Shown here piece after piece: positions 1 to 64,000 of a stretch of 64,000 nt of DNA. Within the stretch, counting starts at the first letter, position 1, and the number at the start of each line of letters is the position of its first letter. The stretch comes from Panulirus ornatus (Eukaryota > Arthropoda > Malacostraca > Decapoda > Palinuridae), in assembly GCF_036320965.1 (NCBI RefSeq), contig NC_092241.1:28344797-28408796 (forward strand). Direction: 5' to 3'. A program made the translations under genes and the position numbers. The notes below the pieces were generated by a model. It had not been told where the DNA came from, did no database searches, and saw only the letters and a list, made by a program, of their open reading frames with translations.

Positions 1-28
1 GTGTGTGTGTGTGTGTGTGTGTGTGTGT
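1..28. repeat. (GT)n microsatellite
   Basis: An uninterrupted GT run at the window edge; its true length is not visible. Confidence 0.95.
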
Positions 29-1003
29 ATCAGTGAGAGGGGGAATGAATCCACGAGAAAACTGGAATACGTTAATGGGTGATCAGGAGGGAAACAGACT
101 TGGATAACTCTACTAAAACCATTTTCCTGTACCAGTAAGTTAATAAACAGACCACAGACAAAATCACCCTCGACCTGGACCTCATCACTGAGAGAGACCT
201 GATCACCCTCGGCATTGTAGGTAAGACACTGGCAAATAACGACCATGGCGTGTGCACAGCAACGGTAAAAAACGGTAAAATGTCAGCTTAGATCACAAAA
301 GAAGCAGGATGAGTTGGTGGGTGGCAAGGCACTGTAATGGTAAGAGAGGTTTACGTACCAAATCATACCTTCAGTTTAATGATAAAGAACAAGTTCTAAA
401 TAAAGGAAATTGGCAAATGCAATCATCTGCGCAAAGATGGGCGATACAGAGAGGATCGTATTTAATAAAGGAAAAGATGGTTGTGGCCGGGGAATGTATG
501 AGGGTAGAAGTGCATGAGATTTAGTGATGCAGATTCGATAACCCAAACATGAGTGACGTAGAGTTAGATACCATCATGCAATCCCTTCCATTATCTCTGA
601 CAATGGAACATGATGAGGCTTATGTTTCATGATAACCTAAAAATTATTTCCTTTATATGGCATCACGTAAACTCAAAAGCTTTTGTATTTATTTTCGTGT
701 ATTCAGTCGCTGTCCATGTTTGAGACTCGGACCACATCCCTAATGAGGGACTCATCTCCCAGTTTGTGGATACCTTCATGACTGATTTCCAGGTCTTAAA
801 TGACTTTACGACCCTGCCAACGATCAAAGATTCTTCGTAGCTGACTGCAGTTTGTCATGATAATAGAGATATAGATCAATACAACTGTCCAGTCTCACTT
901 AAATATCACTCCATCTCACACAAACAATACTTTGCAAAATGTAACTCAAATCATTCTTTACTCTAAATTTTCAGATTACCTTGTTCATAGTGAATATATA
1001 GAA

Positions 1004-1053
1004 ATGCAGTGAAAGATTATTTCTCCAGATGCAGTGAAAGATTATTTCTCCAG
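1004..1053. repeat. Perfect 25-bp tandem duplication
   Basis: The unit ATGCAGTGAAAGATTATTTC plus TCCAG occurs twice without a mismatch. Confidence 0.9.
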
Positions 1054-2286
1054 AGCTGAACTGAAAAAAGCTCTATCGGTTGAAGGGGAGCTAAATGTTT
1101 TCTGGTAGCCACTTGCACGCCATTAAACAATAGGGGTCCACACAACCTCTACCAACACTACATTTTCATCTGGCTTTTACTCTATTCATTTCAACAGTGT
1201 TCATGGTCTGCGATACAACCTCCCACTCTGTTGAATACCGTCTATTTCCTTAACTATCCGTCTTTCTGACACCCAGTCGTCCAAGGCCTTAGCCATATTT
1301 TTCGCCATCAAATCTACAACTAAAATCTTTACCACTCTCTCCGCAGTTATAAGGGCTGTGTTTCTTTCACTGCAGCGACCGACAGGTCACGGGGAAAACA
1401 TGCCACAGTCATAGCCCATTTAAGGTGAAAGTAATATAAGGTAAGAAGAAAAAATAGAAACCCTCAAGTGCTTGTCGACCTAAATCTTAAAGAAAACGTC
1501 ATAGGGAGAGGGAAAGATGACAAGAGGAAGCGAGTACCATAACCTGACTGTCCACAGGTAGTAAGCATCATAACGCTCAATCTTCGCATATGTAGTTTCC
1601 CCACAAAAACTAATGGAAAGCAGCAGCTACACGCGCGTCAGGGACACACACAAACTGTTTAAGAGATCAGTGACTGAAATAACACCTTAGAACAGGGATA
1701 AGGCAGCAACATTACGGTGGACAGAGGGATAGTAGGAAAGAAATAATGCTTGGAGAATAGCGAGACAGAATGCTTTTGATGCCACTATTGTTAATCAATA
1801 GATGGAGGAAGATCCTCCTAAGAATATATAAGCAGTACTCCATACAGGGGCGATAACATCCCTGTACTTTGATATAGCTGCTCACTAAGAAAATAACATC
1901 TCTCGCTATACAGCACCTCTAGCTTTTCGGAAGCAGACTTTGTGACGATGATTATATGATTAGGTGGAGCTTCCTGGAGAGATTGGAGGATATGGTTATG
2001 CAAAATATGTGTATGTTATATCAGGGATTACTTGTGGTGTTCTGAAACTGAACAGAAGGGCACGAGAGACATTTGGAGAGTGTGATATAGGTAGAAATTA
2101 CGTTTCAGCGCTATTGAATTATTTGAGGTTACTGCTTCCTTATCCTGAGATATTGCACACGCAAGAATGGAGAGTGTTCAGTATGAGAAAGAGAACGAGT
2201 GTGAAATCACTAGAATCACCTGAAGTACAAAATCTATCCACGCGCTGAAATCCTCAGTATGGAGCACTGGATGGGCTATACTCGTT

Positions 2287-2315
2287 ATGATCCTAGTGGA
2301 TTACTGCACTAGGAT
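2287..2315. repeat. Short inverted repeat (stem-loop)
   Basis: ATCCTAGTG and CACTAGGAT are perfect 9-bp arms around an 8-base spacer. It lies within sequence that looks like a dispersed repeat; no function is apparent. Confidence 0.6.
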
Positions 2316-3912
2316 AACGACCCCTGGGTATGATCTCACTGACGCTAACTGGCCAGATCAAAGACGATGACAACATACCGTCGTGGTCATGGGTCGTACG
2401 TCCTAACGTGCCTCAGGTTATAGTTAGTACCATATGACTCCTTTGAGCCCGTGGAACATTCTGTTATGGCGGTAGTGACCCCTACTGCGTTGTTGATAGA
2501 GGCTTAGCATCATCTATGTTGCACTTGAATGAAATATGGCTATCATGGAAGAAAATGTCACTTTTCAGCCATGCACATCCTATTAAGGTCATGCAGTGGT
2601 AAGTTCCACTCTGTGCAGTATCAATGAGAATTAAGCTAACGTGGATCAGGTTATTGCGAGTAAACAAGAGGGACGAATCACTGTGATCATGACTTTCGGT
2701 ACACGACAGTACGACTCTGAAGGGTAAGTTCAAAGGTCAGGTCATCATACCCAAGGGTTGGACTTTTCTACACTCCATCCCAACCAAGGTGACCTAGGCT
2801 ATACAGAAGTGTAGCTAAAGGCATCTCGATGCCCGGAGGAGATGTACTGGTTTCAAGGAAAGCCTGTGTAAATGTTGAGCGAGGAAGGATATTGACCACT
2901 TTGAAAATCCTGAAATTAGCATTTCTAGAGAGGAATAGGGAGAAGACTTGCCACGTACATAGTTAAAGAGAAAGGTTTGTGATTGGAAGACGTAAGAGGG
3001 GGTGAAAATGTTGAAGTGGTTCAATGTATTAGAGGAGTAGTCAAGACTATCTGAAGTTTGTGTTGACCGTTTGATATGTTGTTCCACATCGGTAAGGAGG
3101 AAAGAAATATAGACTCGACCCTAATGGGAAAATAACGAGTACAGCTCATCCAGTTCTCCACATGATGCGCTACACTCGGTATGATCCAATTAGAATTAAG
3201 GGCCTTTCTCTTTCCCACCGGACAGATGTGGAACACCGTATTAAACGCATTTAATTTCCTTTCTTACCTCTTGAGCATATCGATTCATCTTTTATCATGT
3301 CCTTTGACGATATCTCCAAAGCAAAACTTTGCGTGCTGAGCTTCCTTCCACTAGCTATCTGTTCTCGAATGCAAAATTCATTCGTTCCATCACAGTAGTA
3401 TTGATGGTGTAACTTCGCCCTCATCCTGTAAACGGTGATGTCCCTCAGAGTACTATCCTATCACCTAAACTCTTTCTTCTCCCCTCTCCAAGAACAGTCT
3501 CCTCCTTTTAATGTCTCCTTTAAGTTAAAAACTTCTATTCAATGTCATCTCACTTTCCCCTCTCCTCTGATACTGATTCGTATTTTTGCACTTAGCCTAT
3601 TTCATCTCATGTTTAGGACTTCTCCAGGATCATGAAATTTCAATTGTTTCTTATTGTGGATTTTCAAAATCTTACAGTTTTACTCAACATTGATATAAGC
3701 GTGACAGCAATAACTATGTCCTCCTTTTTATCCTGAAAACCCCACACAACATACATCTACAGGGGTCTTATTCTGCCCTATACGAAGTATCAACCTTGTA
3801 TCTGTGGCGATTCCTCTCCTATCACTATCTTTTCCAGAGAGGATTAAAAGCCTTCCACTCACTGAATCTCCTGCTATTACTTTGCCAGAACCATCTTTTT
3901 CCAACAGCCGCA

Positions 3913-3914
<2 letters not shown>

Positions 3915-3977
<63 letters not shown>
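3915..3977. repeat. (TC)n microsatellite
   Basis: An uninterrupted TC run of about 31 units. Confidence 0.95.
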
Positions 3978-3978
<1 letters not shown>

Positions 3979-4173
3979 GTTATCAAAATGACTTTTCTAT
4001 TCATCAAATCTTTTGTACGGTTTCCGTAAGTATATCATACGAGTCTAACTCCATTTCTTCCGTCGATCCATTTGATGATAACCATCATCATTATTGCTTG
4101 CATATGTTCATCCCTATTTCCAGAGTCTGTTCTTATCTTGGCCACTCTCTACACTTTCATTCTTCTACCTCTT

Positions 4174-4176
<3 letters not shown>

Positions 4177-4240
<64 letters not shown>
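4177..4240. repeat. (CT)n microsatellite
   Basis: A second pyrimidine run of about 32 units, 200 bp after the first. Confidence 0.95.
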
Positions 4241-4243
<3 letters not shown>

Positions 4244-4712
4244 TTCTAAGAGTTTCATTCTTTCCCCACAGCCATCCCTCTCCTGTTCCCTCAGTAACAG
4301 CTCCCATCCCTTTCCTCCGTCCTTCCCTCTAGCTGACACAGGGCTCATATTGTCAAGGAACGCATTATGCTCCTCCGTTCCGGTGGCTGCTCCACCTCAA
4401 AGCGTCGCCTCACCAGTGACATTTATCGGCAGGGGACGGAGCTCTGAGAAACAATGAACCTAGAAGGGCACGAGGGCATCAACAGGGCCCAAATGTTTCC
4501 CCAGCCATCAAGTACTCCTGTGGGCATATGGCTCTCCCTCTGAGTCATATAACGGTAACGCATAAACCCTGTAAGTCTTGTTCGAGTCGAGTGTGTATAC
4601 TATTTGACGATGGGCGTTTTACGGGGTCCAACCCACAGCGTTCAGAATGAGCTGTATTATATCAGCATGGTAATCAATATAGTAACTATAAGGATACATT
4701 TTCCCCCATACA

Positions 4713-4845
<133 letters not shown>

Positions 4846-5129
4846 TAAATATTTGCTGTGAATCTGTTTTCTATGTTGTGATAAACCGTAAATAATCTAG
4901 ACCTTGTTATTGTTCCCTGCCAAATATTCCTTACTGTATCATAATTCGTAGAAGCAAGCAAAGACTTTTTAGGTTGATACCATAATAACTAGACTTAAAG
5001 ATAAGCTCTATCAGAATGGCACGTAGCAACGACCAGGGTGTTCTTGACAGCACCGCCAGTAATCGACGAACTGGGCATCAAACCAGAGACCATGGTCAGC
5101 CAAGTTGCGACCACCTGCTCTACATGAAG

Positions 5130-5520
5130 CTTGACCCGGGTGCTGTATGCATATCCAGGTCCCGAGCACTCGAGACCACTTCCACTGCATCCTTTCCTCT
5201 GCAGTGCGGTCTACCCCATTCTACTTGTCCCTCTCACCTCTGATGCATATTGCCTTATTGTCAGCCACTCCTCACTCATTCTCTCCACATGTGCGAACCA
5301 TTTCGGCACACCCTCTTAAGCTCTCTCAACCACATTCTTCCTATTACTACATTTCTCTTTACTTTGTCATTTCTCTCTCGATCAACACTCCTCACGCTAC
5401 TATTGTCTTCAAACATTTCATTACCCAACACATTCACTTTCTTCCATGCATTCTCATCTAGAGCCCATGTCTTGCAGCCATACAACGCTGTCGGAACTAT
5501 TTACCTTCAAACATGCTTAT
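5130..5520 (-). mobile_element. RTE-like C-terminal fragment, minus strand
   Basis: On the minus strand a frame reads MYGCKTWALDENAWKKVNVL and later LRELKRVCRNGSHMWREW followed by EVRGTSRMG. This parallels LYGCEAWAM...MDVLEMRCL and the following EVEGTRRRGRP stretch of the intact RTE. Several positions differ strongly, so it is an older copy or a sister subfamily. It lacks the catalytic FADD region. Confidence 0.7.
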
Positions 5521-7240
5521 CATTGCCTTCCCAGGTAGACAGGCCGTGACAAATCATACGAGATTATCTAAAAACAACCGCTGACCTAACCACTTCAGTA
5601 TACGTACTCAGGCAGCCAATTCAATTCACTTACAAGCAAAACGGGAAAGTGTTCCTGATCACTCGTTAAGCTCAGGTGTAATTTCCCGAAACCTTCTCCT
5701 CATTTGCATTTACAGCGACAGGGAATAGATGGCCCTTCATCACGGCGGGCTGTTAAGGACAGGGAATGAAGACATTAGCATGATTTTGTATCTTCAGTCC
5801 CCTCCTTACTCGTCTGCTGCATTCACTGACTTCATTTGTATCACGCTCTCCAGGCATATGGCCGGATAGTTAAACTAGAGCAACTGTACATCTTTAAGAG
5901 TTAGATTATAGAGCTAGAATGTACGGTCACCTGGCCACTGGCATTATGAAGAAAGTTTTTCTGATGCGGAGGAGTTGACAAAATTGTTTACTCTGCTGTG
6001 ACGAAGGCTAGCTTAACAAAATCACTAGAACTGGAGTTCACTGGACATCACTGACTATTCTAGGTAGAGATACACAACAGGTGATTAAAGAGAACTAAGT
6101 AATGTAGTCTTACAATTATCAGCAATCCATCAAGACGAACACAAAGCTCTCACCAGTTTATATCTGCTTTGGTATATTGGATATCTCTTAGCAATAAGAT
6201 TCACATCAAATATGATGAGTAAAACAAACTTACAAAATGCAGTGAGTTATCGTTACATTTACTTAAGGAAATATAGCGCTATACCTATCCTTCGTGCTAA
6301 GATGGCTATATACAAAGAAGTTCTCAAAGTATTGCGCAAGATATAACGGGAAAAGTTTGGAAGACAGCCTGGAAAAAATAGGCAAATAATCCAGCTACTT
6401 TGCAAGAATGCAACTATGAACCTAGCCTGTAGATCAGGAGTATTTCTATACTTTACGTCCCACAGAACTTAGAAAATTCTGTCACATGCAATCGATAGGT
6501 CTATCTTATACAACCACTGGCTAGAAACACTCATTCCATAGGCTAGGACGCATACCATCGCTTACCATAAAATCTCTGTGTGGCTGAAAACGTTAAATTA
6601 CCGAAAAAAGAAAGATGGTTCTTCACAGGAGCCAGTCACCCGTAAATGTTTAAATCTCTATAAACACGACAGCTCCGTGAAGTAGCAACTAAGTCATCAA
6701 TGTAGCCCTTGAGGTACAATAACTCTCGCCAGCAGTCGAGATAATAGGTAAGAGAAGGTATGTCATTCACGCGTGTTCACATACCACCTTAACAATCTGA
6801 TGGAGAGATAGAGACATACGAGTCCTCTGATTTAAAAAATAAAAAAAAAAAGAGACGATTCAGGATAAGAGTTAATAGATGAACATGTCCGTTTTAATCC
6901 GTTTTACGTTGTGTGTCGCCATATAATCATCAAGCAGGGGATCACCAACTTTACGTTAGATTAACTAAAATACCTCGGATATCTTGGTATCTGATTCACT
7001 TACCCCTTACTGATCCAAGGTGGTTGGCTAAAGGACGGTTGGTTAGATGGAATCTAAGCCTATCAAATGCCTGGGACATTGAGGCCGTTAACGTCAAGTT
7101 AAAAGCATCATTACGTCGAGGTAATATGTTCGCTTCGCTAAATACAGCCCTAATGTAAACAGTCATATGTTCATTTAAGACCTAATCACTTGGGCGATGC
7201 TGCGATTGAGCAATAAGATTAAATAAACGCACATACCCTA

Positions 7241-7262
7241 ACACACACACACACACACACAC
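7241..7262. repeat. (AC)n microsatellite
   Basis: Eleven AC units. Confidence 0.9.
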
Positions 7263-8924
7263 TACCATTAACTTACATTGCATGAACATTAATTTTAGAA
7301 ATTAGTAACCTCTGGCGTTTGGTGCATAGTCGTAAAACAGTTGAGAATATGTTTTATGTCCAGAAAATCTTGTTTCTCTCGCAAATTTACCACAACGATG
7401 TTGTTGCTTAAAATTGTTGCTGGTGAAGTCTAGGAGAATCACTCTCACGAATAATGAATTTTTCCAAGCTCATCTCAGACATTTTCAGGAAGGATATCTG
7501 ACTGAATAGATGGATTTAGATGGCTAGAATTCCTTTCGCACGTATTGGTAGACACATCCACAATCCCAAGATGATTTAGATAACAACCAAGGTCTGTAAA
7601 GCTGAAAACGATGTGCCGTGAACTCCGGCAGGAGGCACCACACTGCTTGTGTATCACTCTGTCACAAATGAACAACGACGTAACCCAAAATCATGCATAA
7701 TATCATCATTCAGATGTGGAGAAAAGAAAGCAAGATGCATTCGCGAATATGAGGGTCTGTTCATTCCGTGATATTTCTATATACGACTGAGAAATACTCT
7801 TTTTATCGAGCAACAAGTTGGGAAGACTTTCACCCCAGCTACAGGGTAACAGGTCCGACAGGTATAAACCAAGTCGCTATTGGTCAAGTACTAATCCAGA
7901 ATGGAAGGTGTAATCCTGTGTACATGTTGCCATCTAGCTTTCTAAATTATCCATGAATCCTGTGCCAACTACGGTTTGATTTATTCACTATGAAAGGTAT
8001 ATAATGCAGCATTAAAGACAGAGCAAGAACTAAGGTGGAAATATCTTAAGTTGACGACAAAAAATAGCGAGGATCTGTCTGTGGTTTGCATAAGCCAATT
8101 CTGAGAGTTGGCTATCGTGGGGAGCAAAGCTTGCGACGCTAAGCAAGATGGTAATGAGCTCTAGCTCTATGAGGGATTAGATTATTTCCGAACATATAAG
8201 GAAACACAGCCGTCATTATCGATTATTCAACCACCTATATAAGAAAAAGGAATGTAGAGGATCAGGTGACAAATCCTAGCACGGTCTAAGAAACTGGCAA
8301 TGCTTCATCACCACTCCAAACTAATACTGTCGAACAAGACGTGACCACAGTATCAGTTGTGGACATCTTACTGTGAGTAATGTTTCTCCACTGGTGTCTA
8401 CAGAGTATTGTACTACAAGAGGGAGAGGCAACTGGGATTGGGGCTGAGGGCCACATTGATGATGCTCAATATTATGGAAGAAAAGGCTTGGACCACAATG
8501 GTGTAATTGGTATAGAGAGGTTTGAGGACATGGTTTCTCGAACGTTTTTGAGGAACGGGTAAACGGGAGTTGCGCATGAGATAGAAGCCCAAAAAGAGAA
8601 TTGAATATCATAATTACAGTATGAAGTAAATGGGAAAATGAGGAATTAAAGTTCCAAAATACAGACTCGAAAATATATATAAACTCGAGAAATATGACTG
8701 CGAGAGTTTAGCCCTGGGAGAGAAAAAGAGAAGGAACGATCATATCACTTCTGGAAAATCATTCGTTTCGTCACCCAGGAGATAATGAGGGAGAACTTCG
8801 ACGGGTGGGCATATAAGGGAAGCTGGAGGTGATGAAAAACAGTTCCCTTTAATGGAGTAGCTGCAGCCTCACTCCCACCGGTGCTGAGAGCCAGCTACAA
8901 CTTAACATCTCGAGAACTACTCAC

Positions 8925-9142
8925 CGGAATCTTCTCTCTTCCTCTTGTGGATATTTCCATTAGGATCTGTGAGGGGGGGAAGGCCGAGGATGCCGTTGAT
9001 GGAGTAGGACCCGGGGCGCTGGAGGACGGTCTCTTGAGGCGCGGGAGGGACGTGGGTGATGGCGGAGGTGGCCTGCGACACTGGTGAGGGCGTCCCTGAG
9101 AGCCCGTGCCTGACCTTCTCCGCTGCCTTGTTGCGCACTATT
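8925..9142 (-). CDS. Pax2/5/8: Pax2/5/8 exon 4: octapeptide and basic KRKR motif
   Basis: This 218-nt exon has an acceptor ending CCCACAG at 9143 and a donor GTGAGT at 8924. Its first A completes the Arg codon left by either exon 3a or 3b, giving SSINRIVRNKAAEK. A Ser/Pro/Thr-rich stretch follows. The octapeptide YSINGILG lies at 8983-9006 and is the form found in Pax2/5/8; in the family it recruits Groucho/TLE co-repressors. Next comes NIHKRKRED, matching the basic KRKR(D/E) stretch after the octapeptide in PAX2 and PAX5, a probable nuclear localisation signal. The exon ends after one base of a Gly or related codon, so at least one more exon is needed. The partial homeodomain and C-terminal transactivation exons were not recognised below this point. 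Confidence 0.95.
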
Positions 9143-10420
9143 CTGTGGGCAGGTGAGGGCGGTGGTGGTGAAGGTGGTACAATAAAATAATAGAGAACAG
9201 AAGATGGTCGAGGCAAGATGATAATATTCGGGGATGACGAAAAAGGCAGAACAATGAGGCAAGAACCAGAAGGGGAGAGGTGAGATGATAGTAGTTAGAA
9301 GATAATGAGACGGGCAGAACAAGGAGGGTGCTAGTGAGGGGGCGGTGTGGTGGATTAGGGAGGGCAATATGGTGTTATTGGTCAGGAGATGGTGAAATGG
9401 GTCACGGCAAAGCAGTAGCAGTGAGAGATTGGGAGACATGGAAGGGCAAGGGAACGTTGGTTAGAACTGGTGAGAGAGGTTGGGGTCTTCAGGACACGGT
9501 GAAAGAGATGGTGACAGAAAGATAGCAAAGTGGGAGGTGGTGACTAGTATCAGGTAGTGTGGATAGTGTTCAGGGGGGTAGCGAAGGGTGCACGTCGGTA
9601 TGGTGGCAGTTAGGGATGATGTAGAGGAGAGGGCAAGATGGTGGTGGTACGGGAAAGGAGAAGAGGATGGTAAGGTAGTAGTTAGGTGGTGATGAAGTGG
9701 CAATTCAGAGTGGTGGTTGGTAGGTGCATGGAGGTCCTTATGTTGAATGGAGTTGAGCAAAATGTGTCAGTCAAGTTCATGTAAAAGGCGAAAGACAAGG
9801 CGGTGATAATCAATTGGTAGCGATAAATGGGAAAGGCCAGATGGACATGGCTGGTTAATGTGAGAACAGCAAGGCGAATGTGGTGAATGTGATCATAGCT
9901 AAGGCGGTAAAGAGTTTTCTTTTGTACGGATAAACTGAACAGAAAGCCTGCCCAGCAGTGATTAGCTCGGTTGTAAGGATAGTCTGGCCGTTAAAGGTAT
10001 ATATTAGGATGAAGGATATCCAGGAAATGGAAGGCGTTTATGACAGCAGGATTATATAAGCTTGTAGTAAGGTTATTTTCATTTAGGAAGATAGCTCATG
10101 AGTTATGAATCCATCAGCATTACATTACACTGAGAAACTCGCATAATTGCGTCATAACAAAAAAGCAATACATACAATTTAGTATAATAAACATCAATTC
10201 ACGATGCATTTACAATCGAATGATATGTATTCCTACTGGGGCAAAGAACAAGATGTTTACACACAAGATCATCCTAAGATTAAGGTAATCCGCACGTATG
10301 AAATGTACCTGAAAGTCTTATAATGCAAACCTCCAGAAGATGTGTCGCCCCTGGCTCTAACGACGACATTAAGGAATAAACAAAGCGTTTAGGGTCGGTC
10401 GCGGTCACCCCAACGCCAGC

Positions 10421-10460
10421 CTACCTAGGCACAAGCCCTCCTACCTAGGAACAAGCCCTC
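10421..10460. repeat. 20-bp tandem duplication
   Basis: CTACCTAGGCACAAGCCCTC is followed directly by a copy with one substitution. Confidence 0.9.
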
Positions 10461-10924
10461 CTCCCCTCTCCCTGTTGATTAGGTTTGAATCACTAACTGA
10501 TATTGGTATTGGAGTCAGTTGTCACTAGCACCCAGGCTCTTTACCCTGACTGAAGCAGAGACAAGGAAATGACACCTCTCGCCCCTCATTTAGAGACCTC
10601 ACCACCGCTTGCTTTTTTCCAACCTTCCACAGTGATCGCAAAAGTGAGCAGGACATTATGTTGTCGCAGCCAAAGGGAGTATCGTCAATATCTATTTCTG
10701 GCGCTACAGTCAACATATATAGTTTTTAAGACTTTACAATATAAGGTCCTTTCCAAATTAACAATTATATGTGCTTCTTTCTCGAACGTCATTAATTGCT
10801 GAAGAGTAACCAATGCATTTAAGAAGACAAAAAGGAAAGAGAAGTTTAGCACATTGCTTGTGTGTTAGGTAAACAACCCCCCATCGCCGTCATTTATTAA
10901 TCAATACCGCAATATAAACGGATG

Positions 10925-12070
10925 GAGTCCTGCATCCCTTCTTCCACCAGATCTTTCTCCCTCAAGGCATGGTTTGACCGCTCGTGTTGCGATGCTTGTT
11001 GCATCAGGGACAGAGTACAACAGAGGTAGAAATATTTTCTTCGCCTCCGCCCAAACCCACTCTGCTTTCATTTTTTGCTCGGAATCACTGCAAAGCTCTT
11101 CTCCGTAGAGTCAAGCACACCTTCATTAAAACAGAGTATTGATTGGATCAATCCAAGCAATAAAGCCAATCTTTCCGGTAGCTTATTTCTTTGATTTAAT
11201 TCTGAACAAGTCTTGTCTGGTCCTTATCCTCCATATCTCTCCTGCTGAACCGATGCAACCTCCTGCCTTTTCTTCGGGCTGGATCTAATGACTACTTTCC
11301 CAGCTCCAAGCGTGAAAGGTGCTTATGATCCAGATGGCATAACCCCTCGAATCTTAATGGAGTATGCATTTGAACTAGCCCCGGTCCTTGCTCGCCTATT
11401 CCGTCTCTGTCCAAATACGCAGACATAACTTTCTTCCAGGGTACATGACTTGGTGCAGTTTATCCATAAGAAAGGAGACCATTCTATCTCATTACTTTCA
11501 CTTCCGCTGTCTCCAAAATTTTTGAAATTTATCTTAACTCACTTTCTCAGGCGCTTAGAAACCCACTCCCTTTATTTTTATGATAACCAATATAGTTTTC
11601 GCTGCGCAAGGTCCTCTGATGACCTCTCTATGTGAATTACCTCTGGTCCCCATCTCTTAGGGATTTCGGTGAAACTCTTCTCGTGGATCTCGATATCTTC
11701 AAAAACATATAACAGGATGCGTTACAAGCCTTGGCTCTCTAGACTTCCTTCCCTTCCCTGCTTCCCTCTGCTCCCTAACGCACAGCTTCCCCTCCAACCG
11801 AGCCACTGCAAGAGTTATGGATGGTGCGACTCCTTCCTCTTTCCTATCATCGTTGGTGTTCCTTAAGCTCTGTCCTGTCATCTGCTCCTTTTCTCGATCC
11901 GTAAAACATCTCCTTTCAAAGGTTTCTTACCCACTTTACACTTTCGCTGATGTTTTCACTTTGCACACTTCTTACTTTCCCTCCCCACCTCATTCAAATA
12001 CTCGTTTTCTCTGTCGCGCTGAATATACCTTCTTTCCGAAGTCGGAGCGAGATGAACCGTAGCCTGCATT
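10925..12070 (+). pseudogene. Decayed jockey-like non-LTR reverse transcriptase
   Basis: Pieces of a jockey/CR1-type reverse transcriptase can be followed on the plus strand through several frames. WFDRSC is near 10970, YDPDGITPRILMEYAFELAP near 11320, SPKFLKFILTHFLRRLETHS and DNQYSFRCARSSDDL near 11510-11630, a VMDGATPSSF-like block near 11820, and TFADVFTLHTS near 11950 in place of the FADD-containing block. The second catalytic Asp has been lost. Frameshifts and stops separate the pieces, so it is inactive. Confidence 0.75.
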
Positions 12071-12274
12071 ATGAGCTCCTCTGAGTCCAGTGCTATGGCA
12101 ATGCCTCACAAGGCGTTCGTATCAACATGCTACAAATAATAACTTTATCTAATACCTTGAAATGGAAATCGTGATCAGATTATTTGTGCTTAAGCAACCA
12201 CAGGAACGCGCGTCTCATTATAAATCGCATACAACAAATATAAGGAAATCTGTAGCACCTCCTAACTCTAACTT

Positions 12275-12297
12275 ACACACACACACACACACACACA
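12275..12297. repeat. (AC)n microsatellite
   Basis: About eleven AC units in Pax intron 3. Confidence 0.9.
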
Positions 12298-13012
12298 ACC
12301 CGATAAGTCTTTATGCCACAACCGCCTTTTAAAGCACTACAAGGAGGGAGGTGGTAGCGGTAGAGTAGTGTCTGGTGGGGAGGCAGCTACTCCCACTGCC
12401 AGCATAGTAGAGGGACTGGAGGACCCCCTCACGCTCGCTCCCTCCCTCTCTCTCTCCTGGGACCACAGCCCACACGTAATCTCCCTACATCTATTGCTGA
12501 TAGATGTACTTAATGATTCGTACTTATCTCCTAACGCACTTTGATCAATTGAACCATTCCTCTGGGACGACTAATGCTGGGGTTTTCTTGGATACTATTC
12601 ACTCTTATTCATTTGACTTCCCCTGTCAATATGCCTAGTGGCATAACAGTGGTCCGCTTGGAACAAGCCAGGTGATGTGTAAATGAACATATAGAAAAAA
12701 AAGTCTCCAAGGCAGACGGAGACTCCACCACTCATCCAACAGAACATATCCCACAATAAATCAATTACACTAGTGATTTATCCACTGCACCAAAGTTCCC
12801 AAAGTACAAACGAGGAAAGGATTAATTTCCCATTTGATCTAACGGTACCACGCTGACCGTCACGACCACTGGTAACAGTCACATGCTGATCGCCACAATA
12901 ACTAACATCGTGCACAAGCTAACAGTTACAAACATCAAAAATGCTCACGTTAATGAACAACGTTCACAAGCTGATCTTCACAAGCACAAGCTAAGTATCA
13001 AGTGCTGCATAT

Positions 13013-13015
<3 letters not shown>

Positions 13016-13086
<71 letters not shown>
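13016..13086. repeat. (TA)n microsatellite
   Basis: About 35 units, on the 3' side of the Penelope-like fragment. Confidence 0.95.
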
Positions 13087-13088
<2 letters not shown>

Positions 13089-13253
13089 CATCAGGGCAGT
13101 CCGTCCGCCATCTGTATATTTCTCGCTTTTTCCTTCAGTCTCTCCAAATTTCTCCTCTGTTCATCACCATTTCTACTTAATCTTTAAGTTCCCAAGTGCA
13201 CTTTCGAGTAATAATCACATCATCAGGGGAGACACAAGAGAGAAATATAACAG

Positions 13254-13730
13254 TCAGTTGATATACAACGAAGAGACGTAACTAGGACGCCATTTGGTAA
13301 ACATGTGATTGTCTAAGACAACGAGCGTATCAAACTTATGTGGACAAGAAGTTGGATTGTTTACAAATTTCATCAACAATAAAGTTATCAATTTGTATAG
13401 ACCTTCACTAATATTAAGATTATAATTCTTTGTGCATTTAATAATAGAAGATTTAATGATATTTCTCGTTGTACTGGAGTTAGAGTTAATAACTGAGATG
13501 GCATTACTCCAGTCAATACAATGATCATAGTTTTTAACGTGATTAAACAAGCCATTTGATTCTCGTCCTGTTCTTATACTATATTCATGTTGCTTAAGTC
13601 TAACAGAAAGATCCTTACCAGTCTGCCCAACATAAAACTTATCACAATTTCTACATGGCACTTTATCGTGTTTCATTTTCCCAGTGGACTCATAGGAATA
13701 TACTTGAATACCCGCAAAACTGTGATCCTT

Positions 13731-13735
<5 letters not shown>
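13254..13735 (-). mobile_element. Penelope-like element fragment, GIY-YIG endonuclease domain
   Basis: A minus-strand frame open from the TA tract at 13735 to a stop at 13254 encodes VPCRNCDKFYVGQTGKDLSV followed by RLKQHEYSIR and GLFNHVKNYDHCIDW. The CxxC, YVGQTG, R-L and H positions fit the GIY-YIG nuclease domain found at the C terminus of Penelope-like retroelement proteins. The reverse transcriptase is absent, so the copy is truncated at 5'. TA tracts bound it on both sides (13016-13086 and 13735-13779). The frame has no stop, so it may be fairly young. Confidence 0.82.

Positions 13736-13779
<44 letters not shown>
13735..13779. repeat. (TA)n microsatellite
   Basis: About 22 units at the 5' break of the Penelope-like fragment. 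Confidence 0.95.
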
Positions 13780-13782
<3 letters not shown>

Positions 13783-13902
13783 CTGACTGCTTCTTCATAT
13801 CTCACAAAATCCTGAACAGCATTTCCTGAAAGTGAGTTTGAGAGGCTCGCTAAGAACTATCAAATGAAGGCAATCCCACCTGAAGGGCATTAATCTAGTC
13901 CT

Positions 13903-13903
<1 letters not shown>

Positions 13904-13938
<35 letters not shown>
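13904..13938. repeat. Poly-G run of 35 bases
   Basis: An uninterrupted run of 35 G on the plus strand (poly-C in the Pax pre-mRNA). TAATCTAGTC occurs just before it (13891-13900) and again about 60 bp later. Confidence 0.9.
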
Positions 13939-13939
<1 letters not shown>

Positions 13940-14461
13940 TTGGTGGAGGAAAAAAAAGCTAATCTAGTCGGGAGTGGAGGCTGATCTTCATTTGTCAACG
14001 TCGCAATTTTTCCCGCCAAGAGGATCAAGATGCCCGACACCAAATTTGTTGCTTGGCTGGTTTTCCTCATCTAGGGCCTTAAAAAAAAGAGAAATTAACT
14101 TATTTCTCTGGAAAATTTATACCTTCCGCTCTTTAGAATGGGTACGATTAATTCGATTATAGAACAGCAGTCGGTATATTGATGGTCCTCGATAAGAACA
14201 CGCGTGAAAATATAATTTTGTATTTATAATCATCCCAGAACCCCTTTCAAAAAGTGTCCTGGTTTTACTCCAGGTCCACTTTTCCAGGAACTCTTGCGGC
14301 CTGAGGCTGCGCTGCACTCTGTAGTAAAGACAGGATGGATTCTTATGAAGGAAGAGGCTCTCTGGCGGGATTGTACTTAGTTTGGACGACTGACGATGAT
14401 CCAGCCTTGCCAAAGGTGCTTTTCTCGCGTGGAGTATCCTAAAGAAGTCGGAGTCCGATAA

Positions 14462-14463
<2 letters not shown>

Positions 14464-14498
<35 letters not shown>
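14464..14498. repeat. (CA)n microsatellite
   Basis: About 17 units in Pax intron 3. Confidence 0.95.
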
Positions 14499-14903
14499 CT
14501 CAGCTCGGCTTTGTCTTTTTCGCCACTTCTACGCACACTGGAAAAAATGATCAAGGTTGTTCATTTACGTTGCTTTCTCACTGTAGCCTAAATAAATGGA
14601 AAATGGAAAAGAAGAACATCCACCAAATTATTCCAAGCAACCTTAACGAGTCGGTACTGGGGTAATGAGAGACTTCCTTTGAAACAAGCAAAATTAAATA
14701 TCAGACTACGTTAGGCAGTAGCACCAGAAGCCCTTAGATACTTTTCCTCACTTTTTCCTCGATTTCTTGATGATGTTTCACTCTGCCTTAGTTCCATCGA
14801 ATGATATTAAGTCTAAATGATGTACGTCTTACTATTCATGTACACCGGTGGCAACAAACACATAAAGACATCAATAAATCCTTTCGGTTTGCAGAAATGC
14901 TTG

Positions 14904-15006
<103 letters not shown>

Positions 15007-16794
15007 AAGAGCAGAAAATGGGAAAGTAATGGGAGCGAATTCCTTCACCAGGAAGGTGTTTTTTGGCCATCTACCACCTAACCACCTTTGGTCACCTCCA
15101 GCTACAAGAGCCAGCATCTACCTCAGCAAAATGAGGACCTAAGTAGAAGTCGTAAGCTTCTTACGTATTACAAGGTCATCCATCTGGTTGTGAATTGTTT
15201 CTGGCGATGGAGCACCACGGCATTGTTTAGACGCCGAGTGAAACTGAATGAGGTCATTAGCAACACCAGCAACTCTCTAATGAGCTTGGCTCCTGTCAGT
15301 AATGGCTGTTAAGATAAGAGGCCGCTGAAACACCAGTGGATCTTGGCCTTAATGCTTAGCCCATTTTTTTTCCATCGAGATCTAGCTACATTCTTCTCTC
15401 GAAATTCGACGGACAAAGCACATCCAAGCATTGCTTATTTTCTTTTTTTTCATGAAATTTTGCCAGAGGTGGATTCTTGTAGAATGAATGACTAGCAAGT
15501 TAGGCAGGGGACGCCCCAGAGAAGTTGGAGAGTCGAGAGTGAAAATGAGGAGGTCGGAGGGCGATAACGAGACGGTCGCTACCTCATTAACCTCAGCGTT
15601 GATCTAAGCTCACCAGTAAGAGCGAAGGGCTTGTACTGCGTCCCTAAAGTACAATGGTGAGAGAGTACTTCTTACTCAAGTACTGAACTAAAGTGGAGTA
15701 TAGAATGAAGCAACGCTTGTAGCATCGGGACTACATTTTAGAAAAGTTTGCTTCGTTGGTAGATGTGAAGAAGGCATAACACTGATGCCATGAAACTTCG
15801 AAAGGAAAATAATTGTCTCTCACGTTACGGGAAGGATATAGTTTCTCACTGATCAGCTGCATCGTTTGATATAGATACATTCTTCTATGATACCTAGTAG
15901 AACAAGATAGCTTTGAGAAATTATCTTAGGGCTGCATCTAGAATTGTTAGCTGGAGGCTCTGCCTTTTGTATTCAATTCTCCCATATCACTGATATACTA
16001 CTTTCAAGTCACCAACATCGCCAGTTATAACAGGATTTGGTCCTGTGCTATTAGGGATGACTATCAAAATCTCCTTGGTTTTGTTATACGTATAACTAAA
16101 TCTGACTGTTTCTTTAGAATTCAGGTGTGGATTAGATATATAATGGCACTTTACCGAAGCAGTGACCTGTTACATCTATGTGCCTATTTTCACACCTGCG
16201 ACTCTATCACAATATGTAGTGACAGCCATAGGCAAACTCGTACATCCAAAAACAAGCCAACTGCTTCCATGCCCCCATGACTCTGTGAAGCATCTCATGC
16301 TTTCAATCCTATGTTGAAGGAACTTCCTTTTCTCGTCAGTTTGTATCATCAAACACAACGGATGTAGTCTCGCTTTTTGTTTTAAGGTGTTTCTTCCTTT
16401 AACACACTTTCATCTGTTTTGATTCCTTTAAAAAAGGCATATACAGTGATACATGCCTGTCTCTCAGAAAGGACGCAATAGAGACTGACGAAACGTCTAA
16501 AGGCGTGCATAGCACAACAAAACCATCAGTTGTACTGTGTTGGTACTGACTTAAGTACACACTTACCTTCCTTGTCTCTACTATCTACTAATGTAAAAAT
16601 GAAAAGAAAGTCTACTTGCAGACAATAAAGCGCAAACAAAAGCAAATGGTAAGCTCCAAACAGTAGCCAGATAGACAACAGATACACACAAGGTATAAAA
16701 AAGCGCTACATTTTGGAAGTGCTTACTGCTCAGGCAAACAAATGAAAATTCTTGCCCGAGTATAAGCAGGTTACCAGTCCACTGCCGACTTTAC

Positions 16795-16992
16795 CTGTTG
16801 ATGGAGGACACGGAGGGTACGTTCTCCTGGGTACAAACATTCTCCACAAGCAGCCTGTCCCGGATCTCCCAGGCGAACATGGTCGGGTTCTCCCGTTTGT
16901 ACCTGGCAATGGTGTCCACCACCAGGGGAGTCGCTACTTTGGGTTTGGAGCCGCCGATGATACTGGCCTTATAGTTTCCGGTCTCGTAAAAT
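16795..16992 (-). CDS. Pax2/5/8: Pax2/5/8 exon 3b: divergent alternative copy of the paired-domain exon
   Basis: A second 198-nt exon, a tandem duplicate of the preceding one. The acceptor is a pyrimidine tract ending CTTTTAG at 16993 and the donor is GTAAAG at 16794. Spliced to exon 2 it reads [20 protein letters not shown], then [14 protein letters not shown] and VPSVSSIN with a final AG, so phase and length equal those of exon 3a. By eye 46 of 65 complete residues match exon 3a. The helices and tryptophan are kept, but the linker SIRPGV becomes NYKASI. There is no stop or frameshift, so it is unlikely to be a dead copy. I infer use as an alternative to exon 3a with changed DNA recognition; transcript evidence is not available here. 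A decaying pseudo-exon is the main alternative. Confidence 0.88.
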
Positions 16993-17041
16993 CTAAAAGA
17001 AAACGACGAGGTCGGTTTAATTATTGTCAGCCGTCACCCAC

Positions 17042-17239
17042 CTGTTAATACTGGAGACAGATGGAACGCCCTCCTGGTCACACACACCATCTGCCAGAAG
17101 CCGCTCCCGGATCTCCCAGGCAAACATAGTGGGGTTCTGTTTCTTGTAGTTGGCGATGGCTTCCACCACTGTAGGTGTGGCCACCTTGGGCTTAGACCCG
17201 CCGATTACACCGGGTCTGATGGATCCCGTCTCATAGTAC
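17042..17239 (-). CDS. Pax2/5/8: Pax2/5/8 exon 3a: canonical C-terminal half of the paired domain
   Basis: This 198-nt exon encodes the linker and C-terminal (RED) subdomain of the paired domain. Its acceptor is CCTTCTTGCAG at 17240 and its donor is GTGGGT at 17041. The first G completes the Arg codon begun in exon 2, giving [20 protein letters not shown]. It continues through [14 protein letters not shown] to VPSVSSIN and ends with AG of an Arg codon. The [14 protein letters not shown] linker is the conserved form that runs in the DNA minor groove in paired-domain crystal structures. [10 protein letters not shown] is typical of Pax2/5/8. It joins the exon at 9142 in phase. Another exon of the same length and phase follows after 49 nt. 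Confidence 0.96.
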
Positions 17240-17376
17240 CTGCAAGAAGGATTGATGTGTGTCTGTGTGTGTGTGGATCAGCTGAGATACGATGGCTTGG
17301 CTTAGTCGCTATCTGGACCCCGCGGCCCTAAAACCATAGATCACGAGTATATTCTGATGAAAGTGGTTATAAAAGG

Positions 17377-17379
<3 letters not shown>

Positions 17380-17462
<83 letters not shown>
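17380..17462. repeat. (TA)n microsatellite
   Basis: About 41 units, about 140 bp upstream (in gene sense) of the exon 3a acceptor and just before a SINE 3' half. Confidence 0.95.

Positions 17463-17721
<259 letters not shown>

Positions 17722-17798
<77 letters not shown>
17722..17798. repeat. (TA)n microsatellite
   Basis: About 38 units following a minimal RTE-type tail. Confidence 0.95.
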
Positions 17799-17801
<3 letters not shown>

Positions 17802-18119
17802 GAAGCAGGAGTGAGTCAATCTCTTGCGTTTCGACCAAAGGCCATCTGAGAGAATGATACAGAGCCAAAATATATATCATTATTCATGTGCCACCACAGG
17901 ATTAGCTTCCCGTCCAGCCAGGAATGCGTCCTCTTGATTGGCAGTGGCTCCGCCCTCTTTGCTGCTCTACCCACCAGTGACCAGGCGACCCGCGCCAGAC
18001 TGACTATTATGGTTGCTTTATTTCTAAGTTTCCTTACTACAAAACTTCCACTCACACGTAATGAATGTACAAGTGTATGGATTAAAGAGCTGAAGAGGTT
18101 ATGATGAAAAAGTTTCGAC

Positions 18120-18540
18120 ATATGAAACCCTTGCTCCCTCCCTCCCCCATTCTATGATTCACTTCTGCTTCTATGGTTCCATTCGCTGCCAAGTCCATTT
18201 CCAGTTACCTAAAACACCTAACTTTCTCCAAGTTTTCACCATTACACTCACACCCCAACTAACCTGTCCCTCAACCATGCTAAACCTAATGATCCAGCTG
18301 TTTTCTAATTCACTCTCAACTTTGTCCCTTCACAAGCGCTTCCAGACTTAGTCACCAACTTCTACAGTTTCTCAATCGAATCCGCCACCAGTACTTCATC
18401 ATTAGCAAACAACTGACTCACTTCCTAAGCCCTCTCGTCCCCCACTGTCTGCATACTCGCCGCTCTCTCCAAGACTTTCGCATTTACTTCCCTCACCTCC
18501 CCAAACATAAACAAACCGAAAACCACAGTATCATATGATG
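18120..18540 (-). mobile_element. RTE reverse transcriptase fragment, minus strand, decayed
   Basis: The plus strand here reads as the complement of the RTE gene, with blocks such as TCTATGATTCACTTCTGC and CCTGTCCCTCAACCATGCTA. These correspond in order to the thumb and palm coding region of the intact element at 62.3-63.8 kb. The frame is broken by substitutions and small indels. It lies in Pax intron 2. Confidence 0.7.
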
Positions 18541-19619
18541 AGAACACTTAAATATCCTGTCCATGGCATTACAGCACTACAGAAATAGACCAAAGGACAA
18601 GGATACAAATAAGATTGATAATTCTGTGGAATAACAGCATGAACAACACGTCATATCTCGAGTCCAATTTGGCAGGTCTGCCACCTGCGGCACTTTCCTT
18701 TTCTCAACGAGTTATTCTGAAGATTTATGACATGAATTTTTTTGTTCTTACGACAGTTGCATTGTAGGTCCAGCGTCATCACCAACCGGCGATAGTAAGA
18801 TATATCATACCATAATCGCGACAAAAGCTCCTTAATGACGTAATAACGAGCCGTTTCAACAAAGCTCGTAGTTGGTCAAGTGACGAGTAACAAAGGAAAA
18901 AGAAATCGTCAGTGAATGAAAGCGATCCCAAACACAGGGAAGATGGCAAGTAAGGTTGTCATTAGAATGCAAATTGTGATATCCAAAATTTCAGGTTGAC
19001 TAGCCAGTACACAGATACGACAATCGATCTGCACATATGTTGTGAATTTTGTTCATTCTTCCACATAGGATGGAGCACCCAGCGCTGGGCACATCCACAC
19101 AACAGTTGGCTAACTATGGCCTGAAACTTTATGAAGCAGATTGTTTTTAAGTCGTAAATGATGTTCTAACGAGGTATGCTGATGGCTGGTCCCAGAGGGT
19201 ACTGGTACCAAGATAACTTCATTCTCTGGACAGCATCTCCAGCATTTAGTCTTGACAACGACCCGAAATGAGTTCACAAACGCCATTAGATTCTTTCCAA
19301 CAGACAAAACAGATCAAACAACTTACGTCTCTCTTTCTAAACAATTTACTTTTTTCTTTGTAAAAAAAATAAAGTAGCAATCTTTTCTCGTCCTACTCTC
19401 CCCTCCCTCTCTTGTTTAACTGAACAAAACCTTCAACGAAATTCTTGATTATATTTGCAAAAGAAAATCTAATGGGACATCAGATCTTTGTGGCACAGTA
19501 TTCCCATCTCCTTACATCCCTCCCCACATTATAGTTCCTCCACTCTCTCTTCATCCCTTTCCGACAAATATACCTAAATCCTCCCCTATCACCCATCAAT
19601 CATAGACTCCAAATAAGAT

Positions 19620-19800
19620 ATCAGCGGGCCGAGACAATGGCACGAAGCTCAGCAGAGGGAAGGGTCGGGGAGAGAACTCCGAATACTATACAAGGCTCCC
19701 CTCGCTGTGGCGACCACATCCAGCGAAGCAGAGCAGCCAGCCACGACGGAGGGGACCAGCGCGCCGCCGCTCAGGGGAATTGCGCCAACATCAAATTTAC
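19620..19800. other. GC-rich, CpG-containing patch in Pax intron 2
   Basis: About 180 bp is markedly GC- and CpG-richer than its surroundings (for example GACCAGCGCGCCGCCGCTCA). Neither strand gives a recognisable protein. It could be a regulatory element, an unrecognised exon or part of a repeat. Confidence 0.3.
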
Positions 19801-20042
19801 GACTTTATGGCTGTTAAGAATTTTTGTAAGGGGTAATTCATTTAATAAACTGGTTTGAGAATGACATGGGGGAATTCACGGTGGGAATATAAAAATCTAA
19901 ATCTGTGTGAATTAACTGAAATTTTTATTTTGAACTGTATCTAATAAATCCACACACACCAAAGTAACTGCCGACTAATTAGAAATGTAAAAGTTCCACG
20001 GAGCACCGTGTGTGGTGGAGAGAGAGACAGAAAGTATCACAA

Positions 20043-20202
<160 letters not shown>

Positions 20203-21299
20203 TGATGCTCAAAAGACAGAGGAAGGACAGCAGAATCACATATGGCTGCCAACCGTTCCATGGACAGATGATCACACAGAGCTAGAGGACTCACGATCAG
20301 AACCAGTGCGGTACCATCCATAGAGGGTTAGGGGACCCTGAGCATCACCACAGGCGAAGTGGAGCAGATCAACCCAGCTTTGTTACGGCTATCCTTGCCA
20401 CTGTCTTCCATAAGACTGCTGTTATGAGGCCGTATGTTTCTCTCCACCGAGAAGACTGGCTTTGTTATGGTAGGTTTCGGCTGCCTTGATCTCAGCTGGT
20501 GGGTGGGGGACAAAGAGAATGAGGAAAGGAAGAAGGGAAGGCAGAGGAGAGAGATTGAGAGATGGGGGGGAAGGGGAGGAAACGGAAGGAAATAATGCAC
20601 GAAAAGTAATGGTGGATGCAGATAGTTATACATGGAAATGCTTTTGTGAGAATATACCGAAAGTGTGGCACTACTTTTCCCAGGAAAAGAGAGAGGTATA
20701 TAAAAGTTTAAGTTGCTGCAGGAGTTAAGTCGTCATCACTCAGGTGATATTTTTGGTATTGTGATATATCTATATCAAATGAGGAATACATAACTGACAT
20801 AGAATATTCAAGGGATAGCGGTGGATAGCGAAGCAAATGGACGAGCTGAAAGAAAAATGTTGGGGAAATGGCAGAATGCAGAGAGAGTTGAAGCCAGTGA
20901 GACACAATCCCAACCCATAACAGGACTGGATGTTGCTCATGTGAAATGCACCGCACCACCATCCTCTTATCGCTTATTTTGCTATTCTAAAACTAACTGT
21001 ATCACCCAAGAGGGACATACAAATGATCCATTGATCTGCCAAATGATTTACATATTTCAAGAGGCAATAGTGACATTGGAGATGAAATAAATGTGGACAT
21101 TCAAGCACGCTTTACACAGATCAGACACTTACACCAAGGAGGTGGCTATTTTTTCCTATAGTTTTGTTGTAAAGAGAAAAGTGGTTTGCAAATTCTGTGT
21201 ATCATGATAATTAACACCTTCCAATACATACAAAGTAATATAATGCAATTCAAGCAGCAACAGACCACAGGGTACTTTCGAGGCTGTTTGTGTGTGTGA

Positions 21300-21416
<117 letters not shown>

Positions 21417-21632
21417 GTTGAAAATTAATAGATCAGTTTGCTATAAGCAAAAAGACAGGTATTTCAATAGCTAATGTAACAATTTCCTGCAACTAAGGAG
21501 GCGTATATATTTGCAGATTTGAAGCGAAGTAGTTGTCTGTTCTTGAACGTATCTATGACACTGCTTTTAACCATTCTAACGGGTAAATCATGGTATAAAA
21601 AGGTTCAAAAGCAACAAAAGCAAGTAATATGG

Positions 21633-21803
21633 ACCTCTTGTGATGCAGTGGTTAGCGTTCCTGACCGTGACGCATTCACGGGCCACCCCGCACAGGGTCT
21701 AGCGCATTGGTTCGAATCTTGGTTGCGGCAATCGGTCCACAGTCAAACCAGCTGTTAATCCATCCCCTAGGAGTAGTTGGTCGATAAAATGGGCACCTTT
21801 ATC
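21633..21803 (+). mobile_element. tRNA-derived SINE
   Basis: The head has an A-box-like GATGCAGTGGTTAGCG (21642-21657) and a B box GGTTCGAATCTT (21709-21720) spaced as in tRNA-derived RNA polymerase III promoters. A non-tRNA body follows with GGTCGATAAAATGGGCACC near 21779. The tail is not clear, so the copy is probably 3'-truncated. It lies antisense in Pax intron 2, about 120 bp from the exon 2 donor. The head does not fold as an intact tRNA gene by inspection. Confidence 0.78.
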
Positions 21804-21924
21804 ACGCAAAGTAATATACTTACATCAGCAGCGGTAATGCTACAACCAATACAAGCACTTTCGCTAATTCTACAATACTGTTATTACTACGACAACGATC
21901 ACGGTCAACGAAGGTACCATCTAC

Positions 21925-22090
21925 CTGGAGAGGATCTTGGAGACGCAGCCGTGGGAGACGCGGAGCTGGCGGGAGATGTCGCAGGGGCGGACGCCGTTGT
22001 GAGCCAGCTCCACGATTCTCTGACGAACCATGTCCGGGAGCGGCCGCCCGTTCACGAACACTCCGCCCAGCTGGTTCACTCCGCCATGAC
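21925..22090 (-). CDS. Pax2/5/8: Pax2/5/8 exon 2: N-terminal half of the paired domain
   Basis: This 166-nt exon encodes the N-terminal (PAI) subdomain of the paired DNA-binding domain. It opens [19 protein letters not shown] and ends in the recognition-helix stretch [12 protein letters not shown]. The acceptor is a pyrimidine-rich tract ending CCGCAG at 22091 and the donor is GTAGAT starting at 21924. It begins with two bases that complete a Ser codon from exon 1 and ends with AG of an Arg codon. [13 protein letters not shown] and [10 protein letters not shown] are typical of the Pax2/5/8 class; Pax6 differs at these places. The product is a nuclear transcription factor; the Drosophila orthologue shaven/sparkling acts in sensory organ and eye cell fate. 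Assignment to this family is secure. Confidence 0.97.
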
Positions 22091-23076
22091 CTGCGGCAGG
22101 AGAGGGGCTGGTTATGGACTGGCTTACATGGAGGTGCAATGGCATGTGGAAGATTCATGGCGCAAACGGAGTATGGAAAGGTCAAGTGGATGATTCATGT
22201 TGTGGTCTGTTAAGGTATATCATGTAGATAGGATCAGAGGTTATATGGGGAATGATGTGGCCTGTAGAAGGGAGGAGGAGAGAATTGATACTCTGTACCA
22301 AGATGAAGACGTAATTGTTCATGTTCTCGTTAACATGAGGGGTATGACTAGGGAGTAGATGATTTCGGTGATGCCTTTTCACTAATGACACATATTTTTT
22401 TCTGTATCAAACCTACCTTTACGTACTAAGACGTAGTGCTGTTCCTGAAAGCAAAGGAAGATTCAATCAAAAACTGTTCATTGAATTACTGCATTTATCC
22501 ATGCACAAAGAGTTCAAATATACATAATCATTTTAGGTTGGGAAGAATGGCACACTTTTCCAGTATCCTGAAGTACTTCACCGTTACAAAACTGAGGGTA
22601 AACAAATAGTGTTCCGTTCTGGAGTGTATATCTTGAGCGAGGTGTGGTTAGGCCAACACTGAAGAAGCAGATGATAATGAGGGTGGACCTAATAGGCCGA
22701 GGTGCTCTTCTCATAAACACATTATCACTTCCCAAGCCATTATCATACGAACACAATAGATTCCATCGGGTATTGTAGTGAGCCAATCATCCTAGCATTA
22801 CCACAGCTGCCAAACATAACACACGTTACAGTGAACATTCGATCGTTAAGTCGCACAGTTTCACAAGAGTTCGACGTAAAGCTCGAATTTTCTACTCGAC
22901 TACGAGTGATATCTTCCCCTTGACTGAAGACAGTAAACGGATGAAACAATATGGAATGAGGCGATAATTTTCCAGACAGTGAGATGAATAGCGACTATTC
23001 TGGGCAGCTTCTCGTGTGGGTACTCACAGCACAGACCAAGAGAGGGTGACAGGAATGGCTACGTCTCTACATTAAC

Positions 23077-23080
<4 letters not shown>

Positions 23081-23143
<63 letters not shown>

Positions 23144-23150
23144 TGTGTGT
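23081..23150. repeat. (GA)n(GT)n compound microsatellite
   Basis: Thirty GA units followed by a short GT run. Confidence 0.95.
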
Positions 23151-24792
23151 AAGTGTGTGTGTACCTACTTCCGTGTTGGTGGCTGTATTTCACAGTTTTA
23201 CTCTGAAGTGTTTAAGTAATATGCTGTATCGATGGCTTTGTAAGTATTTCACCAGCAGAAATATCCTTGATGATATCCATATTCTCCATGCCCTAATCTA
23301 TATAAACACCTGATTGTAATCATGCCCAGTACAAGCACAGTCTTTAACTACATGTCTTGTGTGTAAAGTACACTTTACCCTTCTTTGTATTATTGTAACT
23401 GCATGTCCCATATGTAATGAATCTTTAAAAACCTTTCACATCACTATCATTGTTACCGTCTGTAAGCTCCTCTGTCATGTTTCAAATACACACCTGAGCA
23501 TATTACTTTTTCTCAAGTTGAAGGCTCCAGTCATGGATAAAAGTCTACATCCAGGCCAATCCTGAATAATGTACTACTAACACTTTATCTGTAGCAATGC
23601 TACTGTATGTGTTCCAGTATGAAATGATAGATGAAAAATTATAATCGGTGACCTGGACCACTGATATGACATAACTCAAGAACAAAGTTCAATCCTGTCT
23701 ACAAAAATAGTACAATATGATATTGAATTTACACGTCTGTCTGCCTGTTATTAAATGGCGTCAATCAGCCCCGTCTAACCCCAAAACCTTTGAGATTCTT
23801 GTCTGCTTTTGTTCCTCTCTCCAATACCCGTCCCCACCGTCAACACCAAACTGTTACCAACCCATCCCCAGCGGGAGACACTCCCCCTGCTCCGTAGGGT
23901 ACTCCCTATGCACCACAATGAAGGGCGTTATGATGCCGCGCGGGTGGGGCAGGTCAAACAATGGTATCGTGGCCTCTCCACCAGCGGGAAATCCCAGCCG
24001 CTTGTCTTTCTGGAGAGAAACCTTATGTTAGTAATGATAAGCCTCAAGTCTCTAACTAGTTTATGGTTGATCCATGTTACCCCATAATCATCAGTAGTTT
24101 GAAACTTCCGTTCATGTGTTTACTTCTGTCACTTGATTCTCCCAGTGGTGGTCTAAGGCGCCAGCTCATAATCCCTTCATCTTCACCCCAAGCTAAACAC
24201 GATATCAGTTATGCATAACCGCCCTTGTCGCTGATGAGGTCACGAAGAGCAGTGTGCATAAACCCTTAACAACTTAGGTTCTACGTATTTCGATACTTTT
24301 CAAAGAATCATTTAACTCTCATCTGTAAGTGCAGAAGTAGACAATTGGATCTGGTGTCACGTAAGAGGCTAAGTTCTCAGTGTTCCTCCATGGGCGTTGT
24401 TCTTCATAAACTTGGTAAAAAAAAAAAAAAGGTCGACTTGTGATTATAAGATTTGAAAAGACATGGTTATAGCCAAGGTCTGTTACGTGGCTCGTGGTGA
24501 TATTATTCCCGCTATGCCATTCCTATGGGGTAGAAGGCAATCACAAGTTATATAACTGTACGTTAGAGCGTGTTAATGAAAAAGAACGACTGACTGATGA
24601 CTTGAGAATATCTGGTTTGTCTACAACCCTGATATGGGCATCGGGGACTGATATACAGTGACTTTAAAGAGAGACGAGGAAAATAATGGGGCAAAATTAG
24701 GACTAAGATGATGATCCTCAAACGAAAAATAGGAATGTTGATGTATGAAGATAGGTAAACTAGTCGATAAAAGTGCCAGTGCCAAAATATGG

Positions 24793-24892
24793 GAAAATGA
24801 TAACGCTAGTTAGAAAGGAAGATCAGAGATTTACTTAGTGATGAAAATGATAACGCTAATTAGAAAGACAGATCGGAGATTTACTTAGTGAT
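24793..24892. repeat. 50-bp tandem duplication
   Basis: Two adjacent 50-bp copies begin GAAAATGATAACGCTA and end TTACTTAGTGAT, with about four differences. Confidence 0.85.
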
Positions 24893-24923
24893 GAAAACTG
24901 AGAGATGGGTGGCGAAAGGAAGG

Positions 24924-24925
<2 letters not shown>

Positions 24926-25018
<93 letters not shown>
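24926..25018. repeat. (GA)n microsatellite
   Basis: About 46 units followed by purine-rich DNA. Confidence 0.95.
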
Positions 25019-25019
<1 letters not shown>

Positions 25020-25239
25020 AGAAGATAGTGAATAGAAGAGGATGGAAGGGGTGAGAGGAAGGGGTGGAGAAGAGGAGGGAGGGGCGGGTGTAGTAATCAG
25101 TTAGTTTTATGAGTCCTTCCTTGTTCCTGTGATAAGCACCAGGAGGGTGCCGCCCATGGCTCGTTATTATCAATTGTTTGAGTCGATTACCAGCGCGAAC
25201 AGCTGTCAAACTGTTGGAGGAGTGGTGCTAGAGATAGCT

Positions 25240-25640
25240 CATGGGTGGGTCGTGGTTAATGGTGATGGCGACAACTCCTGAATGGGACTCCTAAGGGGGG
25301 GCGGTCGAAGTCAGTGGTGCTGGCGGATATCCTAAGTGGGGTCAGAGTTAGTGGTGCTGGCGATAACTCTTGAGTGGGGTCGTAGTTAGTGGTACTGAAG
25401 ATAGCTCCTAAGTGGGGTCGTAGTCAGTGGTGCTTGCGAAAATCCTGAGTGGGGTCATAGTTAGCGGTGCTAGCGATAGCTCCTGAGCGGGCACGAAGTT
25501 AGCTGCGCTGGAGATAACTCCTGAGTGGGGTGTTAGTTAGTGGTTTTAGAGATAATTCCTGCGCGGGACTTGGGTTAGTGGCGCTGGGTGTGGTAGTAGC
25601 TAGTGGCCCTGGATGGGGTCGTGGTCATAGCTTTTTTTAC
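25240..25640. repeat. 38-bp degenerate minisatellite
   Basis: About ten diverged units follow the pattern GTCGTAGTTAGTGGTGCTGG then CGATAACTCCTGAGTGGG. Several adjacent units keep an exact 38-bp period while others have indels. It is G-rich on the plus strand and lies in Pax intron 1. Confidence 0.75.
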
Positions 25641-26225
25641 TCTGGGTCGTATATCATGGTAATCGAGGTAGCTCATTTGGTGGGGTCGTGGACCACCACC
25701 CACCTGTGAGTTACCGTGAGTTCCACTAACCATGCCCCATGGTTAGTGGAACTCGCGATAAATCCTTCATGGGGTCCCTGGTTGATGGTGCGAGCAAGGT
25801 AAATTGAACTGGAAATATCGTCAAGCACTCTATCTTCTAGAACGTAGATACAAGCAACAGTAACATTCGTTTAATAGAAAGTTATCTTAAACAGGGTGTG
25901 GGGTGGGTGATATGTCTAGCTAGTAGGGTAGAGTGGTCGGAGGTCAGTGGGTGGGGAGGGTATGGCACGCGCTCGCTCTTCAGATTATGGTGATATGGAA
26001 ACCCCGGGAGACCTCAGGTCCCTCGCGCGGAGCCCCCGCTCCTTTCATGTTCTGACACATACGAGTCTCCCGTACACTATGCCGGAGATACTGCGGATTA
26101 ATTGTAGCTAAAACGTTCTAAAAAAAAAGTTATGAGCATCAAAGAGTTTTAGTTTTAAAGAGATCTATTGTCTAGATGTACATAGACAAAGCGTTTTAGT
26201 GAAAGCACGAGTGAAGGGCACATAT

Positions 26226-26610
26226 CTACGGTTGATGAATATAGACGGATTGACTAAAACGTATCACAAATGGAAGGGAGAGAAAGAGAGAGAATGGGGA
26301 TACCGAGGACACAAAGTAAGGATGAAGTGGAAAATGCTTTGAATTATTGGAGCCTGAGCATACAGGGGGGTGTGGCGTGCACTGGATAGAAAGAAATGGG
26401 GCGATGTGGTAAATTGGGGGTGATGTGCTGCCACTGGGCTGAACCATAGCATACTAAACGTTAAGGGAAACCAAGGAAAGGTCTTTGAGGCTTGGCTATG
26501 GATAAAGAACTCTGGTTTCGACACACTGCACATGACAGCTAGAGGGTGTATGTGAGCAAATTAGGCCGTTCTTCGTGTGATCCTGGCGCTACCTGGCTTC
26601 GCAGAAAACG
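26226..26610 (+). mobile_element. Decayed RTE 3' region, plus strand
   Basis: The stretch aligns by eye with the end of the RTE coding region and its 3' flank. It keeps the order of the GGATGGAAGAG-like, ACATGCAGGAGGG-like and CCATGGAAAG-like blocks and a diverged GCGCTACC near 26589. Stops and indels are frequent. It lies in Pax intron 1, antisense to the gene. Confidence 0.55.
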
Positions 26611-27218
26611 GTGAATTGCGAGGGGAAAAAATATGTTCCAAGGAAGTGAGCGCTTCGATCTATCCTCTGTGAAGACAAAGACAAGTCCTGGATTCTGTTC
26701 GATCATACAGACGTAATGTTGAACTATGCATTGCCACTTAGGGTTGGGTTACTGCTCACAGAGTATAAGTGAAGCACCCAACTTCTTAAAATCGCCACAA
26801 AGTAAGCTTTGTAGGAAGAGTATCAAGAATGAGTTCTGCTTGACTATTACGCCATATCTGTTTAGTTCTGACCAAGACCCGGCAGAAAATCTGAAGAAGA
26901 CGTTACCAGGAATGAGATTATCGCTACTTCACTGTAGCTCTCGTGTGGTGTGACAACAATATCCCCAAAACCTCATCAAAAGAACACATTGTTAGGATGT
27001 ACATCAACGCCCACAAGTGGATGACGAGACAGAATGACACAAGGAACACGGGAAGATGAAATTAGGTACAAACAATGTAACCCCAGAACACTGGAAGATT
27101 ATTATATTAGGGGGAAAAAGACTATCAAGAGAACTCAGTGATAACATAGGAGGGAGATGGAACCCCGTAAAGTGGAGTCTGAGATGCGTTCGTCTTATGA
27201 AAAGTTAGGAGCACTCTC

Positions 27219-27221
<3 letters not shown>

Positions 27222-27284
<63 letters not shown>

Positions 27285-27286
27285 TA
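27222..27286. repeat. (TA)n microsatellite
   Basis: About 32 units with one CA interruption near the end. Confidence 0.95.
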
Positions 27287-27810
27287 GGGGGATAGAGAAC
27301 GGGGCTTGCGGGATGGGGAAGGTGTCGGTGAGGGACAGGAGTTGAGATATTAAGAGGGATTCCCCCAAAAATAATGAATAGTTACATAGTTTTCGCTGAA
27401 TGCCATTTTCTGTTTGTATTTCACGAAGAATGACAGAAAAAATATTACTACACGTGATAAATATGTGTGCGTATGTACACCTATTTATCTCGTTGCTTGC
27501 GATGCTTCCAAAGGAAATACCACGCTTCTTACATCAACGTAGATGGAAAACCTTATGTTGAGATCACGTTAGCTATGGTGAGCGTTCATGTACCGTGATA
27601 CAACCCCTCATTCCGGCCAGCTTACTATGTCCCAGCTATGATCATGTATTTGGTGTCAGCGTATTCACAACGGATAGCATCCTTAATCCCTTGAACAGAA
27701 CGGTACGACCCCTGAGCACGTACGTTGGTACGATTCTTTGGGTACGATATCCTAACCTTTGACTTGAACCTTATGCGACAAGTCAAACGTTGTCCTATCA
27801 TATCTAAGGG

Positions 27811-27957
27811 GGTCCCAGTGTCGTCGTCAAGAGTTGTACCGTTGTAGCAAAGGGTTGTACTGTTGTGGTGAAGGGTCACACTGCTGTGCTCTAGGGGCCA
27901 CACTAGTGTGCTCAAGGATCACACTGTTGTGCTCAAGTGCCACACCGTCGTGCTAAA
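27811..27957. repeat. 21-bp minisatellite, seven units
   Basis: Seven consecutive 21-bp units follow the pattern GGTCACACTGTTGTGCTCAAG with exact period and variable sequence. The period is a multiple of three, so frames stay open through it, but nothing else suggests coding. Confidence 0.8.
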
Positions 27958-28236
27958 GGGTTCACTACGAAATTGTTTACATGATCCCAGAAACACTTCT
28001 CTCCATTCTACAAGCTGACTTATCATGTGTAGCGCTTGTGTGCGTAGTTTTATGATTGAGACCACCAATACCAGCTGATGTTTGATGATGATACAGCAGT
28101 AAATGACCAATTCGTTAAATGGAGAGACTAATAAAAAGGTGCACTTACACACCAAGAACTCGCAAGGAGTTTTGCGGTCTACTTGACAGAAAACCTTAAC
28201 ACCTGCTACCGTTCTGAGAAGCTGTCGGCAAAGGGA

Positions 28237-28241
<5 letters not shown>

Positions 28242-28278
<37 letters not shown>
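28242..28278. repeat. (TG)n microsatellite
   Basis: About 18 units. Confidence 0.95.
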
Positions 28279-28280
<2 letters not shown>

Positions 28281-31200
28281 CTGCCCATTATGTATGCGTG
28301 TAGAGTGTGAAACGTAAGCTATACCTAATGTGAATGTTTGAATAAGAGTAGTGTGTCTGCATGAGCATAATACGTGTGAATGATTGTTTATATGTTTCTA
28401 TTTTCACTTGTGAGCGTGTACGTGTGTGATGGGCTAACGGTGGGGTTGCAAGAGGCTCAGGCATCTGGTGTTCGTCTCTTTGTTCCTGTTACTTTACACA
28501 GTTCTACTAATACAAGGAAAAAACTAGTCATGCACATACTAATATCTTCAGCAATTGTCTATATCTGTAAAGAAATATATGTCATCAATCTTACCCTATA
28601 TTTCACTACCCTATATTTCACATATTTAAATGAAACATTTAGAATATCATCAGGCCATCTGTTTTAGCGCTGTGCTTGAAAAATTATAATTCATGGTTAC
28701 CGGTAATGATTGTAATGTCGCCTTACCTTCCAAAAGTCACACACCGCTTAAGATTTTCACTTACGTACGTGGCAGTGTTGGTGACTCCCCGTACACACAC
28801 ACAGCCCTACCACCTCAGTAAACTTACGGAGTTTACACGTCAAATGTTCCCTTACGAAGGATGTTCGCGTCTTACCCTGTGCAAACCGAGAAGAGTTAGG
28901 GACCATGTGACTAGCATATCAAGATTAAGCCTTCGAGAAACCTTGTAGGAAGAGAAGAACGATTTTCCTAGCAAGGGTAGAAGATATAGATCCTCCCCTT
29001 GTCTGGACGCCTGATAAACCCTTTAACAGTCAACGTGTCCACCAGATGAACGTTTCACGAAATCGTAAGGATTAGCTTTCATGCCTAAACACTAAATGAC
29101 GGAAAGCAAGTGTAGGAAAAGCAAAGTGAATCAAGGGAGTCGAGAAGACGATTGGATAGAACTGGTAAATTAACAAGGCACAGGACGCGGGACTGGAGAC
29201 ACACCACAAATACTGACAGTTGGTGAGATTGATAGGCAGGCGGTCATGGACGAGGAGGTGGCTGTGCTAGTCAGGAGTCGGTCGAGATGGGCATCCACGA
29301 GACAACCTGGACAGCGAAGAGGCGGCCGAACTGGATTCATGGAGACAGCTCGATCAGGAGAGAAAAAAAAAAAAAAAGCGGTCGAGTCAGGCAGGCTTGA
29401 GATAGCTGAACTAAGAAGGAAGCGGCCCAGGTAAGCAAGCTGAGGACAGATAGATGGAACCAGAAGGGAATGTCTGGGATGTGTAGGCTGCCGACGACTC
29501 AGCCGGGAGGGAAACTGCTGAGCTGGGCAAGCCTCAGACAGCCAAGCGAAAGAAGCTCGAATTGCCGGCTGAAAATTTGTTTCTTCTCTTTGTGTGGATG
29601 ACAGGGAGCACTACGAATACGTTTAACCAATTATTAGTCGTAGATACTGAAGTCTGATACACAAGTCATATCAACAAAAGCTGTAAGCGAAGACTCCAGA
29701 TTTTTCTGCCCTTTGAGACAGAAGCAAAGTTTGGCAGATTGCAAATGAACTAATCTATAGTCTAACAACACAACAACAATTGGCGATATTTAGTATTCAA
29801 ATGATTAATTTCTAGTTGGCTTTACTGCGGTGGTAAAACAGTGTCACGTCCTCGATGATGGCTGCTTTATGATAATCAGCACCAGCTGTACGGGTGACCT
29901 AATCCTCCTGTTAGTTCTCAATATCCCAACAATATATCATTTTCTCCGGCTCTAAACAAATAAGAAGTTGAGCAATTGCTTTAGATTAACTTGGTCAACG
30001 ACACGACAGCCTTACTATGATCTCCAACGCTATCCCTACCTGACCTTTGGAAGCACGAACCATTGGATAACAACAAACGACGATTAAGATACAAGGATGT
30101 TTAAGCAGCCTCCAAATTACTAGGATCACCAGATTTTCATATCATTTAGCATACATATCCCAGGTGTTAGGAGTGCTCCTGCTGAGGGACTGACTCTTCT
30201 GAGCCACGCAGAACTTTAACAAAATACTATAAGGGAATGAATTTCTTCCCAAGGAAATTTTAGTAAAGAAAAATTGCAACGTAAAGCTTTAAAGAAATCA
30301 AAAAAAGATGTGATCACCGATGGATCCTAAAATTACTCGGGGTTTGTGGGAGTGCATATCATAAATCACCTCGTGGGAAAGAGGTGGAGGAGGAGGTGAT
30401 AGTGTGAAGGGGTAAAATTCATATGGCAATTCATCTGGCACTCGTAAATCTCGATGAAGGTACGAAACCTTGCATTCTGTAATTGAATAATAAACCCGAT
30501 CTGGATGAACAAAAACTAGATTTTACTTTAATAAAACAACTGCTTATTATCAATTTCCAAACACAAGGTAGACAGTATCTGTAAGATGCATCAGGTAATG
30601 TGGAATATACCTTACTCCTGACAACTTTTCTGCGACAGACTGAAGTTGGTTTCCTTAGGTCATTTTGCAATGACAAGACAACTTTCCATAAACAATATGC
30701 CACTTTTTACGTCATGGACAAGTCTCTACACATGACGAACACAGATCTAAGACAGTATCTTTGCCCTCTGAGATCTCTAATGAGCTTCCACAGTTCTCCA
30801 GGAGAGCCTTACACCACGCAGGGCGACTCAAGACATTGCCACGGACACAGAAATTGCAGCACAACAATACTCAAGTGTGGACGTATCACTGAGGAACAGA
30901 TGGAGATCTGCGGACACAATACGTGGCTATATATGCAGATCTAGAGACAGTGTCTTTCATACTAGAGACAAATACATAGCCAATTGACTAATCTACAGAT
31001 ATATAGATATATAGACGCTACAATTAGCTAGAAGCACAGATATACTGATGTATCATTTGATCATGAACAATGCAGCAATTTTGACCGTAGAGATAATTAC
31101 TCAGCTACTACTAACAGACAATTACGAATACTGTAATGAATTACAGATATAGGTCTATGGACACCACAGATGACCTTAAATACCTTACAAAGGACGCAAC

Positions 31201-31732
31201 ACGACTCGATCACTGAACACCACACAAAGCAGTAGCTGTTAACATGCTGCTTATGGATACTAATCGACTAGGGATGCAGGAATAAAAACATCACTTGAAC
31301 ATAGGTATAGATCTGCAGGTAGCAGTGGTAATATCTTTGTCAATGAAAGCCGCTCGAGGGTAATTTGACACCGATATACTTAATATATTATTCTAACAAA
31401 ACCTTTGAGATGAATATTCTGAAGTTCACTTGAATTCTGCAAATAATAAGTTATATGTGTGCATTTTCTTTCAAAATCCAGAAACAAACTGTGGTTTAAG
31501 CATGTCCTAGTGTCTGAGATTATGATATGTTACTACTTTCAAATAATTTCCAATAGCACTGAGGGCCTCACGGAGAAATTAAAATAAACCATTAATTACA
31601 TACGGTTAATTCTAAAGGCTACCATCTGCTAGAGACAGACATACGGAAGAAGTATTCATGAATCGACTAATCACGGCACATTATACCCAGTATATCAAAA
31701 TTGTAGGGATACACTAGACTCATTCTTCTTAC

Positions 31733-31787
31733 TAGTATAATATTCCATCGCGTTATGGCTGTAGCGGTAGGCTTTGGCCAGGTCCAT
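31733..31787 (-). CDS. Pax2/5/8: Pax2/5/8 exon 1 (start codon, N-terminal 18 codons)
   Basis: Probable first coding exon of the Pax2/5/8 gene. The ATG at 31787 opens 18 codons beginning MDLAKAYRY, then one extra base (A), then a GTAAGA donor at 31732. Vertebrate PAX5 also begins MDLEKNY shortly before its paired domain. The extra base joins the first two bases of the exon at 22090 (GT) to make AGT (Ser), giving ...[14 protein letters not shown], so the phase fits exactly. The frame is open upstream to a GTG codon at 31898, but the ATG at 31787 is the first ATG in that stretch and its position fits the family. It sits in a GC-richer block. The exon is short and assigned by homology of a few residues plus phase and donor, so an alternative upstream start or a second N-terminal exon is possible. 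Confidence 0.72.
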
Positions 31788-31939
31788 CGTTACCGATGAC
31801 CCGAGCAGACTGGAGTGATCCAGCTTGATGGAGAGGAAGTGGGTGAGTAATGTTCCCGTTGTCCCTATAGGCGAACCCGTAAATCCCTCCGATTCCACTC
31901 CGGTACTAGGGTCGGTGCGACGCCAGAAGGATAGGAACT

Positions 31940-32017
31940 CTAGAGAGACACTGGCGCCTGCCGCTGACTGCTGTTTCTCGCGTCACGTTTCTCTATCCCC
32001 GACGGCAGTTGCATCAT
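31940..32017 (-). other. Possible upstream ORF in the Pax2/5/8 leader
   Basis: A 26-codon frame (ATG ATG CAA ... CTC TAG) lies 5' of the Pax start on the same strand, in a different frame from it. If the transcript starts above 32017 this would be an upstream ORF that could lower translation of the main frame. The transcription start is not known, so this is only a candidate. Confidence 0.25.
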
Positions 32018-32402
32018 GGTACTCTGGAGGTGGGGTTATCGACACTGGCACCCTACGCCGACCGCTGCCTCTCGTGACGCATCTGGTTGCCACAAACAGC
32101 GTAAACCACAGTACACCGAAATGTGGTTATCAGTACAATACTGGCATCCGCAGGGAACAGTCGCGTCCAGCAGTGCTCTGGCCTTTACCGGACAGGAGGC
32201 GAGACAACATACAGTTACTTGAACGGCGCGCGGGCATCTGCATGTAGCCAAGTACACACGCAACCTAACTACCTCAACACCACTCACCCACTACTGAAAC
32301 TTCACTATTTTCTCTGGCTATTTTTCGGGGAATCACAGTTTCCGGTCTGTGTCTGCTGATTCTGCTGGGACACTTGCCTTTGGTTGGCGGGATTAGTGTC
32401 GA

Positions 32403-32560
32403 CCAATGAGAGGACTGTATGATCCTGGGGTCCCGCCCCCCGCGGCTGTCGCCCCCTTCGTCGCGCATCATTGGCTCTTAAACCCTGACGTCATCCCACG
32501 TGACCGCCTGGAGCGAGAGACGAGTGTGTTGCCTGGCAGTCCACCACTCCCGCAGCCATG
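32403..32560 (+). promoter_or_regulatory. Promoter-like block with CCAAT boxes, CRE and E-box
   Basis: Within about 160 bp there are a CCAAT box (32403-32408), an inverted CCAAT (ATTGGC, 32470-32475), a perfect palindromic CRE TGACGTCA (32486-32493) and an E-box CACGTG (32497-32502), all in locally GC-rich DNA. They sit just ahead of an ATG followed by a consensus donor. This order resembles promoters of broadly expressed eukaryotic genes, where CRE and CCAAT sites lie within 100 bp of the start. The block lies between two divergent start codons, Pax2/5/8 on the minus strand at 31787 and the plus-strand ATG at 32558, so it could serve both. The motifs are visible; promoter activity is inferred. 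Confidence 0.55.
32558..32560 (+). CDS. Candidate first coding exon consisting of the ATG only, unknown gene
   Basis: After the CRE block, CTCCCGCAGCCATG is followed directly by GTAAGT, a perfect consensus 5' splice site at 32561. A first exon that ends right after the initiator codon is common in ribosomal-protein and other housekeeping genes of animals. The next exon would have to begin in phase 0, but I found no convincing acceptor plus conserved coding sequence on the plus strand in the rest of the window, so the product is unknown. It may be many kilobases away or beyond the window. The alternative is a chance ATG before a chance donor; the clustered promoter motifs argue against that. 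Confidence 0.4.
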
Positions 32561-34289
32561 GTAAGTAGCGGTTGCTATGGCACCGTGCGGACGAGCCATT
32601 GGTACTACATACTTGTCCCACTTCGCCCCCTGCACCTATCACAGCTGCTGCAGACACTCTCTACGCCACTGAATAGATAGATTATGTTGTGGTCCCTGCA
32701 GTTGGTACAGGCGGAATAACTTTTGGCCATAACGTCATATAACTTGATAACGGGAAGTACTACTGCAATGTGCATCCTCACTCTCCCCACAAGTCTCACA
32801 CATGAAGCACTATTGTGTCCATGCTATCACACACTTGTATACGCATTAAAACGCACACACTCAAGCACACCAACTCGTCCATACATCGCACACTAGGGTC
32901 TCTGCAGTGCAACACAGCATACTTTTATTTCCACATAAAGGGACGCCCCTAAGTGCCATACACACACCAAACAACACATCCACATATCACATACTAGTGT
33001 GTCCATACATCCACCGCACACACACCAACGCGTTTACTTATTATGCACTACCACACGCCAAGCTCAATACTACACACTCACACACACACACACACACCGT
33101 AACATTCATATTACCTCAAGAATTATCACGCTTTCAAAGCCAAGCATCAATAAACCTACACTGCCACAAACACGAGGGCAGTCACATTGCCACATCAATA
33201 CGCTTCCATGTACGCAGATCCGTGCGAAACCCTCATCATGGAACCCTGAGACGAGAAATATCCCTGATATATATCGATACATAAAAATCACAAGAGTTGA
33301 TTCAACTCACTTGTTCTATAGGACTATAGCATACGAAATGAATCTGCCTTGAGGACCTAGCACCATCACCTAGAGCACAAAAGACATTGGCTGATCCGAT
33401 TTCTAACGTCTTATCACTTTTCGTACAAAGTATTAGAAAAGGAAAACATAAAAGAGAAATAAGTATCAGCAGTTACCATCAGAGATAATTAACACTGCTG
33501 GTGTTTGCACTTATATAATGCACCAGCATACTTAGGAATAGCGTCATACACAGTTATATGTGTTGTGGGTCAAAGCCTCGCCTTACCACACCTTATCCCC
33601 CTTATCCCCCGTCGACGTCCGTGTCTGACTTTATGCACAGGGACCGAATCGATTCTCTGGTAAAAACTTTCGCCCTGCTTGAGTAAACTTGAGTAAACTT
33701 AGAGAGTTTGCAGCGGCGATCTACCCAGATGATTCCCGAACTGGGAAGCATAACCCATGAGACATTCTATACATTAATGTTTTAGCTTTAAGATCTTAAA
33801 AGGTATTTCAACAATGATAAGCAAATGTTAAAGAAATGAAATATATGCCTTGATTTCACTCGTAGTACTTTTTTCGAATATGACTGTTAAGATATGGAAT
33901 GAGTTACTAAAAAGTGTTTTAAAGACAACAACGAATTCATCACTTCACCAGTGACACTATTTGTGCCTCTGCGTTTAAAGAGAGAGGAAAAAATCATACA
34001 GGCATATCTCCTAGTTCTATTATCATTATCATTCTGCTTTGATTTTCTACTCCCTCACCACCATACTCTGTGTTTCTGATCAACTATCAAAAACCACTCC
34101 GAATAAACCCAATCGTTGTTGCTCTTTGTATTATTTTCATTTGCAAGGACAAACAATTCTGCTAAAGCTTAAGGAGCATCAAGGTGTTTCAGATCAAACT
34201 GAGGATTGATAATCTCTGGCTCCGTAGTGCCACAATTCTCTGCCATTCCTGGAGGAGAATCGCTTATGAAGCAGGAAGAAAATCAGGTG

Positions 34290-34560
34290 GGGTGGTTAAA
34301 GTGATGAAGCGTCATTTGGGGAGACAGGGTGGTTGACGGAGGGACATTTGCCGTAGGTGGAAACGAGACCGAGGGTTGATGGAGAGTCATTTGTAGGTGG
34401 GAATGAGACCAAGAAGGGAACGGACATGCTGATGGATCATTTGAAGGGGATGGGAGAGAGACCAGGAAGGGATGGGCTAAAGGAGGGTCACTTGTAGGTG
34501 CGATGTTTCACGGAAATGGGAAGTCGGCTGAGGGAGAGTTACCGGTAGGTGATGGAAAGG
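34290..34560. repeat. Degenerate GA/GT-rich tandem repeat
   Basis: Blocks of the type GTCATTTGTAGGTGGGAATG, AGACCAGGAAGGGATGG and TGATGGAG recur about four or five times at irregular spacing near 50-60 bp. It looks like an old minisatellite. Confidence 0.5.
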
Positions 34561-35897
34561 AGATATTGAAGAGGAGGTTGAAAGGCAAAGGAAGGAAGAT
34601 AAAAGAGAATGGAATAAGTCTTTGGGAGTCACGTATATCAAGCACCTTCTCTTATCTTCTTACCTTCTTCCATGATATGACTACGATGAGGCAAGTCAAC
34701 ATTTACTGTTGCTTGTGTTGCTGTTAAGCGCTAAAATTGTTTGAAATGCTCGGTTTAGCTATGATAAGTTTGTGATCGACAACAAGATCTGTCAAAAGCC
34801 CAATATTTTGAACTGTATTTGTACATGAAGACAGATGGGTCTAACTGAGCTTCGAAAGCATCTCCTTATTCGGGAGGACAACATGCAAAAGTTTAGTGGC
34901 ATTGATGGACACACAGGAGAAAACGGACTTTTGACAGCTTATTTAGACGATCCGCTTTATTTCAAGATTTAAGAGATAAGCGTAAATTGAGAGCATGTAA
35001 CAAAGCTGCCCTTGCCTGGTCGCTGTACTGTGCCTCACATCTGAAGGGAGGTGGGTTTGCTTATGGCCTCAATCTGCATAATCTTATGCGTCTTAAGTAA
35101 TGGACAAGTTCTGCCTGTAATTATCCTCCTTACCAAGGACAGGTATCGCAGATCAATCCATCTCTCCGAGACGAAGAGGAGAGGAAAGCGTCATACACGA
35201 TCAGCATTCAGTTTTCCGCAAAAGGTTTTGTGTACTGGAATGACATGAAGTTTCCAATACGTATGAAAGTTTTAGCGTGGGGTTGATCTTGATTTTCAAC
35301 CAGGTGTTTCCTTATCCCAGTGGGCGACTCGGCAAAGATTTCCAAAGAAGGCATTGTGGTCTTTGTTGAACCTAGGATTTGTAAACTATTGTTTGAAAAA
35401 GAGTTACGTTGCATTTTGACCTTAGCAATCATAAATAGACAAAAGAGACAGCTGATTAACGATAGTCACACAACGATTGTCACAGTTCACTGTGGTAATG
35501 ACAGTAATTTATCAAAATAAGTAAAGGAACGCCTCTTGCATGAGTAAAAAAAAAAAGAGAAAAAAATCACGATTACCTCTGGGTCACGCAGGTTACGTCA
35601 CCACCATACGAGCTGTCAATCGTTTCCGATTTACCTCAAATTAACCCATATCGTATATCTAGTCATACAGTAATATCAGATGTAGTCATGACTAATTTTG
35701 TCTTACTAATGTAAAAGGTGCTTTTACTTTTATCTGAACAAATTATAGTCATTACAACAAAATAAGTATCACATACGTTGAATAACAATCGTTAAGCAAT
35801 TAAATCATATATTTAGGATGATTACCTAAATCATATAGTGCACTGGAAACTGATGTATTGCATATGTAATAGTGATATATAGAGCATTGTTTTGAAT

Positions 35898-36019
35898 ATA
35901 CCCCTGGGGATAGGAGAGAGAGAGACTACTTCCCACGTATTTCCTACGTGTCGTAGGAAGCTAAGACGGGGCGGGAGAACGGAGCTGGAAACCTTCCTTT
36001 CTTGTAATTCAGTTTCTAA
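35898..36019 (+). mobile_element. SINE-like element, diverged 5' half
   Basis: CCCCTGGGGATAGGAGAGAG and the following CTTCCCACGTATTTCCTACG and TGTCGTAGGAAG blocks match the head of the SINE copies near 37.4 kb with many substitutions. The 3' half is absent and an RTE relic follows. Confidence 0.55.
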
Positions 36020-36400
36020 AAGTTGAAACACAAGGTGAACCCAAAGAGGAATGCTCATCCTTCTTGCTGGCCCAGGCTGGGGTGTCTGAATGCATTTGAA
36101 TGTAACCACGATGAGAAGAAAAGAGAGTATGTCTGAGGAAATGTGAATGGCATGCACGGGATATAGTGTACAGGACCGAGTGGGTTGACAAGCTGTCAAT
36201 GGACTGAACCCAGGATTATGGAGCAGCCGGGGAAAACCACGGAAAAGTCTGTGGTGCCTGGTTGTGGATAGGGAGCTGTGGTTTCGGTACATTACACATG
36301 ACCAGTGGAGCACTGATGTATGCAAATGAGGTCTTTTAACTTCGTCTGTTCCTAGCGCTATCTCGTAAAGAATTAAAAGACAAATGGTTCGCATGGGGTG
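36020..36400 (+). mobile_element. Decayed RTE 3' region, plus strand
   Basis: GGTTGACAAGCTGTCAATGG at about 36183 matches the RTE stop region GGTTGACGTGCTGTCAGTGG at 63781. It is followed by the GGGGAAAACCA block, a GAGCTGTGGTTTCGGT stretch also seen in longer copies of the 3' UTR, and a diverged AGCGCTATCTCG near 36355. The coding part is broken. A SINE head lies immediately upstream. Confidence 0.65.
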
Positions 36401-36515
36401 AGGAAATTAACGTTAACGAGGAAAGGGGAAGAGTGGCTGTGTATAGTGGAGAGGTGAACCTGTGAAAACATACAATAAACGAAGTGACCAAAATCATGGG
36501 GGTTAGTATTTTTCA

Positions 36516-36591
36516 CATTAGGTTAGTTTATGTTAGACTGGGTTAGGTTAATGTTAGGGTTAGTTTGGGTTAAAGTCAGGCTAAGTTAGTG
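36516..36591. repeat. Degenerate TTAGG/TTAGGG-like stretch
   Basis: TTAGGTTAG, GGGTTAGGTTAATGTTAGGG and GTTAG-type units cluster in about 75 bp. TTAGG is the arthropod telomere repeat. The copies are irregular, so this is a degenerate interstitial stretch, not a telomere. Confidence 0.5.
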
Positions 36592-37307
36592 AACGCAACT
36601 ATTCGTTAAAGTTACCCAATAGTAAATCTATTCTTTGCCTTGAAAAAAATCTGTAGAGGAGGAAGGAGCCACGGATAACTACAAAGTGTAAAGCATATTA
36701 CTAAGAAAAATTGTAGTTAACAGTAAACAGTTAGTTGACACTCATCAACCACTTACTGAAACTCAAGGTTTCCTTTTGGCTGAGCATATCTACAGTTTGT
36801 TTACCTTTCCACGTCAGTCATAAGTACTAAGCAACCGCATCACCCAAGCATGAATGATGCAGAATGCAATAAAAGAGCCATATGAAATAACAGGTCACTA
36901 TTGGCCAATCATTAATGCCACTAATCACATAATGACGTAAATCTCTTACCGTACATATTCTCTCATCAGAATGAAGTGGCCCTAAGGCAGAATGGGAGCA
37001 CACGCGTGTGAGGTAAGAAACGATATAATTTTCGGATGTGAAACATTGGCTTTGGCTTCGGCCACAGCAAGATTGGCATGAATTTGTGCCACGGTTTGAT
37101 CTTGAACCAGCTGATGGATACAAGCAGTACAAAGGTTCGTGACCAATTTCTGTCCCTGGAGGCTTCACGTGTAGGGATGGCGTGATCTGTAATATTTCGT
37201 ATTATCCATGCTTGGAGGAGGCTGATACTATGGCTAGGCATTGTATTATACGGGTCCTACAAATCTAATTTACTTTACAGAATACTTGTCTTGATACAAA
37301 GAAACAA

Positions 37308-37654
<347 letters not shown>

Positions 37655-37705
<51 letters not shown>
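37655..37705. repeat. (TA)n microsatellite
   Basis: About 25 units between SINE copies 1 and 2. Confidence 0.95.
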
Positions 37706-37707
<2 letters not shown>

Positions 37708-37935
37708 TGGGGATAGGGGAGAAAGAATACTTCCCATGTATTCCCTGCGTGTCGTAGAAGGCGACTAAAAGGGAAGGGAGCGGGGGGCTGGAAATCCTCC
37801 CCTCTCGTTTTTTTTTTTTTTCCCAAAGAAGGAACAGAGAAGGGGGCCAGATGAGGATATTCCCTCAAAGGCCCAGTCCTCTGTTCTTAACGCTACCTTG
37901 CTAATGCGGGAAATGGCGAATAGTATGAAAGAAAA

Positions 37936-37944
<9 letters not shown>
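37706..37944 (+). mobile_element. SINE-like element with RTE-type 3' end, copy 2
   Basis: This is a nearly identical second copy 50 bp after copy 1, separated by a TA tract. Small differences include CCCATGTATTC for CCCACGTATTC, CTTGCTAATGCGGG for CTCGCTAACGCGGG, and tail length. The direct head-to-tail order suggests either insertion into the TA tail of copy 1 or a segmental duplication of SINE plus TA. Confidence 0.75.

Positions 37945-38011
<67 letters not shown>
37945..38011. repeat. (TA)n microsatellite
   Basis: About 33 units following SINE copy 2. Confidence 0.95.
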
Positions 38012-38013
<2 letters not shown>

Positions 38014-38552
38014 TCCATTCAGTGTACAGAGTCTCCACGACCCCTATTTAAGAGAACGTCACCCAGGAACTCCTTTCCATAGGTTCCTGTTGTCCAAGGC
38101 TGCGCTACGTCCAACAGCAGGCAAGTGATAACTCCCTTGGAGAGAGAGAGAGGTTGTTTGACGAGACTGTACTCCCAGTGGCACAGTTTCGCAATACGTT
38201 AACAGTTAGCAGGTGGTTTACTAATCTAGAGATATAATTCGAACAGAAAAATCTAACGAAAGCCCAAAGTGAAATGAATAACATAAAAAGAAAACAACAA
38301 AATAAAAAAATAAGTAACAATCCTGTCCTAAATCCTATCGTTTCCAGATACACATCCTAATATACTATGAATACATCCAAATACAAAGAACACTAAGATC
38401 CTAATCTCATCCTGATGAAACTTAACTAAAAAGAAATGCACATAAATCCGTAGATTACTCACTGATGCCTAAAGTGAGATTATACGACAGGAGAGACTCC
38501 AGTATTAACAACTCGCTCTCTGTCGGAGAAGCTACTGGCCAACACAGAAAAA

Positions 38553-38801
38553 CTACTGCCAACATCGGGTCGCCTTTGTCGTAATTACGTACGTATTACT
38601 GAGAAGGGTGGTTCCGACGAGTGGGGCAGTTGGTTCGAACTGATCGTGTTTACGAATTCGTGTCGTAAGATGTCGCATCCTCTTGCCAATACATAAAGCA
38701 TTACGGTTATTGTCATGATAAACAATAGATGGAAGAACTTCTCTAAGACATAATGTCTTTGATTTCAAAACAGAAAGAATGAATCGTGTTTTGCCTTGCA
38801 A
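38553..38801 (-). pseudogene. Possible GIY-YIG-like retroelement relic
   Basis: The minus-strand frame contains CIGKRMRHLTTRIRKHDQF, loosely like the (Y/C)IG(K/Q)T..L..R...H segment of retroelement GIY-YIG nucleases. The first strand and the catalytic Glu region are not seen. It may be a diverged Penelope-like remnant. Confidence 0.2.
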
Positions 38802-41800
38802 GCTGCTCTAACGGTAATTTGAGGGTAATATTCACGTAACAAGATAGTCACTCTTTTATGGAGTGACTGTCTTCTCCAGTGGAGAGAACTACAAAATGTA
38901 TCACAAGTCTAAGAAAAATTGATGATTTCCTTGATGACCATAATACATAATATTTTGCTTAGTAACGTACCCATAGACGCGTGATTCAAATGGAAACCTT
39001 TCGTATGCATTTTATTTTTCTTCAGTTATGCAAGTTCAGTTTAGAGTATTCAGGGCATATGTGTAGCGCTCTCGTAGCCACTGTCAGCATCAAGCTGCAC
39101 TTACACTCGATTGGAATAAAAACGTTGATTTCATGCAGAGAACTGCAAATCTGGGTTATCTTTATACCAATGTAATCAATGAATTCTCACGCTTACTAAT
39201 GTAGATATCAAGAAAGTGGAGGGTTTTTCTTATCTCTCTACCTCCGCAGTGTATTCGATATTGTTAAGCTGGGAATTCATATTACTGAAAAAATCAAAAG
39301 GTTCAACGTCAGCAGGCTTAAAATAAAATACCATGACGTCTATGTACGTATAAAGTAATAAAATAAAGTTTTCCTATTGAACAATATGCGTATAGTTCAT
39401 GGGTTAAATAAGTTTCAATTTAAGGCATTATCATCACATCCATCTATTGGCTGTTCCCTTTTGTTCGAAGTTACGGTGCAACGATGGACTCCCTCCCTAC
39501 TCGGTCCAATATCAACCAATACAAATTTGATGTCACAATGACTTTTGGTAGTTGGATGAGTGTCCATCATACTTTAAACCTATGGCTTATAAACGACATA
39601 TCGACGGGACAATTTTATCTTTTAAGTCTCTAACGCTACTACTATATTATTCAATCATTTGAATTCCCAATACAGAGTACGCCACGGAGGTAGGGAATAG
39701 TAATATCGTCACCTTTCCTTGTACTGGTATTATAAAAGACATGCCAGTTCTTCTACTGCATTATTAAAAGAAACTTACATCTCTTGATCTCCGTGCACAA
39801 CGTGCAAGTCATTAGAAATTTGCGCTTCAAGAATTCAACACGCCATCGTAATTGCTGATCACTCAGACGGACTAATGATGTGTGCATAAGTACGACAGGA
39901 TAACTGTGAAGAGAAGGCAATAATGTATCCGTGATGGTTGTGTTAGGTCGAAGGCAAGTCATAACTATGACTTTCATGTTTCCTCATGATGGCTAATATG
40001 AGCCGTCTAGTTGTAAATGTTGATGGAACATGGTTTTTGTTTTATCGCTTGACGATTAGATTAGGTAAGATTTTACCTCAGCGCTTCGATGTAAAGGAAT
40101 AACCGAACCAGAGTCAAGACCAGCTGTCAAATTTCCCAAGGAGCGCCACAATCCTGGACGCATGTCACCTTGATCAGTGACAACCGTTTGCTTCTCGTTA
40201 ATGACATTCTTCCTTCATGGTGATAAATATCGACTCATGCCAACGGCTGTATCCATTTATGCTCTAGATATCAGTTCTGTCTATAAAGACACACAGGAGT
40301 CTCCTTAGTTACATTTATCTTTTATGATATCAACTGTCACGTCTTATTGATGTCAACGTATGTATTACCACCGATATATCACTTTCATTATCCAGAAAGG
40401 ACCCCGGTAAGGGGTGTTTGTGTTCAGACCCTACCATTCAGGTTGATAAGGGCTATGACGACGCGAGAGGAGTAGCCCATTATCCTGGCTTAAGTGTGGT
40501 CGTGCATGTGCACCGCTGGTCTAACATTCATCCATCACCAGGCAGACACAAAACCTCACGACCGAGGTCAGGTTTCAAATGAGTAGCGAAACCTGATGTG
40601 GCACATGGCTCCCAGTATCAATTTCATCTCAATCATTCCAAGATGAGGATCTGTCGACTTCCACGTATAATCAGTCCTGACGGTCAGTAATTCTTCCTTT
40701 TAAAGTCCCAGAAACCTCTATGCTGATGGCAAGCGGATGGACGGATGGGACTTTAGAGAAGGGAAACCAAAAGGCAAAAATGGAATAGAAACAGTGTCTT
40801 CATAAATGCCAGGTCAGGAGCTGGTGATCAGACGTCAAGAGATGAAATATGAGAACTAATATCGTTAAAAGAGGAAGACGCCGTGAAGATGAAAATGGGG
40901 TGAAGAGGGAAAAGGACAAAAGATAGAACGAGTATGCAGCTCGGGATGAATTAAACAATAGAATATAAAGATGGTAATGATGTAATTAATTCAGCCCCAG
41001 CACTGGACATATCACTCGTGCAGCTTTCGGTTCAAGCATGAACACAAACAGTAATGGATAACTTTTCAGATGCAGTGACTCTCCAAAAACGAATTGCTTT
41101 CATCACAATAACACACGTGAAATCTAAAGTCAAGAACTCCATCCGACTGTACTGATCCTTGCACAGACATTCTCGGATGATGATCATCCTTTCAACAGTT
41201 AACTAAAGAAGGTATCGTTCGTTGTTAACAAGATCACCTACCTTACAATGTGCGTCACCAAGACTTATGATATGATTAGATCAGCTCACAGTAATAAGCC
41301 AGTAGAGGAACTACCTGTGTCATTTTTGTATCAATTTATCTTGCATGTAGATGGTGTGGCTATACTTGAATTAATATTTCTATCACATCTTCATCTTTTG
41401 CAACAGGTGTATTAGTTCATGAATTTGATAGGGGGTTTGAACTTCATCCATTAGGATTCGTGAATCAAGTTTATTCGACGCATTCGATCAGGAGCAATAT
41501 AAATCTCATAAAATTGCTGCGAAAAAGCTAAGAAGTAGATTCAGAGAAGACACATCACTTGTACCTCTTGTAATTCAACAGTTCGTCAGTATACAGGACT
41601 GTAAATAATGACTTACGTTACCTTAGTCCCCGGTTGGCAAAATTCACACAAAATAATCTGGGATAAAACACAACAGCGATGAAAAGTTGAATTAACTATC
41701 GACTTCCACAGCACTTGCCATACATATCGTGATTAAACGTTATATGTTCCATGAATGAAAGAAAAGAAAAAACACAAGCCACAGCCTAAGTACAGCATAG

Positions 41801-43804
41801 GAGCGTTATCTGTTCCCAGAATTTAACTAATGAACTGTATACACTGGGTTTTAGACTTACTATTTTATCCTTCATGACGACGTGGAGCAAGGGAGAGGGG
41901 AAGCAGTGCTGCAGCAGATATCTGCTGACATGGGAATGTGGAGAAGAGAAGATGGTCACCAGCATTCGAGAGAGTAGGTTATATTTTCCTCCTTTGTCTC
42001 CTTCTGTAGACCATTCTAAGGCAGCCGTTGTGCGAGTTCTATACGGTATTTGTTCCTCTTTGCTCGGCCATATGAATAATTGCTTTGTCCAAAGCTGTAT
42101 GTATCGGTGTGCTCATGTCTTTCAATTGAAGAAGCATTAGCACAATGAACACCATAGAAATGCACTTTTTACTTAATTTTTGGCAAAGCGCTAAAACAAA
42201 CTTTAATTTATGGCATCCGTTTACAGAGAGTTTTATTTATTCTAGGTATTATCCAGAGGTTCTTGTGGGTGCAATGAGCAGGTAATGATGGCAAATGATG
42301 GAAAACACGAATCGAGTTATCTGAAGTTCATGAAACGCTGGGATCCGATGAGTTCTGCATGGGAAGTGTATGGGAAGGACTAGCGACTACGCGAATATTC
42401 TATCCATTATCCTTAATTCCGTTTCCATTTATGTGGGACGGATCAGGTACAAGCAGCACTCTCTCAGGTCACATTCTAACTTATATCGTCAACTGAAATC
42501 CGGTGTTCTGTGGTATACAAAGCTTTCCACAAAGATGTATGTGCTTTTTCATTCTTCATGTGGTTCACTAAGATGATTCATCAGAGACTAACGTCTCCTT
42601 CCTTATCTACGCCTTTACACACAGATATTATTTCATTGTACAAATCAACTGAGAATGAAAACCAACTGTATCTGCCGAGAGCTTGGGTCTTAAGCGGAAC
42701 ACTCCGGCTGCCCCATGACTGGCTCTATTGATCCGTAGGGTTGCTGGTGGTTGCGACTACCAAGCATTAGCGCTGTAGAAATCCTTTGAATTGATACTCT
42801 TCCTTTATGGAAGCGACAAATTGCGCTAAATGATACTCACATATAATGAGTGGACACGGTGAACATAAGTTTACATAAGCCAATTTTTCTACACCGTCAA
42901 TTTGAACCGAAAATATATCATCTGCACTTTACCTCCGCACATTTTTTTTTTTTCGCCATTTCACTACCACCTCTCCAAGTCCTAGCTCACAGCTCCAAGA
43001 TTCTTCTATCCTGGAAGGTTACTTTCCTGTCTTTAGCCATCCCTGGCGGCGATGCTCTGCACGCGTCAAGGCCCCGCGGCACACTAGAGGGGAGGACCCA
43101 GCTACAGGGAGGGAGTTTGGACTTGCAGAGGAGGCAAAGTCGTCCGTTATTTTGTATGTGAGCGTTATCAAGAGCAGCCACACGCATGGTCGATGGTCCA
43201 CAACCGGAACTGCTGGAGTGGGGTTGGGGGACAAGCCGAGAGAACAGTGAGGCAGAAGGGTGGGAGGAGGGTGGTACTCACGCACGGTCAGACGGGGAGA
43301 GAAGCAGGATGAGAGGGAAGAGAGGAAGAGATCAGACAACGGCTGGCGGGCTGGGCGAGGCGATGAAATGACGACTGAGAGAAAAGGGTGGAAAATCCTG
43401 AATCAAGAGCACTCAAACACAAAGCGACGAAGGTATCATTAAAAGTGAAGGATTAGGGCTGATCTTCTCTTTGTGCGTCACGACCGTTCACGTCACAGCG
43501 GGAAGTGTGTGCAGGTGACCCAGTGTCCTGTTCGAATAATGAGCACACCCGCTCTCATAGATGAGTGACATTAGGTTCTTGAGGAGCGCCATTAGTCAAA
43601 ATTCGACAAAGTTTACGCGAAAGGTTTATGCTTCCCCGAGTATAACCTTTACGAGGTTATACATGGACAGAGGAGTGTCTGAGGTATGGCAGGAAGGGCA
43701 AGTGCCCTGGGCCCCACTTGAAGGGGGGCGCCACTCAACAGGTTTGTTTTTTGATATATGCTACCCGATTGACATTTTTAACGGTTTGGTTTTGAGATGA
43801 AAAA

Positions 43805-46800
43805 AACAAACAAACTCGCATTTCAAAATTGAAAGATAAGATATTCAGACACTTCTATACTTGAAATAATCATTTAACATATATCATAATGCTCTCAGTT
43901 ACCGATTCATACCCAGTAAATACGATGCAAAGGATAAAAAAAAATCTTCAAAATTGACTTCATTTAACAGCTTAAATGAATGTCATAAAGACAACTAAAC
44001 GATATTTCGAAACCAAATTATTATACAGCACGAAAAGTACTTCTTGTAATGAATTTTTAAAGGAAATCCATTTTTCTGAGAAAATGCCAAAAATTGAAGG
44101 GTATTTTTTAGCTCCAAAATCTTTTTGATTTAAAATTGAAAGATAAGATATTCAAACACTTCTATACTTGAAAGAATCATGGAAAATATATCATAATGCT
44201 CTTAGTCACCGATACATACCCAGTAAATTTGATGCAAGGGATCAGAATATATTTGAAATTGAATTCATTTAACAGCTTGATTGAATGTCATAAAGACGAC
44301 TAAACGATCCTCTAACACCAGATTTGTATTAAGCATAAATTATACTTCTTATAATGAATTTTTAAAGGAAATCTACTTTTCTCAGAAAAATGCCAAGAAT
44401 TGAGGGAATTTTTTTTTGCTCAAATTTTTTGTGTCAAAATTGAAAAATGAAATATTCAACCACTTCTATAACTGAAATAATCATGGAAGTTATGTCAGAG
44501 AATATTTAAAAATGAATTCATTTAACAGCTTCTTTGAATGGCATGTAGATGACTAAACGATATTCTAACACCAGATATGTATTCAGCATAAAATATACTT
44601 CTCATAATGAGTTTTTAAAGGAAATCTATTATTCTGAGAAAAATACCAAAAATTGAAATTAATACCTCAGGGTATCTTTCGGCTCCAAAAACTTTTTGTT
44701 TCAAAATTGAAAGATAAAATGTTCAAACACTTCTATACTTGAAATGATCATGGGAAATAGATCATACTGCTCTCAGTTACCGATACATACCCAGTAAATA
44801 CGATGCAAAGGAGCACAAAATATTTTGAAAGTAACTTCATTTAACAGCTTAACTGAATGTCCGAAATAAGACTAAACGATATAATAACATTAGATTTGTA
44901 TTAAGCTTGAAAAATACTTCTTATAATGAGTTTTTAATGGAAACCAATTTTTTTGACAAGGTAACACTTCAGGGTATCTTTTAGATCAAAATCTATTTTG
45001 TTTCAAAATTGAAAGACAAGATACTCAAACACTTCAATACGTAAAATAGTCGTGAAAAATATATAATAATGCTCTCTGTTACCGATACATACCCAGTAAC
45101 AACGATGCAAAGGAGCAGAAAATATTTCAAAATAGACTTCATCTAACAGCTTAAATGAATGTCATAAAGACGACTAAGCGATATTTTAACACCAGATTTG
45201 TATTCAGCATGAAAATACTTCTTGTAATGAGTTTTTAAAGGTAATCTATTTTTCTGAGAAAAATGCCAAAACTGAAGGTATTTTTTAGCTCAAAAATCAT
45301 TTTGTTATAAATTGAAAGATAAGATATTCAATACTTCTATACTAGAGAAAATAATGGAAAATATATCATAATGCTTTTAGTCACCGATATATACCCAGTA
45401 AATACAATGCAAAGGATCAGAAAATATCTAAAATTGAATACATTCAACAGCTTAATTGAATGTCATAAAGACGATTAAACGATATTCTAAAATCAGATTT
45501 CGATTCAGCATAAATGATACTTCTAATATAGATTCTTTTAAAGGAAATCTGTTTGTATGAGATAAATGCCAAAAATTGCAGGGCATTTTTTAGCTCAAAA
45601 AACTTTTTGTTTGAAAATTAATATGTAAGATATTCAAACACCTCTATACTTGAAATAATCATGGAAAATATATGGTAATACTCTCGCTTACCAAGACATA
45701 CCCAGTATTCATGATGCAATGAAGCAGATATATTTCAAAATTAACTTCATTTAACAGCTTAAATGAATGTCATAAAGACGACTAATCGATATTTTAACAC
45801 AAGATTTCACTTCAGCATGAAGATTAATTCTTATAACGAGTTCTTAAAAGAAATCGATTTTTCTGAAAATAATGCCAAAAACTGAAGGTAATAAATAATT
45901 TAGTTCAGGGAATTCTTTACCTCAAAGAAATTTTCTTTCAAAATTGAAAGATAAGATATTCAAATACTTCTATACTTGAAATAAACATGGAAAATATATC
46001 AGAAAGCTCTTAGTCACCTATACATACCCAGTAAATACGATGCAAAGGATCAAAAAATGATTAAAATTGAATTCCTTTAACAGCTTAATTTAATGTCATT
46101 AAGACGATTAAACGATATTCTAACATCAGATTTGTATTCAGCATAAATGATGATTCTCATATTCAGTTTTTAAAGGAAATCTATTTGCATGAGAAAAATG
46201 CCAAAAATTGCAGAACAGTTCAGGTATTTTCTATCTCAAAAAACTTTTTGTTTGAAAATTATTAGATAAGATATTCAAACACCTCTATACTTGAAAAAAT
46301 CATGGAAAATATATAGTAATGCTCTCACTTACCGATACACACTCAGTAAATACGATGCAAAAGCAGAAAATATTTTGAAATGGCCTTCATCTAACAACTT
46401 AAATTAATGTCATAAAGACGACTAAACGATATTTCAACACAAGCTTTCTATTCAGTATGAAAAATTATTCTTATAATGAGTTTTTAAAGGAAATCTATTT
46501 TTCTGAGAAAAATGCCAAAAATTGAAGGCAAAAGTTCGGGAAATCTTTTAGCTCAAAGAACTTTATATTTCAACATTGAAAGATAAGATTTTTAAACACT
46601 TTTATACCTGACATAAACATGGAAAATATATCATAATGCTCTTAATCACCAATACAAAAACAGTAAATACGATTCAAAGGATCAAAAAATATCTAAAATT
46701 GAATTCATTTACCAGCTTAATTGAATGTCATAAATATGATTAAACGATATTCTAACATCAGATTAGTATTCAGCATAAATGATAATTCTCATATTGAGCT

Positions 46801-49800
46801 TTTAAAGGAAATCTTTTTTGTATGAGGAAAAATGCCAAAAATTGCAGGTATTTTTTAGCTCAAAAAACTTTTTCATTGAAAATTAATAGATAAGATATTC
46901 AAACACTTTTATACTTGAAATAATCATGGAAAATATATGGTAATGCTCTCACTTACCAATACATACCCTTTAATTATGATGCAAAAGAGCAGAAATATTT
47001 TAAAATTGACTCCATTTAACAGCTTAAATGAACGTCATAATGAGGACTAAACGATATTTCAACACAAGATTTCTATTCAGTATCAAAAATAGTTCTATAC
47101 TTATATACTTGAAATAAACATGGAAAATATATCATAATGCTCTTAGTCACCTACATTTACCGAGTAAATACGATGCAAAGTATCAAAAAATACGTAAAAT
47201 TGCAGGTATTTTTTAGCTCAAAAAACTTTTTCTTTGACAATTAATAGATAAGATATTCAAACACCTCTATACTTGAAATAATCATGGAAAATATATGGTA
47301 ATGATCTCACTTACCAATACATATCCAGTAATTATGATGCAAAAGAGCAAAAATATTTTAAAAGTGACTTCATTTAACAGCTAAAAGGAATGTCATAAAG
47401 ACGACGAAACGATACTTTAACACAAGATTTCTATTCAGTATGAAAAATAGTTCTCATAATGAGTTTTTAAAGGAAATCCATTTTATAGAGAAGAATGACA
47501 AAAATTGAAGGTAATCAGGAAATTTTTTACCTCAAAAAACTTTTTCTTTCAAAATTGAAAGTTAAGATATTCAAACACTTCTATACTTAAAATAAACATG
47601 GAAAATATATCATAATGCTCTTAGTCACCTATACATACCCAGTTAATACGATGCAAAAAATATTTAAATTGAATTCATTTAAAAGATTAACTGACTGTCA
47701 TGAAGACGATTAAACGATATTCTAACATCGGTTTTCTACTGAGCATAAATGATAATTTTCATATTTAGTTTTTAAAGGAACTCTATTTGTATGAGAAAAA
47801 TGCCAAAAAATTGCACGTAATAGTTCATGGTATTATTTAGCTCAAAAAACTTTATCTTTGAAAACTAATAGATAACATATTCAAAACCTCTATACTTGAA
47901 ATAATCATGGAAAATATATGGTAATACTCTCACTTCCCGATACACTCCCAGTAAATACAGTGCGAAGAAGCAGAAAATATTTTGAAACTGACTTCATCTA
48001 ACAGCTTAAATGAAAGTCATAAAGACGACTAAACGATATTTCAAAACAAGATTTCTACTCAGAATGAAAAATAATTCTTATAATGAGTTTTTAAAGGAAA
48101 TCTATTTTTCTGAGAATAATGCCACAAAATCCAGGGAATTATTTCCTAAAAAAAACTTTTTCTTTCAAATGAAAAGATAAGATTTTTAAACACTTCTATA
48201 CTTGAAATAAACATGGAAAGTATATCATAATGCTCTTAGTCACCTGTACATACCCAGTAATTACGATGCAAAGGATCAAAAAATATTTGAAATTCAATTC
48301 ATTTAACAGCTTAATTAAATGTCATAAAGACGATCAAACGATATTCTAACATCAGATTTGTATTCAGCATAAATGATAACTCTCATATTGAGTTTTTAAA
48401 GAAAATCTATTTGTATGAGAAAAATGCCAAAAATTGCAGGTAATAGTTCAGGGTATTTTTTAGCTCAAAAAAACTTTTTGTTTGAAAATTAATTGATAAG
48501 ATATTCAAACACCTCTATACTTGAAATAATCATGGAAAATGTATGGTAATGCTCTCTTTCCAATTCATACCCAGTAATCATGACGCAAAGGGGCAGAAAT
48601 ATTTTAAACGACTTCATTTAACAGCATAAATGAATGTCATAAAAACGACTAAACGATATCTTAACACAAGATTTCCATCCAGTATGAAAAATAATTCTTA
48701 TAATGAGTTTTTAAAGGAAATCTATTTTTCTGAGAAAAATGCAAAAAATTGAAGGTAATAGTTCAGGGAATTTTTTACCTCAAAAATCTTTTTCTTTCAA
48801 AATTGAAAGATAAGATATTCAAACACTTCTATACTTGAAATAAACATGGAAAATATATCATAATTCTCTTAGTCACCTATACATACCCAGGTAAATACGA
48901 TGCAAAGGATCAAGAAATATTCAAAATTGAATTCATTTAACCGATTAACTGAATGTCATGAAGACCATTAAACGATATTCTAACATTAGATTTGTATTCA
49001 GCATAAATGATAATTCCCATATTGACTTCTTAAAGGAAATCTATCTGTATGAGAAAAATGCCAAAAATTGCAGGTAATAGTTCAGGGTATTTTTGAACTC
49101 AATAAAGCTTTTCTTTGAAAATTAATAGATAAGATATTCAAACACCTTTATACTTGAAATAATCATGGAAAATATATGGAATTGATCTCATTAACCAATG
49201 CATACCAATTAATTATGATGCAAGGGAGCAGAAATATTTTGAAATTCACTTCATTTAACAGCTTAAATGAATGTCATAAAGACGACTACACGATATTTTA
49301 AAACAAGATTTCTATTCAGCATGAAAAATAATTCTAATATTGAATTTTTAAAGGAAATCTATTAAAGGAAATCTAAAGGAAATCTGAGAAAAATGCAAAA
49401 TATTTATTACTTCAAAAATCTTTTTCTTTCAAAATTGAAAGATAAGATATCTAAAAACTTCTATACTTGAAATAAACAAGGAAATAAATCATAATGCTCT
49501 TATTTACCTGTACATATCTAAGAAAAACGTTGCAAAGGATCAAAAAATATTCAAAATTGAATTCATTTAACAGCTTAACTGAATTTCATAAAGACGATAA
49601 AACGATATTTTAACATCAGATTCCTATTCGCCATAAATGAAAATTCTCATATTGAGTTTTCATAGGAAATTTATTTGTATGAGAAAAATGCCAAAAATTG
49701 CAGATTATTTTTTAGCTCAAAAAACTTTTTGTTCGAAAATTAATAGATAAGATATTCAAACACCTCTATACCTGAAATAATCATGGAAAACATATGGTAA

Positions 49801-52800
49801 TGCTGTCACTTTCCATTAATTATGATGCAAAGGAGCACATATATTTTAAACCACTTCATTTAACAGCTTAAATGAATGTCATCAAGAAGACTAAACTGTA
49901 TTTTAACACAAGATATCTATTCAGCATGAAAAATAATTCTTACAATGCGTTTTTAAAAGAAATCTATTTTCTGAGAAAAATGTCAATTATTGAAGGTGAT
50001 AGTTTAGGGAATGTTTTACCTCAAAAATCTTTTTCTTTCAAAATTGAAAGATAAGATATTCAAACACTTCTATACTTGAAATAAACACAGAAAATATATC
50101 ATAATGCTCTTAGTCACCTATACATACCCAGAAAATACGATGCAAAGTATCAAAGAATATTTGAATATGAATTCATTTCTAGCTTAACTCAATGTCATGA
50201 AGACGATTAAACGATATTCTAACATAAGATTTCTATTCAGCATAAATAATAATTCACATATTGAGCTTTGAAGGAAATCTATTTGTAAGAGAAAAATGCC
50301 AAAAATTGCGGATAATAGTTCAGGGTATTTTTTAGCCTAAAAAACTTTTTGCTTGAAAATTGATAGATAAGATATTCAAACACCTCTATACTTGAAATAA
50401 TCATGAAATATATGGTAATGCTCTCCCTTCCCGATACACACCCAGTAAATACGATGCAAAGAAGCAGAAAATATATTGAAACTGACTTCATCTAACAGCT
50501 TAAATGAATGTCGTAAAGAAGAATAAACGATATTTCAACAAAAAAATTCTATTCAGTATGAAAAAATAATTCTTATAACCCGTTTTTAAAGGAAATCTAT
50601 TTTTCAGAGAAAAAATGCCAAAAATTGAAGGTAATAAATAGTTCAGGGAAATTTTTACCTCAAAAAACTTTTTCTATCAAAATTGAAAGATAAGATATTC
50701 AAACACTTCTATACTTGAAATAAACATGGAAAATATATCATAATGTTCTTAGTCACCTATACATACCCAGGAAATACGATGCAAAGGATAAAAAAAAAAA
50801 TTAGAATTGAATTCATTTAACAGCTTAATTGAATGTCATAGAGACGATTAAACGATATTCTAACATCAGATTTGTATTCAGTATAAATGATAATTCTCAT
50901 ATTGAGTTTTTAAAGGAAATCTGTTTGTATGAGAAAAAAACTTTTCGTTTGAAAATTAATAGATAAGATATTCAAACACCCCTATACTTGAAATAATCAT
51001 GGAAAATATATGGTAATGCTCTTACTTTCCAATACATACCTAGTAATTATGACGCAAAGGGGCAAAATATTTTAAACTTGACTTCATTTAACAGCTTAAA
51101 TGAATGACATAAAGACGACTAAACGATATTTTAACACAAGATTTCTATCCAGTATGAAACATAATTCTTATAATGAGTCTTTAAAGGAAATCTATTTTTC
51201 TGAGAAAAATGCCAAAAATTGAAGGTAATAGTTCAGGGAACTTTTTACCTCAAAAAACTTTTTCTTTCAAAATTGAAAGATAAGATATTCAAAAACTTCT
51301 ATATATGAAATAAACATGGAAAATATATCATAATGCTCTTAGTCACCTATACATACCCAGTAAATACGATGCAAAGGATCAAAAAATATTTAAAATTCAA
51401 TTCATCTAACAGCTTAACTGAATGTCATGAAGACGATTAAACGATATTCTAACAGATTTCTATTAAGCATAAATGATAATTCTCATATTGAGTTTTTAAA
51501 GAAAATCTATTTGTATGAGAAAAATGCCAAAAATAGCAGGTAATAGTTCAGGGTATTTTTTAGCTCAAAAAACTTTTTTTTTGAAAATTAATTGATATTC
51601 AAACACCTCGATACTGGAAATAATCATGGAAAATGTATGGTAATGCTCTCACTTTCCAATACATACTCAGTAATTATGACGCAAAGGGGCAGAAATATTT
51701 TAAACTTGACTTCATTTAACAGCTTAAATGAATGTCATAAAGACGATTAAACGATATTTTAACACAAGATTTCTATCCAGTATGAAAAATAATTCTTATA
51801 ATGAGTTTTTAAAGGAAATCTATTTTTCTGAGAAAAATGCAAAAAATTGAAGGTAATAGTTCAGGGAATATTTTACCTCAAAAATCTTTTTTTTTTCAAA
51901 ATTGAAAGATAAGATATTCAAACACTTCTATACTTGACATAAACATGGAAAATATATCATAATTTTTTTAGTCACCTATACATACCCAGTAAATACGATG
52001 CAAAGGATCAAAAAAATATCTAAAATTGAATTCATTTAACAAAAGTCTTGTATTCATCGTGAAAAATACTTCTTTTAATGAGCTTTTAAAAGAAATCCAT
52101 TTTTCTGAGAAAATTACCCAAAATTGAAGGTAATACTTAAGGGTATTTTTTTTAGCTCAATTTTTTTTTTTTTTTTCAAAATTGAAGCATGAGATATTCA
52201 AACACTTCATGAAATACATATCATAACGTTCTCAGTTACCGATACATATTCTGTAAATACGATGTAAAGGAACAGAAATATTTTAAAACTGACTTCATTT
52301 AACAACTTAATTGAGTGTCATTATGATGACTAAAAGTTATTTCAAAACCAGATTTCCATTCAGCAAAAGAAATACTTCATTTATTGAGTCTATAAAGGAA
52401 ATCTTTTTTCTGAGAAAATTCCCAAAATTTGAAGGTAATAGTTCAGGGTATTTTCTAGGTCAAAAAACGTTTTGCTTCAAAATTGATGCATGAGATATTC
52501 AAAGACTCCTACCCTTGAAATAATCATGAAATATTTATCATAATGGTCTCAATTACCGATACATACTCATTAAATACGATGTAAAGGATCAAAAATATTT
52601 TAAAATTGACTTAATTTGACAACTCAATTGAGTGTCATTATGATGACTAAAAGTTATCTTAACACCAGTTTTTCATCCAGCATGAAAATTACTTCATTTA
52701 ATGATTTTATAAAGGAAATTTTTTTTCTGAGAAAAATACCGAAAATTAAAGTAATAGTCCAGGGTATTTTTTTGCACCGAAAACATTTTGCTTTAAAATT

Positions 52801-52985
52801 GAAACATGAGATATTCAAACACTTCGTACTTGAAATAATCATGAAAAATATATCATAAAACTCTTAGTTACCGATACATACTCAGGAAATACGATGCAAA
52901 GGAACAGAAATATTTCAAAATTGACTTCATTCGACAGCTTAGTTGAGTGTCATTAAGATGACTGAAAGTTATTCTAACACAAGAT
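43805..52985. repeat. AT-rich satellite array, about 305-320 bp monomer, roughly 30 copies
   Basis: Nearly 9.2 kb consists of one monomer repeated head to tail. Anchors recur once per unit: GATAAGATATTCAAACAC, CTATACTTGAAATAA, CATACCCAGTAAATACGATG, ATTTAACAGCTTAA, TGTCATAAAGACGA and TTTTTAAAGGAAATCTATTT. Spacing of the CCCAGTAA anchor is mostly 302-318 bp, with shorter intervals where units are deleted (near 44.5 and 47.1-47.3 kb). The array is strongly AT-rich and its open frames are broken. It ends at a CA/TA tract at 53.01 kb. Location near a centromere or in another heterochromatic block is possible but cannot be judged here. Confidence 0.93.
45600..52040. repeat. A-B dimer higher-order repeat within the satellite
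   Basis: Monomers here fall into two alternating classes. Class A has ACTTCTATACTTG with AATAAACATGG, ATATCATAATGCTCTTAGTC and AAAGGATCAAAAAATA. Class B has ACCTCTATACTTG with AATAATCATGG, ATATATGGTAATGCTCTC and GGAGCAGAAATATTT. Class-specific differences extend through the second half of the unit (GATTAAACGATATTCTAACA against GACTAAACGATATTTTAACA). The A-B unit repeats about every 620-635 bp, about ten times, with one disordered stretch near 47.1-47.3 kb. Confidence 0.85.
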
Positions 52986-53007
52986 TTGTATTCAGCATAA
53001 AAAGCTC

Positions 53008-53356
<349 letters not shown>

Positions 53357-53446
<90 letters not shown>
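53357..53446. repeat. (TA)n microsatellite
   Basis: About 45 units between an inverted SINE and an inverted RTE 3' end. Confidence 0.95.
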
Positions 53447-53449
<3 letters not shown>

Positions 53450-53457
53450 TTATTATC

Positions 53458-53815
53458 TTTTTTTTCTATTTTGCTTTGTCGCTGTCTCCCGCGTTAGCGA
53501 GGTAGCGCAAGGAAACAGACGAAAGAATGGCCCAACCCGCCACATACACATGTATATACATACACGTCCACACACGCAAATATATATACCTATACATCTC
53601 AATGTACACATATATATACACACACAGACATATACATATATACACATGTACATAATTCATACTGTCTGCCTTTATTTGTTCCCATCGCAACCTTGCCACA
53701 CATGGAATAACAACCCCCTCCCCCCTCATGTGTGCGAGGTAGCGCTAGGAAAAGACACCAAAGGCCCCATTTGTTCACACTCAGTCTCTAGCTGTCATGT
53801 AATAATGCATTGAAA

Positions 53816-53817
<2 letters not shown>
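53458..53817 (-). mobile_element. RTE 3' UTR, minus strand
   Basis: Reading the minus strand from 53817, one meets a block with CTAGCGCTACCTCGCACACA, a poly-G/GA stretch, a GT/TA-rich variable stretch (53540-53650), and CGTCTGTTTCCTTGCGCTAC followed by CTCGCTAACGCGGGAGACAG and an A-rich tail. The last part is the same as the 3' end of the intact RTE at 63.92-63.96 kb. Only the untranslated region is present, a typical strongly 5'-truncated insertion. Confidence 0.75.

Positions 53818-53892
<75 letters not shown>
53818..53892. repeat. (TA)n microsatellite
   Basis: About 37 units at the 5' break of the inverted RTE 3' UTR. Confidence 0.95.
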
Positions 53893-53893
<1 letters not shown>

Positions 53894-54104
53894 TCTCTAG
53901 GCCTCGATGTGCTTTAAACAGCATCTCCTCCGTAACCACTCGTTGATTCACGGATCTCCTGATGCTTCACACATCCTTGCGGAATGGAACTACAGCCACT
54001 TACACTCTGGACAGTGAAGAAAGGCTTTCATTTGACTCCTAAGTCACTACAGTAATGTGTACATATCTCACACAGAGCATGTACGCATGGCATCTGATGT
54101 TAAA

Positions 54105-54170
54105 CTATTCACCACTGTACCCCAAGAATCGAACCCCGGTCCATCTGTGTGGCAGCCAGAGTCTCTGATT
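54105..54170 (-). mobile_element. tRNA-like SINE head remnant
   Basis: On the minus strand GGACCGGGGTTCGATTCTTG is a good B box. It is preceded by CTCTGGCTGCCACACAGATG, typical of a tRNA-derived SINE arm. The A box is not evident and no tail is recognised, so only a head fragment is called. Confidence 0.45.
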
Positions 54171-57138
54171 GATGAATTAAGACTCGTTCTTTGGCGCACA
54201 AGTTGCTATATCCTGTTAGGTTATTTTGACCTCAAATTAGCCATGGTTGCTGCTGGAGACTGACGGAGGGTATATTAGTCTTAACGACCTGACAGCCGTT
54301 ACGTTTTAGTGAACGAGTTTTGTCGTCCTCCAGGCATACTCTGAAGTTTTCTGAACTGTGTCAGTAGGACTGACTACTTTCTATTGAGCATGAAGTGGAC
54401 ATCGAAAGGTTTTACTTGTCCCAGGAAGGTGGCACTCTACCCGTAGCTTAAATGAAACCTGCCTAACCCTGTTGAGATGTTAGCAATACTCATAGCACGT
54501 CAAACCGTGCTAGAACTGTGACCCTACCCATAGTACCCTAAGGACGCCAGGGGATGAGATAGGATTTCTTTGGAGAACTTGACAACAATATTCTTTTACA
54601 TCTTACTGCACAGAGGTCTAATACTTAAGACAATTAGTAAAACCTTGAATGAAACGGGAGTGAGCTAAATACAATCGTCTCTCCGCAACCATCTACGAGG
54701 AGCGGCTCATCACCAAGGCTGCAGTGTACAGAGGAAAAAAAAAAAAAGAGAATAATATCATCTGAGAACACAAAGCACTTGTTTGGGGGTCAACTGTCAC
54801 GCTGATGATGTATGATCTCTCTTTGTTCACGTCTGGCTTGTCTCAAAGGGAACTGAACAGTGATAAATAATAGCAGTGTAAAAATGGACTAATCTGCAAG
54901 TAGCATTTGATAAAAAGAACTTTTATCTGAAGGCAATTTGGGGCAAAATTCTTATCTAAATCCTACAAGGCAAAATCCCCACAAGAGCTTCAGTTCACCT
55001 GCCACGAAAGTTAGGCGAGTCAAGACGTCCTTTGCATGTGATTCACACGAAGGAACTTCGCTGTTCTCGATTTCTGGCTCTTACAGGTGCCGGGAGGTGA
55101 TGGAGCACGTTCTGTTGACCTGAGAACTTCGGAAAAAAAATCATTATCTTGATGCGAGGCGGATTATTAATGCGTTGATTATGATCAGAAAATTACGATA
55201 CTTATTCAAAACATTAATCTAAAAAAAAAAGGAATTGAGACTTTCTTGTTTTGCAATTAGAAAATGGACAACTGAATTATTCTAATGGGAAACGGACTTT
55301 CATATATCATATTCTGCTTTTCTCTGTTCTGATCCTTTCCCACGAATCTTACACAGTTAGCCAGATTTTAGCTTTAGAAAGATGATGATCATAACTATGA
55401 GTTCCTCGACTTATAATCACCAGGCATTCAACCGATGGTTCTGAATACTGCAGCACAACGCAGCATCTATAGTAACCTCAGGTTAGTGGTGACCTCACTG
55501 AGGCGATAGGAGGCACCACAGTGGGTGGAAACCTATCCAGTAGTAAGACATAAATGTCGAGTGGTGGAAGCAACTACCAGTTATCCTACAGTTGAGAACA
55601 CTTGAATCTGGTAATTTCTGTTTAGATCCTTAAGAACTCATAGCTCACTGTGACGATTATAAGAAGTGCACTTTATTAACCTGTAGATGCCAAGATATTA
55701 AGTGGTCTCAAAATATTGACTCAAAGGACCGAAAGGCATGGTCTAGGAGCCCGATTCATCTTGGTGTCTGGCTGTTTCAGTGACCAAGAAAGCGGAAAAC
55801 CAGACTCATGATCCCAAGACACGGAAATATGAGTGATCTCAAAATTTACAGTCATACAGTGCAGGTCTTTATTCAGTTAATATTCACTCAAAATATGATA
55901 GTAAAAGGCTAATGACAATAAACACAATATGACCTACAGGATTTTAGCTTATTCGTTCCAGGGGCAAAAGATCTGTGACCCAGGAGTGAAATGACAGCAC
56001 TTCCTAATGTAACATTAACAAGTGATATATTTCTATAAAGAATTGAAAAATGTATTCAGAAATGAGAGGTGTTCGATGGGCTTCAGTGCTGTCTAATGAG
56101 AACCAGACGTCAGTTATCGAGTGCAGTAAACTATGTCCTTGAGGCACAAGCGTGATGATAGGATCCCAATCCTTCACAGTGATATTTTCAACCTCAGTAT
56201 AGGTCAACGTCACGGGGTAGCTTGTATGTTTTATAGACTATTTGATTCGGAAAATGAGTCAGTTAATAGAGAAACATCATTCCGAATTATACTGTGGCGT
56301 TCTGCCTCTGATGATGATGGTGGAAGATAGAGCAGGACCATTGTCCAGTCCTTATAGTCGGCGTTCTTGATGATCCTCGAAATGTCAAATGTGAAACTCA
56401 AATGTCAGACAGTCATTAAGCTTTAATTTCACTCTCTTAACGGGTACCAAAACAATATTCGTTAGCTAGTGTGTAGGACATCATTCGGCACAGCACCATT
56501 TTCTCTTCCTTCCATAACCTCTACACTTAATCTGTAAAAAGTTAATTTCTTTCTCTTTAACAAAAATCTAATTGATCAAATGTTATTGAACAACTTGGTG
56601 TTAGCTAGAATCATGCATAATCTTCTGGTTGCCACCAACACGTCCACAGTACCACACCTACCACAGCCACCATCACCCAATAACTACTACCAATATACTC
56701 TTTTCCTTCCACATATTTTCTCTCTTTGTCTTTTTATTCAGATTCCTCCATCATTTTCGTTTTCAGCAAAATCCATCCCCTTTACCTCAAGCTTCCACTG
56801 TAGATCATCGTTGTAAGTTTGTTGCACCATCTCCACTTTTACTCTGTCTCTCCTGTTTATTTTAGCCATGTCATTCCCTCTGCACCTTCCCAACATCTTG
56901 TTAAGAAAATTTGAAAGTCACTGGCTCAGCTGTGCTCCGGTGCCACACACGATGGTTCGTAAGAGCCGACACATGAAAAATTAACTGAATTCTTTGCAAA
57001 GTTCTTTTTTTTTTTCTTTTTGGCTGATCTTTTCCTTAGCCATAATACTAACCTGCTGGGAATAAGACGCACGTGTGGAGTAGATAACCAATGCTTGAAA
57101 AATAAGAATAATGAGATCCACAAGGACTAGTTATATAC

Positions 57139-57320
57139 TTGATGCTGGAGGGAATGATTTATTCTCCGCTCCAGACGAGTCAAAAACACAAGAGCCTTCG
57201 TGACTTCAAGAGAACAATGAAACAACACCTCCTTTGTGGCCGCTTCAGCGATTCCAAGGTGGACAACCTTCGTAGATCGTCATTTATTACGCGCAAAATA
57301 CTTTTCCTTGAGGTCTTTTT
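57139..57320 (+). pseudogene. Possible retroelement C-terminal relic
   Basis: The frame includes SLQTSQKHKSLRDFKRTMKQ followed by HLL. This resembles the short tail motif (LP..I....SL..FK..LK..L) after many non-LTR reverse transcriptases. No upstream reverse transcriptase blocks are visible nearby. This is weak evidence from one motif. Confidence 0.25.
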
Positions 57321-59675
57321 CTGGTGCCTCGTATATATGGATATATTCCAGGCAAAAGGCCTCATAACTGATTATGCTGGAATGAGTCGTAACAGAGGAG
57401 GTGTCCACAACCTGAGCCTGCGGGTGTGACTGCAGGGTACAGCTTGTGACCAGGTGTAACGCAAACACTCCTCTCTCTCTCTCTTCAGGATGCTTTGTTT
57501 TTATATCACCAAGTTCCTCGTTACACCAACCTCACCCTCTTAAATTGCATTTATTTTTCCCCTGCGACGACTCAAGAGAATTCTTAAGGAACAACTCGAG
57601 TCATCTTGACCTGGTGACAGGAGAAGATAAGTACACAGTGACGGTCAGGAGGCACAAAACAAAGGCTTTAGGACTGCACAGGGTGGATGGCCTAAAGAAC
57701 AACACTGGCTTCAGGCCTGCATATGTTAGAAGGCCAAGAGCACAATATGTACACGGTTAGGGCCAAGAGACACACAACACTGGATTGAGGTCTGAACAGA
57801 GAAGCAGTTGTTATGCCAAAGCATTATTCAAGATACAAGGCTACGCTTACTGTATGGAATCTAAGTATATTTTTCATACCTCCAAACTTTTCATGCTCCC
57901 TCATTTATCATGCTTTAGGCATCTATCGCTCTCTTTCCTCTATCTTGTTACTTCATAGATAATTTTCCCATCCTCACTTATCTTTTGATTTACATATTCT
58001 CATACGTTTCTCAGGTTCATTACCTCGCAGGTCTGTCGTACTCCATCTCTTGCCCCTCAAGATCTTGCATACTATCTCATACTTTTATCATATCCTCTCA
58101 CAGGACTCTCATTCCCCTCGCTCCTGCTCTAACGTGTCTGTCAGGGTGCACTGAACAATAGCTATCAAGGTGAGGCTTTACCATTATTTCTTCTGATGGG
58201 CAGCAATTACAGGTACTTCATCATGGCTGGATCCTTCAATCAAGAGTTAAGTACATAGAGGCCATTTTGCTCATGAAATTAGCAAAATTAATGATAATCA
58301 GCAGAAGCTGATAAGGTAAAAGCAGCTTATGCACTTCAAGCCTTCACTTATGATGGGTTGGATCAGATTTATACCCGAAAGTATTTAACAATAAAAGCCC
58401 TTCGATAATCGATGATCAGTGGATGATACCAAGCTATGTGCAAGAGAGAGAGAGTGAGAGTTTTGTTTGATACTGAAGATTAATCACTTTCTCTTGTCAG
58501 ACCATGTTATGTTAATAGGTCCTGCTTATCTCCTTAGTGGTATTCCCATGTAATGTCACACATCATGATCACATGTCTTATCATACGACGTAACAGGTCT
58601 TACTCTGGAGTTGAGTCCAGATGCGTTGATCACTGGGCTTGCGTCAAAGATTGTGGTCAGGAGTCATGGAATTTGTTCAGACTTACACTTTATGATCCTG
58701 AGGTTGTACCCACATTTCGACACGTGTAGTGTAGTGCTCGATTCTATAGCCTGCAGTTATTCTGGACTTAACTAAAATGCTTAATTACGTGATGCGTCAT
58801 TATTATCGGCTTGGACGCAAAGGTCATATCCATAAGTTGAGGACAGAGGACGTGTTCATGACCTTTATTTCATGTCATGGTACTCAGGTCGTTTCCACTT
58901 TTTCCAGCTTGCCTGATAGTAACCTAATCAACAGTCAGCTAAAGTGGGTTTGACAGTCATATTTACTAGGTGATGAAGCTACAACTGTACTTTACAGACT
59001 GTCAAGTGGTCGTTATGTAGGCTCAACCATTGGATGCCAGGGGTAACTAGTTAATATGATCTTGTCCAAATTTTGCTCGAAGACAATAAGTAAATTGACA
59101 AAAGATGGAAAAAATAAACACTTGATCCATAGTCAATGCTGTTTCCTGGCTTTTATACAAATAAGATTCTCTTAATTTATACACAGAACAATAATTTCAA
59201 TTATTTTCTTCGTAGAAGCAGTTCTATTTCATAATGCTGACGAAACGAGGTGGGTAAGTTAGAGAGTCCAAATGGCATAGCTATGATTCCGGATATGAGA
59301 ATTCGGTCTAACAACAAAATGAAAACGCTGCAAGCCATGCAGTAGGAGAGTGACTCCGCTTTCCTCTTTATATGAATGCAGAGAACTTGCTTGTGTTGAG
59401 GAACTTTCCAAAAAGCTGTAGATCAATTGGCTTTTGCGAGGAGACTTCCCACTTTGTGTAAGGAATAAGTAATGACTGGTAGTTAATGCACGGGTGGGAG
59501 GATGGTCGAGCCATAGTCGGAAGAGAGAAGAATGGAAAGCATTGTCTTGATCTTTCAAACGTGTTGTCTTTCAGGTCGATCTACAACTGGTTAAGTATAC
59601 CACTTGTGACCATACGATCTCACACTGCGACTTACCCTACTGCAACTGTAGACATCATCACGTTCTCCTCGTTAA

Positions 59676-60325
59676 GGTCAACAACTATGATCATTCGATA
59701 TTAACGTTAACAACTTTAATCATCAGATATTAACGTTAACAAGAATAGGTATCAGATATTAACGTTAACAACTATGAACATCAGATATTAATGTTAACAA
59801 GAATAATTATTAGATATGAACGTTAACATCTATGAGCATCAGATATCAATGTTAACAAATATAAACATCAGATATAAATGTTAAGTAGTATGGATATCAG
59901 ATATCAATGTTATCAGTTGTCAGTATCATCGCTATTGAACACTAGATATCATTGTTAACGGCTACAAACATCAGATGTTAACGTTAACAACAATGAACAT
60001 CAGATATTAATGTTAACAACATTGAACATCAGATATTAACGTTAACACCAATGAACATCAGATATTAATGTTAACAATTATGAACATCAGATATTAATGT
60101 TAACAACTATGAACATCAGATATTAATGTTAACAACAATGTACATCAGATATTAACGTTAACAACAATGAACATCAGATACTAATGTTAACAACTATGAA
60201 CATCAAATGTTAATGTTAACAACTACGAACATCAGATATTAAGGTTAAAAGCTATGACCATGAGATAATTATGGTAACTACGAACATCTTATATTAATGT
60301 TAACAATTATGAACATCAGATATCT
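59676..60325. repeat. 29-bp minisatellite, about 22 copies
   Basis: The unit is close to GTTAACAACTATGAACATCA followed by GATATTAAT or GATATTAAC. Copies vary by substitutions and a few indels in the middle (59.88-59.96 kb). Units with GATATTAACGTTAAC contain the palindrome TTAACGTTAA. No coding function is suggested. Confidence 0.88.
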
Positions 60326-60948
60326 TCATAGGCATCCCCTCAGTAGATGCTGGCTGATACATCAGTGAGGTGATCCTTGCGCTACATACTGCTGACAGAG
60401 ATACGGGGGAAGGGTTGACCCATGCAATACTTTAGTGCTGGCAGATAAGGATAACTGATAAAGATAATTGATAAGTCTGTATCTCAACCATAGTGTACAT
60501 CCTACTGTCTATCTTACTTCTTAGCCGCTACTATTTATGTGTAAATACATACTTGTAATTAAATATCTGTACTGTTAGGGTAAGAATTTTTACACTCCTT
60601 AGGCCTCGATCGCTTGAATATTGTCTATTATTCTACAGTCTTTTAAACTTCTGTATATTGTCGATATTTACCATATACCCTTTCAGTTTCTTTTATTCGT
60701 CCACCGATCATAAGCCATAAAAGTACTTAACTATAGCTTTTTATTAAGCACCTTGCTTAATTTCATGCTATGTCCTGTGGTTGTCTTATCCCTACCTCTT
60801 TCATGGAACTGTTCGCTATCTACACCATCGATCGGGTTTATGAACATAAATGTAGTGATCAAATCATCCCTCACGCTTCTCTCTTCCTTGGTGGGGAAGT
60901 TAAAGGCTTTCCTGAAACTTATCTCTCTTAATTCTGGTACCATCTTTG

Positions 60949-60984
<36 letters not shown>
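60949..60984. repeat. (GT)n microsatellite
   Basis: About 18 units, 27 bp before a small signal-peptide-like ORF. Confidence 0.95.
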
Positions 60985-60988
<4 letters not shown>

Positions 60989-61011
60989 ATTAACCTCTCT
61001 GGTCAGACACC

Positions 61012-61149
61012 ATGGAACCAACAACCACAATCATGTTGCTCATCCTGACCCTGGTGGCTCAACATACATTAGCTCTGAACTCACTTGATGCTGCGCACTC
61101 GGAGGCATTCTGTACAACTCTCCAACCTGGTAACATTCAAGTTATCTAA
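61012..61149 (+). CDS. Small ORF with signal-peptide-like N terminus, unidentified
   Basis: The ATG sits in a good context (ACACCATGG). The 45-codon frame starts MEPTTTIMLLILTLVAQHTL, a short polar head followed by a hydrophobic core and a plausible cleavage after ALA-like residues (THTLA region, about residue 21). A short polar tail with one Cys follows to the stop at 61147-61149. A GTAACA donor-like site lies at 61130-61135 inside the last codons, so this could instead be the first exon of a secreted protein precursor, joining after CAACCTG. I do not recognise the peptide. A chance hydrophobic frame is the main alternative, and there are no neighbouring exons to support it. Confidence 0.3.
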   Translation: MEPTTTIMLLILTLVAQHTLALNSLDAAHSEAFCTTLQPGNIQVI

Positions 61150-61314
61150 CGACTATGACAAAATGGTTAGTGATCCTTCCTGAAGATGAAGAGGCATTAG
61201 GAATACATAGAGAGGAGGGTAAAGATCGATCTCACACCCGCTTAACTGTATATCTCTGAAGCGATACAACGAAATTTGTTATAGCTACAGCGGTACCTTG
61301 GTTTTCTATCGTGC

Positions 61315-61445
<131 letters not shown>

Positions 61446-62175
61446 CACAACAAGGTACTTAAAATGTTAGTGCCCCACTACTCCACCACAGCCTCCTGCT
61501 ATTCCACATTAGCGTTAACACAACACGGGGTTCTCATACCTTGATCCTGTTGACCACTCGAGAAACCTGACAAGGAGAAAGACATTCAGATAAGAAATAT
61601 ACAGATCACATACGGTCGCTGACATAGTAGATCTACCACTTTATGACCTACCTGCTCCTCGACTTAGATCTGTCCTGCAGCAAACAATAGCAATATTACA
61701 GATATGGATTTTGGTGAACTTGGCTGTGTGTTAATTAACGACATTTGTTAGACACCGAATTTCAATATCCTTACTAGATTCGTCAAAACAGTGTATCCTG
61801 CCTGTTCAACACAGTCCAAAGATCGAACTACTTTACTAAGAAATTCTACGATATTCATTATCATTATCATCTTATAATCATTATTATTATCAATAATATC
61901 ATTATGATGATGATCATCATCATTATACACAATATCACGAACAATATATTTCTTCTATGAATATCACAATAAATATTTAGACAAAACTTTATATTTTTGT
62001 TAAAATTAACATAATATTGAAACCAACATTATATTGTTATTTTCATCGTATTATCATTACGTACAGTACTTCACTAAAGTGTTACTCTACACTGTAGTTT
62101 ATGTATGCCACACTGAAAACGTCTGTTAGTCGTCTGATCGACTAGGAAAAAAAATGTGGTATAAGGAATAAGAAA

Positions 62176-62179
<4 letters not shown>

Positions 62180-62264
<85 letters not shown>
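62180..62264. repeat. (TA)n microsatellite
   Basis: About 42 units at the 5' truncation point of the RTE insertion. Confidence 0.95.
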
Positions 62265-62265
<1 letters not shown>

Positions 62266-62269
<4 letters not shown>

Positions 62270-63786
62270 AAGAGGTAGTAAAAGCTTTGCGGAAGATGAA
62301 AGCCGGCAAGGCAGCAGGTTTGGATGGTATTGCAGTGGAATTTATTAAGAAAGGGGGTGACTGTATTGTTGACTGGTTGGTAAGGTTATTTAATGTATGT
62401 ATGACTCATGGTGAGGTGCCTGAGGATTGGCGGAATGCGTGCATAGTGCCATTGTACAAAGGCAAAGGGGATAAGAGTGAGTGCTCAAATTACAGAGGTA
62501 TAAGTTTGTTGAGTATTCCTGGTAAATTATATGGGAGGGTATTGATTGAGAGGGTGAAGGCATGTACAGAGCATCAGATTGGGGAAGAGCAGTGCGGTTT
62601 CAGAAGTGGTAGAGGATGTGTGGATCAGGTGTTTGCTTTGAAGAATGTATGTGAGAAATACTTAGAAAAGCAAAGGGATTTGTATGTAGCATTTATGGAT
62701 CTGGAGAAGGCATATGATAGAGTTGATAGAGATGCTCTGTGGAAGGTATTAAGAATATATGGTGTGGGAGGCAAGTTGTTAGAAGCAGTGAAAAGTTTTT
62801 ATCGAGGATGTAAGGCATGTGTACGTGTAGGAAGAGAGGAAAGTGATTGGTTCTCAGTGAATGTAGGTTTGCGGCAGGGGTGTGTGATGTCTCCATGGTT
62901 GTTTAATTTGTTTATGGATGGGGTTGTAAAGGAGGTAAATGCAAGAGTCCTGGAAAGAGGGGCAAGTATGAAGTCTGTTGGGGATGAGAGAGCTTGGGAA
63001 GTGAGTCAATTGTTGTTCGCTGATGATACAGCGCTGGTGGCTGATTCATGTGAGAAACTGCAGAAGCTGGTGACTGAGTTTGGTAAAGTGTGTGGAAGAA
63101 GAAAGTTGAGAGTAAATGTGAATAAGAGCAAGGTTATTAGGTACAGTAGGGGTGAGGGTCAAGTCAATTGGGAGGTGAGTTTGAATGGAGAAAAACTGGA
63201 GGAAGTGAAGTGTTTTAGATATCTGGGAGTGGATCTGTCAGCGGATGGAACCATGGAAGCGGAAGTGGATCATAGGGTGGGGGAGGGGGCGAAAATTTTG
63301 GGAGCCTTGAAAAATGTGTGGAAGTCGAGAACATTATCTCGGAAAGCAAAAATGGGTATGTTTGAGGGAATAGTGGTACCAACAATGCTGTATGGTTGCG
63401 AGGCGTGGGCTATGGATAGAGATGTGCGCAGGAGGATGGATGTGCTGGAAATGAGATGTTTGAGGACAATGTGTGGTGTGAGGTGGTTTGAGCGAGTAAG
63501 TAACGTAAGGGTAAGAGAGATGTGTGGAAATAAAAAGAGCGTGGTTGAGAGAGCAGAAGAGGGTGTTTTGAAATGGTTTGGGCACATGGAGAGAATGAGT
63601 GAGGAGAGATTGACCAAGAGGATATATGTGTCGGAGGTGGAGGGAACGAGGAGAAGAGGGAGACCAAATTGGAGGTGGAAAGATGGAGTGAAAAAGATTT
63701 TGTGTGATCGGGGCCTGAACATGCAGGAGGGTGAAAGGAGGGCAAGAAATAGAGTGAATTGGAGTCATGTGGTATACAGGGGTTGA
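62266..63786 (+). mobile_element. RTE-type non-LTR retrotransposon, reverse transcriptase ORF (5'-truncated)
   Basis: An uninterrupted frame runs from the TA tract at 62264 to a TGA at 63784-63786. The first ATG (62296) is internal to a frame already open at 62266, so the 5' end is cut off. Reverse transcriptase blocks appear in order: GKAAGLDGI near the start, NYRGISLLS, CGFRSGRGCVDQ, AFMDLEKAYDRV (first catalytic Asp), GLRQGCVMSPWLFN, and LLFADDTALVA with the catalytic FADD at about 63017-63028, then FRYLGVDLS of the thumb and LYGCEAWAM of the C-terminal region. There is no RNase H. The apurinic-type endonuclease expected upstream is missing. The C terminus carries the basic GTRRRGRPNWRWKD stretch typical of this group. 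The open frame suggests recent insertion. Truncation within the RT makes it non-autonomous. Confidence 0.93.
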
Positions 63787-63962
63787 CGTGCTGTCAGTGG
63801 ATTGAAGCAAGGCATGTGAAGCGTCTGGGGTAAACCATGGAAAGCTGTGTAGGTATGTATATTTGCGTGTGTGGACGTGTGTATGTACATGTGTATGGGG
63901 GGGGGGGCCATTTCTTTCGTCTGTTTCCTTGCGCTACCTCGCAAACGCGGGAGACGACAAAG

Positions 63963-64000
<38 letters not shown>
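63787..64000 (+). mobile_element. RTE 3' UTR and poly(A) tail
   Basis: The sequence after the RT stop runs through a GT-rich stretch and a G run (about 63897-63908) to GCGCTACCTCGCAAACGCGGGAG at about 63935, then an A-only run from 63966 to the window edge. The CGCTACCTCGC motif is the conserved 3' end of this element family and recurs at many places in the window, including in SINEs. The poly(A) marks the 3' insertion end. A target-site duplication cannot be checked because the window ends inside the tail. Confidence 0.85.

What the first reader, a model, noticed from the sequence alone, without database searches (positions are those of the whole stretch)
16795..17239. Two alternative paired-domain exons in tandem in a Pax2/5/8 gene
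Seen in the sequence: two minus-strand exons of exactly 198 nt, each with a good acceptor and donor, the same entry and exit phase, and open frames encoding the linker plus C-terminal half of a paired domain. They match at about 46 of 65 residues, so the duplication is old, yet neither copy has a stop or frameshift. Known: Pax6 and Pax8 alter DNA binding by alternative splicing inside the paired domain, but through a small inserted exon or residue. I do not know of a described whole-exon swap in Pax2/5/8. Inference: one gene makes two transcription factors with different DNA specificity.
Basis: partly seen in the sequence, partly recalled or inferred. Interest (0 to 1): 0.92.

Follow-up and report, generated by a model that had tools for sequence, protein, structure and literature searches.

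The report
Swappable DNA-binding exons in lobster Pax
A spiny-lobster developmental gene carries two interchangeable versions of the exon for half of its DNA-binding domain, a very old choice of which insects seem to keep only one version, and the lobster has repeated the whole gene about seventeen times along one chromosome.

Summary
The window is Panulirus ornatus: micro-exon, exon 2, 3b and exon 4 match a predicted isoform (P0269), and that model uses 3b.
The genome holds at least 17 Pax2/5/8 loci on this chromosome. 3a is intact in 17 of 17, 3b in 14 of 17. Where 3b is intact the 3a-3b intron is only 49-51 nt. In 16 of 17 loci a CTAAC branch-point-like motif lies 24-25 nt after the 3a donor, too close for 3a-3b splicing, so the pair should be mutually exclusive; the window copy alone lacks that motif.
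3b is not the odd exon. Its linker type is the form found in insects, Artemia, copepods and barnacles, while 3a is outgroup-like; a tree puts the duplication near the base of Pancrustacea. 3b copies show purifying selection (dN/dS 0.23).
Not shown: RNA support, and any difference in DNA binding. I found no paper describing the swap.

The parts
61540..61566 (-). 27-nt alternative upstream coding micro-exon (FSSGQQDQ), acceptor tcag, donor gtatga; spliced to exon 2 in protein P0269
   Evidence: matches P0269 residues RFSSGQQDQ-GHGG (printed); the first exon (MITMDIPP...) was not found in the window
31733..31787 (-). coding part of an alternative first exon (MDLAKAYRYSHNAMEYYT, donor A|gtaaga), homologous to MDLTAAYRYN.NMMEYYT of other crustacean Pax2/5/8 proteins
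21925..22090 (-). exon 2: N-terminal half of the paired domain
17042..17239 (-). exon 3a: linker plus most of the C-terminal half, ancestral-type linker GSIRPG
16993..17041 (-). 49-nt intron between 3a and 3b; the CTAAC motif kept in the 16 sister loci is replaced by TAATTAAAC here
16795..16992 (-). exon 3b: same part of the domain, derived-type linker (GNYKAS here; GSYKAG in the 13 other intact copies)
8925..9142 (-). exon 4: end of the last paired-domain helix, octapeptide YSINGILGL, KRKRED

Best explanation
Exons 3a and 3b are a mutually exclusive pair in a Pax2/5/8 (shaven-type) gene of Panulirus ornatus. Exon 2 is joined to either 3a or 3b, and that exon to exon 4, so the gene makes two proteins that differ only in the paired-domain linker and helices 4-5. 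SHOWN in sequence: both exons intact, in phase and conserved; predicted isoforms of each kind. INFERRED: joint inclusion is prevented because the inter-exon intron is about 50 nt, so any branch point for 3b inside it lies close to the 3a donor (24-25 nt for the conserved motif) and the two splice sites cannot be occupied together (the alpha-tropomyosin type of steric block, recalled). The pair arose by duplication near the base of Pancrustacea: 3a kept the ancestral linker (SIRPG), 3b acquired a new one (S[FY]KAG). In Panulirus the gene was then copied to at least 17 loci, some of which have lost 3b.
For: Exact exon anatomy. P0269 matches the window's micro-exon, exon 2, 3b and exon 4 and uses 3b. 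Both exon types in the models of one paralogue, L020, and in models of Macrobrachium and Cherax on contigs of equal length. The pair lies side by side in gene models of Petrolisthes, Portunus, Procambarus and the barnacle Amphibalanus (P0001-P0004). Own genome: 3a intact 17 of 17, 3b intact 14 of 17. Mean NG86 dN/dS over 14 loci: 3a 0.045, 3b 0.234 (3b 0.208 without the pseudogene-like L013), although flanking introns have diverged almost to shuffle level (52% upstream, 55% downstream, against 49% and 51% for shuffles). Intron 49-51 nt wherever 3b is intact; CTAAC at intron position 24-25 in 16 of 17 loci (in L009 the script reported an earlier second copy at position 15, the position-25 copy is read from the printed intron). 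PMC5740500, passages read, uses less than 50 bp from donor to branch point as its steric criterion. Tree: 3b rows of insects, Artemia, copepods, barnacles and malacostracans on one side of a branch with support 97/93, the 12 3a rows on one side of a branch with 99/92; a duplication confined to malacostracans is rejected at AU p = 0.042.
Against: No RNA reads could be examined; the proteins are database predictions and their RNA support is unknown. For the window's own gene only a 3b model was visible; its 3a form is not directly shown (P0269 stands for 5 cluster members that I could not open). The window copy alone of 17 lacks the CTAAC motif, and its linker NYKASI occurs in P0269 only among the 332 proteins fetched, so 3b here may be weakening. 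3b has decayed in 3 of 17 paralogues. Petrolisthes, Portunus and Amphibalanus models join 3a to 3b in frame, as if both were included. The tree rests on 66 columns, its bootstrap had not settled, the AU value is borderline, and I named the groups after seeing the first tree. Holding all pancrustacean 3a and 3b rows together was not rejected either (p 0.53), which fits the reading but does not prove it.
Confidence: 0.82

Rival explanations
1. In the window copy 3b is on the way out: the exon is open but poorly spliced, so this gene makes essentially the 3a protein, as the three paralogues with broken 3b must.
For: Window copy alone of 17 lacks CTAAC in the short intron, and its linker NYKASI is seen in no other fetched protein except P0269. 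3b decayed in L010, L011 and L022; the predicted proteins of L010 and L011 (P0127, P0123) carry 3a. 3a is intact in 17 of 17.
Against: The predicted protein of this very gene, P0269, uses 3b; 3b frame, acceptor and donor are intact; a cTGAc at intron position 15 could serve as branch point.
Confidence: 0.15
2. The swap is real, but the two proteins bind the same sites; the pair is kept for regulation or by drift and conversion, not for different DNA specificity.
For: The final helix is identical in both forms; insect Pax2/5/8 proteins with the 3b-type linker are, as recalled, able to act through ordinary Pax2/5/8 sites; both forms score as full PAX domains.
Against: The linker change (SIRPG to S[FY]KAG) is conserved across Pancrustacea, and both exons are kept by selection side by side.
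Confidence: 0.35
3. Both exons are normally included together (a lengthened C-terminal half) or act as independent cassettes.
For: All four combinations stay in frame; three gene models (P0001, P0002, P0003) join 3a to 3b.
Against: The about 50-nt intron with a branch-point-like motif 24-25 nt from the donor in 16 of 17 loci; joint inclusion would duplicate half a DNA-binding domain; 45 of the 51 malacostracan records tallied carry one of the two linkers only (3 carry both, 3 gave no linker; the hybrid model P0184 counts there as 3a).
Confidence: 0.04

Closest known systems
Insect shaven/sparkling (Pax2/5/8)
   Same: same gene family; its exon 3 has the 3b-type linker SFKAG in the insect records read
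   Different: no insect Pax2/5/8 exon of the crustacean 3a type among the 120 best of 3614 hits to 3a, apart from one fly record of outgroup type (P0182) that may be contamination
Pax6(5a), Pax8(S) and other paired-domain splice variants of chordates
   Same: alternative splicing alters the paired domain of one Pax gene
   Different: those insert or delete a small piece (Pax8(S) recalled); PMC4488758 (passages read) reports such events in chordate Pax2/5/8 and Pax6 and, in the passages seen, no swap of duplicated whole exons
Mutually exclusive tandem exons by steric block (alpha-tropomyosin type, recalled)
   Same: homologous neighbouring exons of equal length and phase; intron too short for joint splicing; criterion under 50 bp in PMC5740500 (passages read)
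   Different: here in a DNA-binding domain of a Pax regulator; the block is predicted, not tested
Arthropod Dscam and N-cadherin exon clusters
   Same: tandem duplicated exons with mutually exclusive choice in arthropods (titles and abstracts in a search listing only)
   Different: cell-surface proteins; a single pair here, but repeated in about 17 gene copies

Membership tests
Pax2/5/8 transcription factor | complete paired domain | tested here: met
   PF00292 over positions 1-125 of 125 with either exon 3; best solved relative Pax5 1k78, E 5.3e-70 for the 3b form
Pax2/5/8 transcription factor | octapeptide (YSxxGILG, recalled form) | tested here: met
   YSINGILGL in exon 4
Pax2/5/8 transcription factor | no complete homeodomain | tested here: met
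   P0269 carries PF00292 as its only listed Pfam domain; its 3' exons were not found in the window, so this rests on that protein
Mutually exclusive exon pair | adjacent homologous exons of same length and phase with own splice sites | tested here: met
   14 of 17 paralogous loci
Mutually exclusive exon pair | each exon joined to both flanking exons in transcripts | tested here: inconclusive
   predicted isoforms of both kinds; no reads available
Mutually exclusive exon pair | the two exons not spliced to each other | not testable with these tools
   needs RNA-seq; the short intron predicts it
Steric-block type of exclusion | donor to branch point under about 50 nt | tested here: met
   whole intron 49-51 nt where 3b is intact; CTAAC at position 24-25 in 16 of 17 loci; in the window copy the motif is absent but the whole intron is 49 nt. 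Branch points are motif matches, not mapped

The most novel reading that the evidence does not exclude
A two-state paired domain has existed since the base of Pancrustacea: a swap between an ancestral-linker and a derived-linker exon in Pax2/5/8. Insects appear to have dropped the ancestral exon, so that insect shaven proteins run on the derived one, while malacostracans and barnacles keep both. Spiny lobsters then multiplied the switch into about 17 genes in one chromosomal region, in which the exons for the paired domain are kept nearly identical while introns have drifted almost past recognition, as if by exon-limited gene conversion.
Probability: 0.6. Interest if true: 0.82.

Novelty: new variant of a known kind. 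Interest (0 to 1): 0.72.

Why it matters
Pax2/5/8 proteins are textbook conserved regulators of eye, sense-organ and nervous-system development (recalled). If one crustacean gene can swap half of its DNA-binding domain, gene identity no longer equals one binding specificity, and binding data from insects, which carry only the 3b type in what I saw, would describe just one of the two ancestral forms. The lobster cluster gives 14 loci with both exons and 3 natural losses of 3b, which makes the function of the second exon directly testable. A cluster of about 17 copies of a normally low-copy developmental regulator is striking by itself.

Tried and rejected
Chance or pseudo-exon: rejected for the pair as a whole by intact frames, sites and dN/dS. 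Duplication confined to malacostracans: rejected weakly (AU p 0.042). Recent gene copies as the reason for near-identical exons: rejected because flanking introns have diverged almost to shuffle level; some similarity remains (29 of 136 upstream pairs and 52 of 120 downstream pairs exceed every shuffle, at most 62% and 68%). A search of phage records was uninformative, as expected. Six paper searches aimed at Pax splicing and two on lobster genomes showed no description of a whole-exon swap in Pax2/5/8 or of a Pax cluster in spiny lobsters; I read passages of one of the papers listed there (PMC4488758), and the library lacks most subscription journals. A search for minor-groove contacts of the Pax5 linker found nothing, so statements on linker contacts are recalled. 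No structure was predicted.

Errors of my own: tblastn with a strand option returned nothing (part) and was repeated without it for exon 4; the linker count used a wrong pattern and was redone; the downstream mean was dragged down by L016, where 504 of 1501 bases read N, and was redone without it. Row P0004_Procambarus_0 was dropped before the AU tests, and one environmental record (P0099) was named twice in the 3b group there. The tree used 61 rows chosen by hand from the proteins fetched. Exon 4 was found in 14 of 17 loci within 10 kb; L016 (a stretch of N follows exon 3b), L022 and L025 were not found, and 4 of the 14 with gaps or a frameshift were left out of its dS, leaving 10.

Full report
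What is there. The minus strand of the window carries a Pax2/5/8 gene. Its paired domain is coded by exon 2 (22090-21925), one of two neighbouring 198-nt exons 3a (17239-17042) and 3b (16992-16795), and exon 4 (9142-8925), which also holds the octapeptide YSINGILGL. Both versions of exon 3 have good acceptors and donors, the same phases and open frames; they agree at 47 of 66 residues and 136 of 198 nt, with dN 0.22 and dS 2.1.

Which gene and which animal. Protein P0269, named an uncharacterized protein of Panulirus ornatus (isoform X2) in its source, matches the window's exon 2, exon 3b and exon 4 at every residue coded there, and its residues RFSSGQQDQ match a 27-nt micro-exon at 61566-61540. 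The contig in which the window lies, C18, is 60,297,985 bases long, the contig length listed for the Panulirus proteins. So the window is Panulirus ornatus, and a public gene model of this gene already uses 3b. An alternative first exon (MDLAKAYRYSHNAMEYYT) lies at 31787-31733.

The genome holds many copies. A search of the window's own assembly for the PAX family gave 68 matches, counts being lower bounds. Of these, 48 lie on C18 between 26.5 and 35.7 Mb: 17 copies of exon 2, 17 of 3a and 14 of 3b. Fourteen of the 17 loci form seven + then - (convergent) pairs. I fetched all 17 exon-3 stretches and all 17 exon-2 stretches. 3a is intact in 17 of 17 and has the same protein sequence in 16 of 17. 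3b is intact with acceptor and donor in 14 of 17; in L010 and L022 it has stops and gaps, and in L011 only a remnant of about 90 nt aligns. L010 keeps a GT at the donor place, L022 does not. Exon 4 was found within 10 kb in 14 of 17 loci; 13 of these match, over all but the first 2 and last 6 residues, one Panulirus protein each (two for L020), and L013, whose exon 4 is frameshifted, matches none. L025 shares its 3b sequence with P0239 and P0240. Among the proteins so assigned, 3b is used in models of L015 (the window), L017, L018, L019, L020, L021 and L025, and 3a in models of L009, L010, L011, L012, L014, L020, L023 and L024. L020 has both. Each listed protein stands for a cluster at 90% identity, so other isoforms may be hidden. 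The two assigned loci with broken 3b (L010, L011) have 3a models, as they must.

Selection on each exon. Mean pairwise NG86 values over the 14 loci with both exons: 3a dS 0.043, dN/dS 0.045; exon 2 dS 0.054, dN/dS 0.022; 3b dS 0.187, dN/dS 0.234. Without the pseudogene-like L013, 3b has dN/dS 0.208. So 3b is under purifying selection, weaker than 3a. Over 10 loci with a gap-free exon 4, its dS is 0.226 and dN/dS 0.268. Flanking introns have diverged almost to shuffle level: upstream of 3a identity averages 52% (17 loci; shuffles 49%), downstream of 3b 55% (16 loci, L016 left out because it reads N there; shuffles 51%), with a residue of similarity in 29 of 136 and 52 of 120 pairs. In the alignment of 14 loci identity falls from 93% in the last 20 nt before 3a to 59% at 50-100 nt. 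So dS near 0.05 in exons 2 and 3a does not look like the mark of young copies. Either exons are homogenised by conversion or their synonymous sites are constrained. The closest partner of a locus changes from exon to exon (for example 3b of L009 is identical to that of L014, while its exon 2 is identical to those of L018 and L021), which favours conversion. I did not test this formally.

How the choice should work. Where 3b is intact, the 3a-3b intron is 49-51 nt. In 16 of 17 loci it contains CTAAC, a branch-point-like motif, with its A 24-25 nt from the 3a donor and 25 or 26 nt from the end of the intron where an acceptor exists (L009, with a 51-nt intron, also has an earlier copy at position 15, which the script reported in its place). 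A survey of human mutually exclusive exons counts a donor-branch point distance under 50 bp as potential steric interference (PMC5740500, passages read). Joint inclusion would not break the frame, so frame-based removal cannot enforce the choice; steric block can. The Procambarus model P0004, which reads through this intron, has 16 residues there, consistent with 51 nt, and its residues YLT are compatible with CTAAC at the same place; this is an inference from protein letters. The window copy is the exception: TAATTAAAC stands where CTAAC stands elsewhere, so its 3b may be used less.

Age and direction. Protein searches scored on 3b and on 3a, each showing its best 120 hits, indicate that the 3b-type linker (S/N-F/Y-KAG) is the form in insects, Artemia, copepods, barnacles and malacostracans, while 3a (SIRPG) resembles chelicerates, the millipede Chamberlinius and vertebrates. 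Of 62 records P0271-P0332, mostly insects, 58 have SFKAGV and 4 had no readable linker. Both exons occur together in models of Petrolisthes, Portunus, Procambarus and the barnacle Amphibalanus; 3a also in krill and the amphipod Hyalella. A tree of 61 hand-picked rows separates the 3b group (97/93) and the 3a group (99/92), though its bootstrap had not settled. Holding all 3b rows, all 3a rows, or all 3a and 3b rows together is not rejected (AU p 0.72, 0.61 and 0.53); holding malacostracan 3a and 3b together is rejected at p 0.042. With 66 columns and groups named after the first tree, this is moderate evidence. The best reading is duplication near the base of Pancrustacea, with later loss of 3a in insects. 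Against it: I found no direct trace of 3a in branchiopods or insects in capped lists, and one fly record (P0182) carries an outgroup-type exon that may be contamination.

Function. The differences fall in the linker, which in solved paired domains lies in the minor groove (recalled), and in helices 4-5; the last helix is the same. Different binding is plausible but not shown. The window copy's linker as a whole (NYKASI) occurs in no other fetched protein except P0269.

Known or new. Chordate Pax genes alter the paired domain by small insertions or alternative splice sites; the passages seen in PMC4488758 describe no swap of duplicated exons. No paper describing this swap, or the Panulirus cluster, appeared in my searches. 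Predicted isoforms of both kinds are in public databases, so the sequences are known but, as far as I could find, not described.

Noticed in passing
own genome G000:C18:26.5-35.7 Mb (window locus at 28.34-28.41 Mb): 17 Pax2/5/8 loci in one region, 14 of them in convergent pairs.
   Followed up: yes
L009-L042: Exons 2 and 3a nearly identical at synonymous sites across copies while introns have diverged almost to shuffle level; exon-limited conversion or synonymous constraint.
   Followed up: partly
L013 (G000:C18:27392600-27394000) and L047: Copy that looks pseudogenic: frameshifted exon 4 and unusual changes in 3b, no matching protein among those fetched.
   Followed up: partly
proteins P0072, P0074, P0076 (Artemia franciscana): Isoforms differ in exon 2 (N-terminal half of the paired domain), suggesting a separate exon-2 swap in a branchiopod.
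   Followed up: no
protein P0184 (Panulirus ornatus): Low-quality model that starts as 3a and ends like 3b (ending SSNNR); I could match it to none of the 17 loci read.
   Followed up: no
protein P0182 (Rhagoletis zephyria): A fly record with an outgroup-type GSIRPG exon; possibly contamination by another arthropod.
   Followed up: no
window 43789-53113: Satellite-like array with spacing mostly about 300-320 bp.
   Followed up: no
window 59584-60337: Tandem repeat with 29-bp period.
   Followed up: no
window 62146-63786 (+): 546-codon open frame resembling a reverse transcriptase of a non-LTR element by eye.
   Followed up: no
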